From contig DYJA01000050.1 of NCBI GenBank assembly GCA_020723345.1, positions 1-48,442 on the forward strand: 48,442 nt of DNA. The letters are read 5' to 3'. The DNA comes from Candidatus Aquidulcis sp. (GTDB taxonomy: Bacteria > Chloroflexota > Anaerolineae > UBA4142). Of the stretch, positions 1 through 48,442 are shown piece by piece. The notes beneath the pieces were generated by a model, which saw nothing but the letters and a program-made list of their open reading frames with translations, did not search any database and was not told where the DNA came from. The translations under genes and the position numbers were made by a program. Within the stretch, counting starts at the first letter, position 1. Each line of letters opens with the position of its first letter.

Positions 1-556
1 TGGCGAGCGCCTTGAGCGCGCTGCCGCGCACGATGGGCGTCTTGTCGCCGGGAAAGTTGTAGGCGGTCAACAAATCGCGCAGTTCGAGTTCGACCAAGTC
101 GAGGAGTTCCGGGTCTTCCATCACATCCACTTTGTTGAGGTAGACGACGATGGCGGGGACTTCGACCTGGCGCGCGAGGAGAATGTGCTCGCGCGTCTGC
201 GGCATCGGACCATCGGGCGCGGAGACGACGAGGATCGCGCCGTCCATCTGCGCGGCGCCGGTGATCATGTTCTTGATGTAGTCGGCGTGCCCGGGGCAAT
301 CGATATGCGCGTAATGGCGCTTGTCGGTTTCGTATTCGACATGCGAGATCGCGATCGTGAGAATTTTGGTTTCGTCGCGGCGCCCTTGTTTTTCGGACGC
401 CTTCGCCACATCGTCGTAGGAGACGAAATTCGCCTGACCTTTGAGCGCGGCGACTTTGGTGATGGCGGCGGTCAGGGTGGTCTTGCCGTGGTCGACGTGA
501 CCGATGGTGCCGACGTTGACATGTGGTTTGGTGCGATCAAATTTCTGCTTTGCCAT
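1..556 (-). CDS. tuf: Elongation factor Tu, N-terminal part (gene runs off the window)
   Basis: Translation GTPase that delivers aminoacyl-tRNA to the ribosome. The reverse strand from the ATG at 556 reads [20 protein letters not shown], then the P-loop GHVDHGKTT, the switch [10 protein letters not shown] and the NKVD guanine-specificity motif, which are diagnostic for EF-Tu. About 185 residues are present; the GTPase domain continues past base 1, so the stop is outside. An AGGAGG Shine-Dalgarno lies 7 nt before the ATG. It is the last visible gene of a minus-strand cluster tRNA-Thr, tRNA-Tyr, ORF, tRNA-Thr, tuf, a classic bacterial arrangement except for the inserted ORF. Probably transcribed from the strong promoter at 1503-1531. 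Confidence 0.98.
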
Positions 557-574
557 ACTATTCCTCCTAAAGAG

Positions 575-650
575 TGGAGCCCTCGATGAGACTTGAACTC
601 ATGACCTCTTCTTTACCAAAGAAGTGCTCTACCACCTGAGCCACGAGGGC
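575..650 (-). tRNA. tRNA-Thr (anticodon GGT)
   Basis: The reverse strand folds as a cloverleaf with acceptor stem GCCCTCG/CGAGGGC, anticodon arm CTTCT-TTGGTAA-AGAAG (anticodon GGT) and a T arm with GTTCAAGTC. The 3' CCA is encoded (575-577). It lies 18 nt upstream of the tuf start codon and 4 nt after the stop of the preceding ORF. Confidence 0.96.
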
Positions 651-654
651 ACAT

Positions 655-1278
655 TCACGAACCAAATTTGTTCAATGCAGATTTGTACCATTCGCCAAGT
701 ATGCCAGCTAACTTTGCATTACTTAGCCCAACAGTGATTGTTCCGAAGCGACTTTTGTTTTTGTAATTGCCGTCGCGCCTAGGACGGACGGTTGCCTGGT
801 AGAACTGTGATTTCGGCAGTCCCGTGACTTGACACCAATACATTTGGGCTTCCCCAAGAGCTGTATCGTCGAAGATATTGATCCAAGCGAAGATTTTCTT
901 TTCCTTGACACCGCATATCTCGCGCAAAAATCGCAAGAATGCGCGAATCACGCGCGGATCGGTATTTGATAGACTAACTCTGTGTTGGCTTTTTCGCCCT
1001 TCGCCAATATATAATCCTATGCCTAATTGGAACAGTTCACGTTCTTCGTCAGACCCACGGTCTTTGATTTTGAAAGGATCGCCACGCGGATTGTGCTTGA
1101 GGTAACCTGCTTCGCCTCGTTGCCGCCGCGGAATTCCGTGACGATCCATCCAGTAAACCACTTTGTTTACAGAGCAACCTAACTTTTCCGCGATCTCCGC
1201 CATTGAAAGTCGCTCACGGAGATATAGGTGTTCCAAGCGTTTTTTGTCGATTGCCTGTCCGCGTTGGAAAAGAACCAT
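655..1278 (-). CDS. HTH plus LAGLIDADG-like protein inside a tRNA cluster
   Basis: 207 residues. The N-terminal part (about 15-55) reads as a helix-turn-helix (LSMAEIAEKLGCSVNKVVYW) and the middle carries LGIGLYIGEG, which resembles the LAGLIDADG active-site helix of homing endonuclease-like proteins; only one such motif is visible. Start: ATG at 1278 has AAGGA 7 nt upstream; a GTG three bases further up (1281) is also possible. The ORF fills the gap between tRNA-Tyr and tRNA-Thr, ending 4 nt from the latter, in the same direction as the stable-RNA operon. Its base composition is visibly poorer in GC than its neighbours, which suggests transfer. Function is inferred from the motif alone; a DNA-binding regulator is the alternative. 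Confidence 0.6.
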   Translation of the reverse strand: MVLFQRGQAIDKKRLEHLYLRERLSMAEIAEKLGCSVNKVVYWMDRHGIPRRQRGEAGYLKHNPRGDPFKIKDRGSDEERELFQLGIGLYIGEGRKSQHRVSLSNTDPRVIRAFLRFLREICGVKEKKIFAWINIFDDTALGEAQMYWCQVTGLPKSQFYQATVRPRRDGNYKNKSRFGTITVGLSNAKLAGILGEWYKSALNKFGS

Positions 1279-1315
1279 CACGCGATCCTTCGATCCGCAA
1301 GCTGAAATTCGTTTG

Positions 1316-1399
1316 TGGGGAGGGTGAGATTCGGACTCACATAGCCGTACGGCATCGATTTTACAGACCGACGCGACTCACCACCTTCGCCGCCTCCCC
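1316..1399 (-). tRNA. tRNA-Tyr (anticodon GTA)
   Basis: The reverse strand has acceptor stem GGGGAGG/CCTCCCC, anticodon arm TCGGT-CTGTAAA-ATCGA (anticodon GTA) and a long variable arm (GCCGTACGGC), as expected of a class II tRNA-Tyr. Discriminator A; CCA is not encoded. Confidence 0.95.
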
Positions 1400-1414
1400 A
1401 TATTCGTTTGACAG

Positions 1415-1487
1415 AGCTGGTGGTCGGAATCGAACCGACGACCGTCTCATTACAAGTGAGATGCTCTGCCGACTGAGCTACACCAGC
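1415..1487 (-). tRNA. tRNA-Thr (anticodon TGT)
   Basis: The reverse strand has acceptor stem GCTGGTG/CACCAGC, anticodon arm TCTCA-CTTGTAA-TGAGA (anticodon TGT) and a GGTTCGATTCC T arm. CCA is not encoded. First gene of the tRNA-tuf operon, about 15 nt downstream of the promoter -10 box. Confidence 0.95.
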
Positions 1488-1502
1488 ATCAAAGCGCGTC
1501 GG

Positions 1503-1531
1503 ATTATATACGCGCTTGTAAAAATTGTCAA
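1503..1531 (-). promoter_or_regulatory. Consensus promoter of the tRNA/tuf operon
   Basis: On the reverse strand TTGACA (1526-1531) and TATAAT (1503-1508) are separated by 17 nt, a perfect housekeeping sigma70-type promoter, just upstream of tRNA-Thr(TGT). Its strength fits a stable-RNA and EF-Tu operon. Confidence 0.9.
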
Positions 1532-1545
1532 AACGAAATTTCCCC

Positions 1546-1604
1546 GAGTTCCTTCAGTTCCCTTAGTTCCCTTTGAGCGAGAAATGAGGGAAATAAGGGA
1601 ACTC
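1546..1604. repeat. Palindromic repeat built of GTTCCCTTA words
   Basis: Tandem GTTCC(C)TTA-like words (1546-1573) face their inverted partners GGGAAATAAGGGAACTC (about 1588-1604). The right end contains the stop codon of the neighbouring minus-strand gene. Confidence 0.75.
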
Positions 1605-1956
1605 ACTTGTGCGCGCCCTTCTCCGCTTCTTCGATTGCCTTGCGAATTTGTTCGTTCAGCGCGCGGACGCCTTTGGCAAAGCCGTGCTCGATGTCCTCTT
1701 TCGCGCTGCCTTCTTTGACCGATTGCACGGCTGCGCGCGCGTGCGTTTCGGCTTGCTGGACGCGTTCGTCCTCGCGCGCGGTTTTAACGGCGCGATCAAT
1801 TTCCGCGCTCAAGTCTTTCACCGCTTGCGTGACTTGGCGCTCGAATTCTTTCGTTTGCGGATGCTCGCGCGCGACTTGAAACGCGCGCTTCAATTGCTCG
1901 CCCAGTTCGCGCAGTTCTTGCGCGAGGTCGTACTCTGGTGGTGGTTGGGTGCTCAT
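1603..1956 (-). CDS. Small charged, coiled-coil hypothetical protein
   Basis: 117 residues starting MSTQPPPEYDLAQELRELGE, rich in E, K, A, Q and R with heptad-like spacing along most of its length, so a long helix or coiled coil is likely. No signal peptide or membrane segment. ATG 1956 is preferred because AGGGG lies 5 nt before it; the open frame continues upstream only into repeat sequence. The TGA stop falls in a palindromic repeat. The family is not recognised; YtxH- or apolipoprotein-like helical proteins look similar by composition only. Alone between the tRNA operon and metG, all on the minus strand. Confidence 0.75.
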   Translation of the reverse strand: MSTQPPPEYDLAQELRELGEQLKRAFQVAREHPQTKEFERQVTQAVKDLSAEIDRAVKTAREDERVQQAETHARAAVQSVKEGSAKEDIEHGFAKGVRALNEQIRKAIEEAEKGAHK

Positions 1957-1965
1957 TGTACCCCT

Positions 1966-2171
1966 AGTCTTCAGTATTCGGTGTTCAGTATTCAGTCTCA
2001 GTATACAACTAGACTTTATCGGAAATAGTTTTGGACACTGATAAACACAGACGCACACAGATTGAAAACCTAGAGATCAGTGTTAATCAGTGTTAATCTG
2101 TGTCCGAATTCTGGATTGGGTTTATTTCCGATAATGTCTACTGAATACTGGATACTTGACACTGAATACTA
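1966..2171. repeat. Three nested inverted repeats between metG and the downstream gene
   Basis: An outer pair made of CAGTATTC-type words (about 1970-2005 and 2139-2170) encloses a middle pair, AGACTTTATCGGAAATA (from 2012) against the inverse of TATTTCCGATAATGTCT (to about 2139), which encloses an inner pair GGACACTGAT...ACACAG / CTGTGTCC (about 2034-2106). The elements sit one inside the loop of the next. They fill the whole gap. Confidence 0.85.
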
Positions 2172-2172
2172 C

Positions 2173-3942
2173 TCACGCTTTCCCCAGCTTCGCTCTCTCT
2201 TCTTCCGCCACCTTCTCATCCAATTTCTTGAACAACGCTTTCGGCTCGCGCAGCGGCTGGTTCGGCGGCAACTGCGACGGCGCCCATTTCTGAGAATGCT
2301 TGCCCGGCTCGTACACGGCGGCTTGATGCGCGCGCGACGATTCCTTGAACGTTTCGATCTTGACCGCGCCGATCAGATCGCCGTCGTAGCCGAGTTGGCG
2401 ATGCAACTCGTTCGACGAGAAGGGCAGAAACGGATAGAACATCACTTTCAAGTTGTCGATGACGCGCAGCGCGACGAAAAGCGACGTTGCCGCGCGCGCG
2501 CGATCCACCTTGATCGTCTTCCACGGCTCGGTTACTTGCAAATAGACGTTCGCTTCGCGCGCGAGATCGACCGCATAGCCGATGGCTTCTTTGAAGCGCA
2601 CGCGCCCGAGCGCGTCGCCGACTGCCGTGAGCGCGGCTTCCGATTTCGCGATGAGCGCGCGATCCGCGTCCGTCAGTTCGCCGGGCGCCGGCACGCGTGC
2701 GTCGAAATTTCGGTACGTGAACGTAAGGACACGGTTGGCGAGATTGCCCCAGTTCGCGATCAGTTCGTCGTTGTTGCGGCGGACGAATTCCTTCCACGTA
2801 AATTCCGTGTCCGCAAATTCGGGCATGTTGACCGAGAGCAAAAAGCGCAGCGGATCCGGATCGTACGATTTCAAGTAATCGTTGATCCACACCGCCCAGT
2901 GTTCGGACTTGCTGAACTTGCGCCCTTCGAGATTCAGAAATTCGTTCGCGGGCACGTCGTACGGCAGCGGCAGATTTTCATCGTAACCGAGCAACAGCGC
3001 GGGCCAGATGATCGTGTGGAATGGTATATTGTCTTTGCCGACGAAATAGTACGTGCGCGCGTCGTCCGATCGCGAAGCGGTCCACCACTCTTTCCACTTG
3101 TCGGGCGTGCCGCGATTCCGCGCCCATTCAACCGACGCGGAGTAGTAGCCGATGACCGCTTCGAACCAGACGTAGATGCACTTGCCCGCGAAACCATCCA
3201 ACGGAATCGGAATGCCCCAGTCGAGATCGCGCGTGATCGCGCGTCCGTGCAAACCGCTTTGCAGCCAGTTGCGGACGAACGCAAGCACGTTCGACTTCCA
3301 ATACGCGTCCTTATCTTTGAGATAATCAAGCAGGCGCGCTTCGAACTTTGGCAGATCGAGATAAAAGTGTTCGGTCTCTTTCACGATGAGCCGATGCGTT
3401 TCGTTCGACTTTGCCAGTTTGCAGCGCGGGTTGATCAAATCCGCCGCGTCGAGCACGTTGCCGCAGTTGTCGCACTGATCGCCGCGCGCGCGCGCAAAGT
3501 GGCAGATCGGACATTCGCCGTTGATGTAGCGGTCGGGCAAAAAGCGCGCGTCGTTTTCGCAGTAGACTTGCTGCGAGGTTTCTTTGTAGAGCAATCCTTT
3601 TTGCAAAAGGCGCGTGAAGAAATCCTGCGAAATCGCCCAGTGATTTTCGGTGTCGGTGTGCGTGAACAAATCGAACGAGATGCCGAGTTTCTGCCACGCT
3701 TCGAGAAAAAGCGCGTGCGATTCTTCAAAGACCTGGCGCGGCGTTTTGCCTTCTTCGTCGGCGGTGACGGTGACGGGCGTGCCGTGCGTGTCGGAGCCGG
3801 AAACCATCAACACGTCGTTGCCGATCAAACGATTATAGCGCGCGAAAATATCCGCGGTGAGGTATGCGCCCGCGATGTGTCCGAGATGGACGGGACCGTT
3901 GGCGTAGGGCCACGCGACCGAGACGAGAATTTTTTTGTTCAT
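2173..3942 (-). CDS. metG: Methionine--tRNA ligase
   Basis: Charges tRNA-Met with methionine in the cytosol. 589 residues from ATG 3942, which has GGAG 7-8 nt upstream; an in-frame TTG at 3954 is less likely. PYANG and HLGH (residues 13-22) form the class I HIGH signature; the zinc knuckle has C144/C147 and C157/C160; KFSKS (342-346) is the KMSKS loop. The C-terminus ends after the anticodon-binding helical domain with no EMAPII-type tRNA-binding appendix, so this is the short form. A promoter, an 18-codon leader ORF and a terminator lie 130-330 nt upstream, suggesting attenuation. Confidence 0.97.
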   Translation of the reverse strand: MNKKILVSVAWPYANGPVHLGHIAGAYLTADIFARYNRLIGNDVLMVSGSDTHGTPVTVTADEEGKTPRQVFEESHALFLEAWQKLGISFDLFTHTDTENHWAISQDFFTRLLQKGLLYKETSQQVYCENDARFLPDRYINGECPICHFARARGDQCDNCGNVLDAADLINPRCKLAKSNETHRLIVKETEHFYLDLPKFEARLLDYLKDKDAYWKSNVLAFVRNWLQSGLHGRAITRDLDWGIPIPLDGFAGKCIYVWFEAVIGYYSASVEWARNRGTPDKWKEWWTASRSDDARTYYFVGKDNIPFHTIIWPALLLGYDENLPLPYDVPANEFLNLEGRKFSKSEHWAVWINDYLKSYDPDPLRFLLSVNMPEFADTEFTWKEFVRRNNDELIANWGNLANRVLTFTYRNFDARVPAPGELTDADRALIAKSEAALTAVGDALGRVRFKEAIGYAVDLAREANVYLQVTEPWKTIKVDRARAATSLFVALRVIDNLKVMFYPFLPFSSNELHRQLGYDGDLIGAVKIETFKESSRAHQAAVYEPGKHSQKWAPSQLPPNQPLREPKALFKKLDEKVAEEERAKLGKA

Positions 3943-3987
3943 TGTGAACTCCAAAGGATGTGAGACAAAGGATTGACTGTGGCGCAG

Positions 3988-4063
3988 TTCGCCACAGCCA
4001 GGATGAGGGATGAAGGGTGAAAAACGTCAGGAGAGTTTTTCTTCATCCTTCATCCTTCTGACT
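3988..4063. repeat. Degenerate inverted repeat of CATCC/TTC words
   Basis: GGATGAGGGATGAAGGGTGA (about 4001-4020) faces TTCATCCTTCATCC (about 4042-4055). It lies between the metG leader terminator and the metG start and would form a further hairpin in the leader transcript. Confidence 0.55.
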
Positions 4064-4070
4064 TTTGCCT

Positions 4071-4125
4071 TCAAATAAAAACGCCGCTTGCATCCGGGCG
4101 ACCCGTGGTCGTCCAACAGCGGCGT
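4071..4125 (-). terminator. Intrinsic terminator in the metG leader
   Basis: On the reverse strand ACGCCGCT (4118-4125) pairs with AGCGGCGT (4081-4088), with a further inner stem, followed by TTTTATTT (4073-4080). It stands between the leader ORF and metG, where an attenuator terminator would be expected. Confidence 0.8.
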
Positions 4126-4175
4126 GGCGCACCGTGATGACGCGGCAAAAACCGCGCCGCACGTTACGGTGCGCC
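4126..4175 (-). promoter_or_regulatory. Leader hairpin overlapping the end of the leader peptide
   Basis: A perfect 10-bp stem, GGCGCACCGT (4126-4135) with ACGGTGCGCC (4166-4175). Its 5' arm in the transcript includes the last codons and stop of the leader ORF. The adjacent transcript word AGCGGCG (4172-4178) is identical to the terminator 3' arm and so can compete for CGCCGCT of the terminator. Confidence 0.65.
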
Positions 4176-4220
4176 GCTCGGCATATACATCGCGAATGTA
4201 AAACCTGGATGCGCGAACAT
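4164..4220 (-). CDS. Putative 18-residue leader peptide of metG
   Basis: The reverse-strand ORF encodes MFAHPGFTFAMYMPSGAP and a TAA stop. GGAG (4227-4230) is 6 nt before the ATG and a promoter lies immediately upstream. Two Met codons (11 and 13) precede the segment that overlaps the leader hairpin. This resembles the architecture of transcription attenuators that sense amino-acid charging; that it senses Met is inference. Confidence 0.5.
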   Translation of the reverse strand: MFAHPGFTFAMYMPSGAP

Positions 4221-4239
4221 GTTGAACTCCACTGACGCT

Positions 4240-4267
4240 ATTCTATCACAAATCGCAGGAAATGCAA
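4240..4267 (-). promoter_or_regulatory. Promoter of the metG leader
   Basis: On the reverse strand TTGCAT (4262-4267), 16-nt spacer, TAGAAT (4240-4245) with an extended -10 TG one base before it. Predicted start near 4233, about 13 nt before the leader ATG. Confidence 0.7.
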
Positions 4268-4407
4268 AGTGGGGTTTGGCAATAGGCGCATAGTGATGCA
4301 GCCGGAAATCAAAAACAATCCTTCCGCGGAACTGGTTGCCGGCTTCGCCAATAGCAAATAGTTTTTCTCCGCTATCTGTGCGAATCTGTGTCCAATTGTT
4401 TTGTCCA

Positions 4408-5007
4408 TCACGGCGTCAAGCCGCGCGGACCGCGCCCGACCGTCGCGTGGCAAAACTCGCAGCGCGGCAAGATCGTCGCGCGGAAAAGAAACGCGGCGCG
4501 CTCGTCGCCGGAACGATGCGCGGGATGACAATCGGTGCAACGAATGAATGGCACAGGTTCGGGATTATAGTACGGCTTGTTGTGCATGTGATTTTCAAAC
4601 CCCGGCTGGCGAATGTGTTGCGCGTGGCATTTCAAGCACGCTTCATTCTGCAAAGGCAGAATAATCACGGCGGGTTGCTGCGCGAATCCGGTGAAATGCT
4701 TGAACGCGTTGCGCGCGCCAAACGCCAAAACCGCCGTCCGTCCAATCACACCTTCGCCGACGTGACAAGCAATGCACTGAACGCCTTGCTTACGAAAGTG
4801 GAATGCTGCCAAGTCTTCCGCCGATTGCTGCTCGACCGCGCGCAGATACCGCGCGAGATACGTCATCTCCGGTTCGGTGTGACACGACACGCAGAATTCG
4901 TTCGCCTGTTCCTGGTGCGAAACGTACAGCACGCTGACGGCGAGCGCGATCACGACGATGCCCGCGCCGAGCGCGAGCCAGCGCGTCGGAGCGTTCAACC
5001 CTTGCAT
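4408..5007 (-). CDS. Membrane-anchored pentaheme cytochrome c (NapC/NirT/NrfH-like)
   Basis: 199 residues with an N-terminal membrane segment (about 10-30) followed by five CXXCH heme sites: CVSCH, CIACH, CLKCH, CTDCH and CEFCH. This matches the quinol-dehydrogenase type of multiheme cytochrome that passes electrons to a periplasmic or extracellular reductase. No partner reductase is encoded next to it, so the acceptor is unknown. ATG 5007 lies inside a palindromic repeat and has no good ribosome site; a TTG at 5016 is an alternative. It follows the M32 carboxypeptidase gene on the same strand after a 36-nt gap. Confidence 0.85.
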   Translation of the reverse strand: MQGLNAPTRWLALGAGIVVIALAVSVLYVSHQEQANEFCVSCHTEPEMTYLARYLRAVEQQSAEDLAAFHFRKQGVQCIACHVGEGVIGRTAVLAFGARNAFKHFTGFAQQPAVIILPLQNEACLKCHAQHIRQPGFENHMHNKPYYNPEPVPFIRCTDCHPAHRSGDERAAFLFRATILPRCEFCHATVGRGPRGLTP

Positions 5008-5033
5008 CGCCCGCAAGGGCAGGTGTTGAACGC
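4991..5033. repeat. Palindrome covering the cytochrome start codon
   Basis: GCGTTCAAC (4991-4999) pairs with GTTGAACGC (5025-5033), and CCCTTGC with GCAAGGG inside it. The ATG of the cytochrome gene (5005-5007) is within the element, so its first residues are repeat-encoded. Confidence 0.75.
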
Positions 5034-5043
5034 CCCGACAAAA

Positions 5044-6549
5044 TCACACGCCATAAATTTCCCCGAATTTTTTCTTCAAGTACGCGACGTACGAACGCGC
5101 ATGCAGCGGCTCGCCGGTCACGCGCCGCGCGAGTTCGTCGAGCGTGAACTTGCGACCGTGTGTGTGAATATTCGCCCGTAGCCAGTTTAACAACTCGCCG
5201 TACTCGCCGCGCGCGATCTGTTCCGGGAGCGCCGGAAGGTCGCGCACCACTTTGTCGTACAACTGCGCCGCGAACATCGAGCCGAGCAAGTACGTCGCAA
5301 AGTATCCCAGGTCGCCGTACGACCAGTGGACATCCTGCAAACAACCTTGCGCGTCGTTCGGCGGAACGACGCCGAGGTACTCTTTTATCTTGGCGTTCCA
5401 CGCGTCCGGCACGTCAGCCGCTCTCAATTTGCGTTCGACGAGCGCGTTCTCGATTTCAAAGCGTAGCATGATGTGCAAGCCGTACGTCACCTCGTCCGCT
5501 TCGACGCGGATCAGCGACGGCGCAACTTTGTTGATCGCGCGATAGAACGATTCGACGTTTTGATCGGCGAGTTGCGCGGGAAAGATCTCGCGCAAGCGCG
5601 GAAACCAAAACTGCCAAAAGCCGCGGCTGCGCCCGACGACGTTTTCCCACATGCGCGATTGCGATTCGTGGACGCCGAGCGACGCCGCGCCGCCGAGGGG
5701 CGTGCGTTCCAACTCCGCGCGATAGCCCATGTCGTACAGCGCGTGCCCGGTTTCGTGAATCGTGCCAAAGAGCATCGTCGGCAAGAAATTCTTGGCGACG
5801 CGCGTCGTGATCCGTACGTCGTCCAGCCCAAAGCCGGTCGTGAACGGATGCGGCGCTTTGTCCTGTCGCCCGCGCGCAAAATCGAACCCGATGCGCTTGA
5901 TCACCTCGACGCCGAAATCCCACTGCTTTTGCTCGTCGTACTCGCGATGCAACACCGCGGCGTCCACCGCATCCGCCTTGCGCGCGATTTGCTGGACGAG
6001 CGCGACGATCTCTTTTCGCAGCGGCGTGAAAATCGCCTCGACCTGCGCGGTCGTCATTTCCGGCTCGTACTGATCGAGCAGCGCGTCGTAAATGCGATCC
6101 GAATAGCCAAGATGATCCGCGAGTTGAATCCGCAATTCGACGTTCTTTGCGAGGTACGGCTGGAACAATTTGAAATTCGATTCCGCGCGCGCGTTGTGCC
6201 ACGCTTCGAACGCGAGCGCCGCGGCGCGCGCCATCTCTTCGACGAGCGCGGGCGGCACGCGTTTGGCTTTAGCGTACTCGCGCTTGGTCACGCGGATCAT
6301 GCCGGCGTCGTCGGAATCGTACGGCAGTTGCGCGGCGTACTCCGCCAGATCGTTCAATAGCGCGCCGTTTTCGTCCGCGATGAAATGTTCGTGCGCCAAT
6401 TTCTCCAGCGTCGCGAGTTGTTCGGCGCGCGCGGACGCGCCGCGCGGCGGCATGTACGTTTGCTGATCCCAACTCAGCACCGCCGCTGCCCGTCCCAAAT
6501 CGTCGACGAGCGCAAAGCGTTTTTTCAGTTCGTCTAGTTTTTCCCTCAT
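5044..6549 (-). CDS. Carboxypeptidase Taq-type metallopeptidase (M32)
   Basis: 501 residues, the usual length for M32 thermostable carboxypeptidases that remove C-terminal residues in the cytosol. The zinc motif HETGH is at 265-269, preceded by LFGTI and followed by ALYDMG as in the family; the C-terminal part with YGDLGYFATY and LGSMFAAQLY is also typical. ATG 6549 is chosen because AGAGGG precedes it and it overlaps the stop of the upstream gene as ATGA; the longer open frame upstream is a shadow of that gene. Translationally coupled to the upstream membrane protein. Confidence 0.95.
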   Translation of the reverse strand: MREKLDELKKRFALVDDLGRAAAVLSWDQQTYMPPRGASARAEQLATLEKLAHEHFIADENGALLNDLAEYAAQLPYDSDDAGMIRVTKREYAKAKRVPPALVEEMARAAALAFEAWHNARAESNFKLFQPYLAKNVELRIQLADHLGYSDRIYDALLDQYEPEMTTAQVEAIFTPLRKEIVALVQQIARKADAVDAAVLHREYDEQKQWDFGVEVIKRIGFDFARGRQDKAPHPFTTGFGLDDVRITTRVAKNFLPTMLFGTIHETGHALYDMGYRAELERTPLGGAASLGVHESQSRMWENVVGRSRGFWQFWFPRLREIFPAQLADQNVESFYRAINKVAPSLIRVEADEVTYGLHIMLRFEIENALVERKLRAADVPDAWNAKIKEYLGVVPPNDAQGCLQDVHWSYGDLGYFATYLLGSMFAAQLYDKVVRDLPALPEQIARGEYGELLNWLRANIHTHGRKFTLDELARRVTGEPLHARSYVAYLKKKFGEIYGV

Positions 6550-7142
6550 CGTTGTCCCTCTTCGGAGATCCACGCGCGCCCGCGCGGCGGTCGATGTTCG
6601 CGGTCGTAATGATTTTGCGCGTAGCGGTCGTAGCGGTCGCGCAAACGACGCGGCACGAGTCGTTTGAGTTTGGTGGAGATGATGTCGAGAACGTAATGCG
6701 TCGTATCGGCAAGCACCGCGCCCAAAAACACATCGACCAGGTAGAGCGCGTTGTAAATGATGTCGTCCGTATCTCCGGCGAAATCGAAATCGACGCTCAA
6801 GCCAATTCGCCGGAACCAAAATCGAAACAGCACGAGGAGCAGGAACAAAAGCGTCGCGACGTACAACCAGCGCACCGCGGTGCCGAGAATCGGAATGTGC
6901 AAGCGGTCGCGGTGTTTGGCGAGTTTGGAATAGGGCCACCAAAAAACGCGCAGCCAACCCCAGCCCTTCATCGACTTGCTGTTGAACAAATCCATGTCCG
7001 GCGACAGGACGAGCGAAGCAATCGCGATCCCGGCGTCGACGGCGATCACATCTTGCCACGACCAACCTTGCGAGCGCATCACAAACGTCGTGCCCGCCAA
7101 CACTGCCGTATTTGCGATTGTATGTCCAACGAAACCGGGCAT
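6546..7142 (-). CDS. DUF2227-like metal-binding membrane protein
   Basis: 198 residues. LSPDMDLFNSKSMKGWG followed by WWPYSKLAKHRDRLHI matches the conserved core of the DUF2227 family (predicted metal-binding integral membrane proteins, with D-x-D and H-R/D motifs). Hydrophobic segments at about 35-45, 90-110 and 130-150. The role is unknown. Its stop overlaps the M32 start by 4 nt. A likely promoter lies at 7198-7226 on the same strand. Confidence 0.8.
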   Translation of the reverse strand: MPGFVGHTIANTAVLAGTTFVMRSQGWSWQDVIAVDAGIAIASLVLSPDMDLFNSKSMKGWGWLRVFWWPYSKLAKHRDRLHIPILGTAVRWLYVATLLFLLLVLFRFWFRRIGLSVDFDFAGDTDDIIYNALYLVDVFLGAVLADTTHYVLDIISTKLKRLVPRRLRDRYDRYAQNHYDREHRPPRGRAWISEEGQR

Positions 7143-7197
7143 GTCGTCTCCGATTCTAGAAACCCATCTTCTACGGGAACACAGGTTTAGGATTTCG

Positions 7198-7226
7198 ATT
7201 ATACAACCATTTGACGAATTCGTGAA
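7198..7226 (-). promoter_or_regulatory. Minus-strand promoter for the DUF2227-M32 pair
   Basis: On the reverse strand TATAAT (7198-7203) and a weak TTCACG (7221-7226) with a 17-nt spacer. It overlaps the plus-strand promoter of the divergent 5'-nucleotidase gene, so the two may interfere. Confidence 0.6.
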
Positions 7227-7238
7227 ACGCAGTATAGT
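7211..7238 (+). promoter_or_regulatory. Promoter of the 5'-nucleotidase gene
   Basis: TTGACG (7211-7216), 16-nt spacer, TATAGT (7233-7238). It lies 58 nt before the start codon of the lipoprotein gene. Confidence 0.7.
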
Positions 7239-7295
7239 ACGGACGCTGTGTGACGCGCCGAGTTCACACTGATCCTGGATTTCGTGGAGGAGAAA

Positions 7296-8870
7296 ATGTC
7301 AAAGAAGATCACCGCGCTGATTGCGCTCTTAGTTTTGATCCTATCTGCGTGCGCGACGCCCACACCAACTCCACTCACGCCGACAGTTGCCGGACCGCTC
7401 ACGGTCACGCTTTTGCATACCAACGACATGCACGGCTACCTCGAAGGCGAAAAGATGAAAGGGGGCGACGGCACTCCGTTCGAATTTGGCGGCGTTCCCA
7501 ATGCGCTGGGGACGATTGTGCGGCTCAAGCAAGAAGCGCCGGGACCGGTGATGGTTTTCGACGTTGGCGATTTGTGGGTCGGCACGTTTGCGTCTAATCG
7601 CGATCAGGGCAAGACGACCATCGCGGCGATGAATCTGATCGGCTACGACGCGCTCGCGCTCGGCAATCACGATTTCGATCAGGGGGTCGAAGTCGTCAAG
7701 GCGCGCGCCGCCGAAGCCAAGTTCCCGATCCTGATCGCGAACATTGTCGAAGCCGCGAGCGGCAAAGTGCCGGCGTGGGCAAAAGCGTACATCGTCAAAG
7801 AAGTGGGCGGCATTCGTTTCGGGATTATCGGATTGGGTTACACCGGCACGCCCGCGATCAGCAGCAAAGTCAAAGAACTCCAAGTGTTCAAGTTCGTGGA
7901 CGAAATGGAGGCGGTGAAACAAATCCTGCCCGAAGTCAAGAGTAAATCGGACGTGATCGTCATCGTGTCGCACGCCGGGTACGATCGCGATCAACTGATC
8001 GCCAGCGCGGTTTCGGGGATCGACGTGATCGTCGGCGGTCACTCGCACACCGAACTGCGCCAGCCCAAAGTTGTCGGTACCACCGTCATCGTGCAAGCCG
8101 GTTCCAAAGCGCAACACGTCGGTCGGCTCGAATTGAAAATCGATCCGGCGACGAAAAAAATCGTGGACTACACCAAGAATAACGAACTCGTCTCCGCCGT
8201 CAGCAACAAAGCCGCCACTCCGAAAGAGGTCACCGAGATGTTCGCCAAAGTGATCGCGGATGGGCGCGCGGCGACGACCAAGGTTATCGGCGAGACGCTG
8301 ATCGATCTGACGCGCGCGTACACGTCGGACGGACGCAGCACGGGCGAATATCCTTCCGGCAATCTGGTTGTGGACGCGATGCTGTGGGCGAATCAAGCCG
8401 GAGACAAGCCCGCCGACTTGGCGATTCACAACAACGCCGGCATTCGCGCCGACATTCCAAAGGGTCCGATCACGTACGGCAAATTGTACGAAATGCTGCC
8501 GTTCGATAACGTGCTGACGGCGATGGATCTCAGCGGCGCGAACATCAAAGCGATTCTGGAAATCGCGGCGTCTTGTCCGCGCGTCAACACCCTGGTTGCG
8601 GGAATGTCGTTCACGTACGATTGCAGCAAGCCGAGCGGTCAACGCATCTCGAAAATATTGATTCAGGGCAAACCGATGGAACCGGACAAGGTGTACCGCG
8701 TGCAGACGATTGATTACCTCTCCACCGGCGGCGACGGACAGGCGCCGTTCAAAGAAGGCAAGCATTTGATCTACGGCGAGCCGGTGATTGACGTGGTTGC
8801 CGCCTACGTGACGAAAAATTCGCCGGTCAATCCGAAGGTGGAGGGACGCATCGTCGAAGCAGGAAAATGA
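7296..8870 (+). CDS. 5'-nucleotidase / UDP-sugar hydrolase family lipoprotein
   Basis: 524 residues. The signal peptide ends in the lipobox LSAC with Cys19 as lipid anchor, followed by a Thr/Pro linker, so the enzyme is displayed outside the cytoplasmic membrane. The metallophosphatase domain has HTNDMHG (41-47), GNHDFDQG and GGHSHTEL; the C-terminal domain has NAGIRADIPKG and STGGDGQAPF, the nucleotide-binding part of the UshA/YfkN family. It probably releases phosphate and nucleosides from extracellular nucleotides. Start ATG 7296 has GGAGGAG just upstream; a GTG at 7284 would lie before that site. The next gene starts 4 nt after its stop. Confidence 0.93.
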   Translation: MSKKITALIALLVLILSACATPTPTPLTPTVAGPLTVTLLHTNDMHGYLEGEKMKGGDGTPFEFGGVPNALGTIVRLKQEAPGPVMVFDVGDLWVGTFASNRDQGKTTIAAMNLIGYDALALGNHDFDQGVEVVKARAAEAKFPILIANIVEAASGKVPAWAKAYIVKEVGGIRFGIIGLGYTGTPAISSKVKELQVFKFVDEMEAVKQILPEVKSKSDVIVIVSHAGYDRDQLIASAVSGIDVIVGGHSHTELRQPKVVGTTVIVQAGSKAQHVGRLELKIDPATKKIVDYTKNNELVSAVSNKAATPKEVTEMFAKVIADGRAATTKVIGETLIDLTRAYTSDGRSTGEYPSGNLVVDAMLWANQAGDKPADLAIHNNAGIRADIPKGPITYGKLYEMLPFDNVLTAMDLSGANIKAILEIAASCPRVNTLVAGMSFTYDCSKPSGQRISKILIQGKPMEPDKVYRVQTIDYLSTGGDGQAPFKEGKHLIYGEPVIDVVAAYVTKNSPVNPKVEGRIVEAGK

Positions 8871-8873
8871 AAC

Positions 8874-9116
8874 GTGAAAAACGAAAAGATCACGGTGTAC
8901 GTGAATGACAAGCCGAAAGAGTTGTTTTTGGGATTGCGCGTGAAAAACGCCATCGGCGCGCGCGCGACCCGGCGCGTCAAAACACATCACGCGATTGTCC
9001 GCGACGCCGACGGCAACGTCGTGGATGTTGACGGCGCGCTGTTCGACGGTGAGCGGCTGTACCTCGCGCCGATGGATCCACGAACATTCGCGGAGCAAGC
9101 GCAAAAACGCGCGTAA
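8874..9116 (+). CDS. Small conserved-looking protein downstream of the 5'-nucleotidase
   Basis: 80 residues, ITVYVNDKPKELFLGLRV at the N-terminus and VVDVDGALFDGERLYLAP later. The alternation of short strands and the length recall a beta-grasp or SLBB-like fold, but the family is not recognised. GTG 8874 is the only plausible start (AGGA about 9 nt before it). It starts 4 nt after the 5'-nucleotidase stop, which implies co-translation and a linked role. No signal peptide, so probably cytosolic. Confidence 0.75.
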   Translation: MKNEKITVYVNDKPKELFLGLRVKNAIGARATRRVKTHHAIVRDADGNVVDVDGALFDGERLYLAPMDPRTFAEQAQKRA

Positions 9117-9118
9117 TC

Positions 9119-9151
9119 AGAAACCCATTTTCCCGGAGAAAATGGGTTTCT
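9119..9151. repeat. Palindrome, AGAAACCCATTTT family
   Basis: Perfect 13-bp stem AGAAACCCATTTT (9119-9131) / AAAATGGGTTTCT (9139-9151), 7-nt loop, no T tract on either side. A second copy is at 14403-14442 and a decayed one near 7157-7195. It could still slow transcription between the two genes. Confidence 0.9.
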
Positions 9152-9166
9152 AGCGAGGCGCATGCG

Positions 9167-9727
9167 ATGAAGCGATCTCCAAGTGTGATTCTGTTTCTCG
9201 CAATCGGTTTGGGGTTGGGATGTCAGATCACCAACCTCGTGACCGCGCGGTCGCCCACCGCCACTCCCACACCCACCGCGCGTCCGCGCGCGACGGCGAC
9301 GGAGTTGATCGCGCAAGTGATCGCGTCGCCCACCGAACCTCCGACTCCGCCGCCGACCGAGCCACCGCAGCCAGTCACCGCGACAATCACGGAAGATAAT
9401 TTGCGCGTCCGCGCTGCGCCGAACACCGGCGCGGCGATCCTGGATCGCTTGAGCAAAGGCGCAACCGTCCAAGTCGTCGGACGAACCGCGGCGAATGATT
9501 GGCTGCAAATTTTGCGCGCGCAAAACCCCGACACGCCCGGCTGGATTTCCGCGCCGTTCGCGCAAGTGAACGGCGCGCTCGACGCGGTGCCGGTTGTGGA
9601 ACCCGGACAATCGGGCGCGCGTCCCACCGCGCCGCCAGTTCAACCACCGGTGCAGCCGCCGGTGCAGCCGTACCCTCCACCGCAGCCGGTTCCTCCGCCG
9701 CCTCCAACTTCGCGACCGTATCCGTAA
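9167..9727 (+). CDS. SH3b-domain lipoprotein with proline-rich tail
   Basis: 186 residues. A short signal peptide ends at LGLGC (Cys19, lipobox-like), then a Thr/Pro-rich spacer. A bacterial SH3 domain follows at about 70-120 (ITEDNLRVRAAPNTGAAILD ... GATVQVVGRTAANDWLQI), the type that binds peptides or cell-wall material. The last 50 residues are repeated PPVQP units. Probably exposed on the outside of the membrane. ATG 9167 has GAGG about 8 nt upstream. It lies between the 5'-nucleotidase pair and a large membrane protein on the same strand. Confidence 0.85.
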   Translation: MKRSPSVILFLAIGLGLGCQITNLVTARSPTATPTPTARPRATATELIAQVIASPTEPPTPPPTEPPQPVTATITEDNLRVRAAPNTGAAILDRLSKGATVQVVGRTAANDWLQILRAQNPDTPGWISAPFAQVNGALDAVPVVEPGQSGARPTAPPVQPPVQPPVQPYPPPQPVPPPPPTSRPYP

Positions 9728-9739
9728 TCGCATTGATCC

Positions 9740-12073
9740 ATGCGCGCACTCAACCTCTTGTGGCTCATTTGCGGAATCGCGTTGATCATCCTGCTCGCGT
9801 TCACCGGCAGCGGCGATGTCGTCGATCCATCGAACATTCGGGACGATGCCGCGCATCCGGCGGGCAATTTGATCGGCGCGACGACGCTTGGGCAAACCTT
9901 CGTCGCGCGCGCGCCGCGCCTGAGCGCGATCCAAGTGCGTTGGATCGTTTCGGACGATTTTTCGTTTGCGCCGAACAGCCGCGTGACGCTGCATCTCCGG
10001 CAGCGCGTTGACGATTCCGCCGATCTTGCCGCCGCCTCGGTTCCGCTCACCGAAATTCGCCACAACCAATTTTCGACGTTTCGATTTTCCCCGCTTGCCG
10101 ATTCGCAGGACAAGGCGTACTATTTTTTTCTCGACGCGTCGCAAGCCGAAATCACACGCGGCTGGCTAAGCATCTGGGCAAGCGACGACGACGCGCTGCC
10201 GGACGGGCAAATGTATTTTGCCGGGAACGCGACGAACTACGACCTTGCCTTTCGCGCGTTTTCGTCTCCCGATTTTTTCTGCGCGCTCGCCGCATTCGGC
10301 AAAGCCCTTGCGCGCGAATCATCCGGAATCCCGATTGCACTTTTGCTTTTTCTTGTCCCAGGTTTCGCGCTTGCTCTGTCATTTCGAGCCCTTCGACTCC
10401 GCTCAGGGTCAACTCCGCGAGAAATCTCGGCAGAGACATTCGCGCAGAGCGGCGGCTTGAGTTTTGCAGCATTATCCGCCGCGTCACTCGTGTTGTTGTG
10501 GCTGCGACTGCCGGTGATTTGGATGATTGGCGTGATCGCGCTGCTCGCCGGCGCGGCTCTGGCGATTGGAAATCGCGGCGACAAAAGCGCCAAGCCGACC
10601 TGCGTCGGCTGGAACTCCCGCGAGGCGTTGCTGCTCGGCGTACTTGCGGCACTCTCGATCATCATCGGCTTTATCCAATTCGCAGAATTGCCCGCGCCGC
10701 TGTGGGTCGATTCGTACGTACACGCGGCGTATATCAAAGAGTTCTTGGAGCAAGGTCGCCTGCCGCTCGCCCAGATTTATCACTTTGGTTATCACAGCAT
10801 CGTCGCGCTGCTGATCCAACTTTCGGGCGTGTCCATTCCGCAGGCGATGATCCTCGTCGGGCAATTGATCGTCATGCAGATCGGTTTGTCCTTTTTCGCG
10901 TTCGGCAAACGATTGACCGGCAGCGCGGTCGTCGGTCTCGCTAGCGCGATCTGCGTCTGGTTTCTCACGCCGACGCCGCTGTACTTTATCACATGGGGAC
11001 GTTATCCTTTGCTGCTCGGCGCGGTAATCTTGCCGATTGCGCTCGTCGCCGCGCTGGATTGGCTCGAGCCGCCGCGTTTCGATGCGCGCGCGTACTTACT
11101 TGCAGTCGTTACGCTCGCCGGATTGGCGTTCGCGCACATTCGACTGCTCGCGTTCTACGTCGTCTTCGTCGCGATCTATCTTGCGTGGCACAATTGGCGC
11201 GCGTGTCGACCCGGCGCGTCGATTGGACGCGTCGCGCTGCTGGCGCTCGCTGGCGCGCTGATCGGCATCGCTTGGCTTGGCGCGCTGGCGAGCCAGCACG
11301 ACGTCACGCAGGAAATCGGCGCGCGCGTCGCGATGGTGTCGGCAATCGATTTACCGACCGCGCTCGCGGTGCTGCAATCGCATTACGGCGGCATCGTCGG
11401 CGCGATTGCGTTGATCGGCGGCATCGTCGCGTTCGCGCGCCGGACGCGCGGCGCGCGGATCGTCGGCGCGTGGTTCAGCGCGCTGCTGGCGATTGCCGCG
11501 CTGCAACCCTACATCGTCAATGCCGAAATTCTGCTTCCGCCGTTCGTCGTCTTGATGGGATTTTTCCCCGCCGCGTTGCTGATTGGGGAATTGGCGCAGA
11601 TTTTGTTTTCGAAAATGAAGCCGGTCGGTTTGTTGGTTGGGTTGGTAGTGAGTTTGCTCGGCGCACGCGAAATGCTCGCCATCGTCAACCCGACGACGAT
11701 CTTGTTCACGCGCGCGGACGCGCGCGCGATCGCGTGGATTCAGACACACACGCCCGGCGACGCGCGGTTTCTCGTCAATTCGTTCGCGTGGTATCCCACG
11801 ATCTTCGTTCCCTCCGACGGCGGCGGTTGGATTCCGTACACGGCAAACCGCGCGATTGTTTTTGCGGACAATACGCTCGCGCCGGACGCGCGCGCGCGTT
11901 GGATCGACGCGCAAAAGATCACGTACATTTACCTGGGACGCCGCGCCGGAGTTTTGCGCGCGCGCGATTTTGCGGACGCGCCGGAGCGGTACGCGTTGGT
12001 GTACGCGGAGGAGGGTGTGAGGATTTTTTCGGTGGTATCGGTGTCAACGAATGTCAAACGAATAAACGAATGA
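9740..12073 (+). CDS. Large polytopic membrane protein, possibly a GT-C type glycosyltransferase
   Basis: 777 residues: one N-terminal membrane segment, an extracytoplasmic beta-rich domain (about 30-160), then some 12-14 hydrophobic segments and a soluble C-terminal part (about 640-777). WVDSYVHAAY after a membrane segment and WGRYPLLLG recall the acidic loop of GT-C polyprenyl-phosphate sugar transferases, but this is weak. Two palindromic repeats are part of the coding frame: residues about 214-232 and the last ten residues (VSTNVKRINE), where the repeat also provides the stop. It starts 12 nt after the SH3b lipoprotein. Confidence 0.8.
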   Translation: MRALNLLWLICGIALIILLAFTGSGDVVDPSNIRDDAAHPAGNLIGATTLGQTFVARAPRLSAIQVRWIVSDDFSFAPNSRVTLHLRQRVDDSADLAAASVPLTEIRHNQFSTFRFSPLADSQDKAYYFFLDASQAEITRGWLSIWASDDDALPDGQMYFAGNATNYDLAFRAFSSPDFFCALAAFGKALARESSGIPIALLLFLVPGFALALSFRALRLRSGSTPREISAETFAQSGGLSFAALSAASLVLLWLRLPVIWMIGVIALLAGAALAIGNRGDKSAKPTCVGWNSREALLLGVLAALSIIIGFIQFAELPAPLWVDSYVHAAYIKEFLEQGRLPLAQIYHFGYHSIVALLIQLSGVSIPQAMILVGQLIVMQIGLSFFAFGKRLTGSAVVGLASAICVWFLTPTPLYFITWGRYPLLLGAVILPIALVAALDWLEPPRFDARAYLLAVVTLAGLAFAHIRLLAFYVVFVAIYLAWHNWRACRPGASIGRVALLALAGALIGIAWLGALASQHDVTQEIGARVAMVSAIDLPTALAVLQSHYGGIVGAIALIGGIVAFARRTRGARIVGAWFSALLAIAALQPYIVNAEILLPPFVVLMGFFPAALLIGELAQILFSKMKPVGLLVGLVVSLLGAREMLAIVNPTTILFTRADARAIAWIQTHTPGDARFLVNSFAWYPTIFVPSDGGGWIPYTANRAIVFADNTLAPDARARWIDAQKITYIYLGRRAGVLRARDFADAPERYALVYAEEGVRIFSVVSVSTNVKRINE
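10379..10434. repeat. In-frame palindromic element in the membrane protein gene
   Basis: ATTTCGAG...CTTCGACTCCGCTCAGGG...CGCGAGAAAT. The same CTTCGACTCCGCTCAG word occurs, inverted, in the element inside rsmG. It encodes about 19 polar residues (LRLRSGSTPREIS) in the middle of hydrophobic sequence. Confidence 0.8.
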
Positions 12074-12129
12074 CGATGCACCCGCGCGCGCCATTCGTTT
12101 ATTCGTTTCGCGAAGCGATTCGTTGACAC
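12041..12129. repeat. Palindrome, CGTTTATTCGTT family, at the membrane protein stop
   Basis: Outer stem GTGTCAACGAAT (12041-12052) / ATTCGTTGACAC (12118-12129) and inner perfect 17-bp stem AAACGAATAAACGAATG (12056-12072) / 12092-12108. The TGA stop of the membrane protein (12071-12073) is in the inner arm. Second copy at 39112-39187. Confidence 0.92.
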
Positions 12130-12139
12130 GTTGACACGG

Positions 12140-12168
12140 TTGCGCCCGCGCCGCGTTTGTGCTAGAAT
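12140..12168 (+). promoter_or_regulatory. Promoter of the Vps62-like gene
   Basis: TTGCGC (12140-12145), 17-nt spacer, TAGAAT (12163-12168) with TG one base before the -10. The start codon is 70 nt downstream. Confidence 0.6.
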
Positions 12169-12237
12169 ATTGGCGCAACGAACGGAACGTGATGCCACAC
12201 AATCTTTCGCGCTCTTTCGCGTAAACTTAGGAGAGCG

Positions 12238-13299
12238 ATGCCACCTCTCACCTGGGAACAACGCCTTGATCTCGCGCGCCGCTTTTCCCCGCGCCTCGTT
12301 CTGTTTCCCGAAGATCAATCGTGCGCGCGTCCCGGCAAAATCACGGAAACGATCGGCGACTATCACCCGCGCGGCGTCGAACTGTTGTTGACGCGCGGCG
12401 TCATTTCGACCGGCGCGTTCAAGCCGCGCCAACCCGCGACGCTCGACGCGCTTGCCGCGTGTACGCGCGATGACGACGAGTTGATCCTGCTCGGCAAGCC
12501 GCTTCCCAATCCCGATTACGCGTGGCAAGCGTACTTTGATCTGCTCGACCGCGCGCGCTTTCCGCTGACGACGTACGCGCGCGTCCAAACGCGCGGCGAA
12601 GCGAACGCGGCATCGCGCGACGCAAACGCAATCGGCAAAGCCGCGCCGCTGTTTCCCGACGAAGTCGGTCGCCCGTTTTTCAAATCAGAACGCGCGGCGG
12701 ACGACGACATTTCGATTCAATATTGGTTTTGCTATTTCTACGACGATTGGGCGAATCAGCACGAAGGCGATTGGGAAGGCATCTGCGTTTTCGCGCGACG
12801 CGACGGCGCGGACTATGCGCCGGTCGGCGCGAGTTATTACGCACACGAGACCGGCAAGCGTCGGCACTGGGCGGAAGTGGAAAAAGCGGAGGGCGATCAT
12901 CCGCGCGTTTTCGTCGCCGCCGGATCGCACGCGTCGTACTTTCAGTTTGTCCCAGGCGGATACGTGACGACGATTCCCGGCTTGATCATTCCGATCCTGG
13001 GTCTGCGCCTCAAAGTGGATGTCGCCACGACGCGCGTCGATCGCGTGCCGGCTGCGCGCGAATGTCCACCACTTGCGCCGCGCGTCGAACTCTTGCCGGA
13101 TCCGGTCGCGCCGGACGATCCAAATGATCCGGCGGGGCAGCATCGCAAGTGGCTCGCGTTTCCCGGCACGTGGGGCGTGCGCTTGCTTGGCGGACTCATC
13201 TACGGCGGTCCGTTGGGTCCGAGTCACAAAGGATTGAAATGGCACAATCCGTTTGCGTGGATGGAACGCTATTGCACGCCGGATTATTTGGTATATTAA
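12238..13299 (+). CDS. Vps62-like protein
   Basis: 353 residues. The central part (about 155-245) with IQYWFCYFYDDWANQHEGDW, then VFVAAGSHASYF, matches the conserved core of Vps62/DUF946 proteins, which have an unclear biochemical role in bacteria. No signal peptide is evident; one weakly hydrophobic stretch (IPGLIIPILGL) lies near 245-255. ATG 12238 has AGGAG 4 nt upstream and its own promoter. It stands alone between two palindromic repeats. Confidence 0.8.
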   Translation: MPPLTWEQRLDLARRFSPRLVLFPEDQSCARPGKITETIGDYHPRGVELLLTRGVISTGAFKPRQPATLDALAACTRDDDELILLGKPLPNPDYAWQAYFDLLDRARFPLTTYARVQTRGEANAASRDANAIGKAAPLFPDEVGRPFFKSERAADDDISIQYWFCYFYDDWANQHEGDWEGICVFARRDGADYAPVGASYYAHETGKRRHWAEVEKAEGDHPRVFVAAGSHASYFQFVPGGYVTTIPGLIIPILGLRLKVDVATTRVDRVPAARECPPLAPRVELLPDPVAPDDPNDPAGQHRKWLAFPGTWGVRLLGGLIYGGPLGPSHKGLKWHNPFAWMERYCTPDYLVY

Positions 13300-13317
13300 C
13301 GCGGCGCCGTTGGCTAG

Positions 13318-13376
13318 CCACAGAACTACACGGAAGCACGCAGAAATTTTCTGTGAAGTTCTGTGTGTTTCTGTGG
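13318..13376. repeat. Palindrome of CACAGAA words
   Basis: CCACAGAA (13318-13325) pairs with TTCTGTGG (13369-13376); inside it CAGAAATTTTCTG is itself a palindrome. It sits between the convergent Vps62-like and DUF2892 genes. Confidence 0.85.
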
Positions 13377-13391
13377 CGAAACTGAATGTCT

Positions 13392-13589
13392 CTACTTTGC
13401 TTTCTTCAACCCCAGTGGACGCAAGAACAAATCGGCGGGACACCAATCGGTGAACGCGCTCTGCAAAATCATTCCGCCCATCATCGCGACGAGCGCAAGC
13501 CCGGCAGTGAGATCGATCCAATAGCCAATCGCCGCGAAGCTCAAAAGCAAAACTCCCCGGACGATGTTTCTTCCATTTTCGAGAGCCAT
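13392..13589 (-). CDS. DUF2892 (YgaP-type) small membrane protein
   Basis: 65 residues, MALENGRNIVRGVLLLSFAA, two hydrophobic segments and the C-terminal LQSAFTDWCPADLFLRPLG, the signature of the DUF2892 family (the membrane part of YgaP-like proteins). The function is unknown; the family often accompanies rhodaneses and metal-resistance genes. ATG 13589 has GGAG about 8 nt upstream. Last gene of the minus-strand group that begins with arsR. Confidence 0.85.
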   Translation of the reverse strand: MALENGRNIVRGVLLLSFAAIGYWIDLTAGLALVAMMGGMILQSAFTDWCPADLFLRPLGLKKAK

Positions 13590-13618
13590 CGAAAAACTCC
13601 TTTCAGGAATAAAGAGAG

Positions 13619-13649
13619 CGAGGCAAAGTGTCCGATGCGCTTTGCCTCG
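13619..13649 (-). terminator. Hairpin between two small membrane protein genes
   Basis: CGAGGCAAAG (13619-13628) pairs with CTTTGCCTCG (13640-13649), 10 bp, 11-nt loop. No clear T tract, so it is a processing or partial termination signal rather than a certain terminator. Confidence 0.5.
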
Positions 13650-13658
13650 ACCTACGCG

Positions 13659-14015
13659 TTACGCATTTCCAAGATTTGACTTGCGAACGCGCACCAGCAC
13701 GCCTGCCAGGAAAATCATCCCCAGCACGATCAGCAAGATCGCAAAAACCGGCAGTTTGAACGGCAAATGCAACATCACCGGCGCGAGATCGAGTCCGCCC
13801 CACACGAGCGCGAGAATGCCGAGCGTGATCGAAAAACCATTGAGGGACATTCCGTTCAGCGCGCGCGCCGCGTTCGCGCCGAGAAAAACCAGCCCGAAGC
13901 CGATCGCGTCCACGCCGTTGGGGAATCGCACCAACTCGGTGACGCCCCACCAGAGAAAGATCGCGCCCCATGCCGCCGTTTCGAAAATGCGATTCAATTT
14001 TTGTGTGTCGTTCAT
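13659..14015 (-). CDS. Hypothetical small membrane protein, four segments
   Basis: 118 residues with about four hydrophobic segments (AAWGAIFLWWGVTEL, AIGFGLVFLGANAA, ITLGILALVWGGLDLA, VFAILLIVLGMIFLAGVLV). ATG 14015 has GGAGG 7 nt upstream; the frame extends upstream only into other sequence. Not recognised. It sits between the AhpD-like and DUF2892 genes on the same strand. Confidence 0.75.
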   Translation of the reverse strand: MNDTQKLNRIFETAAWGAIFLWWGVTELVRFPNGVDAIGFGLVFLGANAARALNGMSLNGFSITLGILALVWGGLDLAPVMLHLPFKLPVFAILLIVLGMIFLAGVLVRVRKSNLGNA

Positions 14016-14035
14016 TTTGTTGCCTCCAAATAGTT

Positions 14036-14080
14036 GGACAAATCTCGTGGTGAGCGAAGCGAATCCATGGAAATTTGTCC
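14036..14080. repeat. Palindrome GGACAAAT/ATTTGTCC at the end of the AhpD-like gene
   Basis: GGACAAAT (14036-14043) pairs with ATTTGTCC (14073-14080). The interior has GAGCGAAGCG, a word shared with other repeats here. The stop codon TAG of the AhpD-like gene (14080-14082) overlaps the end of the arm. Confidence 0.75.
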
Positions 14081-14337
14081 TACGTGCATCCGCACCCACC
14101 AGTGTTTTCGCTCGCCGTCGCAGGAACGGAACCATTCAGCGTCGCGATGAACTTGTCCATCTTCGATGCCGCGCCTTTCCGCACCATTCTCCCCGTTTCG
14201 ATTGCTTCGGCGATCTCCTGTGGATCCGCGCCGGTTTCCCGCGCCATTGCCGTCGTCGACTGCAAACACGGCTGACAGTTGGCGGAGATTGCCGCGCCGA
14301 CCGCGATCAATGCCCGTGTTCGATCATCCAGTTTCAT
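14080..14337 (-). CDS. Carboxymuconolactone decarboxylase / AhpD-like protein
   Basis: 85 residues. ANCQPCLQSTTAMARETGAD holds the CxxC redox pair and downstream His/Thr region of the CMD/AhpD family, and GADPQEIAEAIETGRMVRKG fits its second helix. Likely a small alkylhydroperoxidase-like or thiol-disulfide protein. The C-terminus GGCGCT adds two more cysteines, which could bind metal. ATG 14337 has GGAG about 10 nt upstream. It lies downstream of the hgcAB-arsM-sigma genes on the same strand. Confidence 0.85.
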   Translation of the reverse strand: MKLDDRTRALIAVGAAISANCQPCLQSTTAMARETGADPQEIAEAIETGRMVRKGAASKMDKFIATLNGSVPATASENTGGCGCT

Positions 14338-14402
14338 AATCAAATGTCTCCTTTCCGATCTTATAGACGAGAATCAATCAGAAAAGGATACACCTTCAAA
14401 CC

Positions 14403-14442
14403 AGAAACCCGTTTTCCGCCAAAGGCGAGAAAACGGGTTTCT
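14403..14442. repeat. Palindrome, AGAAACCCGTTTTC family
   Basis: Perfect 14-bp stem AGAAACCCGTTTTC (14403-14416) / GAAAACGGGTTTCT (14429-14442). It follows the ECF sigma factor stop and may serve as a transcript end. Same family as 9119-9151. Confidence 0.9.
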
Positions 14443-14449
14443 AAAACTC

Positions 14450-14989
14450 TCACAGCCAATCCTCCGCTTTGCAATGACTCTTCAATTTTTCCAACAGCAT
14501 CGCGCGTCCCCGGTGCAATCGGATCTTGACCGTCTCCAAACTCACGCCGAGAATCGCGGCGATCTCGCCGTTGGTCAACTCTCCCAACTCGCTGAGCGCG
14601 ACGACCGTGCGATAATTCGCCGGAAGTTTATCGACGAAATTCCGAAAGCACGCGTATCGTTCCTTTCGCATGGTGCGTTGTTCGAGCGAGAGTGGCTCGC
14701 TGATAGCCCGAAGACCATGCCACTCGTCGTTCAACGAGCAACTCTGCGCGTCTTGGCGAAACGCGGGCGCGCGCATTTTATCGATCGCGGCGTTCGTGGC
14801 GATGCGATAAATCCACGTCGAGAGTTGCGCGTCGCCTCTGAAATTCGGCAACCCCTGACTGACTTTGACGAAAACTTCCTGGGTCAGATCTTCCGCTTCG
14901 CCTGCGCCGACCAGACGCGTCAGATAACGCTGCACCTTTGGTCGAAACGTTTCGTGGATCGTCTCGAACGCAAATGGATTGCCGTTCAT
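14450..14989 (-). CDS. ECF-type RNA polymerase sigma factor
   Basis: 179 residues. Region 2 has AEDLTQEVFVKVSQGLPNFR and LSTWIYRIATNAAIDKMR; region 4 has LPANYRTVVALSELGELTNG followed by AAILGVSLETVKIRLHRGR. This is the sigma70 ECF layout with no extra domain and no adjacent anti-sigma gene. It starts 9 nt after the arsM stop, so it is likely in the same transcript as hgcAB-arsM; a role in metal stress is inference from position only. Confidence 0.95.
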   Translation of the reverse strand: MNGNPFAFETIHETFRPKVQRYLTRLVGAGEAEDLTQEVFVKVSQGLPNFRGDAQLSTWIYRIATNAAIDKMRAPAFRQDAQSCSLNDEWHGLRAISEPLSLEQRTMRKERYACFRNFVDKLPANYRTVVALSELGELTNGEIAAILGVSLETVKIRLHRGRAMLLEKLKSHCKAEDWL

Positions 14990-14998
14990 AGATTACGC

Positions 14999-15754
14999 TC
15001 ACGGCTTGCGCGCGACGAATTTCGCGCTGTACACCGGCTCCAGCGGGTTTTCGCCGCCCGCAACTTTATCGACGCCGACAAAACCGGCGGCGCGCATTTT
15101 TTCGATGTACTCTTTCTCGGTGATCGCGCCACTGACGCACGCCGCCCACGATGCTATATTCGCGCGCATGATCTCCGGCATCGGTAGGCGCGTCACCATG
15201 TCCGAGATCGCGACGCGTCCACCCGGCTTGAGCACGCGAAACGCTTCGCGAAAAACGCGATCCTTGTCCGGCGCGAGATTCACCACACAATTCGAAATGA
15301 TCACGTCGACTGAATTATCATCGACCGGCAAATTTTCCAATTCGCCGTGCCGAAATTCGACGTTCGTCGCGCCGACCTTTTGCGCGTTCGCGCGCGCGAG
15401 CGTCAGCATGTCCGTCGTCATGTCCACGCCGATCACGCGTCCGCGCGCGCCGACGCGTTTCGATGCGTACAGACAATCGAGTCCGCCGCCACTGCCGAGA
15501 TCGAGCACGGTTTCGCCCGGCTGCACCTGCGCGATTTCGAGCGGCGTGCCGCAGCCCAGCGACGTGTTGACGATGTCGTCCGGCAGCGCGTCTTTCGTCG
15601 TGAGCAAATCCGCCGGAATCACATCCGACGGCGCGCAGCAACTTGTCTCCGCACTGCTCGGCGCGCAACAACTACTCGGCTTGCCCGCGAGTTTCTGCCG
15701 CGCGATGTCCGCGTATCGCTCGCGCACTTGCTCCTTGATTTGAGTATCGTCCAT
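14999..15754 (-). CDS. arsM: Arsenite S-adenosylmethyltransferase
   Basis: 251 residues. Methylates As(III) with SAM in the cytosol. The N-terminus has two CCAPS motifs (C29-C30, C39-C40); the SAM site is VLDLGSGGGLDCL; Cys68 (LGCG), the NCVVN cysteine and the ACVSG cysteine are the arsenic-binding set of the family. ATG 15754 has GGAGG 6 nt upstream. It follows hgcB after 76 nt that hold a palindromic repeat, and precedes the ECF sigma gene. Mercury and arsenic methylation thus appear linked here. Confidence 0.96.
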   Translation of the reverse strand: MDDTQIKEQVRERYADIARQKLAGKPSSCCAPSSAETSCCAPSDVIPADLLTTKDALPDDIVNTSLGCGTPLEIAQVQPGETVLDLGSGGGLDCLYASKRVGARGRVIGVDMTTDMLTLARANAQKVGATNVEFRHGELENLPVDDNSVDVIISNCVVNLAPDKDRVFREAFRVLKPGGRVAISDMVTRLPMPEIMRANIASWAACVSGAITEKEYIEKMRAAGFVGVDKVAGGENPLEPVYSAKFVARKP

Positions 15755-15769
15755 TACAAACCTCCAAAG

Positions 15770-15812
15770 GGACACTGATAAACAAACTGAAATCTGTGTT
15801 CATCCGTGTCCA
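15770..15812. repeat. Palindrome, GGACACTGATAAAC family
   Basis: GGACACTGATAAACA faces TCTGTGTTCATCCGTGTCC. Related to the inner element at 2034-2106 and a fragment at about 4375-4404. It occupies the hgcB-arsM spacer. Confidence 0.75.
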
Positions 15813-15830
15813 ATGAATGTATATTTGTCA

Positions 15831-16097
15831 TCAACCGCAGGTGGCTTGTTGCTTGCGCGTCAACGCCGCGGCGATCATCGCGGCAGCGCAACCGACGCCG
15901 CTGTCCACTTGGATCGCGCCGAACGGACAATTGACCTGACACGCGCCACATTCCATACACGCGTCGCCGTGGACGACGTAAATCGTGCGGCTGTTTTGCG
16001 CGAACACGCCGTGCGGACAAACGTCCACGCAGATCCCGCAACCGGTACACGCTTCCGCATCGAACTTGAGAGTGTTGAGTGCAGACACGCCGACCAT
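15831..16097 (-). CDS. hgcB: HgcB, ferredoxin partner of mercury methylation
   Basis: 88 residues with two 4Fe-4S motifs, C17-x2-C20-x2-C23-x3-C27P and C47-x2-C50-x2-C53-x3-C57P. CMECGACQVNCPFGAI followed by DSGVGCAAAMI (Cys70) and a C-terminal Cys87 is the HgcB pattern rather than a generic ferredoxin. It is thought to reduce the HgcA corrinoid so that it can accept and transfer a methyl group. The start overlaps the hgcA stop: ATG 16097 (TGATG) has GGAGG 6 nt upstream, with another ATG at 16100. Confidence 0.95.
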   Translation of the reverse strand: MVGVSALNTLKFDAEACTGCGICVDVCPHGVFAQNSRTIYVVHGDACMECGACQVNCPFGAIQVDSGVGCAAAMIAAALTRKQQATCG

Positions 16098-17095
16098 CAT
16101 GCGCCTCCCAGAATTTTGATCGCCGCGCGCACAATCGTCAACGCGATGCCCGCGCCGAACAGCCAAGCCATAACGGGAATGTACGCGAATATTTCGCGCC
16201 GGACGCCCGTCCGCGAGGTGAACGTCGTCGAGCCGGTGAAATTCAGCGTGATGAACGCGGTAATCGGCGGGAGTGTCAACAGCCAGGTCAGCGCGCCAGT
16301 CGCGCGGAGCCACATCGCCGCGTTCGGATTCGACAGAAACGCGATCAGCGCGAACGGCAACGCGACGATTCCGCCGAGAATCAAGCCCTTGGTGCTGAAC
16401 GCGTGCGTCGGCAGCCAGGGCAACAGAATCGGAAAAAGAACTGTGCCTGCCAAGATTGCCGCGATGATGGCTGGCGATGATACGAATCCTCCAATCAAGT
16501 CCAGCACGATAACCACGATCAACACCGGCAGCACCGCGACCAGTTCGACCGGAATCAGAACGATGCGATCACGCAACGGGAAATGAACGCGCCGCATTTC
16601 CGGCGTGGCTTGATGCGTCTTGAGGTACTCCGGCAAATCCGTCGCGCGCACCGGACCGTATTCGATTTTGAACTGCGTCCGTTTCGTGACTAAATGCGCC
16701 GCCACGCCCGGCGCGCCGAGTTGCGGCAGAATCAACGTGCGATGATGTACGACATCCTTCAACCCGGTTGCTTCAATGCGCTGCACCAATTCGTCCGTGC
16801 CAAACGTTCCTTTGCCCGCCGCGCACCAGACGTTGATCCCGTCCGTGTCGAGCACCAAAATGTAACTGTCCCTGCCTGCCAGCGCCTCGCGCAGCGCGTC
16901 GAAACTGAGCGTATAGTTCGCGCTGACGAACACGGGCGAGTCCGCTGTGGGCTTGCCCAACGCGTACAGCCCCGGCGCGACGCGATGTCCGCTGCGATTG
17001 ATCGCCCAGCGCGCCAGAAAATGGTCCCACCGATTGCCCAACATGATCGCGCTGGTCGTCGGTCGGACAACTCGATGGTCGGTTGCTCCCGTCAT
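16097..17095 (-). CDS. hgcA: HgcA, corrinoid protein of mercury methylation
   Basis: 332 residues. Transfers a methyl group to Hg(II), forming methylmercury. The N-terminal corrinoid domain has PGLYALG and NYTLSFDALREAL and the diagnostic cap helix N88-V-W-C-A-A-G-K95, in which Cys91 is the expected lower cobalt ligand. From about residue 172 five hydrophobic segments form the membrane domain. Both halves and the length fit HgcA; a generic CO dehydrogenase corrinoid protein lacks the membrane half. AAGGAGG lies 6 nt before ATG 17095. Immediately followed by hgcB. An operator-like block shared with arsR precedes it. Confidence 0.97.
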   Translation of the reverse strand: MTGATDHRVVRPTTSAIMLGNRWDHFLARWAINRSGHRVAPGLYALGKPTADSPVFVSANYTLSFDALREALAGRDSYILVLDTDGINVWCAAGKGTFGTDELVQRIEATGLKDVVHHRTLILPQLGAPGVAAHLVTKRTQFKIEYGPVRATDLPEYLKTHQATPEMRRVHFPLRDRIVLIPVELVAVLPVLIVVIVLDLIGGFVSSPAIIAAILAGTVLFPILLPWLPTHAFSTKGLILGGIVALPFALIAFLSNPNAAMWLRATGALTWLLTLPPITAFITLNFTGSTTFTSRTGVRREIFAYIPVMAWLFGAGIALTIVRAAIKILGGA

Positions 17096-17117
17096 CTGCC
17101 GCCTCCTTGCAAAGAGA

Positions 17118-17145
17118 TATTGACGTATTTAAGTTTGTCTATATG
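17118..17145 (-). promoter_or_regulatory. Operator-like block upstream of hgcA
   Basis: A 28-nt block, ATATTGACG...TGTCTATAT on the plus strand, 24/28 identical and in the same orientation as the block that overlaps the arsR promoter (17627-17654). It starts 23 nt before the hgcA start codon. The dyad is less perfect than in the arsR copy. Likely binding site of the ArsR protein; this is inference. Confidence 0.75.
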
Positions 17146-17156
17146 TCGGTTGAAGA

Positions 17157-17177
17157 AAAAGCCGCCTGCGAGCGGCT
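17157..17177 (-). terminator. Intrinsic terminator after arsR
   Basis: On the reverse strand AGCCGC (17172-17177) pairs with GCGGCT (17160-17165) followed by TTTTC. It lies between arsR and the hgcA operator and implies separate transcripts for arsR and hgcAB, or partial read-through. Confidence 0.75.
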
Positions 17178-17255
17178 CGCGTTCGTAGTGTGCGCTTCGA
17201 GCGCACGACCGCCAAAGCGGTACTCCGAACCGCACTTGAGCGAACTGCGCGAACG

Positions 17256-17591
17256 CTAGGCGCGCGCCTTGCGCGCTGACTTGGGAAGCCGAATGCTAAG
17301 CAACTTGCCGGGCGCGAATTTTGCCCACAACATTCCGCAGCACTCGTCCACGTTTTCGGCGTTGAGCGAGTACAAAATCTCCTTGCCCTCGCGCCGACTG
17401 TTGACCAGCCCTTCGTGCTTGAGAATCTTGAGATGGTGCGAGATCGTCGGTTGGGAAGAACGTTCGAACGCGGCGACGATGTCGTTGACGCGCAGCTCGC
17501 CTTTCTTCTGAAGCATTTGCAGTATATCTTGCCGCGTCGCGTCGCCCAACGCGCGGCAGAACGCGACGCAATCAATTCCAGCCACAGTCAC
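17256..17591 (-). CDS. ArsR/SmtB-family metalloregulator
   Basis: 111 residues with the winged-helix core LGDATRQDILQMLQKKGELR, SSQPTISHHLKILKHEGLV and the wing RREGKEILYSL. Cysteines at 8, 12 and the pair 84-85 (VDECCG) could bind arsenite, mercury or another thiophilic metal. Such regulators leave DNA when metal binds. GTG 17591 or GTG 17585 is the start; the second has GAAGG 5-6 nt upstream. First gene of the metal island, with a near-consensus promoter overlapped by a dyad. Confidence 0.95.
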   Translation of the reverse strand: MTVAGIDCVAFCRALGDATRQDILQMLQKKGELRVNDIVAAFERSSQPTISHHLKILKHEGLVNSRREGKEILYSLNAENVDECCGMLWAKFAPGKLLSIRLPKSARKARA

Positions 17592-17625
17592 CTTCGATCC
17601 AGACGCGGCGCGGGCGCGCCGTGAA

Positions 17626-17647
17626 CATATTGACGAATTTCAATATG
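17626..17647 (-). promoter_or_regulatory. Operator dyad at the arsR start site
   Basis: CATATTGA (17626-17633) and TCAATATG (17640-17647), a perfect 8-bp dyad with a 6-nt centre, directly downstream of the arsR -10 box. This layout fits autorepression. Confidence 0.85.
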
Positions 17648-17652
17648 TCTAT

Positions 17653-17680
17653 ATTATACCACAGAAAATCAATTTGTCAA
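17653..17680 (-). promoter_or_regulatory. arsR promoter
   Basis: On the reverse strand TTGACA (17675-17680), 16-nt spacer, TATAAT (17653-17658), with an extended -10 TG. Both hexamers are perfect consensus. The operator dyad begins 6 nt downstream. Confidence 0.9.
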
Positions 17681-17688
17681 GTTTGTCC

Positions 17689-17806
17689 GCCATCGTTTCA
17701 AAACGACGGCTCAACGAGGTGAAAACACGCTGAAACGTGTTGGACGCGACCAACCAATCCGATTTATCGGATTTCTACCTGCGTAAGACGCCGAATTGAT
17801 TCGGCG
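17689..17806. repeat. Row of four short hairpins between arsR and rsmG
   Basis: Four inverted repeats in a row: GCCATCGTTT/AAACGACGGC (17689-17710), AACACG/CGTGTT (17724-17741), AATCCGAT/ATCGGATT (17756-17773) and CGCCGAAT/ATTCGGCG (17789-17806). The last lies 2 nt from the rsmG stop and may help end that transcript, although no T tract is present. No ORF fits the region. Confidence 0.8.
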
Positions 17807-17808
17807 GT

Positions 17809-18609
17809 TCAGAGCGGCTTGCGCTCCGGCACTCCGGCGCGGCGCGGATACTTGTCCGGCGTCGCCGCGACTTTTTCGACGACGACGAGGTGGCGCGGCT
17901 CCAGCCCCGGCAGCTGCACCGGCACAATCTCGTGCATGCGTCCGCCGAGGAGTTCGAGCGCGCGCGCTGCCGCGTGGAGTTCGTCGTCAACCTCCACGCC
18001 CTTTTGCGCGATGAAGACGCCGCCTTGCCGCACGAACGGCAACGCGTACTCGAACAACGTCGCCAAATTCGCGACCGCGCGCGCGACTGCGACGTCGTAC
18101 TGCGCGCGATGCGCCGCGTCGCGCGCGAGGTCTTCGGCGCGCGCGTGGATCGCGACCGTGGCGTGGAGATCGAGTTGCTCAATGACGTGCTTGAGGAACG
18201 CGACTTTTTTGCCGGTCGCTTCGAGGAGGGTCACACGCAAATCCGGCAGCGCGATTTTGAGCGGGATGCCCGGAAAACCCGCGCCCGCGCCAATGTCAAT
18301 CAGTCGCACTGTGATTGCGAGGAGCGTCCTGAGCGGAGCAACGTTTTTTGTTGCGGAGTCGAAGGATCGCGACGAAGCAATCCCCGCGCCGCTCGGAGAT
18401 TGCTTCGCTTCGCTCGCAATGGCCGGAGCCACCGACAACGAATCGAGAAAGTGTTTGACGATCACGTCGTCGCGCGCGGTGATCGCCGTGAGGTTGACGC
18501 GCGCGTTCCACGCGACGAGTTCGCGATAGTACATCTCGAACGCGTCGCACTGCGCGGGCGTGAGTTCGACGCCGAGCGCGCGCGCGCCGTCGACGAGAGA
18601 CGTCGTCAT
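17809..18609 (-). CDS. rsmG: 16S rRNA (guanine-527-N7)-methyltransferase with an in-frame repeat insertion
   Basis: 266 residues, longer than the usual 210-240. N-terminal NLTAITARDDVIVKHFLDSL and the SAM site LIDIGAGAGFPGIPLKI, LLEATGKKVAFLKHV are clear RsmG motifs. Between DSLSVAP and VRLIDIGAG about 38 extra residues (63-100) are encoded by a palindromic repeat (18314-18420); the reading frame is kept, so the enzyme may still work, with a loop before the SAM-binding strand. ATG 18609 has AAGGTGGA directly upstream and overlaps the stop of the upstream gene (ATGA). Confidence 0.93.
   Translation of the reverse strand: MTTSLVDGARALGVELTPAQCDAFEMYYRELVAWNARVNLTAITARDDVIVKHFLDSLSVAPAIASEAKQSPSGAGIASSRSFDSATKNVAPLRTLLAITVRLIDIGAGAGFPGIPLKIALPDLRVTLLEATGKKVAFLKHVIEQLDLHATVAIHARAEDLARDAAHRAQYDVAVARAVANLATLFEYALPFVRQGGVFIAQKGVEVDDELHAAARALELLGGRMHEIVPVQLPGLEPRHLVVVEKVAATPDKYPRRAGVPERKPL
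18314..18420. repeat. Palindromic element inserted in rsmG
   Basis: ATTGCGAG at the left faces CTCGCAAT at the right; inside are GAAGCAATC / GATTGCTTC and GCAACG/TGTTGC. About 107 nt. It contains CCTGAGCGGAG and GGAGTCGAAGGA, words shared with 10379-10434. Its translation (IASEAKQSP, CERSEAI in another frame) is typical of dispersed palindromes seen in several bacterial groups. Confidence 0.9.
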
Positions 18610-18866
18610 TCCACCTTGATGCGCGTCGCTTTCGCCGCGGTTTTGTCCTTTTCCGCCTTTTCGAGTTTCTCGATGCGCGCGTCGATCAGCGAGCGCCACG
18701 CCAGCAACATTTCGCGCTGTGCGGCGCGGCGATGCGTGCGGAATTCTTCGGGGAACAATTCGCCGCGCCCCTCTTTCATCTCTTTGCGGAATGCTTTGAT
18801 CGCAGCGGCGAGATGATCTTCCCAGGTTTTTTCTTTTTCTTCTTTTTCTTCGTCCGGCTTTGCCAT
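18606..18866 (-). CDS. Small charged hypothetical protein upstream of rsmG
   Basis: 86 residues, very rich in K, E and R (MAKPDEEKEEKEKTWEDHLA), largely helical in appearance, no membrane segment or cysteine. ATG 18866 has a GGAGGA ribosome site 6 nt upstream. Its stop overlaps the rsmG start by 4 nt, so the two are translationally coupled. The family is not recognised. Confidence 0.75.
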   Translation of the reverse strand: MAKPDEEKEEKEKTWEDHLAAAIKAFRKEMKEGRGELFPEEFRTHRRAAQREMLLAWRSLIDARIEKLEKAEKDKTAAKATRIKVE

Positions 18867-18881
18867 TTTTTCCTCCAGTCC

Positions 18882-19745
18882 TCAATCCTCCACCGGCGCG
18901 TCGCGTTTTTCGGCGCGCGGTGGAACGCGTCGTTCCACGCGCGGCGCGACGCGCGCGGCAATCGTCTCTTCGATGAAATCGACCGGATGCACGGCGGCGA
19001 GTCCCGCGTTCTCTTCAAAGATCACGCGCGGTCGTCCCGTCTGCGCGCTGACCGCGACATCTTGATACGGCACGTATGCTTGCACGACGCCGATCAAATA
19101 CGGCGCGATTTGCGGCTTGGTTCCTTCAAGCGCGATCGCTTCGGGTTTCAAGACGACGGGACCGCCGCTGTTGCCGGGAAATACGAACGCGTCGACGAGA
19201 AAAATCTTGCTCGACCGCGCCAACAGATCGCGCACGCGCGCGAGCGCGCCGCTGCGGACGATCACCGCGTTGCGATGCTGTCCGACGAGTCCCATCGGAA
19301 AACCAAGCACGTACGCAAAATCGCCTTCGGTCACGCCCAGCGCGTTCAGCGCGTCAATCGTCGCGCTGTGCTGATCGCCTTGAAAGTACGCGACTTGCAT
19401 TCCGCTTTCTTGCAGCAAATCAAAATTGATCGGCATCACCGCGACGTCCACTTCGGCGTCGGGGTGCGTGAACCAGAGCGGCTTGTTTTCGTCAAAGAGA
19501 CTGAGATCGAATTCGCGCGCGTGCTTGTCGGCTTGCGGATTGCAGCGCAGGTACGCCTTGTTCAAACCGGCGAGAACGTGGCGATTTGTCACAAGGTAAA
19601 CGCGATAATCTGTCACGCGCCGCGCCGCGTCGAACAATGGATGCCCGTACAAAAATCCCGATGCGATCCAGCGACGTTCGCCTTCGGCATCGTCGGTTCC
19701 GATCGCGACGACGCAATCAGTGAAGAAGGGCGGGATGAGTGCCAT
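18882..19745 (-). CDS. Trypsin-like serine peptidase, cytosolic form
   Basis: 287 residues. VTNRHVL carries the catalytic His, DVAVM the Asp, and FVFPGNSGGPVVL the Ser, in the order of chymotrypsin-fold (S1) peptidases. There is no signal peptide and no PDZ domain, so it is not a standard DegP. The C-terminal 30 residues are Arg/Pro-rich. It precedes the small charged protein and rsmG by a few nucleotides on the same strand. Substrate unknown. Confidence 0.85.
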   Translation of the reverse strand: MALIPPFFTDCVVAIGTDDAEGERRWIASGFLYGHPLFDAARRVTDYRVYLVTNRHVLAGLNKAYLRCNPQADKHAREFDLSLFDENKPLWFTHPDAEVDVAVMPINFDLLQESGMQVAYFQGDQHSATIDALNALGVTEGDFAYVLGFPMGLVGQHRNAVIVRSGALARVRDLLARSSKIFLVDAFVFPGNSGGPVVLKPEAIALEGTKPQIAPYLIGVVQAYVPYQDVAVSAQTGRPRVIFEENAGLAAVHPVDFIEETIAARVAPRVERRVPPRAEKRDAPVED

Positions 19746-19754
19746 AATTTTCTC

Positions 19755-20108
19755 TCAGCGTAACGGCAGGTACCGTACCTGCCCTTCCCATTCGTTTTCC
19801 AAACTACATTCGGCTAACAACAAAATATCTTCGATCGCATGTCCAATCGAAACCGCGCGGCTGACTTCGAACACGCCAGGCATTGGCATGCTTGCGCGAA
19901 CGCGTTCGTACGCGTAACGCGTGAAAGTTGTAACGTCGTGCGTAAGAATGACGCGACCTGCGTGCGCTGCCCATTCCAAGATCGTGGGATCGTCCGCGCC
20001 AGATAATCCGACATCCTGGACGCGAACCACATCGAGGGTTGGCTCGCGACGTCGCAAGCCGCGCACGATGTCTCCGCTGAAGTTTTCATCCGCGACAAGA
20101 TGCAGCAT
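19755..20108 (-). CDS. DUF5615 PIN-like protein (putative toxin)
   Basis: 117 residues beginning MLHLVADENFSGDIVRGLRR, with ILEWAAHAGRVILTHDVTTF; the N-terminal ADENF acidic residue and TxD motif mark the DUF5615 PIN-like fold, usually the RNase-like partner of a DUF433 protein. It starts 3 nt after the DUF433 stop, so both form one unit. Toxin activity is inferred from the family. Confidence 0.88.
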   Translation of the reverse strand: MLHLVADENFSGDIVRGLRRREPTLDVVRVQDVGLSGADDPTILEWAAHAGRVILTHDVTTFTRYAYERVRASMPMPGVFEVSRAVSIGHAIEDILLLAECSLENEWEGQVRYLPLR

Positions 20109-20111
20109 GGC

Positions 20112-20441
20112 TTATGGCATTTCTGTGCGCCGCGCCAAGAGCCGCGCGCGTACACCTTCAGGATTGAATTTAGCTTCGTTCTGTTTGCGGACGTCATTCG
20201 CTTGCCGTCGCCGTTCGCGTAAATATTGCTCGACCTCAACCCGATTTTGCAAGTAATAGCCGATGACCGCGTACACGTCAGCCAGGTTCAGTGACGAATA
20301 CTGTTGCGCGATCTCCTCCGCGGTCGCGCCTTGCTCGAACGCGGACACGACAGTATCCAGCGTCACGCGTGTACCGCCGACGCGCAGGACGCCATCCAGG
20401 TAAGTCAATGGAACAACTTGGGTTGGAGTAGATTCGATCAT
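20112..20441 (-). CDS. DUF433 protein (putative antitoxin)
   Basis: 109 residues. VLRVGGTRVTLDTVVSAFEQ followed by GATAEEIAQQYSSLNLADVY is the DUF433 helix-turn-helix-like core; a charged C-terminal tail (YLRERRRQANDVRKQNEAKF) may contact the toxin. ATG 20441 has GAGG 5 nt upstream; a GTG at 20447 is the longer option. First gene of the pair with the DUF5615 protein. Confidence 0.88.
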   Translation of the reverse strand: MIESTPTQVVPLTYLDGVLRVGGTRVTLDTVVSAFEQGATAEEIAQQYSSLNLADVYAVIGYYLQNRVEVEQYLRERRRQANDVRKQNEAKFNPEGVRARLLARRTEMP

Positions 20442-20459
20442 AGTCACCTCACAAACGCG

Positions 20460-21209
20460 CTACACTTTTTCAGCCACGCACATCAGCGACGTGCCAATCG
20501 GCAAGTCCACACGCGACACCAGCGCGGCTTCGACGCGACCGACGCCGCGCAGGATCGCGTTGAGCCACGGCGACACGGGTTCCATTTCGACTTGGTATTC
20601 GTCCTGCGACAAGTGATGCGAGCGCAATTCTTTTTTCGCGCCCAGCCGATTGCGCAGCAAAATCAGCGGCGCGGACATCGGGAAGACGAGAAAGAATCCG
20701 AACGTGACGCGCCGCACGCGAAAACCCGCGCGCTCGACGCGCTCGCGCAGTTCGCGCGACGAATAGCGATGCCGGTGCCCGTTGATCTCGTCGTTGTAAC
20801 TCCACAGCGATTGCAGCGCGGGCACGGAAATCGTGAGAATGCCGCGCGGACGCGCGACGCGGTACGCTTCGCGCAAAATCGCTGCGTCGTCGTCCGTGTG
20901 CTCGATCACGTCGAGCGCGGTGACGAGATCGAACGACGCGTCGGGAAACGGGATCGCGCGCGTCGCGTCGCCTTGCCGCACGTCGTAGCCGCGCGCTTGC
21001 GCCATCGCGACCGGGCGCGCGTCCACTTCAACGCCCTTGACGCGTCCATAGCGCGACAAGTGATGGATCATATTTCCCGCGCCGCAGCCGATGTCGAGCA
21101 CGTCGCCATCGCGGCGCGGCACGTGCGCGTCGAGCAAATTCAAAAGCGACCAGGTGCGCGTCGCAAACCACCAATGTCGATCTTCAGCGAGTTCGATAAT
21201 TGTTGTCAT
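20460..21209 (-). CDS. Class I SAM-dependent methyltransferase
   Basis: 249 residues. VLDIGCGAGNMIHHLSRYGR is the SAM-binding motif I, LVTALDVIEHTDDD motif II/post-I, followed by YRVARPRGILTISVPALQSL. HRHRYSSRELRERVERAGF is common in methyltransferase type 11/12 enzymes near polysaccharide genes. A hydrophobic stretch (FFLVFPMSAPLILL) lies near residue 175. Substrate unknown. It stands upstream of the DUF433 gene on the same strand. Confidence 0.9.
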   Translation of the reverse strand: MTTIIELAEDRHWWFATRTWSLLNLLDAHVPRRDGDVLDIGCGAGNMIHHLSRYGRVKGVEVDARPVAMAQARGYDVRQGDATRAIPFPDASFDLVTALDVIEHTDDDAAILREAYRVARPRGILTISVPALQSLWSYNDEINGHRHRYSSRELRERVERAGFRVRRVTFGFFLVFPMSAPLILLRNRLGAKKELRSHHLSQDEYQVEMEPVSPWLNAILRGVGRVEAALVSRVDLPIGTSLMCVAEKV

Positions 21210-21235
21210 CGCCTGTATTCTACATCAAAGCGGAC

Positions 21236-21306
21236 GCGGTGACAAGGCGACGCGGCGACGCGGAGAACTTGCCCCGCATCACCGTGTCGCCGCGTCTCTG
21301 CGTCCT
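21236..21306. repeat. GCGACGCGG-word palindrome at the nitrilase 3' end
   Basis: GACAAGGCGACGCGGCGACG (from about 21240) faces GTGTCGCCGCGTCTCTGCGTC (to about 21304). The nitrilase stop (21279-21281) is within it, so the last residues (RRDAATR) are repeat-encoded. Confidence 0.75.
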
Positions 21307-22232
21307 GGATTTTCGTTCACGATCAGCTGAAACACATCGCGCCGCGCGTAATGCCCGACCACATCGAAATCGAACTTGCTTTGTGCGACGAGCGCAAGGT
21401 CGAGTTCGGCGTACAGAATTCCTTCCTGATCGAACAACGGTCCCGTGAGCACGCGACCGAGCGGCGAGACGATCGCGCTGCCGCCGCGACACATCACGTC
21501 GGGTTGATTTGCGAGTTCGGCGTAACACGGCAAGTCGGTCGGATACATTGCCTTCGTGACGAACTGATTGCAACCCAGGACAAAGCAGCGTCCCTCAAGC
21601 GCGATGTGAACGAGCGTCGCTTGCCACGCGTCGCGCGCGTCGGCGGTCGGCGCGAAATAAATTTCGACGCCTTTTTGGTACATCGCCGCGCGCGCGAGCG
21701 GCATGTAATTTTCCCAGCAAATCAATCCGCCGACTTTACCGAACTCGGTTTCGATCACGGTGAGCGTCGAGCCATCGCCTTCGCCCCAGATGAGCCGCTC
21801 CGCCGCCGTCGGCTTGAGTTTGCGATGCTTGCCGACGAGTCGTCCGTCGGGCGCGAAGTACAACAACGTGCAATAGAGCGTGCCGCGACTGTTTTCATCG
21901 CGCTCGATCGCGCCGACGACGAGGTACGCGTTCGCTTGCTGCGCGGCTTCGCCCAGTTGTTCCGTCGCGCGGCTTGGCACGTCGACCGCGTTCTCCCAAT
22001 AGCGCTGCCACAAACGCCGACCCTCGGGCGTGCGATTGCCGACGATGACGCCGAACGAAAATCCGCGCGGATACGCGGGGATGAATGCTTCGGGAAAAAG
22101 AATCAGGCGCGCGCCTTGCGCGGCGGCTTCGTGCGTGAGCCGACACGTTTTTTCGATTGTCGCCTCGCGGTCGAACAGCACCGGCGCGGCTTGGACGACG
22201 GCGGCGTGTACGATTGGGGGGTTGTCTCCCAT
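21279..22232 (-). CDS. Nitrilase (carbon-nitrogen hydrolase)
   Basis: 317 residues. Catalytic Glu in ILFPEAFIPAYPRGFSFG, Lys in GKHRKLKPTAAERLIWGEGDG and Cys in VGGLICWENYMPLARAAMY form the E-K-C triad; CWENYMPL is the signature of true nitrilases that turn nitriles into carboxylates and ammonia, rather than amidases. Cytosolic. ATG 22232 has AGGAG about 7 nt upstream. The C-terminus runs into a palindromic repeat that also supplies the stop. Confidence 0.93.
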   Translation of the reverse strand: MGDNPPIVHAAVVQAAPVLFDREATIEKTCRLTHEAAAQGARLILFPEAFIPAYPRGFSFGVIVGNRTPEGRRLWQRYWENAVDVPSRATEQLGEAAQQANAYLVVGAIERDENSRGTLYCTLLYFAPDGRLVGKHRKLKPTAAERLIWGEGDGSTLTVIETEFGKVGGLICWENYMPLARAAMYQKGVEIYFAPTADARDAWQATLVHIALEGRCFVLGCNQFVTKAMYPTDLPCYAELANQPDVMCRGGSAIVSPLGRVLTGPLFDQEGILYAELDLALVAQSKFDFDVVGHYARRDVFQLIVNENPGRRDAATR

Positions 22233-22246
22233 TATTGCTCCTGTGG

Positions 22247-22317
22247 TCGGTCAATCAGGCAATCAGGCGATCAGGCAACCGGTTACCTGGTTGACTGATT
22301 GACCGATTGACCGGTTA
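22247..22317. repeat. Palindrome, GGTCAATCGGTCAATC family (copy 1)
   Basis: GGTCGGTCAATCAGGCAATC...GGCAACCGGTTACCTGGTTG...GATTGACCGATTGACC. It lies between the nitrilase start and the arfB stop. Related copies at 31547-31606, 33137-33227, 33796-33868, 34600-34655 and 47901-47940. Confidence 0.85.
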
Positions 22318-22737
22318 CTCATCGCGCGATACTCGCCCGCGCAACGCCTTTACGCCGCCGCGCTGTTTCTTCCCCGCGAGCCGTCGCTCCTTCGCCGCGC
22401 GCGATGGCTTGGTCTTGCGGCGCGGCTTGGGTGGACGCGCGGCTTGCTGAATGAGCGCGATCAGGCGCGCGCGCGCATCCGCGCGATTCTGTTCCTGCGT
22501 GCGAAAGCGCGCCGCTTCGATGAGGAGGACGCCTTCCGCGTTCACGCGCTTGCCTGCGAGGCGAATCAAGCGCGCGCGAACGTCGTCGGGCAACGAAGGC
22601 GAGTGACGCGCGTCGAAGCGCAATTGCACCGCCGTCGCGACCTTGTTGACGTTCTGCCCGCCGGGTCCCGAGGCGCGGATGAAGGTTTCGTGGAGTTCGG
22701 TTTCGTCGAGCGCGATTGATTGGGTAATTTGGATCAT
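22315..22737 (-). CDS. arfB: Alternative ribosome-rescue factor ArfB (ICT1/YaeJ type)
   Basis: 140 residues. FIRASGPGGQNVNKVATAVQ holds the GGQ motif that hydrolyses peptidyl-tRNA on stalled ribosomes, and the C-terminal tail is rich in Lys/Arg (PPKPRRKTKPSRAAKERR), which enters the mRNA channel. The length and single GGQ domain separate it from RF1/RF2. ATG 22737. Flanked on both sides by palindromic repeats. Confidence 0.95.
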   Translation of the reverse strand: MIQITQSIALDETELHETFIRASGPGGQNVNKVATAVQLRFDARHSPSLPDDVRARLIRLAGKRVNAEGVLLIEAARFRTQEQNRADARARLIALIQQAARPPKPRRKTKPSRAAKERRLAGKKQRGGVKALRGRVSRDE

Positions 22738-22762
22738 GATTTTCTCTCGGCAATCGAAGACC

Positions 22763-22795
22763 GCATACTGAATACTGAAAACTGAATTCTGTTCA
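22763..22795. repeat. CTGAATACTGAAAACTGAATTC repeat fragment
   Basis: Tandem ACTGAA(T/A)-type words, the same family as the outer arms at 1970-2005 and 2139-2170. It fills the space between the arfB start and the ppc stop. Confidence 0.75.
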
Positions 22796-25525
22796 CTATC
22801 CCGTATTCCTCAACCCTGCCGCAATTCCATTGATCGTGATGTTAATCACTTCGCGCAACGCATCCGCTTGCGCGCTTTCTTGATCAGGCAACGCGCGCAA
22901 ACGGCGGATCATCTCGACTTGGAGATAACTCAGCGGATCGATGTACGGATTTCGCAGATGCACCGACTTTTGAATGATCGGATCGACGTCCATCAGTTCG
23001 CGATGGTTCGAAATCGCGAGAATCGCGTCGCGCGTGCGCGCGTACTCGTCGCGAATGCGCGCGAAAATTCGGTCGGCGAGTTCGCGATCGGACGCGAGAT
23101 CAACGTAGCGCGCGGCGATCGCCATGTCGGCTTTCAGCAGCGACATTTCGGTATTGTCGAGCAGCGTGCGGAAGAACGACCATTCGTGGTACATTTCTTG
23201 CAGCAGTGCGAGTCCATTCGGTTTGGCGATTTGTCCGCGCAGCGCCGCGCCAAGACCGTACCAGCCCGGCAGATTGAACCGCGCTTGCATCCACGAAAAG
23301 ACCCAGGGGATCGCGCGCACGCGCGCGACCTGCACCTCTTTGCCGCCGCGCAACACCGGACGCGAGCCGATCATCAGCGCGCGAATTTCGTCGAACGGCG
23401 TGACCGCGCGCCAAAATTCGACAAAGCCCGGCGTGCTGAAAACGAGCGAACGGTACGCGTCGTGCGCGATTTCCGACATCGCCGCCATCGCGTCGCGCCA
23501 CCCCGCGCGCACATCCGGTGCCGCGGGATCGGGAACCGACGCGAGGATCACGGCGTTGACGATTTGCTCGAGATGCCGATGCGCGAGATCGGGATTGGAA
23601 TAACGCGTCGCGAGCATCTCGCCTTGTTCCGTCAAGCGAAAGCGCGCGTCCACCGTACCGGGCGGCTGCGCGCGGATCGCGCGATTCGCGGGACCGCCGC
23701 CGCGCGCAATCGTGCCGCCGCGTCCGTGAAAGAGCATCAGTTTGACGCCGCGCTCGCAGCACACCTGCGCGCATTTTTCCTGCGCCTGATACAGCGCCCA
23801 ATTCGCCGCGAGATACCCCGCGTCCTTGTTGCTGTCGGAGTAACCGATCATCACGATCTGCTGTTGGTCGCACGTCGCCAAATGCGCGCGATAAACATCG
23901 AGCGCGAACAAATCGGCGAGGATGCGCGGCGCGGCGTTAAGATCGTCGAGCGTTTCAAAAAGCGGAACGATGGGCAATCCGTCGTCGCAGCCCGACCACC
24001 GCGCGAGTACAAGCACCGTCAGCACATCCGCGGGACCACGCGTCATCGAAATAATGAACGCACCGAACAACTCGCGTCCGTAAATTTGCCGCGCCCGCGC
24101 GAGCAGACGAAACAGCGCCCACGTCTCGGCGACCTCGGACGTAACGCCGGGATTTTGCGCGAGCGACGCAGGACGCACCGGATGTTCGCGCAAGAGGCGG
24201 AGCAGAATCTGGACGCGCGTCTGATCGCTTTCGTTTTCAAAATCGGAGGCGATGTTCAACCCGCGCAAAATTTCGCCGAGCGCGCGCGCGAGCCGCCACG
24301 CATCTTCGCGCAAGTCGAGCCGCGCCGCGTGCAAGCCAAAGATGTCGAGTTGTCGCCGCACGGTTTTCAGATCGGCGTCCGCGATGCGCGGCGGCAGCGC
24401 GCGCGCGACGAGATCGAGCGGCGCGCGCAAATCGGCGGGCGCGATGCGCGCGGCGTGCGGCGTCTCTTCGAGCAAGCGCGCGGTCATGTCGTCTTGCGAC
24501 GCGCTTTCGAGATCGGACGCGAGGAGCGCGAGAATCAGCCGATACGGTTCGCTACCGTACCGCGTTTCGAGAAACGCGGCGCGCGCGGGAAATGGTCGGC
24601 GCGCCGCGATCCAATCTTGCAATTCGCGCGGCAGCGGAACGAGACGCGCGTCCATGCTCAATCGTCGCGATAAATCTTGAATCGCCGCGCGATGTCGTTC
24701 GACCGCCAAGCCGCGATGCAGGCGCAACGTTTCCGCGGTGATCGGCGTCGTGACGTTCGGATTGCCGTCGCGGTCGCCGCCGGTCCACGACGCGAGCGTG
24801 AACCAGCGTTCGGGCGCGGCAACGTCGGGATAATATTTCTGCAGCGCGGCGTCGAGTTCCGCGTAAATGCCGGGGAGCGAATCCCAAAAAATTCGCTCGA
24901 CAAAATAAAGTCCCGTGCGGACTTCGTCGGTGACGGTTGGCTTGGTCGTGCGCGCGCGCTGCGTGAGCCAGAGCGCAGTAATCTCCGCGATCAATTCCGC
25001 TTCGTACGCGGCGCGCTCGTGCGGAAACGGCTCGGCGTTGTAAAGTGCGTGGACGATTTGCGAAAGGCGTTCGAGTTTGGAAAGAATCGTGCGGCGCTTC
25101 GCTTCGGTCGGATGCGCGGTGAGCACAAGTTCGATTTTCAAATCGCGCAGCACTTGCGCGACTAGATCGCGCGACCATCCGCGCTGCTTCAATGTCGCGA
25201 TTGCCGCCGTGACCGATTCGTCGATCGGCTCTGGATATTTCGCGCGTTCGCGCTCGCGCAACGCTTGAACGCGCTGCGCTTCTTCCGCGAGATTCACCAA
25301 ATCGAAATAGAGCGTGAACGCGGACGCGATGACGCGCGCCTGATCGACGGAGAGCGCGGCGATTTCTGCGCTCAGGCGCGTCGCCGCGTTCGCGTCGCCG
25401 GCGCGGTACGCTTTCGCGTCGGCGCGGATCCGCTCTTCGATCTCGAATAGCGCAGCCGATTCCTGTTCGCCGATGACTTGACCCAGTAATTCGCCGAGAT
25501 AATGAATTGTCGCCGCAAGATCCAC
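22796..25525 (-). CDS. ppc: Phosphoenolpyruvate carboxylase
   Basis: 909 residues, the usual length. Carboxylates PEP to oxaloacetate, feeding the citric acid cycle. TAHPTEAKRRT carries the catalytic His, MIGYSDSNKDAG and FHGRGGTIARGGGP are the PEP/bicarbonate site loops, and the chain ends in the expected RNTG, which forms part of the active site and inhibitor site. The start is GTG 25525 with a weak ribosome site. Divergent from gatC with a palindromic repeat in the gap. Confidence 0.97.
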   Translation of the reverse strand: MDLAATIHYLGELLGQVIGEQESAALFEIEERIRADAKAYRAGDANAATRLSAEIAALSVDQARVIASAFTLYFDLVNLAEEAQRVQALRERERAKYPEPIDESVTAAIATLKQRGWSRDLVAQVLRDLKIELVLTAHPTEAKRRTILSKLERLSQIVHALYNAEPFPHERAAYEAELIAEITALWLTQRARTTKPTVTDEVRTGLYFVERIFWDSLPGIYAELDAALQKYYPDVAAPERWFTLASWTGGDRDGNPNVTTPITAETLRLHRGLAVERHRAAIQDLSRRLSMDARLVPLPRELQDWIAARRPFPARAAFLETRYGSEPYRLILALLASDLESASQDDMTARLLEETPHAARIAPADLRAPLDLVARALPPRIADADLKTVRRQLDIFGLHAARLDLREDAWRLARALGEILRGLNIASDFENESDQTRVQILLRLLREHPVRPASLAQNPGVTSEVAETWALFRLLARARQIYGRELFGAFIISMTRGPADVLTVLVLARWSGCDDGLPIVPLFETLDDLNAAPRILADLFALDVYRAHLATCDQQQIVMIGYSDSNKDAGYLAANWALYQAQEKCAQVCCERGVKLMLFHGRGGTIARGGGPANRAIRAQPPGTVDARFRLTEQGEMLATRYSNPDLAHRHLEQIVNAVILASVPDPAAPDVRAGWRDAMAAMSEIAHDAYRSLVFSTPGFVEFWRAVTPFDEIRALMIGSRPVLRGGKEVQVARVRAIPWVFSWMQARFNLPGWYGLGAALRGQIAKPNGLALLQEMYHEWSFFRTLLDNTEMSLLKADMAIAARYVDLASDRELADRIFARIRDEYARTRDAILAISNHRELMDVDPIIQKSVHLRNPYIDPLSYLQVEMIRRLRALPDQESAQADALREVINITINGIAAGLRNTG

Positions 25526-25564
25526 GCTTTGATTTTACCATCAATCGAGTTTGGCAACAAGGAG

Positions 25565-25613
25565 TAGGGGCGAAGCATTTTTCTGAACTGCGAAAAATGC
25601 TTCGCCCTTACCC
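25565..25613. repeat. Palindrome, TAGGGGCGAAGCATTTTTC family
   Basis: AGGGGCGAAGCATTTTTC faces GAAAAATGCTTCGCCCTT with an 11-12 nt loop. It lies in the ppc-gatC divergent region. The AGGGGCG...CGCCCCT ends recur in the palindrome inside gatA. Confidence 0.88.
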
Positions 25614-25629
25614 TGTCCGCGCAGCGCGT

Positions 25630-25658
25630 TTGTTGCTTAACGCGCCCCGTGTTATAAT
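25630..25658 (+). promoter_or_regulatory. gatC promoter
   Basis: TTGTTG (25630-25635), 17-nt spacer, TATAAT (25653-25658); start codon 18 nt downstream, so the leader is very short. Confidence 0.8.
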
Positions 25659-25675
25659 GGCGCACGGAGGAAGAA

Positions 25676-25972
25676 ATGGCGCTTACCCGCGTGCAAGTGC
25701 AACACATTGCCGAACTTGCCAAATTGAAATTGAACGACGACGAAATCGATCGGATGACGTCGCAACTCTCCGCGATTCTCGATTATGCCGCGCGTCTGCA
25801 AGAATTGGACACGGAGCAAATCCCGCCGACCGCGAGCGTCGTCCCGCTGCAAAACGTGATGCGCGCAGATCGCGTCGTCCCGTCGCTGCCGCGCGATCAG
25901 GTTCTCGCCAACGCGCCGGACAAGAGCGAGGATGGCGAGTTTTTCCGAGTGAAAGCGATTCTGAAGGAGTAA
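25676..25972 (+). CDS. gatC: Asp-tRNA(Asn)/Glu-tRNA(Gln) amidotransferase subunit C
   Basis: 98 residues. VQHIAELAKLKLNDDEIDRMTSQLSAILDY and the final DGEFFRVKAILKE are the GatC signature. It helps assemble GatA and GatB for tRNA-dependent amidation. ATG 25676 has GGAGG 5-6 nt upstream. Instead of gatA, a glycosyltransferase and an MNT-HEPN gene follow, and gatA comes 2 kb later; gatB is not in the window. Confidence 0.96.
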   Translation: MALTRVQVQHIAELAKLKLNDDEIDRMTSQLSAILDYAARLQELDTEQIPPTASVVPLQNVMRADRVVPSLPRDQVLANAPDKSEDGEFFRVKAILKE

Positions 25973-25977
25973 CAAAT

Positions 25978-26041
25978 TGCGAATTAGGAATTGCGAATTG
26001 GAGTTTTCGCAATTCGCAATTTGCAATTTGCAATTCGAATT
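25978..26041. repeat. GAATTGCGAATT / AATTCGCAATT palindrome
   Basis: Tandem GAATT(A/G)(G/C)-type words (25978-26006) face GCAATTCGCAATTTGCAATT (26010-26034). It ends directly against the ATG of the glycosyltransferase gene and leaves no room for a normal ribosome site. Confidence 0.85.
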
Positions 26042-27163
26042 ATGAAAGTTGCTTGGTTCGGACACGTCGCGTCCGCGCGCGGCAACGGCATCGTCTCGTA
26101 TTCGCGCGAGATGGTGCGCGGCTTGCGCCAGCGCGGGCAGCACGTCACCTTTTTCTATCACATCACGCGCGAACGCGGTTTGGGGCAGCGCGATCCGCGC
26201 GACATTCGACTTGGCTCGTTCGACATTTTGAACCGCGCGATGCTTTCGTCGCCGCGCGCGCAAGAGATCATCGAAGAGACACTCGAGCGCGAGCAGATCG
26301 ATCTCGCGCACATTTCGTTGTCCTTTTCGCAACTCGATTTCAGTCTGCCCGACATCTGTCACGAGTGCGGTGTGCCGTGCGTCGCGACGTTGCATTTTCC
26401 GTACGGACCGCCGCAAACATTTTGGGGCAGCGCGGTGCGCGTGTTGTATCGGCTGTATTCCGGGTCGCTCAAGAATTACGACGCGGTCATCGTCTTTTCC
26501 GAAACGCAGCGCGCGATGCTCGTCGATTACGGCGTCTCGCCCGAGCGCGTGCGCGTGATCCCGAACGGGATCGACGTGGCGACGTACGCGCCGGGACCGA
26601 GCGATTACAAAGAGAGCATCGGCGCGTCCGTGCTCGCGACGTACATCGGGCGCGTCGATCCGGAGAAGAATGTCCGCGACTTTTTGAAAGCGTTCCACGC
26701 CTTGGATCTGCCGGGCGATCACAAAGCGGTCATCGTCGGGAACGGGATGGACTTGGCGAGTCTGCGCCGCAAATATCGCGACGATCATCGAATCATCTTC
26801 AAGGGCTACGTCGGCGAATTGCGCGAACGCATTCGCATTTTACGCGCGGCGGACATTTTCGTTTTGCCCTCGTCCATCGAAGGATTGTCGCTGGCGATGC
26901 TCGAAGCGATGGCATCCGGCACCGCCGTGATCGCGACCGACGTGGGCGCGGACGCGGAGGCGCTGCGCGGCGCGGGCATCGTGGTCGATCTCGCGGCGAT
27001 GGAAGCGCAACTGCCGCTCGCGCTGCGCGTGTTGATCGAGTATCCCGATTTTCGGCGGAATCTGCAGGCGCGCGCGCGTGAACGCGCGGTGTGCGAGTAT
27101 TCGCTCGAAACGAACATCGACCGCGTGGCGGAGTTGTATAAAGAACTGACGAATGACAAATGA
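26042..27163 (+). CDS. Glycosyltransferase family 4
   Basis: 373 residues, GT-B fold. N-terminal MKVAWFGHVASARGNGIVSY, central VRVIPNGIDVATYAPG, ATYIGRVDPEKNVRDFLKAF, and the C-terminal nucleotide-sugar site FVLPSSIEGLSLAMLEAMAS (E-x7-E). Cytosolic face; sugar and acceptor unknown. ATG 26042 directly follows a palindromic repeat without a Shine-Dalgarno; the frame is open 17 codons further up into the repeat. It overlaps the next gene by 11 nt. Confidence 0.92.
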   Translation: MKVAWFGHVASARGNGIVSYSREMVRGLRQRGQHVTFFYHITRERGLGQRDPRDIRLGSFDILNRAMLSSPRAQEIIEETLEREQIDLAHISLSFSQLDFSLPDICHECGVPCVATLHFPYGPPQTFWGSAVRVLYRLYSGSLKNYDAVIVFSETQRAMLVDYGVSPERVRVIPNGIDVATYAPGPSDYKESIGASVLATYIGRVDPEKNVRDFLKAFHALDLPGDHKAVIVGNGMDLASLRRKYRDDHRIIFKGYVGELRERIRILRAADIFVLPSSIEGLSLAMLEAMASGTAVIATDVGADAEALRGAGIVVDLAAMEAQLPLALRVLIEYPDFRRNLQARARERAVCEYSLETNIDRVAELYKELTNDK

Positions 27164-28037
27164 AAAATTGCGCGCACACAAAATGAATAAAGCCAAACGC
27201 GCAACAAGCCAGACGCGCGGGGCGCGGGAGAGGCACGCGGCGTACAAAACAGTCGCGCGACCGAAATTGACGCGCACCGAGGCGCGCGCGCTCGCAGAAT
27301 TTCGTGCGCGGCTGAAAGAAATCCTTCCGAACGACGAATTGAAAAGCTTGATCTTGTACGGCTCGAAAGCGCGCGGCGACGCGCATCCGGGATCAGATAT
27401 AGATTTGCTGATCGTGTATGACGGCGTACACGGAGAAAAGAAAGACGCTATTTTGGATACCGCCGCCGAGATCGAGACGAATTTCTTCGAACGCAACCCG
27501 CGCGCGCTTTTTGATCTGGAAACACTAATCCGCACCGAGACAGAATTGAGAGAAGAAGTGGAATTGGGTTTGCCACTTTTGCACAACATCGCACGCGAAG
27601 GAATCGTTTTGGAAGGAGAACGCGTCATGCCCGCTGAAATGGATCGTCGTCATTGGGCGTTTCTCTATATCGAAGACGCCAAGCGAACTTTGCGCACCGC
27701 GCGAATGGCTCTCGCCGACGGTGATATTCGCCGCCCAATTGCGCTAGCGTACTTTGGTTTCGAAGGCGCGGCGCGCGCCGCGCTGATCGCCAAAGGTGTT
27801 GTACCGAAATCACACGGCGGCACGCAATCACTCTTTGGCGAGCATTTCATCAAGACGGGCGCGCTACCCAAGAAATTCGCGCCGCCGTTCAAGAAATTGG
27901 AGGACGATCGGTTGGACGCCACGTACACTTTCCAAAAACGCTTTGCCCAAGAAGACGCCGAACGCGCGCTCGCGATTGCCGAAGAACTTGTAACCGCCGT
28001 TGAAAATTTGCTGCCAACTTTGCTGGAGGGAAAATAG
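27153..28037 (+). CDS. Fused nucleotidyltransferase (MNT) and HEPN protein
   Basis: 294 residues. The N-terminal half has a minimal nucleotidyltransferase motif, [20 protein letters not shown] (G70-S71 and D82-x-D84). The C-terminal half (about 160-290) matches the HEPN fold of the COG1895 type: [32 protein letters not shown], a His (SHGG) and DATYTF. MNT and HEPN are normally adjacent genes of a toxin-antitoxin system in which MNT modifies HEPN. Here they share one frame, yet GGAAGGAG lies 8 nt before an in-frame ATG (27627, residue 159), so HEPN may also be made alone. Alternative first start ATG 27183. Confidence 0.85.
27627..28037 (+). CDS. Possible separately translated HEPN half (internal start)
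   Basis: Same frame as the fusion, beginning [20 protein letters not shown]. The GGAAGGAG at 27611-27618 is one of the best ribosome sites in the region and would serve no purpose in a pure fusion. 136 residues, a normal HEPN length. Whether the short form exists is inference. Confidence 0.5.
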
Positions 28038-29524
28038 TGGAACTGTACCGCCTGACCGTTCACCAAGCGCGCGCGCTGTTGGAAAAAGGTGAAATCAGCA
28101 CGACCGAATTGACGCGCGCGGTGCTCGACCGCATCGACGCGGTGGACGCGCGCGTGAAAGCGTACTTGACGATTGTCGCCGACCGCGCGCTCGATCAGGC
28201 GCGCGACGCCGACGCGCAATGGGCGGAGCATCGCAAAAATGGAACGCGCGCGCCGGCGCTGCTTGGCATCCCGATGGCGATCAAGGACGAAGTTTGCACG
28301 CGCGGCGTCCGCACGACCGCCGGATCGAAAATTCTGAATAATTTCGTGCCGCCGTACGACGCGACGGTAATGGAAAAATTGAACGCGGCGGGCGGCATCC
28401 TCATTGGCAAGACGAACCAGGATGAATTCGCGATGGGCTCGTCCACGGAAAACTCGCGTTACTTTGTGACGCGCAATCCCTGGGATTTGGAACGCGTGCC
28501 GGGCGGATCATCCGGCGGCAGCGCGGCGGCGATGGCGGCGGACGAAGCGCTCTGCGCGCTCGGCACCGATACCGGCGGCAGCGTGCGCCAGCCCGCGTCG
28601 TTCACCAACACCGTCGGCTTGCGCCCGACGTACGGACGCGTCTCGCGCTATGGCGTCGTCGCGTTCGCGTCGTCGCTCGATCAAGTTGGACCGATCACAA
28701 AAGACGTGCGCGACGCGGCGACGATTCTCGGCGTCATCGCCGGACACGATCCGCGCGAAGCGACCGCGGCGAATTTGCCGGTACCGGATTACGAATCGGC
28801 ATTGGCAGGGGCGCAATTAATTGCGCCCCTACAAGGCGTGCGCGTCGGCGTCCCGCGCGAATATTTCGCGGCGGGGTTACAGCCCGGCGTTGAGCGCGCG
28901 GTGCGCGACGCGATCCGCGTTTTGGAATCACTCGGCGCGACAACGCAAGAAGTGACGCTGCCGCACACTGATTACGCGCTACCGACGTACTATTTGCTCG
29001 CGCCCGCCGAAGCGTCGGCGAATCTCGCGCGCTACGACGGCGTCAAGTACGGCTATCGCTTGGAAGAGAGCAATGAGATGTGGGAAGTGATGCGCGCGAC
29101 GCGCGGCGACGGTTTCGGCGCGGAGGTCAAGCGGCGCATCATGCTCGGCACGTACGCGTTGAGCACCGGCTATTACGACGCGTACTATTTGAAAGCGCAA
29201 AAGGTCCGCACGCTGATCAAGCAGGATTTTGATCGCGTGTTTGCCGCAGGCGTGGACGTGATCGTGGGACCCACGTCGCCGAGCGTCGCGTTCAAGATCG
29301 GCGAGCGCGTCGACGACCCGTTGCAAATGTACCTCGCGGACGTTTTCACGTTGTCGCAGGCGCTTGCCGGCATCCCGACGATTTCGATTCCGTGCGGATT
29401 CGATCAGGGATTGCCGGTCGGATTGCAGATTATCGCGCGCGCGTTCGACGAGGAGCGAATGTTGCGCGTGGCGTACGCGTACGAGCAGGCGACGGAGTGG
29501 CACACGCGGAAACCGAGTTTATAG
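28037..29524 (+). CDS. gatA: Asp-tRNA(Asn)/Glu-tRNA(Gln) amidotransferase subunit A
   Basis: 495 residues. Amidase that releases ammonia from glutamine for GatB. The signature holds the catalytic Lys ([14 protein letters not shown]), the [20 protein letters not shown] loop and the Ser of [12 protein letters not shown], forming Ser-cisSer-Lys. Residues about 257-265 (AGAQLIAPL) are encoded by a perfect palindrome and look like an insertion between DYES and [14 protein letters not shown] 28037 overlaps the upstream stop by one base (TAGTG) with GGAGGG upstream. Ends at a strong convergent terminator. Confidence 0.96.
28807..28830. repeat. Perfect 24-nt palindrome inside gatA
   Basis: AGGGGCGCAATT and its exact inverse, without a loop, flanked by GC/AC. 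The outer AGGGGCG is shared with the palindrome at 25565-25613. 24 nt keeps the frame. Confidence 0.92.
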
Positions 29525-29526
29525 TA

Positions 29527-29570
29527 GACAGTCGTCAGTCGCCAGTGAACAGTAAACGGTGAACAGCGGG
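29527..29570. repeat. Short tandem words GTCAGTC / GTGAACAGT after gatA
   Basis: AGTCGTCAGTCGCCAGTGAACAGTAAACGGTGAACAG-type text in units of 7-10 nt, without a clear inverted partner. A fragment of the same kind is at about 36331-36352. Confidence 0.6.
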
Positions 29571-29574
29571 GAAA

Positions 29575-29612
29575 CGCAAAACGCTCGCGTCGGCAAACGC
29601 GAGCGTTTTGCG
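29575..29612. terminator. Bidirectional terminator between gatA and the 7TM gene
   Basis: Perfect 16-bp stem CGCAAAACGCTCGCGT (29575-29590) / 29597-29612, 6-nt loop, with TTTT in the stem ends on both strands. It separates convergent genes. Confidence 0.88.
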
Positions 29613-29633
29613 TTGTGTTGGAATCCTATTTCC

Positions 29634-31541
29634 TTAACTCGCGTCCGTCCGCGTCCCGTTTTCTTTTTCCTGACTCTGCTCTTCCATCGTCGCGAGCGTC
29701 TTCGCCACTTCTTGGATCGCGATGCGCTGCTTGCGGTACAGATCGCTCTCGCTCATCGCGAGTTTCAGCGCGATCTCGCGCACCTTCATTCCCTGGATCA
29801 CTTTGAATTCCAAGATGTTGTAGAGCAACCATTCGGGCGCGGTGAGCGAGCGTTCGCCGTCGGGTTTGAGCGTTTCAATCGCGTGCGCGATTTGTCCGCG
29901 CAGCGCGCGCACCGGATTGCCTTCGTACTCGTCGAGCGAATTCTGGACGATGTGAAGTTGCAAGAGCGGACTTTCGGTCAACTTGGGACCGCCCCAATAA
30001 TGATCGAGCGCGTCCTTGACCGCGCGATGAAAATCGGGTGAGGCGATCTGTTCGTCTTCGACGCGCTCGGTCGCCATCGTACCGACGTAGCGCGGTTTGC
30101 CGCGCGCGCGTTGGAGCAATTCGATTTCGCTCGTCAGTTGTTCGAACGCGGCGAAGACCCCTTGCTGCAACTGCCGATCTTCGAGCGCGAGTTCGGCTTG
30201 GCGCACGAGCGCGGCGATCAACTTTTGCTCGCGCTCCGATAGATCGGGTTCGGGCGCGCGCGCGGCGACGCCAAGCACGCCGATAATTTCGTCGCGCGAT
30301 TGCGCGCGCAAGTGCCACAGCCAAAAACCATCGCGCGCGACGAAACCGGGTCCATTGCCGGTGATCAACTGCGCGAGATTCGTTTGCGCGATGAATTGAC
30401 GCACGCGCTCGCGCGAGCCCGCGAACGTTTCGATCTTCCAATCGCCGCCGCGCGGCGCGACGACGAAACCCGTTTGCACTTGCAGCAAATCGCACGCCGC
30501 CGACAAAATGTTTTCGAGCAGTTGGCGCAGATCGCTCGTCGTCAGCAAGCGTTTGTCGATTTCCTGAATGCGTTCCAGGTCTTCGCGGTCGCCCCAGAAA
30601 ACGACCTTGTCGATCCAGGGTTTCGCGAGATTGATCGCGAGTTCGAGCACCACAATCGCGCCGATGATGATCGCGTACCAAATCGTTTCGCGCGTCAAAC
30701 CGAACCAGCGTTCGACCGTCGGCACGAAAAACATCAAGCCGACGACCGCCGTCGCGACGAGCGGACCGCGCAAAAGATAATGGATCAAGTTGTGCTTGAT
30801 CACGCGGTCGGGCGACAGCGCGCCTTGGTACGCGACGGTGTACGCCATCACCGTGATCATCACCGCGATGCCAACTTTCGTGAGCAGCGCGATCAGCAGC
30901 AGCAGCGGCGGCGAGAACGTCGCGGGAAAACTCGCGATGATGAGGTACGGAAAGACGCCGAGCGCGGGCGCAAAGAACGCGATTTCGAGATAGGTCATGC
31001 GGCGGCGCGTGGTTGGCGTCAGACAGCGCGCGCGCGCGCGCCGCGTGTTGTAAAAGCCCCAGCCCGTGAGCGCGAAAAAGAAAATCGCAAAGAGTGGGAA
31101 GAGCGGTCCGGCTTCAAATTGCGTGGTCGGCGGCGAAAAAAAACCATCCTGAACGACAAAATCGGTCAGCGCGACGAGCAGCAGAAACACCGCGCTGGTG
31201 AGATAGGAGAGCGCGACCGCGACGCGGCGGCGGTGCGAGTACGCGTTCGTCGAACGGAGCAGCGCATCGGAAAAGTGCCAGTAGGACGCGGGGATGAAGG
31301 CAAGCCCGATCCATTTGAACTTGAGCCAGATCACCGCGTCGGGAAATGTTTCGACGCGCTGCAAGAACACGTCGCCGATGTAGATGATCGTCAGGAACGC
31401 GAGCAAGCCCGAAAATGAGCGCGCCACGGAATTGCGAATGTTATGCGCGAAGAGATAAAGAAAGAGTGAGAACGCGACGATGATGATCGCGGAAGAAAAG
31501 ATAATGTTGCCGAGGGAGAGAACAGAAATAAGGACACTCAT
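29634..31541 (-). CDS. 7TM sensor with GAF-like domain and C-terminal HTH
   Basis: 635 residues. About seven to eight membrane segments in the first 300 residues resemble the N-terminal 7TM module of histidine kinases; residues about 325-460 look like a GAF domain (LLENILSAACDLLQVQTGFV ... LGVAARAPEPDLSEREQKLI). No HisKA/HATPase motifs follow. The end (LTAPEWLLYNILEFKVIQGM, KVREIALKLAMSESDLYRKQ) reads as a helix-turn-helix of the sigma-4 or LuxR kind. It may be a one-component membrane regulator. ATG 31541 is chosen over TTG 31547; neither has a Shine-Dalgarno, and a repeat abuts the start. Confidence 0.75.
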   Translation of the reverse strand: MSVLISVLSLGNIIFSSAIIIVAFSLFLYLFAHNIRNSVARSFSGLLAFLTIIYIGDVFLQRVETFPDAVIWLKFKWIGLAFIPASYWHFSDALLRSTNAYSHRRRVAVALSYLTSAVFLLLVALTDFVVQDGFFSPPTTQFEAGPLFPLFAIFFFALTGWGFYNTRRARARCLTPTTRRRMTYLEIAFFAPALGVFPYLIIASFPATFSPPLLLLIALLTKVGIAVMITVMAYTVAYQGALSPDRVIKHNLIHYLLRGPLVATAVVGLMFFVPTVERWFGLTRETIWYAIIIGAIVVLELAINLAKPWIDKVVFWGDREDLERIQEIDKRLLTTSDLRQLLENILSAACDLLQVQTGFVVAPRGGDWKIETFAGSRERVRQFIAQTNLAQLITGNGPGFVARDGFWLWHLRAQSRDEIIGVLGVAARAPEPDLSEREQKLIAALVRQAELALEDRQLQQGVFAAFEQLTSEIELLQRARGKPRYVGTMATERVEDEQIASPDFHRAVKDALDHYWGGPKLTESPLLQLHIVQNSLDEYEGNPVRALRGQIAHAIETLKPDGERSLTAPEWLLYNILEFKVIQGMKVREIALKLAMSESDLYRKQRIAIQEVAKTLATMEEQSQEKENGTRTDAS

Positions 31542-31546
31542 AGTCA

Positions 31547-31606
31547 AAGGGTCAATCAGTGATCAGTCAATCGGTCAACCAGTTGCCTGATTGACCGATT
31601 GACTCA
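31547..31606. repeat. Palindrome, GGTCAATC family (copy 2)
   Basis: GGTCAATCAGTGATCAGTCAATCGGTCAAC...TTGCCTGATTGACCGATTGACTC. It fills the gap between the cdsA stop and the 7TM gene start. Confidence 0.88.
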
Positions 31607-31610
31607 TCCC

Positions 31611-32432
31611 CTATACGCGGAGCACCCACACCAAATAGTAATACGTCACAACTGCCGTAAACAACAAACTATCCAATCGATCAAGCATCCCACCGTGACC
31701 GGGGACGATGTTGCTCGAATCTTTGACGCCGGTTTGGCGTTTCAGCAACGATTCCGCGAGATCGCCAAACGTCGCGGCGATGCCGATGAGCAAGCCGAGC
31801 AGCGCGCAGTGAACGAGCGGCAAGTCGAACAGCCAGCCGAGCGCGACGAGCGCCACCGGCGCGGCGATCCATCCACCGATCGCGCCTTCCCAGGTTTTCT
31901 TCGGACTGATCAGCGGGAAAAATTTGTGCTTGCCTAAACGCGTGCCCGCGAGGTACGCGCCGGTGTCGGTCATCCACGCGGTCACGAGCGCCGCCGCCGT
32001 CCAAATCATTCCGTTCGGCAGATTGCGGACGAGCAGGAAATACGCGCCGAGTCCGCCGACGTACAGCGCGCCTGCGAGCGTAATCGCCCAGCCCGCCAGC
32101 CATCCTTCCGCGTGTTGGAAAACTCCCAGGACGAGCGTCAGGATGATCACACCTGCCAAGATCGGACGGAAGTAATCGACCGGGTCGAAGGCGTTCCACG
32201 CGAAGAGCGCGATCAGAACCCATCCCAACGTGGGCATCGTGCGATGCCCGACATTCTGCGCCATCTTGAAAAACTCGTCACCCGCCAGCAAGAGCGCCAA
32301 CGTCACCAGCGCGAAAAATACGAGTCCGCCAAAGTACACGGACCCGAGAATGAGCGGTATGAGCAAGGAGGCGGTGATCAGGCGAATTTTCAGCACGGCG
32401 GCGGCTCGGCTAAACGTTCTCGAGTTTTCCAA
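31611..32432 (-). CDS. cdsA: Phosphatidate cytidylyltransferase
   Basis: 273 residues with about eight membrane segments. Makes CDP-diacylglycerol from phosphatidate and CTP. The signature [20 protein letters not shown] and [15 protein letters not shown] is at the C-terminus. The start is uncertain: TTG 32432 (overlapping the uppS end by 23 nt) or GTG 32396; neither has a strong ribosome site. Last gene of the rpsB-tsf-pyrH-frr-uppS-cdsA set, a common bacterial order. Confidence 0.95.
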
Positions 32433-33135
32433 AGCGGCGCTGGCGTTGGCTGAACGCGACGAGCGCCTTGTACAATTCCTGTTTGTCGAAATCGGGCCAG
32501 TACGTCGGCGTACTGTAGTATTCGGCGTAGGCGGCTTGCCAGATCAAAAAGTTCGATAGGCGCATTTCGCCCGCGGTGCGAACGATCAAATCCGGATCGG
32601 GGATGCCCGCCGTGTATAGATAACTCTCGAAAAGTTTTTCGTCGAGCCGTTCGGGCGCGACGCGGTCTTCGATCATCCGCGCGATGGCGTTCAGAATTTC
32701 GGCGCGCCCGCCGTAATTGAACGCGATGTTGAGCGTGATGCGGTCATTGTTCTTCGTCAATTCGATCGCGTTCTTGACTGCCTCTTTGAATTTATCGCTG
32801 ATGCCCGCGAGTGTGCCGAGATGGCGCAACTTGACGCCGTTCTTGTGCAGTTCGGTCACCTCGCGCGCGATCACCTCTTCAAAGATGCCGAGCAAGCCGC
32901 GCACTTCGTCTTCCGGGCGGCCCCAGTTTTCCGTCGAGAACGCGTAAATCGTCATCACCTTGACGCCGAATTCGACCGCGCCTTCCAACACGCGGCGCAT
33001 GTTTTCGACGCCCGCGCGATGTCCTTCGTTGCGCGGCAAGCCGCGCTGCTTTGCCCAACGCCCGTTGCCGTCCATGATGATCGCGATGTGGGTCGGGATT
33101 TTGGTGAGTACGCTCTTATCGCATGTTTCGGGCAT
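32410..33135 (-). CDS. uppS: Isoprenyl transferase (undecaprenyl diphosphate synthase type)
   Basis: 241 residues. [20 protein letters not shown] contains the catalytic Asp, and the family motifs [28 protein letters not shown] and [20 protein letters not shown] follow. It makes the C55 lipid carrier for cell-envelope sugars. ATG 33135 is preferred over the TTG six bases upstream, which belongs to the adjoining palindromic repeat; no Shine-Dalgarno is left. Overlaps the start of cdsA. Confidence 0.97.
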
Positions 33136-33136
33136 A

Positions 33137-33227
33137 GTCAATCGGTCAATCAGTAATCGGTCAATCAGTAATCGGTCAATCAGTATCCGTTGACCGATTG
33201 ACTGGTTGCCTGATCGCCTGATCGCCT
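33137..33227. repeat. Palindrome, GGTCAATC family (copy 3)
   Basis: Three tandem (A)ATCGGTCAATCAGT units (33140-33184) face TGACCGATTGACTGG and TGCCTGATCGCCTGATCGCC. It ends in the frr stop and begins one base from the uppS ATG. Confidence 0.88.
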
Positions 33228-33783
33228 ATACCTCCATGATCTCCGCTTCTTTTTGCTTGGCGATCTGATCGACTTGCGCGATGTACTTGTCCGTCACTTC
33301 TTGCAGCAAGTCCTTGCCCTTGAAATGCTGATCCTCGGAGATCATTTTTTCCTTTTCCATCTCTTCGAGATCTTTGAGCGCGTCGCGGCGCACGTTGCGG
33401 ATGGCGACGTGCGCTTCTTCCGCGTGCTTGCGGACGACTTTGGTCAGGTCGCGGCGACGCTCCTCGGTCAATTGCGGAATCGGCAGGCGGATCAATTTGC
33501 CGTCGTTCATCGGCGTCAGACCCAGGTCGGATTTTAGAATGGCTTTCTCAATCGCGGATAACGCCGATTGATCGAACGGTTTGATGACGAGCAGGCGCGC
33601 TTCGGGCGCGGAGACGGACGCGATTTGTTGCAGCGGCGTCGCGGTGCCGTAGTAATCCACCTTCAGCGGTTCGACGAGCGCGGGCGACGCGCGCCCCGTC
33701 CGAATCCCCACGAGTTCGCGCTTGAACGCGTCAATCGTTTTCTTCATGCGATTTTCGGCGTCGGCTTTGACATCGTCAATCAT
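33226..33783 (-). CDS. frr: Ribosome recycling factor
   Basis: 185 residues, exact family length. [20 protein letters not shown] and the [20 protein letters not shown] middle domain, then [20 protein letters not shown], are RRF hallmarks. With EF-G it splits the post-termination ribosome. ATG 33783 has GGAG about 6 nt upstream. Between pyrH and uppS in the translation/envelope operon. Confidence 0.98.
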
Positions 33784-33795
33784 AGATTCTCCGAG

Positions 33796-33868
33796 TGATC
33801 GGTCAATCGGTCAATCGGGCAATTGGTCAACCAGTCGCCTGATCGCCCGATTGCCTGATCGCCTGATT
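33796..33868. repeat. Palindrome, GGTCAATC family (copy 4)
   Basis: GATCGGTCAATCGGTCAATC...GGTCAACCAGTCGCCTGATCG...ATTGCCTGATCGCCTGATTA. Between frr and pyrH; the pyrH stop (TAA, 33867-33869) overlaps it. Confidence 0.85.
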
Positions 33869-34586
33869 ACTTTGTAATGATCGTCCCAATCGGTTCGCCC
33901 AGCACCGCGCGTTCCACCGAACGCGGCTTGGAGAGATCGAAGACGATGATGGGCAGATCGTTGTCCATGCAGAGCGACAGCGCGGTGTTGTCCATCACCT
34001 GGACTTGTTCCATCACGATCGCGTCGTTGTACGAAAGTCGCTCGAATTTTTTCGCGTCGCGGTACTTCATCGGATCTTTGTCGTAGACGCCGTCGACCTT
34101 CGTCGCTTTGATCAGCACGTCGGCGTCAACTTCCTTCGCGCGCAGCGCGGCGGCGGTATCCGTCGTAAAGTACGGATTGCCGGTACCGGCGGCAAAGATG
34201 ACGATGCGCCCCTTTTCCAGATGGCGGATCGCGCGGCGGCGAATGTACGGTTCGGCGACGGCGCGCATCTCGATCGCGGTTTGCACGCGCGTGTACATGC
34301 CGCGCTTTTCCAACGCGTCTTGCAGCGCGAGTGAGTTGATCACCGTCGCGAGCATCCCCATATAGTCCGCGCTCGCGCGGTCCATCCCTTGCGCGTACGG
34401 ATCGTTCCCGCGCCAAAAATTGCCGCCGCCGATCACAATCCCCACTTCGACGTGGTGCGCTTTGACGGCTTGAATTTCGTCGGCGAGGTACGCCACAGAG
34501 TTGGGATCGATGCCGACTTGACCCTTGCCGCACAACGATTCGCCGCCGAGTTTGAGCATGATGCGTTTGTATTTGAGTTCTGGCAT
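33867..34586 (-). CDS. pyrH: UMP kinase
   Basis: 239 residues, amino-acid-kinase fold. [33 protein letters not shown] and [20 protein letters not shown] are UMP kinase motifs. Converts UMP to UDP for nucleotide and sugar-nucleotide supply. ATG 34586 has GGGGAG 2-4 nt upstream; the frame extends 12 codons further into the repeat region without need. Confidence 0.97.
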
Positions 34587-34599
34587 GGCTCCCCAAAAT

Positions 34600-34655
34600 C
34601 CGGCAATTAGCATATCAGGCAACCAGTTGACTGATTGCCCGATTCCTCAATGCCT
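34600..34655. repeat. Palindrome, GGTCAATC family (copy 5, decayed)
   Basis: GGCAATTAGCATATCAGGCAACCAGTTGACTGATTGCC. It fills the tsf-pyrH spacer and reaches the tsf stop codon. Confidence 0.7.
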
Positions 34656-35243
34656 ATTCTCCCAATTCAAAACGCGCAAAGCGTTTCACGACGATATTCT
34701 CGCCCAACTTGGCGATGACAGATTGGATGAGATCGTGGATCGTCTGCGTATCGTCGCGGACGAACGGCTGACGCAGCAGGACGACCTCTTTGAGGAACGC
34801 GTCGGTCTTGCCCTGCACGATTTTTTCGACGATGTTCGCGGGCTTGCCTTCCGCGACCGCGGCATCGGCGAAAATCTTTTTCTGCGCTTCCAAAACGTCC
34901 GCCGGGACGTCGTTCAGCGAAACGTAGCGCGGTTTGAACGCGGCGATTTGCAGCGCGAGGTTGTGCGCGAGTTCGCGAAATTCGTTCGTCGCCGCGACGA
35001 AATCGGTTTCGCAGTTGACTTCGACCATCACGCCGATTTTGCCGCCGCCGTGCGAATACGTTTCGATCAACCCTTGTTTGGCGACGCGTTCCGCTTTTTT
35101 CTCCGCGGCTTTCAATCCTTTTTCGCGCAACACCGCGAGCGCTTTGTCAAAATCGCCGTTGTATTGTTCCAGCGTGCGCTTGGCGTCGAGGATGCCCGCG
35201 CCGGTTAGTTCGCGCAGTTTTTTGATTTGTTCGGCAGAGATCG

Positions 35244-35247
<4 letters not shown>
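34654..35247 (-). CDS. tsf: Elongation factor Ts
   Basis: 197 residues, the shorter EF-Ts type. [20 protein letters not shown] matches the conserved N-terminal domain (TGAG..D.K.AL), and [18 protein letters not shown] is the core EF-Tu contact motif. Nucleotide exchange factor for EF-Tu. ATG 35247 overlaps the rpsB stop by 4 nt (ATGA), so it is coupled to S2. Confidence 0.98.
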
Positions 35248-36074
<827 letters not shown>

Positions 36075-36159
36075 AGTACTCCTTGTGTTTTCTAACGCAT
36101 CGTCACGTGACACGGTTGCATTTCGCAACAGAATTATTTTCGTCCGTGACGCTGCGTTA

Positions 36160-36264
36160 CCATCGCTTGAATTTACCCGCGCGGGTAGACGATGGCTTCC
36201 GCTTCTCTCATTTCCAACAACGACCGCCGACCGCCGACGGACGACCGCGCGGCACGCGTTGTTG
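36160..36264 (-). ncRNA. Structured rpsB leader (possible autoregulatory site)
   Basis: Two hairpins in the untranslated leader: CAACAACG/CGTTGTTG (36215-36222 with 36257-36264) and CCATCG/CGATGG (36160-36165 with 36190-36195) enclosing the perfect palindrome TACCCGCGCGGGTA (36174-36187). S2 leaders are known regulatory targets in some bacteria; a match to a described class was not seen. Confidence 0.6.
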
Positions 36265-36295
36265 AATCGAGGAGCGTGATTATTTAGCGACGCGC

Positions 36296-36324
36296 ATTAT
36301 ATATCAGAGTGGGCGAAAGGGCAA
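36296..36324 (-). promoter_or_regulatory. rpsB operon promoter
   Basis: On the reverse strand TTGCCC (36319-36324), 17-nt spacer, TATAAT (36296-36301). The transcript would have a leader of about 215 nt. Confidence 0.85.
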
Positions 36325-36705
36325 ATGTAATCAGTCGCCCGTCAACAGTAGATGGTCTTTAGTGGGCGGCGCGCGCTGTAACGTTGCAGGGTGAGTCGTG
36401 AACAGAGAATAACCAACTCCGAGAGGGCACGACAGAATTGTTGTGGCGCGTGGGTTTTGACGTTAATGAAGTGATTCGTGCCGCTGTAGACAAACAGTCC
36501 ACACTTTGATAGTCTGTGATGCACTCATTCAAGACGATCCACCGCGCCCGAACCAATAGAACTATTGTTCTGGGCTGAGCCAAATTGCTCGCCGCGTTTT
36601 TTTCTGCGCGAGTACCGTTTCCGCGCTTTCTTCTATCGATTTCCCCTGACTCGGTTTTTCATCGCGCTGGGCGACAGCGTGATCGCGAATCATTTTCCCA
36701 CGGTG
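36325..36705. other. Intergenic stretch without a supported gene
   Basis: About 380 nt between the divergent rpsB promoter and the YgiT-type gene. Lower in GC in its first half. Short frames on both strands (for example 36562-36783) lack ribosome sites and protein-like composition. A fragment of CAGTCGCCCGTCAACAGT text (36331-36352) suggests repeat debris. No tRNA or IS end was seen. Confidence 0.6.
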
Positions 36706-36738
36706 AAACGCGCGCGTCAGCTTTCGACGCGCGCGTTT
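36706..36738. repeat. Perfect AAACGCGCGCGTC hairpin
   Basis: 13-bp perfect stem (36706-36718 / 36726-36738), 7-nt loop. Short T/A runs at its ends suit a weak bidirectional terminator; its right edge overlaps the -35 box of the next promoter. Confidence 0.75.
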
Positions 36739-36764
36739 GCATCGCGCGTCGATTGGCGTATAAT
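36737..36764 (+). promoter_or_regulatory. Promoter of the YgiT-type gene
   Basis: TTGCAT (36737-36742), 16-nt spacer, TATAAT (36759-36764). The chelatase gene follows in the same direction and may share it. Confidence 0.75.
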
Positions 36765-36811
36765 GCGAATAGTCAGTAACCATTCGCCATCTTGGAGCGT
36801 GTAATGTGATT

Positions 36812-37039
36812 ATGATCTGTGATATTTGCGAAAAAGAAGGCGCGCAAGTTCGCCACGTGACGCGCAGCTACGGCAAGGGAAAAAACTTGCTCGTGATCGA
36901 GAAGGCGCCCGTGATCAGTTGTCCACATTGCGGCGAGAGTTATTTGACCGCCGAAACCCTTCACGAGATCGAACGGATCAAACTGCATCGCCAAAGTTTC
37001 GCTTCCACACGACCGGTGGCAGTTGCAGAATTTGCGTAG
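36812..37039 (+). CDS. YgiT/MqsA-type zinc finger protein
   Basis: 75 residues. [20 protein letters not shown] and [20 protein letters not shown] hold two CxxC pairs that bind zinc, the signature of YgiT-type N-terminal domains found in antitoxins. The usual C-terminal HTH is absent and no toxin partner (MqsR or DUF4258) is adjacent, so it is a stand-alone copy. ATG 36812 or the GTG six bases upstream; GGAG is 8-14 nt before them. Followed by chlI after 25 nt. Confidence 0.85.
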
Positions 37040-37064
37040 ACAAAAAACAATTCAGGATAAACAA

Positions 37065-38156
37065 ATGGCTGGACCGATTTTTCCCTTCACTGCAATCGTC
37101 AACCAAGACAAAATGAAACGCGCGCTTGTGCTGAACGCGATCAACCCGCTCATCGGCGGCGTGCTCGTGCGCGGCGAACGCGGCACTGCGAAATCGACGG
37201 CAGTGCGCGCGCTGGCGGCGCTGCTCCCGGAGATCAACATCGTCGCGGATTGCCCGTTCAGTTGCAGCCCGTACGAAAAAGATCGCTTGTGCGACAATTG
37301 CCGCGCGCGCGTCGCGCGCGGCGAGGAACTTCCCGTCGCGCGCCGCAAAGTGCGACTCGTCGATCTGCCGGTCAGCGCGACCGAAGATCGCGTCGTCGGG
37401 ACGCTCGACATCGAGCAAGCGATCAAGAAAGGCGAAAAGAAATTCGAGCCGGGCGTGCTCGCCGCGGCGAATCGCGGCATCTTGTACGTGGACGAAGTGA
37501 ACCTGCTCGACGATCACGTCGTCGATCTTTTGCTTGATAGCGCGGCGATGGGCGTGAACGTCGTCGAGCGCGAAGGAATTTCGTTTCAGCACCCCGCGCA
37601 ATTCGTTCTGGTCGGTACGATGAACCCCGAAGAAGGCGAACTGCGCCCGCAACTCCTTGATCGGTTCGGCTTGTCGGTTGACATCAAAGGAATCGCGGAC
37701 GCGGACGCGCGCGTCGAGATTGTCGAGCGCCGCCTCGCGTTCGAAACCGATCCGGTCGGCTTTTGCGATGAGTGGTGCGGCGCGGAAGAAAAATTATCGA
37801 AAGAGATCGAAGCGGCGCGCAAGATGCTGCGCGCGGTCACGCACTCGCAAGCCGATTTGTACGCGATCGCGGAATTGTCGGCGGGCTTGGAAGTGGACGG
37901 ACATCGTTCCGATCTCGTCATCCTCAAATCGGCGCGCGCGCACGCCGCGTTCATCGGGCGCGCCGCGATCACCGAAGAAGATATTTTGCTCGCGGCGGAA
38001 CTCGCGCTGCCGCATCGCTTGAAACGCAAGGCGATCCACGAAGTCGAATTGCAATTCGAGCATCTCGAAAAGCGGCTCGAAGCGTCGAAGCAAGGCACGG
38101 CGACACAAACGCAAAAGAGCGACGCGCCGCACGACGTAAAAAAAAAGCGGGCGTAG
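37065..38156 (+). CDS. AAA+ chelatase subunit I-like protein (zero-frame product)
   Basis: 363 residues. Walker [10 protein letters not shown] (37-45), Walker [12 protein letters not shown] (138-148) and [20 protein letters not shown] are those of the magnesium/cobalt chelatase AAA+ subunit (ChlI/BchI). [17 protein letters not shown] has cysteines also seen in ChlI. ATG 37065 has AGGA 7 nt upstream. The frame ends at TAG 38154 shortly after nine A's. A -1 shift at that site continues into a linker and a VWA domain, giving a ChlD-like protein of about 685 residues. In several bacteria one chlD-type gene is known to supply both subunits this way. Confidence 0.93.
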
Positions 38157-38172
38157 CGGCTGACGAAGCCGC
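38141..38172 (+). promoter_or_regulatory. Candidate -1 programmed frameshift site
   Basis: A AAA AAG heptamer (38141-38147) in the register needed for -1 slippage (zero frame AAA AAG), inside a run of nine A's. A hairpin GCGGC/GCCGC (38156-38160 with 38168-38172) begins 8 nt downstream, with an outer CGGGCG/CGCCCG pairing. The zero-frame stop TAG is 7 nt after the heptamer. Confidence 0.8.
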
Positions 38173-39121
38173 CGACCAGCCGCCCGAACCGAGCGAGCAG
38201 ACCGCGCAAGGTTCGGGGCACGAGCCAGGCAAGCCGACGCCGCGCCCTGCCGATCACCTCGTCGGCGTCGGCAAAACATTTCGCCCTCAACGACTGCAAA
38301 CTCCCCTCGATAAATTGCCGCGCAAGGTCGCGGGCAAACGGTCGCGCACGCGCACTGAGCGCAAGCGCGGTCGTTATGTTTCCTCGCGCGAGATGCGCGG
38401 CAAGCCCTCCGATCTCGCGTTCGATGCGACACTGCGCCAAGCCGCGCCGCATCAGATCCGCCGCGCGCGCAAAGACGTCGCGCTTGCGATCGAATCACAA
38501 GACCTGCGCCAAAAAGTACGCATGCGCCGCGCCGCGAATTTGATCTTGTTCGTCGTGGACGCGTCGTGGTCAATGGCAGCCGCCGAGCGGATGATCGCGA
38601 CGAAAGGCGCGATCATGTCGCTGCTGATCGACGCGTACCAAAAGCGCGACCGCGTCGGCTTGGTCGTTTTCCAAAAAGAAGAAGCGCGCGTCGTTTTGCC
38701 GCCCACATCGTCGGTCGATCTCGCGGAAGGCGCGCTCAAGGAAATCCCCGTCGGCGGCAAGACACCGTTGAGCGCGGGGTTGCTGCTCGCGCACCAGGTT
38801 TTGATTCGCGAGCGCATCAAGGATCGCGAAGTGATGCCGCTGATGATCATTGTCACCGACGGCGCGGGGAATGTTTCGATGAGCGAGATGCCGCCGCAAG
38901 AAGAAGCGCTGCGCGTCGCGACGATGATCAAGAAAGCGGATTTGCGGACGGTCGTCATCAACACGGAGCACGAGGCGTTTGATCGCGGACTCGCGCAAGA
39001 ACTCGCGGACAACCTGGGTGGTCCGTGCTACACGCTCAAGCAGTTGCGCGCGGAGGAGTTGTACGCGCGGGTGCGGGAGGAGATGCGCGGATTTGGGGGA
39101 GTGGCGCGTGCCAACGAATAG
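38147..39121 (+). CDS. VWA domain of the chelatase (ChlD-like part, -1 frame)
   Basis: 324 residues in the -1 frame after the slippery site: a Pro/Glu-rich linker ([20 protein letters not shown]), an Arg-rich stretch, then a von Willebrand A domain from about [18 protein letters not shown] with an intact MIDAS (DxSxS, later KTPLSAG and IVTDGAGN). Linker plus VWA is the C-terminal half of ChlD/BchD/CobT-like subunits. No convincing start codon with a ribosome site exists in this frame near the linker, supporting frameshifting over separate initiation. The TAG stop lies in a palindromic repeat. The metal (Mg or Co) cannot be told from sequence. Confidence 0.9.
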
Positions 39122-39187
39122 TGAAACGAATAAACGAATGTCGCATGCCAGTGCATTCGTTTATTCGTTGCGCGAAGCAATTCGTTG
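39112..39187. repeat. Palindrome, CGTTTATTCGTT family, at the VWA stop
   Basis: CAACGAAT (39112-39119) pairs with ATTCGTTG (39180-39187), and ACGAATAAACGAATG with CATTCGTTTATTCGT inside. The stop codon TAG (39119-39121) is part of the element, as in the copy at 12041-12129. Confidence 0.92.
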
Positions 39188-39189
39188 TC

Positions 39190-39330
39190 ACGGATGTGGA
39201 AAACCACGTGAAAATGTGTGGATGGATGTGGATAGTTTCTTGTGTGCGCGAGTGCTTGATGGAATGGCTACAATTGTGGTGAGTGTTGCACGTGAAACAT
39301 TGACATAAATCGCAGGTGTGTGAATAACAA
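39190..39330. other. Candidate replication origin / centromere region
   Basis: Four DnaA-box-like 9-mers in one orientation (consensus TGTGGATAA): TGTGGAAAA (39195), TGTGGATGG (39217), TGTGGATAG (39227) and TGTGAATAA (39319). A parS-like 16-mer lies among them. dnaN is 1.9 kb downstream and many highly expressed genes to the left (rpsB-tsf, tRNA-tuf) point away from it. No dnaA is in the window. The base composition is poorer in GC than its surroundings. Confidence 0.6.
39284..39299. promoter_or_regulatory. parS-like ParB binding site
   Basis: TGTTGCACGTGAAACA, 15 of 16 bases of the widely conserved bacterial parS TGTTTCACGTGAAACA. A half-site CACGTGAAA is at 39205-39213. ParB sites cluster near the chromosome origin in most bacteria that have them. 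Confidence 0.75.
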
Positions 39331-39405
39331 CGGACAACCCCGAAAACAAACAGACGAATCTTGTCGGCAAAGAGACTGTCCGTTCGCTTTCGCTCTTGTC
39401 CGTTG
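39328..39405. repeat. Palindrome, CAACGGACAA family (copy 1)
   Basis: CAACGGACAA (39328-39337) pairs with TTGTCCGTTG (39396-39405); between them ACTGTCCGTTCGCTTTCGCT. Second copy at 40170-40239. Confidence 0.85.
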
Positions 39406-39436
39406 TAATCATCACCGCGACGCGGCGTGATTCAGT

Positions 39437-39817
39437 TTACGTTTGGGGATTCGGCTTGCGACTGATGCGGACATGCCCAGGTTGCGCGACCGTGAAGCAA
39501 CCCATCAGCGTTTTCCCGTGTTCCTGAACAACTTGCGTCACTGTTCGCGCGAGCGACTCACGCGCGTTGCCAGGAAAGCGAATGAGAATCACACCAGCGG
39601 AATCGGCGCGACTGACAAAGACGAGCCAACCGAAATCTTTGTCTTCGGTGAGGAGAATGCGCTGTTCTCGCGCGGACTGTTCGATGAGAACGCCGTCAAC
39701 AGAACGTTGCGTTACTTCGCTCATTGCAAGGACATCGTAGCCCGCCGCGCGCAAAGCGCGCACGACCGCGAAATCACAACTCTCGTCGGCGAGAAAGCGC
39801 AAGGCAGAGGTATCCAT
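39437..39817 (-). CDS. DUF5615 PIN-like protein (putative toxin), second pair
   Basis: 126 residues. LRFLADESCDFAVVRALRAA and QRILLTEDKDFGWLVFVSRA match the DUF5615 PIN-like core. Its start overlaps the stop of the DUF433 gene (TAATG), so they are co-translated. It differs clearly from the copy at 19755-20108, so the two pairs are not a recent duplication. Confidence 0.88.
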   Translation of the reverse strand: MDTSALRFLADESCDFAVVRALRAAGYDVLAMSEVTQRSVDGVLIEQSAREQRILLTEDKDFGWLVFVSRADSAGVILIRFPGNARESLARTVTQVVQEHGKTLMGCFTVAQPGHVRISRKPNPQT

Positions 39818-40044
39818 TACGCGGGCTGAAGGACAATCGTTTCGTGCGCGAGTGAATCGGCGGCATACGCGAGCGCGGCGTGAATATCATCGCGCGTCAA
39901 GCGCGGGTAGGCGTCTAGCAAGTCTGCTTCCGTCGCGCCTTCCGCGAGTTTGCGAATAATCAGTTCGACGGGAACGCGCGTGCCACGAATCACTGGCTTG
40001 CCCAGCATCACATCGGGATTGATTTCGATTCGATCTATCGTCAT
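39817..40044 (-). CDS. DUF433 protein (putative antitoxin), second pair
   Basis: 75 residues. DRIEINPDVMLGKPVIRGTR followed by VPVELIIRKLAEGATEADLL is the canonical DUF433 sequence. ATG 40044 has GAAGGAG 6 nt upstream; an ATG three bases up (40047) is equally possible. Short form without the C-terminal tail of the first copy. Antitoxin role is from the family only. Confidence 0.9.
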   Translation of the reverse strand: MTIDRIEINPDVMLGKPVIRGTRVPVELIIRKLAEGATEADLLDAYPRLTRDDIHAALAYAADSLAHETIVLQPA

Positions 40045-40096
40045 CATGTGCTCCTTCGCCGTCAAGTATATCTCATTCTGAGACGAGCGTCAACCA

Positions 40097-40168
40097 CATG
40101 CCACCTGACATCTGCGACTACGAAAACTCCCCCTGGCGCACGGAATTCTGGCGCGGGCGCGGAGGATG
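40097..40168 (+). pseudogene. Duplicated 5' end of the methyltransferase gene
   Basis: Bases 40097-40161 repeat 40251-40315 with three differences in 65. The copy starts with ATG and encodes MPPDICDYENSPWRTEFWRG, then R-G-G and a stop (23 residues). Two of the three differences are silent, the third is Glu for Asp. The two copies flank the palindrome at 40170-40239. Confidence 0.85.
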
Positions 40169-40169
40169 A

Positions 40170-40239
40170 CAACGGACTTGATCGGATTGAACGGACGCGC
40201 TCCATTTGGTTTGTCCGTTCAATCCCATTCAGTCCGTTG
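40170..40239. repeat. Palindrome, CAACGGAC family (copy 2)
   Basis: CAACGGACT (40170-40178) pairs with AGTCCGTTG (40231-40239), and ATTGAACGGAC with GTCCGTTCAAT inside. It separates the two copies of the methyltransferase 5' end. Confidence 0.9.
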
Positions 40240-40251
40240 TAATACTGCAAC

Positions 40252-41142
40252 ATGCCACCTGACATTTGCGATTACGAAAACTCCCCCTGGCGCACGGACT
40301 TCTGGCGCGGGCGCGATTACGAGGACCGCGCGGAGCGCATCGCGCTCGCGCAGATGCTGCCGCCGCGCGGCGCGCGGCTGTGCGAGATCGGCGCGGGGTT
40401 TGGACGCCTCGCGGATTTTTACCGCGGCTACGAGCGCGTGATCCTGCTCGACTATTCGCGCTCGATGCTCCGCGACGCGCGCGAACAGATCACTTCACGC
40501 TCCACGCTTCACGCATCACGTTTCACCTTCGCCGCCGCCGATCTCTACAATCTCCCGCTTGCCGACAACGCGCTCGACACCGCGGTGACGGTGCGCGTCC
40601 TGCATCACGTCGCCGATATTCCGCGCGCGTTCGCGGAGATCGCGCGCGTGACGCGACCGAATGGAACGTATGTTCTGGAGCACGCGAACAAGCGTCACCT
40701 CAAAGCGATTTTGCGTTACCTCATTACGCGCCGCGCGCCGGATCCGTTCGCGCGCGAACCGTACGAGTTCGTCAAACTCAATTTCGATTTTCATCCGCGC
40801 TACATCGTCGAACATTTGCGCGCGGTGAATTTCACCGTGCAAGACAAACGCGCGGTTTCGACGTTTCGCGTCGCGCCGCTCAAACGCATCGTCCCCGCGC
40901 GCGTCCTCGCCGCGCTCGATGGCATTCTCCAATCGCCAACCGCCAGTCTCGATTTGTCCCCGAGTATTTTCCTGCGCGCCGAATCGCGCAAGCCCGGCGC
41001 GTCCGCGCTCAACGAATCGCTCTGGCGCTGCCCCGCGTGCCACTCCACCGACATCGCGGAATCGCGCGACGCGCTGTCATGCCGCGCGTGTTCGCGCGTG
41101 TATTCGATTGTAGACGGGATTGTTGATTTCAAAGATTTGTAG
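40252..41142 (+). CDS. SAM-dependent methyltransferase with C-terminal zinc ribbon
   Basis: 296 residues. LCEIGAGFGRLADFYRGYER and LLDYSRSMLRDAREQ are the SAM site, AVTVRVLHHVADIPRAFAEI motif II. The C-terminus WRCPACHSTDIAESRDALSC..C is a Trm112-like zinc ribbon of two CxxC pairs, unusual as a fusion. Residues about 80-92 (TSRSTLHASRFTF) come from tandem TCACGC words and look inserted. ATG 40252. The 5' end is duplicated upstream. Its stop overlaps the dnaN promoter. Substrate unknown. Confidence 0.85.
   Translation: MPPDICDYENSPWRTDFWRGRDYEDRAERIALAQMLPPRGARLCEIGAGFGRLADFYRGYERVILLDYSRSMLRDAREQITSRSTLHASRFTFAAADLYNLPLADNALDTAVTVRVLHHVADIPRAFAEIARVTRPNGTYVLEHANKRHLKAILRYLITRRAPDPFAREPYEFVKLNFDFHPRYIVEHLRAVNFTVQDKRAVSTFRVAPLKRIVPARVLAALDGILQSPTASLDLSPSIFLRAESRKPGASALNESLWRCPACHSTDIAESRDALSCRACSRVYSIVDGIVDFKDL
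40489..40527 (+). repeat. Tandem TTCACGC/CCACGC words inside the methyltransferase gene
   Basis: CACTTCACGCTCCACGCTTC ACGCATCACGTTTCAC, 7-8 nt units, in frame. They encode a Ser/Thr/His-rich loop between two conserved methyltransferase strands. Confidence 0.65.
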
Positions 41143-41148
41143 TATACT
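41120..41148 (+). promoter_or_regulatory. dnaN promoter
   Basis: TTGTTG (41120-41125), 17-nt spacer, TATACT (41143-41148), overlapping the end of the preceding gene. dnaN starts 30 nt downstream. Confidence 0.75.
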
Positions 41149-41177
41149 ATCGTCGCATTTACTCTGGAGGAATGACC

Positions 41178-42311
41178 ATGAAGGTCTCATGCTTGCAAGA
41201 AAATCTCGCCAAAGGTCTCGCCACAGTTAGCCGCGCGGTTGCGTCGCGCTCGACTTTGCCGGTCCTCGGCAACATTTTGATCGCGACCGATCAGGGGCGT
41301 TTGAAACTCGCGGCGACGAATCTCGAACTCGCGGTCACCTGCTGGATCGGCGCGAAGGTGGACGAAGACGGCGCGACGACGCTGCCCGCGCGCATCCTCG
41401 GCGATTTCGTCAACTCGATGCCGCCTGACCGCATCGAAATGGATCTGAACGTCAAGACGCAAACGATGCACTTGAAGTGCGCGCGCAACGACGCGAACAT
41501 CAAAGGGATCGACGCGCAGGAATTTCCGATCATCCCAACCATCGGCGACGGCAAAAAGATTTCGTTGGAACCCGACACGCTGCGCGAGATGATCGAGCAG
41601 ACGACCTTTGCCGCGGCGACCGATGAATCACGCCCCGTGTTGACGGGCGTCGTCGCGAAATTCGAAAAGGACAAAGTGACCTTCGCGGCAGCCGATGGTT
41701 TTCGCTTGTCGGTGCGGCACGCGCCGTTGAGCGCGCCGGTCGAGCAGCCGATCAGCGTGATCATTCCCGCGAAAGCACTGCAAGAAGTCGCGCGCGTCAG
41801 CGGCGATCAGGAAGACCCCATTGTCATCGCAGTAACCGAAAATAAATCGCAAGTTCTGTTCAAATTGACGAACGCCGAAATTGTTTCGCAATTGATCGAC
41901 GGTCAGTTTCCAGATTTCACGCGCATCATTCCCGACTCACATTCCACGCGCACGACCGTGACGACTTCGGAATTGCAGAACGCGGTCAAGGCGTCGTCGG
42001 TGTTCGCGCGCGAAGCGATGAACACCGTGCGCCTGCAAATCGCGCCCGCGAACGAAATGGGCGGCGGCAAAGTGACGATTACCGCGACGAGCGCGGAATC
42101 CGGCGACAACGTCGGCGACATCGACGCGACGGTGGACGGCGACGCGGTGGAGATCGCGTTCAACGCGCGCTACCTCACCGATGTGTTGAGCGTGCTGCGT
42201 TCGCCCCAGGTCGCGATTGAAACGTCGAGCAGCGCGAGCCCCGGCGTGTTCAAAGCCGTCGGGCGCGATGATTTCACGCACGTCATTATGCCGATGCACA
42301 TCGGCAAATGA
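41178..42311 (+). CDS. dnaN: DNA polymerase III beta sliding clamp
   Basis: 377 residues. VASRSTLPVLGNILIATDQG, LPARILGDFVNSMPPDRIEM, TDESRPVLTGVVAKFEKDKV and the C-terminal HVIMPMHI are beta-clamp motifs across its three domains. It encircles DNA and holds polymerase III. ATG 41178 is chosen because GGAGGA lies 6 nt before it; the ATG at 41172 is too close to that site. It has its own promoter, and no dnaA or recF is adjacent. Confidence 0.97.
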   Translation: MKVSCLQENLAKGLATVSRAVASRSTLPVLGNILIATDQGRLKLAATNLELAVTCWIGAKVDEDGATTLPARILGDFVNSMPPDRIEMDLNVKTQTMHLKCARNDANIKGIDAQEFPIIPTIGDGKKISLEPDTLREMIEQTTFAAATDESRPVLTGVVAKFEKDKVTFAAADGFRLSVRHAPLSAPVEQPISVIIPAKALQEVARVSGDQEDPIVIAVTENKSQVLFKLTNAEIVSQLIDGQFPDFTRIIPDSHSTRTTVTTSELQNAVKASSVFAREAMNTVRLQIAPANEMGGGKVTITATSAESGDNVGDIDATVDGDAVEIAFNARYLTDVLSVLRSPQVAIETSSSASPGVFKAVGRDDFTHVIMPMHIGK

Positions 42312-42440
42312 GATGACAGAGAGGGAATAAGAGGGCATAAGAAGGCAGAGAAGGCGGAGAGGGCTGGGTGCCCTTTCCGCCTTCTTCGTCTTCTCTACCG
42401 TCTCGCGCCTTCTGCGCCCTCTATTGCCTTCTTATCCCTT
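42312..42440. repeat. Long GAAGGC/GCCTTC-word palindrome after dnaN
   Basis: AGAGGGAATAAGAGGGCATA and AGAAGGCAGAGAAGGCGGAG (42318-42362) face CCGCCTTCTTCGTCTTCTCT and CGCCCTCTATTGCCTTCTTA (42380-42432). About 130 nt. It lies between convergent dnaN and rnd and covers the rnd stop. Confidence 0.85.
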
Positions 42441-43601
42441 CTTCCCCCTGAGTACCGCGAGCATCGCCTCCCCGTACTCGCGCGTCTTCCACGGACCCAG
42501 GTCGGTTGCCGCGACGAGCGCGTCGAGCGTGCGCGGATTTTTGCGCGCGAGCGCGAACAGGACGTCGTTCGAGACGATCACATCATTCTCGACGCCGCGC
42601 GCTTCCGCGCGTTGCTTGCGCCACTCTTTCAACTTGCCCAGCCGCTCGCGCGCCGGGTTGTCGAGAAAGTTGTCGCCGCGCGCATGCGGGTGTGGGCGCG
42701 CCGTTTGCGGCGATGCCGCGCCGCGCGCAACCGCATCGGCAAGCGCGTGGCTGTACCGCCGCAGCACATAGTCCGAGATGCCGCCCAAATGCGCGAGCGC
42801 GCGCGTCGAGGCAGGGCGCGCTTGCGCGATTCGCAGCAACGTCGCGTCGGGAAGAATCTTGAATGGCGGACGATCTTCCTTGCGCGCCTGCGCGTCGCGC
42901 CAGCGATACAACTCGCGCAGCGCGCCCAATTGCGCCGGGTTGAGATCGCGCGCGCCGGTGATGTTCCAATACGCGTCGGGATCGAACCGGCGCGGCGAGG
43001 GTTCGACGCGCGTCAATCGCTCGAATTCCTCGCGCGCTTCTTCGACGCGTCCCTGGTTTTGCAATTCGTCCATCTGCACGTCGCGCAAGCGCAAAAGATA
43101 GTGCGTGTCCTCGCGCGCGTACGCGATTTGCTCCGCGCTCAGCGGGCGGCGTCCCCAATCGGCGCGTTGCATTTTTTTATTTAGCGTCACGCCAAAGCGT
43201 TCTTGCAGCGTGTTGCCCAAGCCATAATTCTTCCAGCCCAGAATGCGCGCGGCGATCATCGTGTCGAAAATATTCGCGAACACGAACTGGTAATCGCGTT
43301 TCAGGCACAAGATGTCATATTCCGCTGCGTGAAAAATTTTCTCGATGCGCGCGTCCGCAAAGATCGGCGCGAGCGACGCGAGCGCGTCCGGGGAGAACGC
43401 GAGCGGATCGACGATGAAATCCGCGTCGCGCGTGGAGAATTGCAAGAGGCAGACTTTTTCAAAGTACGAGAACAAACTGTCCGCCTCGGTATCCACCGCA
43501 ATCGCCGATTGCGCGATCAGCGTCGCGCGCAACGCGTCCAGCGCGGACGGCGTTTGCGCATGCACTATCGGAGTTACACGGTCATTCAAATTAGACATCA
43601 T
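42432..43601 (-). CDS. rnd: Ribonuclease D
   Basis: 389 residues. 3'-5' exonuclease for tRNA ends. AIAVDTEADSLFSYFEKVCL (DE pair), NIFDTMIAARILGWKNYGLG (D) and AREDTHYLLRLRD (DxxxY) form the DEDDy site; an HRDC domain is at about 210-290 and a second helical one follows. Starts ATG 43601 (ATGA overlap with the upstream stop) or 43598. Last gene of the glg-lgt-rnd group. Confidence 0.96.
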   Translation of the reverse strand: MMSNLNDRVTPIVHAQTPSALDALRATLIAQSAIAVDTEADSLFSYFEKVCLLQFSTRDADFIVDPLAFSPDALASLAPIFADARIEKIFHAAEYDILCLKRDYQFVFANIFDTMIAARILGWKNYGLGNTLQERFGVTLNKKMQRADWGRRPLSAEQIAYAREDTHYLLRLRDVQMDELQNQGRVEEAREEFERLTRVEPSPRRFDPDAYWNITGARDLNPAQLGALRELYRWRDAQARKEDRPPFKILPDATLLRIAQARPASTRALAHLGGISDYVLRRYSHALADAVARGAASPQTARPHPHARGDNFLDNPARERLGKLKEWRKQRAEARGVENDVIVSNDVLFALARKNPRTLDALVAATDLGPWKTREYGEAMLAVLRGKKG

Positions 43602-44371
43602 CCAAGGGTTTCATTATTTTTTGCGGTGGTGGCAATCCGCCACACCCGCGCGCCCAGCGCGAGCGCGACGAAAACCAAATCCACAAGCTGATCGACGCGC
43701 AGCGCGCCGACGTACACCGTTTCATCGCCGCGCCCAAACCCGAGCGCGAAGTTTGCCGCCGCCGCGACGAGCAGGTACGCGAGAAAAAGCGTCCCCGCGC
43801 GCGGTCTTCGCAGCGCAAGGATCAACAAACCGACAAACAATCCAGCAAACAAACCGATCTCGAAATGCTGCAACGGAAATCGCGGCGCGATCAAGCCGTA
43901 CACGTCCGGCAATTCGACCGCGATCTGGCTGTCGCTGACGACGCCGTAATTCGCGCCGCGCGCCAATGCGCCGAGCCAGCCAAGCGCCTGCCCCATCGCC
44001 AAGCCGAGCGCGGACGCGTCGGCAAGTTTGGCAAAGCGCAAACCGCGCGCGCGCGCGTAGAGCGCGAGCGCGAGCAACCCCGCGATGAATGCGCCGCGGA
44101 GCGCCAAGCCGCCGAGTCCGATCTGCGCGATCTCGTCAGGGCGCGCCGCGTAGTAATCCCAGTTCAACGCGACGTGATACGCGCGCGCGCCGAGCCACCC
44201 CGCCGCGCAAACAAACAGCGCGCCGTCGAGAAAGATCGTCAGCGAGACGGCGCGCCGCGCGCGTTTTCGCAAATAGAGATACGCGATCCCCAAGCCCATC
44301 GCCGCGCCGAGCCAAACGAGCGCGCTGTATGTTGGCAAATCGAAAAAGATCAGATCAAGCGTCGCCGGCAC
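43598..44371 (-). CDS. Prolipoprotein diacylglyceryl transferase-like membrane protein
   Basis: 257 residues, about seven membrane segments. WLGARAYHVALNWDYYAARP, IGLGGLALRGAFIAG and GALARGANYG follow the Lgt order (YH...GG.A..G...R..N), although the usual GRxGNFxNxE appears as ARGANYGVVSD, so it is a divergent Lgt. The window encodes lipoproteins that would need such an enzyme. GTG 44371 overlaps the glgC stop (TAGTG) with GAGGA upstream. Confidence 0.82.
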   Translation of the reverse strand: MPATLDLIFFDLPTYSALVWLGAAMGLGIAYLYLRKRARRAVSLTIFLDGALFVCAAGWLGARAYHVALNWDYYAARPDEIAQIGLGGLALRGAFIAGLLALALYARARGLRFAKLADASALGLAMGQALGWLGALARGANYGVVSDSQIAVELPDVYGLIAPRFPLQHFEIGLFAGLFVGLLILALRRPRAGTLFLAYLLVAAAANFALGFGRGDETVYVGALRVDQLVDLVFVALALGARVWRIATTAKNNETLG

Positions 44372-45624
44372 TAGTCCTCTTCGTTTTCGAGCACGATTGC
44401 CTGCTGCCGCCGCAGTTTCGCTGGGATTTTCGCGGCAGGCACTTCAGTGCCAATCACAACTCCGGCGGGCAAGATCGCCTCGGGCGGAATCTGGCTGTTC
44501 TTGCCAATCGTCACGAGACTATCTTTCAAATCGGTCAAGGTTTCGCCGACATGTGCGCGCGCGCCAATCGTGACGCGTTTGTCCAAAATGGCGCGCTCGA
44601 CCACCGCGCCTTCTTCGATCCAGGTATCGGTGAGAATAATCGACTCGCGCACGATGGCGCCTTTTCCCACGCGCACGCCGGGCGAAAGCACACTGCGTTC
44701 GACCCGCGCGCCGTCGTTCACGATGGTGCCGTTGGCGAGCAGACTATCGCACACGACGGCGTCGGCGCGGATCAGCGCGGGCGGACGCTCTTCCGACAAC
44801 GTGTGAATGACCCAGCGCCGATCATTCAAATCAATCGAGGGCGGCGAAGCGAGCAAGTCCAGGTGCGCCTGCCAATACGATTCGAGCGTACCGACGTCGA
44901 CCCAATAACCGGAGTACGGAAATGCGAACAAGCGCGCGTTGTCGGCGACCATGCGCGGCAGAATGTCTTTGCCGAAATCATGGTTCGAGTCGCGGCGATG
45001 GCTGTCGCCGCGCAAAAGTTGCTCCAGCACGGTGCTGTTGAAAAGGTACACGCCCATGTTGGCGAGATTGCTCTGCGGATGACGCGGTTTCTCTTCAAAG
45101 CGCACCACGCGGTAATCCTGCTCGGTCGTGATATTGCCGAACCGGGACGCGCTTTCCAGCGGCACGGAGATCGTACACAACGTCGCATCGGCTTGATGAT
45201 CCAGGTGGAACGCGATCAGCGGATCATAATCCATCGCGTAGATGTGATCGCCGGAAAGTACGAGGACAAGATCGGGGCGCGTGCTCTTGACAAAGTTGAG
45301 ATTCTGCCACACGGCATCGGCAGTTCCACTGTACCAGTCGCCGGAGCGGCGCGCGCGAAAGGGCGAATAAATTTTCACGCCGCCGGTGAAACCGCGATTC
45401 AGATCCCAGGGACCGCCGCTGCCGATGTGTTCGATCAGCGAATGCGGTCGGTACTGGGCGAGGATCATCACGTCGAAAATATGCGAATTGACGCAATTCG
45501 AAAGCGTAAAATCGATGATCCGATATTTGCCGGCAAACGGGACGGCTGGTTTAGTGCGTTTGACGGTGAGAACGCCCAGCCGCGATCCTTCGCCGCCCGC
45601 CAAAATGACTGCCCGTACTTTCAT
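44371..45624 (-). CDS. glgC: Glucose-1-phosphate adenylyltransferase
   Basis: 417 residues. [20 protein letters not shown] is the nucleotide-binding signature, [20 protein letters not shown] and [13 protein letters not shown] follow, and the C-terminal half is a left-handed beta helix of hexapeptides. Makes ADP-glucose for glycogen. ATG 45624. It sits directly downstream of glgA, so this is a glycogen operon. Confidence 0.97.
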
Positions 45625-45660
45625 AGACGCCTCCTCATTGAGACATTCAGAATTTGAAAT

Positions 45661-47115
45661 CTAGTCGTGAATTGAATTGTGAAACGCAATCGCCTCACGA
45701 TAAGCCGCCACGTACGCGCGCGCCGATTTGCGCCAACTAAAATCTTGACGCATTGCGCGCCGCTGCAACGCCTGCCATCGCCGCGTCTGAGTAAAGAGTG
45801 CCTGCGCCCGACGCAACGCTTCGAAAATTGCTTCCGGCGTCGCCTCGGAAAAAACAAAGCCGGTGCCGCGACCGCGCGCGACATCGCGGACACTATCGCG
45901 CAAACCGCCGACCGCGCGCACGACCGGGATACATCCGTAGCGCATGGCGATCATCTGACTCAAGCCGCACGGTTCGTAGCGCGAGGACATCAGCAACAGA
46001 TCGGCGCTGCCATAAATCCGATTGGCGAGTTGCGCGTCGAACTTGAGCGCAACCGCGACCCGCGCCGGATCGCGCGCGGCGAGTTCGCGATACTGTTGCT
46101 CCAAATCCGGATTTCCGGTCCCCAACACAATGGTTTGTCCGCCATGCTCCGTCCACTGCGCGAGCGCGGGCAGCGCGATATCCAATCCCTTTTGCCGATC
46201 CAGCCGCGAAACGATTCCGAGGAGCGGCGCGGGTGAATCGACTAGCCCAAATTGTTGCTGGAGCGCGCGTTTGTTGCGCGCGCGTCGATTCAGCGTGGTC
46301 GCGTCGAAACGCGCGACGAGCGACTTGTCGCGCGAAGGATCCCAAGCGGCGGGGTACAGCCCGTTGAGAATACCGCGCACGTGATCGGCGCGCGAACGAA
46401 GCAATTCCTCAATGCCGCACCCAAATTCCGGCGTCTGAATTTCGGCGGCGTAGGTTGGACTGACGGTGGTGATCATGTCGGCGTGCGCCAGCGCGAGCGG
46501 CAGCAACGCGTCGCGCGCCCAATCAGGCAGGCGAGGATGATCGGAGAGCGCGAATCCGTACTGCGCAAGCGCGTTCGCGGCGCCGTCGCCGAGATAAGGC
46601 AAATTGTGTATGGCGATCAATGTGGCAACTTGCGCGAAGAACGGATCGCTGCGTCCGGCGGTTTGCAACCAGTAGATCGCCGCGGCGGTATGCCAATCGT
46701 TCGCGTGGACTAGCGCCGGTTGCCAATCGATCGCGCGCGTCAGTTCCAACGCCGCGCGCGAGAAAAAAATGTATTTGGAAAAATCCTGCTCGACGTAGGA
46801 ATGATAGACCGTATCTGATCCGCGCAGAGGCGGACCGTCAATCAGATACAGCGGCGCCGCGAATCGTTTCGAGGTCAATTGAAACGCGCACGCCTCTTCC
46901 GCGCCGAATTGAGTGGGGATGGGAAAACGCGCGATGGGCGTTGCGCCGTGCGTCAACTCGCGCAACGACGGATGTAACGGCAGCACTACGCGGACGTCGT
47001 TGCCCAACTCGCGCAAGACGGCAGGCAGAGAACCGGCGACATCTGCCAGACCGCCAACCTTAACGAGCGGACTGGCTTCTGCCGCGAGAAAGAGAACGCG
47101 CAGGGGAGATGACAT
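45661..47115 (-). CDS. glgA: Glycogen synthase (ADP-glucose type, GT5)
   Basis: 484 residues. The ADP-glucose site K-V-G-G-L-A-D-V (19-26, the KTGGL motif), [35 protein letters not shown] and [20 protein letters not shown] are GT5 hallmarks. Extends alpha-1,4-glucan from ADP-glucose. ATG 47115. Followed by glgC after 36 nt, preceded by a membrane protein gene 5 nt upstream. Confidence 0.97.
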
Positions 47116-47120
47116 GGCGG

Positions 47121-47585
47121 CTACGGCTTGAGCAATTCAGTGATACGGATTACAAGATACGCCACTGCAAAAAGGAATACGATAAAATGCATTCGCAGGA
47201 TAAACAACGGATTGTTGGACTGGCGAATCGAGAAAATCGACCAAAAGGAAATCGGCTTTGGCATCTGTCGTCGCGTGATCAGGGTATCGAGGTGCAGCAA
47301 ATTCTCAATGCCGCCGATGATTTCGAATTTTTGCCGCTCGACCTCGCGGTGCTTGAGTGTAATCGCCATCCCAAATACCGCGACGCATGCCAAGAGCATT
47401 GCCGCGACGATCGCGACAGGCAGCGTGTCGCGTTGCCAACCCAAAGCCACCACCCCGACGATCAGCGCGCCAACAATCTCCAAAGTCTTCCAGGTCTGGG
47501 CGCGCGTCTGGATGTGATCCGGCCACTGCACCTCAAGCATTTTCAGGAGTGCCGCTTCGGTTGGCTGATTGGAATCCGGGTCCAT
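47121..47585 (-). CDS. Hypothetical membrane protein upstream of glgA
   Basis: 154 residues with three hydrophobic segments (ALIVGVVALGW, VAIVAAMLLACVAVFGMAIT, FIVFLFAVAYLVI) and a soluble N-terminus. ATG 47585 has GGAAGGAG 6 nt upstream; the frame extends only six codons further to a TTG. It ends 5 nt before glgA, so it is in the same operon. Not recognised. Confidence 0.75.
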   Translation of the reverse strand: MDPDSNQPTEAALLKMLEVQWPDHIQTRAQTWKTLEIVGALIVGVVALGWQRDTLPVAIVAAMLLACVAVFGMAITLKHREVERQKFEIIGGIENLLHLDTLITRRQMPKPISFWSIFSIRQSNNPLFILRMHFIVFLFAVAYLVIRITELLKP

Positions 47586-47636
47586 TTCAGACTCCTTCCG
47601 CAAACGATCCGCTAGTTACTTGGCTGTCGGGTTGGC

Positions 47637-47885
47637 TCACTCATCTTTCCCTGCTTCGACCGCCGCCGTCGCAATCGCCCACGCGATCAAACCCCAACTG
47701 CCGCCTGCGAGAACGATGACGAGCAACAGCGAACGCACATTCAGCGGCGTGCCTTCGGGATTACGCACCATGCCAAAGACGGACAACCCAATCGCGATCA
47801 ACGCCGCGATTACGCCGATCAGCACCGGACCGCGCAAGACGCCGCGCACGCGCGCGATGAGCGATGGCTTTTTCTCTTCTGTCAT
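47637..47885 (-). CDS. Small hypothetical membrane protein, first gene of the glg operon
   Basis: 82 residues with two membrane segments (VLIGVIAALIAIGLSVFGMV and LLLVIVLAGGSWGLIAWAIA). ATG 47885 has GGGAG about 6 nt upstream. It follows the TTGACG/TATAAT promoter at 47945-47973. Function unknown. Confidence 0.75.
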   Translation of the reverse strand: MTEEKKPSLIARVRGVLRGPVLIGVIAALIAIGLSVFGMVRNPEGTPLNVRSLLLVIVLAGGSWGLIAWAIATAAVEAGKDE

Positions 47886-47900
47886 AATTTTCTCCCGTAC

Positions 47901-47940
47901 TACCGGATTGATCGATTGCCAAATTGACCAGTTGATTTGC
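47901..47940. repeat. Decayed GGTCAATC-family repeat (copy 6)
   Basis: ACCGGATTGATCGATTGCCA followed by AATTGACCAGTTGATT. It lies between the promoter and the first gene of the glg operon. Confidence 0.6.
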
Positions 47941-47944
47941 GACG

Positions 47945-47973
47945 ATTATACATCACGCGCTTGTAAGCGTCAA
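47945..47973 (-). promoter_or_regulatory. Promoter of the glg operon
   Basis: On the reverse strand TTGACG (47968-47973), 17-nt spacer, TATAAT (47945-47950). Confidence 0.85.
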
Positions 47974-48007
47974 GCAAAAACGATTACCCAATTTCGACAA
48001 AACCGGA

Positions 48008-48013
48008 TATAAT
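48008..48013 (+). promoter_or_regulatory. -10 box upstream of the rfbD-like gene
   Basis: TATAAT 40 nt before the start codon. The matching -35 is weak (TTACCC at 47984-47989, 18-nt spacer). Confidence 0.5.
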
Positions 48014-48053
48014 CAGGGCGCAGGATTGCCAATTCGACATACCGAGGATATGG

Positions 48054-48442
48054 ATGCGGATCGTCATTACCGGTGGACGCGGACAACTGGGGCGCGAACT
48101 CGCGCACGTGTTGTCCGCCAAGCACGACATTCTTTCACTCGATCTGCCCGAGTGCGACATCACGCAACGCGCGGAGATTGATTGCATCGCCAGCCATCTA
48201 CCTGATTTGGTGCTGCACTGCGCGGCGATGACCGACGTGGACGGCTGCGCGCGCGATCCGCTCGCGGCGTATCGCGCGAACGCGCTCGGCACGCACAACG
48301 TCGCCGTCGCTTGTCAGCGCGCGAATGCCGCGCTGCTGTACATCAGTACGAACGAAGTGTTCGACGGGACGAAAACGTCGCCGTACCTGGAATGGGACGC
48401 GCCGCGCGCGATCAATCCGTACGGCGCGTCGAAACTCGCCGG
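48054..48442 (+). CDS. dTDP-4-dehydrorhamnose reductase-like protein, N-terminal part
   Basis: The gene runs off the window; 129 residues are seen. RIVITGGRGQLGRELAHVLS is the Rossmann nucleotide site, followed by LDLPECDITQRAEI, HCAAMTDVDGCARDP and the catalytic YGASK at the very end. This order matches RfbD/RmlD of dTDP-rhamnose synthesis. ATG 48054 has GAGG 6 nt upstream. Divergent from the glycogen operon. Confidence 0.9.
   Translation, partial: MRIVITGGRGQLGRELAHVLSAKHDILSLDLPECDITQRAEIDCIASHLPDLVLHCAAMTDVDGCARDPLAAYRANALGTHNVAVACQRANAALLYISTNEVFDGTKTSPYLEWDAPRAINPYGASKLA

Follow-up and report, generated by a model that had tools for sequence, protein, structure and literature searches.

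An hgcAB pair between arsR and arsM in a Chloroflexota genome, with matched operator-like sequences and relatives that carry the same locus without hgcAB

The locus described here bears on two general questions, namely why hgcAB is retained by bacteria and what switches it on. In Pseudodesulfovibrio mercurii ND132, an ArsR-like regulator is reported to control hgcAB (PMC10349881) and at least one cysteine in the HgcB tail is required for full activity, where one suffices (PMC7305189). Chloroflexota, notably the Anaerolineales, are published carriers of hgcA (PMC7438021, PMC10469668), and the latter have been named a major carrier in anoxic marine water (PMC10469668); because these carriers were already published, the gene pair as such is not new. 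The proximity of hgcAB to arsR and arsM was likewise described before, by McDaniel et al. 2020 (PMC7438021).

The window analysed here, i.e. the whole stretch of 48,442 nucleotides (positions 1 to 48,442) from contig DYJA01000050.1 of Candidatus Aquidulcis sp., contains the gene order arsR-hgcA-hgcB-arsM behind rsmG. The preliminary description of the window had reported a complete hgcAB pair, whose coordinates and details hold, with both genes on the minus strand; it overlooked the arsR-hgcAB-arsM unit, the operators and the existence of relatives without hgcAB. The features are, in the direction of reading:

17653-17680, minus strand: arsR promoter, perfect sigma-70-type (TTGACA-16-TATAAT, extended -10; 12/12)
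17627-17654, minus strand: operator-like palindrome 1, ATATAGAC-N12-GTCAATAT, 28 bases, overlapping the arsR -10 box
17256-17591, minus strand: arsR, ArsR/SmtB-family regulator, 111 aa
17159-17178, minus strand: terminator-like hairpin between arsR and hgcA
17117-17144, minus strand: operator-like palindrome 2, half-sites and spacing as in palindrome 1, about 21 bases upstream of the hgcA start
16097-17095, minus strand: hgcA, corrinoid protein with membrane domain, 332 aa
15831-16100, minus strand: hgcB, two-cluster ferredoxin, overlapping the hgcA stop (ATGA/TGATG)
14999-15754, minus strand: arsM, arsenite methyltransferase, 76 bases after hgcB
14450-14989, minus strand: ECF sigma factor gene, adjoining arsM
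14080-14343, minus strand: gene for a small AhpD/carboxymuconolactone-decarboxylase protein, after the sigma factor

HgcA starts at an ATG behind AAGGAGG. In the profile search that had been proposed as a check, both proteins scored above the equivalog cut-offs: HgcA with 437 bits against 275 (NCBIfam NF040863, E 3.6e-131) and HgcB with 110 bits against 99 (NF040864, E 3.7e-32), the latter by a margin of just 11 bits. The characteristic cap helix N(V/I)WCAAGK with its cobalt-ligand cysteine is present as NVWCAAGK with Cys91, as the preliminary description had read it; Cys91 is kept in 30/30 aligned HgcA proteins, in which N88, V89, W90, A92, G94 and G96 are invariant as well. The AlphaFold model (pLDDT 86.7) combines a corrinoid domain with five long membrane-type helices (about residues 180-202, 206-227, 233-254, 261-284 and 295-330), which agrees with the five C-terminal membrane segments claimed earlier, and among solved structures it matches best the published HgcAB model 9a0b and corrinoid iron-sulfur proteins. 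HgcB comprises 88 or 89 aa, depending on whether translation starts at the ATG at 16097 or at 16100, and the TGATG overlap with hgcA that had been noted is real. The protein possesses what is required of an HgcB (PMC7305189), namely two CxxCxxCxxxCP cluster motifs (CTGCGICVDVCP and CMECGACQVNCP), an equivalent of Cys73 (the cysteine of GVGC, which is residue 70 if the protein has 88 aa) and one or more tail cysteines (here a single one, Cys87), so that the ferredoxin motifs, Cys70 and Cys87 of the preliminary description were all recovered. By these sequence characteristics the pair is a genuine hgcAB of the Anaerolineales type, a further member of a known family, and given its intact residues it looks functional. 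In another Chloroflexota genome (L114/L006, G021:C80) the HgcB tail is about 65 residues long and contains CC pairs repeatedly (SPCCENDASPCCENDASPCC...), a cysteine number far above the usual one to four.

Kinship was derived from a quick tree of 84 rows, which did not include methanogen HgcA and gave warnings on some long branches elsewhere. The HgcA of the window lies in a 24-row clade of Chloroflexota only (support 98), adjoining the sequences of UBA4826 and G003. The corrinoid iron-sulfur proteins fall outside the HgcA clade (support 100); the tree that had been suggested as a check therefore separates HgcA, at full support, from the corrinoid proteins of the acetyl-CoA pathway. The nearest HgcA comes from the Anaerolineales bacterium UBA4826, which belongs to the same family as the window genome, and the Chloroflexota host that had been considered probable is thereby confirmed. 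Archaeal and Chloroflexota HgcA reportedly cluster together. An HgcA above the cut-off was found in 22 of the 396 sampled genomes of the class and in 5/14 of the family, and the distribution is therefore patchy; a search for hgcA on plasmids gave no match in 72,556 records. A recent foreign origin of hgcAB found no support, as GC content and third-position GC resemble those of the neighbouring genes and the nearest HgcA sequences are all from Chloroflexota. Two HgcA-like proteins (L009 and L010; G031:C549 and G033:C169) carry NVWCSATGG or NVWCAATGG in place of the AAGK form, are encoded beside ferredoxins whose first cluster motif is altered (KGAGFC, KGAAFC), and constitute a deep separate branch in the tree.

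The regulator scores 85.5 bits against 55 with NF033788 and, together with five orthologues, shows CVxFC (or CVSFC) close to the N-terminal end and ECCG within the last helix, so that a family score and a candidate thiol site, as expected of an ArsR/SmtB metalloregulator, coincide. The ELCVC-type motif carried by ArsRs at several other hgc loci is absent from the aligned window protein. It is plausible that CVxFC and ECCG form a soft-metal thiol site, through which As(III), Sb(III) or Hg(II) might be sensed. The three catalytic cysteines of ArsM (310 bits against 263, NF008823) fall in the same alignment columns as those of the solved ArsM 5evj, and the orthologues retain them. In UBA4826 the sigma factor gene also adjoins arsM and the AhpD-type gene is also present; there, arsM is matched in two overlapping frames (L022:7370-7979) and must hence be frameshifted or misassembled. 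A related set of arsR, ECF sigma and AhpD-type genes occurs in the genome G012 (L165, G012:C32, ~3449-5800) without hgcAB or a close arsM, and hgcA-hgcB-arsM lies on another contig of that genome, i.e. the same gene set is reshuffled. The gap between hgcB and arsM holds at 15762-15815 the sequence GGACACGGATGAACACAGATTT, which may resemble dispersed repeats of related genomes. Between arsR and hgcA there are 160 bases that include the terminator-like hairpin, and arsR and hgcAB may therefore be separate transcripts.

By eye, a like arsR promoter was seen in UBA4826 (G009), G001 and G007, and terminator-like hairpins between arsR and the second operator-like site were seen at orthologous loci too. 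Within the window the operator pattern occurs at two places with 0 mismatches and nowhere else at three or fewer, where shuffling predicts 0.06 matches, a figure that is optimistic as the sites had been recognised by eye before they were counted. The 6.34-Mb genome contains no third site that matches with at most two mismatches. At the orthologous loci the best or near-best operator-like sites fall at the arsR promoter and within the leader of whichever gene follows arsR; the leader site of UBA4826 (five mismatches) and the arsR-promoter site of G003 (degenerate) tie with chance matches. Independent support for the operators comes from the genome-wide absence of others and from the relatives' sites at the same two places. 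A larger ArsR regulon was considered and rejected: the 20 genome matches at three mismatches are scattered, and constitute a moderate excess over the 8 of a reversed-pattern control. In the literature we found no report of paired operators, or of a polymorphism for presence of hgcAB, at such a locus.

The order rsmG-arsR-hgcA-hgcB-arsM is common to three genera, that of the window genome and two others of its family (UBA4826 and G003). In two further family members (L113, L024) hgcA-hgcB-arsM resides elsewhere, with arsM more distant. The locus of G001, which belongs to the same genus as the window genome, is collinear for rsmG, arsR (92% over 93 aa) and arsM (83%) and lacks hgcAB; what is the hgcA leader in the window, with its hairpin and operator, there runs straight into arsM. 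Genomes of two other genera (G007, G005) show the same arrangement, with arsR followed directly by arsM behind the same kind of leader and without hgcAB, and in a second genome of the same genus (G002) arsM directly follows rsmG, without arsR and hgcAB. HgcA was not found elsewhere in G001, G002, G005 and G007, the last three of which are incomplete. Comparison of these loci suggests that arsR and arsM are the core retained at the locus and that hgcAB is its dispensable or optional part.

Profile searches of the genome recovered CODH/ACS alpha/beta (954 bits against 800) and the delta and gamma subunits, and the CODH catalytic subunit at 477 bits, just below the cut-off of 478; the CODH/ACS subunits make a supply of methyl-tetrahydrofolate plausible. 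Subunits I and II of an aa3-type cytochrome c oxidase also score above their cut-offs, and as 9/14 family members encode such oxidases, contamination is a less likely source. The host may thus tolerate or use oxygen, to judge from an aa3-type oxidase beside Wood-Ljungdahl enzymes. Another contig of the genome (G000:C60) carries a MerB-family gene (L175:1186-1938, plus strand) whose reading frame contains two TGA codons (126 and 201, in the contexts GERVYAA-U-GIDAIATPF and AF-U-KNSIFFW), presumably at the places of the two catalytic cysteines of MerB. The genome also has a tRNA-Sec, and the gene scores 44 bits, far below the 140 of the known Sec form SaoL. It possibly encodes a MerB-like organomercury lyase with two selenocysteines, in a cell that also carries hgcAB, or it may be a decayed gene.

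Gene identity, gene order, the paired operator-like sequences and the presence or absence of hgcAB are direct observations; from these we infer activity, inducer and co-transcription, and we arrive at a genuine HgcAB within an ArsR-switched mercury and arsenic methylation unit, in which hgcAB is dispensable, as the best explanation (probability roughly 0.8). As in other members of the family, HgcA would hold a corrinoid via Cys91, be methylated, probably by methyl-tetrahydrofolate from the host's own Wood-Ljungdahl pathway, and pass the methyl group to Hg(II), while HgcB would re-reduce the cobalt and handle mercury via its cysteines. The genes hgcA, hgcB and arsM are probably expressed together from a leader with an ArsR-type operator, of which a second copy lies over the arsR promoter. 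ArsR probably represses both arsR and the methylation unit through its conserved vicinal cysteines, and repression would be lifted on the arrival of a thiol-binding metal or metalloid.

Other explanations differ in which part of this they contest. That the protein is not HgcA at all, and instead a corrinoid protein of another pathway (the Wood-Ljungdahl gamma subunit or an HgcAB-like fusion), has practically no probability left: the corrinoid domain does share some 30% identity with the genome's own gamma subunit, yet the gamma-subunit model yields 72 bits against a cut-off of 306, far from the HgcA score given above, and a distinct true gamma subunit (541 bits) is encoded in the same genome. 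The HgcAB-like fusion model (NF043039) stays at 211 bits against 285 where two separate genes are found, and HgcA and the corrinoid iron-sulfur proteins occupy separate clades; scores and tree together rule out both identities. It is also improbable, although less so, that arsR and arsM are passengers only, with ArsR governing itself and arsM and with hgcAB expressed constitutively on its own. Most Chloroflexota hgcAB loci indeed lack such an arsM neighbour and several have other ArsR types or none, but the second operator-like site just before hgcA, the operator-bearing leader directly before arsM in relatives without hgcAB and the gene order kept in three genera all argue against this. Most likely, HgcAB is functional and is governed by an ArsR switch in common with arsM.

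The third alternative concerns history alone and does not conflict with the function proposed above: hgcAB might have entered an ancestral operon of arsR and arsM, on one or possibly several occasions, instead of having been lost from it in some lineages. Its absence at the locus in four relatives would fit such gains, as would the rsmG-ArsR-ArsM tree of seven loci, on which the presence and absence of hgcAB needs three changes and a single carrier clade is weakly rejected (p 0.042, with low branch support and a grouping that was named after the loci had been seen). Against this, the HgcA proteins of the three carriers are each other's nearest (support 98) and their genes sit at precisely one and the same place, several insertions into a single site would be a less simple assumption than several deletions, and the GC and third-position GC of hgcAB match the neighbourhood; insertion is the less likely course. 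Repeated loss is the simplest reading, and it is more likely that hgcAB goes than that it comes. Taking regulation and loss together, we would give even odds to the wider proposal that mercury methylation in this Anaerolineales family is an optional cassette of an arsenic-methylation switch, in which one ArsR with a single-locus regulon (two operators genome-wide) turns on HgcAB and ArsM together, and which lost hgcAB by clean removal on several occasions, with arsM remaining behind the same leader. If so, methylmercury formation in these bacteria would respond to arsenic, and natural pairs of close relatives with and without hgcAB would be available. With close relatives that keep this regulator, leader and arsM whether hgcAB is there or not, the proposed link between arsenic response and methylmercury formation becomes directly testable.

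Among known systems, the closest loci are those of UBA4826 (L022/G009) and G003 (L112), with HgcA proteins 78% and 72% identical to that of the window. Both share its gene order from rsmG to arsM and a similar promoter and operator layout; in UBA4826, arsM is divided between two frames and the operator that precedes hgcA is degenerate, and in G003 the palindrome at the arsR promoter is degenerate. The system of P. mercurii (D. desulfuricans) ND132 resembles the window in the corrinoid domain, the five-helix membrane domain and the cap-helix cysteine of HgcA, and in an HgcB that is a dicluster ferredoxin with Cys73 and a tail cysteine (PMC7305189). In contrast to ND132, the window has one HgcB tail cysteine instead of two, a Chloroflexota host and arsM directly downstream. 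The loci of McDaniel et al. 2020 (PMC7438021) likewise have hgcAB beside arsR, arsM, acr3 or arsC; that comparison concerns the neighbourhood alone, and the window adds to it operator-like sites that match each other, a leader in common and relatives whose corresponding site has no hgcAB.

Follow-up and report, generated by a model that had tools for sequence, protein, structure and literature searches.

In the DNA analysed here (48,442 nucleotides of a Candidatus Aquidulcis sp., hereafter the window), the mercury-methylation genes hgcAB appear to sit inside an arsM cassette controlled by an arsenic-type repressor. The model that we favour as probable combines two operators (O1 and O2) of one ArsR, an arsM cassette holding hgcAB, a roadblock formed by ArsR behind the arsR terminator and release by arsenic. 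Sequence comparison covers the two operators, the cassette, the position of hgcAB, the fixed spacing and the lack of a conserved second promoter; from these, ArsR binding, the identity of the inducer and the roadblock action are inferred. The locus reads along the minus strand and comprises the following features.

17812..18609, minus strand: rsmG (gidB), which precedes arsR in each of the six family genomes compared and serves as the syntenic anchor
17653..17680, minus strand: arsR promoter, TTGACA (17680-17675), 16 nt, TATAAT (17658-17653), 12/12 consensus
17627..17654, minus strand: O1, putative ArsR operator at the promoter of arsR, with the minus-strand sequence ATATAGACATATTGAAATTCGTCAATAT; 37.7 bits, genome-wide E 6e-7
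17256..17591, minus strand: arsR, ArsR/SmtB-family repressor, 111 aa, GTG start (NF033788, PF01022)
17152..17178, minus strand: intrinsic terminator 3' of arsR with its hairpin at 17178-17159 and a U-tract whose first T is at 17160
17117..17144, minus strand: O2, a further putative ArsR operator with the minus-strand sequence ATATAGACAAACTTAAATACGTCAATAT; 35.0 bits when read on the plus strand, genome-wide E 1.5e-3
17102..17108, minus strand: hgcA ribosome-binding site AAGGAGG, read from the sequence
16097..17095, minus strand: hgcA, mercury-methylation corrinoid protein (NF040863, 437 bits, cut-off 275)
15831..16100, minus strand: hgcB, mercury-methylation ferredoxin (NF040864, 110 bits, cut-off 99)
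14999..15754, minus strand: arsM, arsenite S-adenosylmethionine methyltransferase (NF008823, 310 bits, cut-off 263)

The arsR product belongs to the ArsR winged-helix family (NF033788 at 85.5 bits with a cut-off of 55; PF01022). Its AlphaFold model (pLDDT 84) displays the a1-a5/b1-b2 order, and its PDB neighbours are SrnR, CadC and AfArsR. In addition to its 437 bits, HgcA exhibits the cap-helix motif N(V/I)WCA(A/G)GK in the form NVWCAAGK, and the translation of hgcB (110 bits) contains both 4Fe-4S cysteine motifs. The gap of about 75 nt between hgcB and arsM was searched for a promoter or operator and none was found; comparison of the hgcA leader with Rfam revealed no riboswitch. Downstream of arsM, the minus strand encodes an ECF sigma factor (14450-14989; the related genome G011 has a homologue too) as well as a small carboxymuconolactone-decarboxylase/AhpD-like protein (14080-14343) whose Cys-rich tail reads GGCGC. 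Together with arsM, both genes may be part of one arsenic unit. On the other side of the locus, a DUF433 and DUF5615/PIN-like pair with the look of a toxin-antitoxin system occupies 19755-20447 of the minus strand.

O1 and O2 have the same orientation and share 24 of their 28 letters, and the best other unrelated 28-mer on both strands of the whole window reached 17/28. A preliminary description of this DNA had reported such a duplicated block before arsR and hgcA. The repeat itself stands; its hgcA-side coordinates were one base off, as the register 17118-17145 matches 17627-17654 at only 5/28 positions and the copy lies at 17117-17144. An outer 8-12-8 dyad, ATATTGAC-N12-GTCTATAT, is letter-identical in both copies and self-complementary at 7/8 positions. 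The perfect dyad described before in the arsR copy was found again as an inner 8-6-8 element, CATATTGA/TCAATATG (17626-17647), which pairs at 8/8 positions there and at 4/8 in the hgcA copy. This inner dyad was rejected as the sole operator core, being broken at hgcA while the outer dyad is intact. Judging by relatives, inner and outer parts form one 28-bp site. The pattern ATATWGAC-N12-GTCWATAT has two exact matches in the window and also in the whole 6.34-Mb genome; the next best match has two mismatches.

Relatives of this ArsR were present in 126 of 396 genomes of the Chloroflexota class sampled. In the closer of these relatives, the promoter of arsR contains a 28-bp site directly 3' of the -10 box with the consensus ATATAGAC(A/G)TATTNAAAATT(A/G)TCTATAT. 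A position weight matrix and profile trained exclusively on arsR-promoter sites outside the window's family assigned 37.7 bits to O1 and 35.0 bits to O2. Apart from the two sites read in reverse and a single register overlapping them (7.7), the rest of the window scored 4 bits or less, and the 99% level of shuffled intergenic sequences was -0.1. A genome-wide profile search (6.3 Mb) ranked O1 first (E 6e-7) and O2 second (E 1.5e-3), followed by O1 read in reverse (E 0.6); no match with E<0.5 was detected in the whole genome outside the arsR/hgcAB-arsM locus. Matches with E<0.1 comprised the arsR and arsM/hgcA sites only in the relatives G002, G011 and G012, and the arsR site only in G010. O1 of the relative G009 scored just 8.3 bits. 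The consensus promoter noted earlier at the arsR copy was confirmed: O1 adjoins a sigma-70-type TTGACA-N16-TATAAT with 12/12 consensus positions. This arrangement is kept upstream of nearly all arsR relatives and places an apparent operator dyad next to TATAAT at the repressor's own promoter, as in other ArsR/SmtB proteins. We regard it as highly probable that O1 and O2 are both operators of the window ArsR. The earlier proposal of an ArsR operator that puts hgcA under arsR's own repressor is supported by the recovery of both sites, and nothing else at E<0.5, with a profile from other families.

The usual arsR-arsM build in the class is promoter-O1-arsR-terminator-O2-arsM. G012, G002 and G010, which are of the same family as the window genome (G012 even of the same genus), carry rsmG-arsR-terminator-O2-arsM with an ArsR 70-86% identical overall and lack hgcAB. 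Here, O2 before arsM reached 25.1 bits (G012), 30.2 bits (G002) and 18.1 bits (G010). At the same rsmG-linked place, the window genome (G000) as well as G009 and G011, from two related genera, have terminator and O2 followed by hgcA-hgcB-arsM, and the matrix gave no convincing O2-like site in the hgcB-arsM interval of these three genomes. Since relatives carry O2 before arsM at the same place, hgcA very likely stands behind the old operator of arsM.

In a quick tree, HgcA of G000, G009 and G011 grouped as a single clade with an SH-aLRT of 96. Further HgcA clades also contained hgcAB linked to arsM or to such an arsR box, giving at least three origins on well-supported branches of this tree. 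G012 lacks hgcAB although it shares the genus of the window genome; the genes may have arrived once, with a later loss in G012, or may have been gained repeatedly. The gene order also varies: two Anaerolineales MAGs (L126, L127) show arsR-terminator-O2-arsM-hgcAB, an Acidobacteria MAG (L143) arsR-terminator-O2-hgcA, and G001 arsR-terminator-O2-hgcAB-arsM with another ArsR subfamily. A search upstream of other hgcA genes, suggested by the preliminary description, located the block at 3 of the 22 hgcA loci of the class and not at the remaining ones, and we discarded it as a general hgcA feature. Few of 80 named hgcA loci had similar sites, and these mostly accompany another ArsR subfamily.

Several neighbouring observations concern the spread of these genes. 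In the Acidobacteria MAG (RPQK01000088; L143, 3560-4000), the order promoter-operator-arsR-U-tract-operator-hgcA occurs outside Chloroflexota, and its HgcA groups with an Anaerolineales HgcA (SH-aLRT 99); transfer of the whole cassette to this lineage is possible. An archaeal hgcA in Methanocella sp. PtaU1.Bin125 (L155, 3565-3975) is preceded by an arsR of another type with an ELCVCE motif, and the same operator profile matches upstream of that arsR with 28.8 bits. In Candidatus Methanoperedens (L137, 3038-3850), arsM lies directly 5' of an archaeal hgcA. The arsM match of G011 (L048, 11359-11974) is split over two reading frames by a frameshift, either real or from assembly.

The terminator proposed earlier between arsR and hgcA was verified as a hairpin (17178-17159, minus strand) plus U-tract with an MFE of about -13 kcal/mol. 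ATAGAC of O2 begins 18 nt past the first T of the U-tract. The distance is 18 nt in the window genome, G002, G009, G010 and G012, with G010 read by a wider U-tract rule. In a survey of 70 scorable arsR loci from two ArsR subfamilies, 58 had a U-tract 3' of arsR, and a predicted stem reached the U-tract in 45 of those. At 56 of the 58 loci, a half-site ATNGA was located 14-20 nt from the first T (observed 15-19, mostly 17 or 18); control windows of equal width further downstream gave 5 and 0 half-sites. A full dyad was present at 40 of these loci, 38 times at 16-19 nt, compared to a shuffle expectation of 0.002 per locus. Among the 12 loci without a called U-tract, eight had neither U-tract nor O2 and four had a weaker T-run together with O2. 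The U-tract of G011 is broken (TTTGATTT). Two genomes from other classes, examined afterwards, displayed spacings of 16 and 17 nt. Alignment of 60 O2 regions revealed conservation of the U-tract and the half-sites only; letters in the interval between them are poorly conserved, and nothing is conserved upstream of the U-tract. A constant distance with free intervening letters suggests a mechanical constraint.

The terminator-O2 module before arsM is widespread in other genomes of the class (L101-L122, L219-L258). The two ArsR subfamilies differ in operator length (28 bp versus about 20 bp) and share the distance from U-tract to half-site. In G008 (L051, 9500-9740), hgcAB-arsM is found with a consensus promoter, an operator and a T-run, without an intervening arsR. 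An O2-like dyad begins 18 nt behind the first T of this T-run, and the sole visible promoter of hgcA lies upstream of the T-run.

Two readings compete for the role of O2. The preliminary description gave hgcA its own ArsR-controlled start, so that the promoter at O2 would be repressed directly and the terminator would merely insulate arsR from hgcAB-arsM. The resemblance of O2 to O1 (35 bits) is in line with this view, and the co-occurrence and joint absence of U-tract and O2 would be expected if a terminator necessitates a second promoter. However, the search for a second promoter at O2 was unsuccessful. No sigma-70 match in the arsR-hgcA interval exceeded 8/12, and no -35/-10 elements are conserved over the 60 aligned loci, in contrast to TTGACA/TATAAT at O1. 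The best sigma-70 matches were mostly 7-9/12 at O2 versus mostly 10-12/12 at O1. A -35 box placed as at O1 would fall about 26 nt before the operator, inside the GC-rich terminator stem. In the second ArsR subfamily, the ribosome-binding site is so near O2 that a start behind O2 would exclude the site from the message. Moreover, a separate promoter leaves the constant distance between U-tract and operator unexplained. The separate start proposed for hgcA is not borne out by these data; a weak or unusual (non-canonical) promoter at O2 is the main rival and in our view the less likely reading.

As no promoter is conserved at O2 and the distance between U-tract and operator is fixed, we prefer a roadblock combined with terminator read-through: ArsR at O2 probably closes a leaky terminator rather than controlling a promoter of hgcA. 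The front edge of RNA polymerase typically lies about 15-18 nt ahead of its active site; with this geometry, the enzyme would run into ArsR as the U-tract begins, a little too early for release driven by the hairpin. Like the low score of O1 in G009 and the broken U-tract of G011, this point weighs against the model. From the fixed spacing we infer that ArsR may help the terminator. ArsR is listed among roadblock proteins (PMC10310618), and O2 is positioned behind arsR and its terminator, as fits such a role; the block to elongation itself is predicted.

The favoured mechanism would operate as follows. O1 would cover the start of the arsR promoter and O2 would act just before the hgcA ribosome-binding site, with hgcA, hgcB and arsM forming one putative transcription unit behind O2. 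Without inducer, ArsR at O1 would repress initiation, and ArsR at O2 would stop leaking polymerases on the U-tract so that the terminator wins. The presumed inducer is trivalent arsenic, either As(III) or methylarsenite sensed by Cys84-Cys85. In its presence, ArsR would leave O1 and O2, arsR would be strongly transcribed, and read-through of the unassisted terminator would yield the hgcAB-arsM message. A broader proposal is that this repressor-locked terminator, in which ArsR about 17-18 nt behind the U-tract start tightens a leaky terminator and arsenic opens promoter and terminator, is used in the arsM cassettes of the class and captured hgcAB at least three times. We put it forward tentatively, at a little under even chances.

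The cysteines of ArsR are Cys8 and Cys12 in helix 1 and Cys84-Cys85 in helix 5. All 19 relatives aligned retain Cys84-Cys85, and almost every one of them adjoins arsM; Cys12 is conserved within the window ArsR's own subfamily. The type 1 motif of R773 in the DNA-binding helix (Cys32/Cys34/Cys37, ELCVCDLC) was not found; GELRVNDIV occupies that place. AfArsR, the type 2 repressor, uses three cysteines for As(III), and SpArsR has two and responds to methylarsenite but not to As(III) (PMC11868830). In these two types of repressor a vicinal pair lies in the C-terminal dimerisation helix. Helix 5 of the window ArsR has a vicinal pair, which may correspond to Cys95/96, and no third cysteine; Cys12 in helix 1 might serve as the third. 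Because of the co-location with arsM, a trivalent arsenical is the likeliest inducer, and arsenic or a similar metalloid probably decides when hgcAB is switched on. By chemistry alone, Hg(II) is possible as well. Alternatively, the repressor could sense S-adenosylhomocysteine (SAH) or another methyl-cycle signal in a SahR-like manner and not arsenic. ArsM produces SAH, and an ArsR-like regulator of hgcAB in strain ND132 is said to respond to both arsenic and SAH. Yet the predicted regulon consists of arsR and hgcAB-arsM only, neither of the two genome-wide sites lies at a methionine-cycle gene, and the invariant Cys84-Cys85 pair next to arsM also argues against SAH sensing, which we consider improbable.

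It is slightly less probable still that the hgcA copy is a non-functional leftover, with hgcAB expressed constitutively from elsewhere or silent. The degraded inner dyad (4/8) would agree with decay, but O2 still scores 35 bits with the other-family profile, the site persists in three hgcAB-bearing genera as well as in three genomes that lack these genes, and the U-tract-operator spacing is preserved. Chance or a recent functionless duplication, for which the mutual likeness of AT-rich stretches in a GC-rich genome might be cited, is refuted for practical purposes by the mere two exact matches in 6.34 Mb and by retention of the site in place across genera and classes.

The favoured model of a repressor-controlled cassette physically ties mercury-methylation genes to arsenic methylation and bears on two questions, the control of hgcAB and the purpose of HgcAB. 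According to it, hgcAB of these uncultured Chloroflexota should be inducible by arsenic species. Furthermore, the fixed-spacing terminator-operator module represents a compact, testable regulatory design. The openly accessible papers searched yielded no prior description of the operator, of hgcAB behind an arsM operator or of a fixed terminator-operator spacing. We take three sequence-derived proposals to be new: the operator site, an arsM cassette that captured hgcAB, and the terminator-operator module.

The closest known system is Pseudodesulfovibrio mercurii ND132, for which arsenic-responsive ArsR control of hgcAB was described by Gionfriddo et al. 2023 (cited in PMC10349881 and PMC12953829). 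As described in these two citing papers, an ArsR-family repressor gene lies immediately 5' of hgcAB, as in the window, and is co-transcribed with hgcAB. In contrast, arsR of the window is closed by a terminator, hgcA has a second operator before it, and the unit continues from hgcAB into arsM; the arsenic response of hgcAB is predicted here. The ND132 report reduces the novelty of predicting ArsR-arsenic control for hgcAB. In metagenome-derived genomes of diverse methylators, arsR-like genes and arsM were noted near hgcAB (McDaniel et al. 2020, PMC7438021). The available sections of that study list neighbouring genes including acr3 and contain no operator, terminator or cassette analysis.

Among arsenic systems, arsRMC of Arsenicibacter rosenii likewise has an ArsR-controlled arsM, induced by As(III) and methylarsenite, but differs by a single promoter, co-transcription and a different cysteine site (PMC11868830). 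The ars1 operon of Bacillus sp. CDB3 shares a leaky terminator within an ars operon, an internal hairpin that lowers expression of distal genes; this hairpin lies between arsC and arsD, and the accessible part of the report describes no ArsR operator behind it (PMC4562236). A second ArsR site between arsR and the output gene is also known from an engineered arsenic bioreporter, arsR-ABS-reporter, in which it lowers the background (Stocker et al. 2003, in PMC3918153). That construct is man-made, with no fixed-distance terminator in the excerpted account (PMC3918153), whereas the arrangement presented here is natural and conserved. If the model is true, evolution already uses the design that was built by hand in bioreporters.
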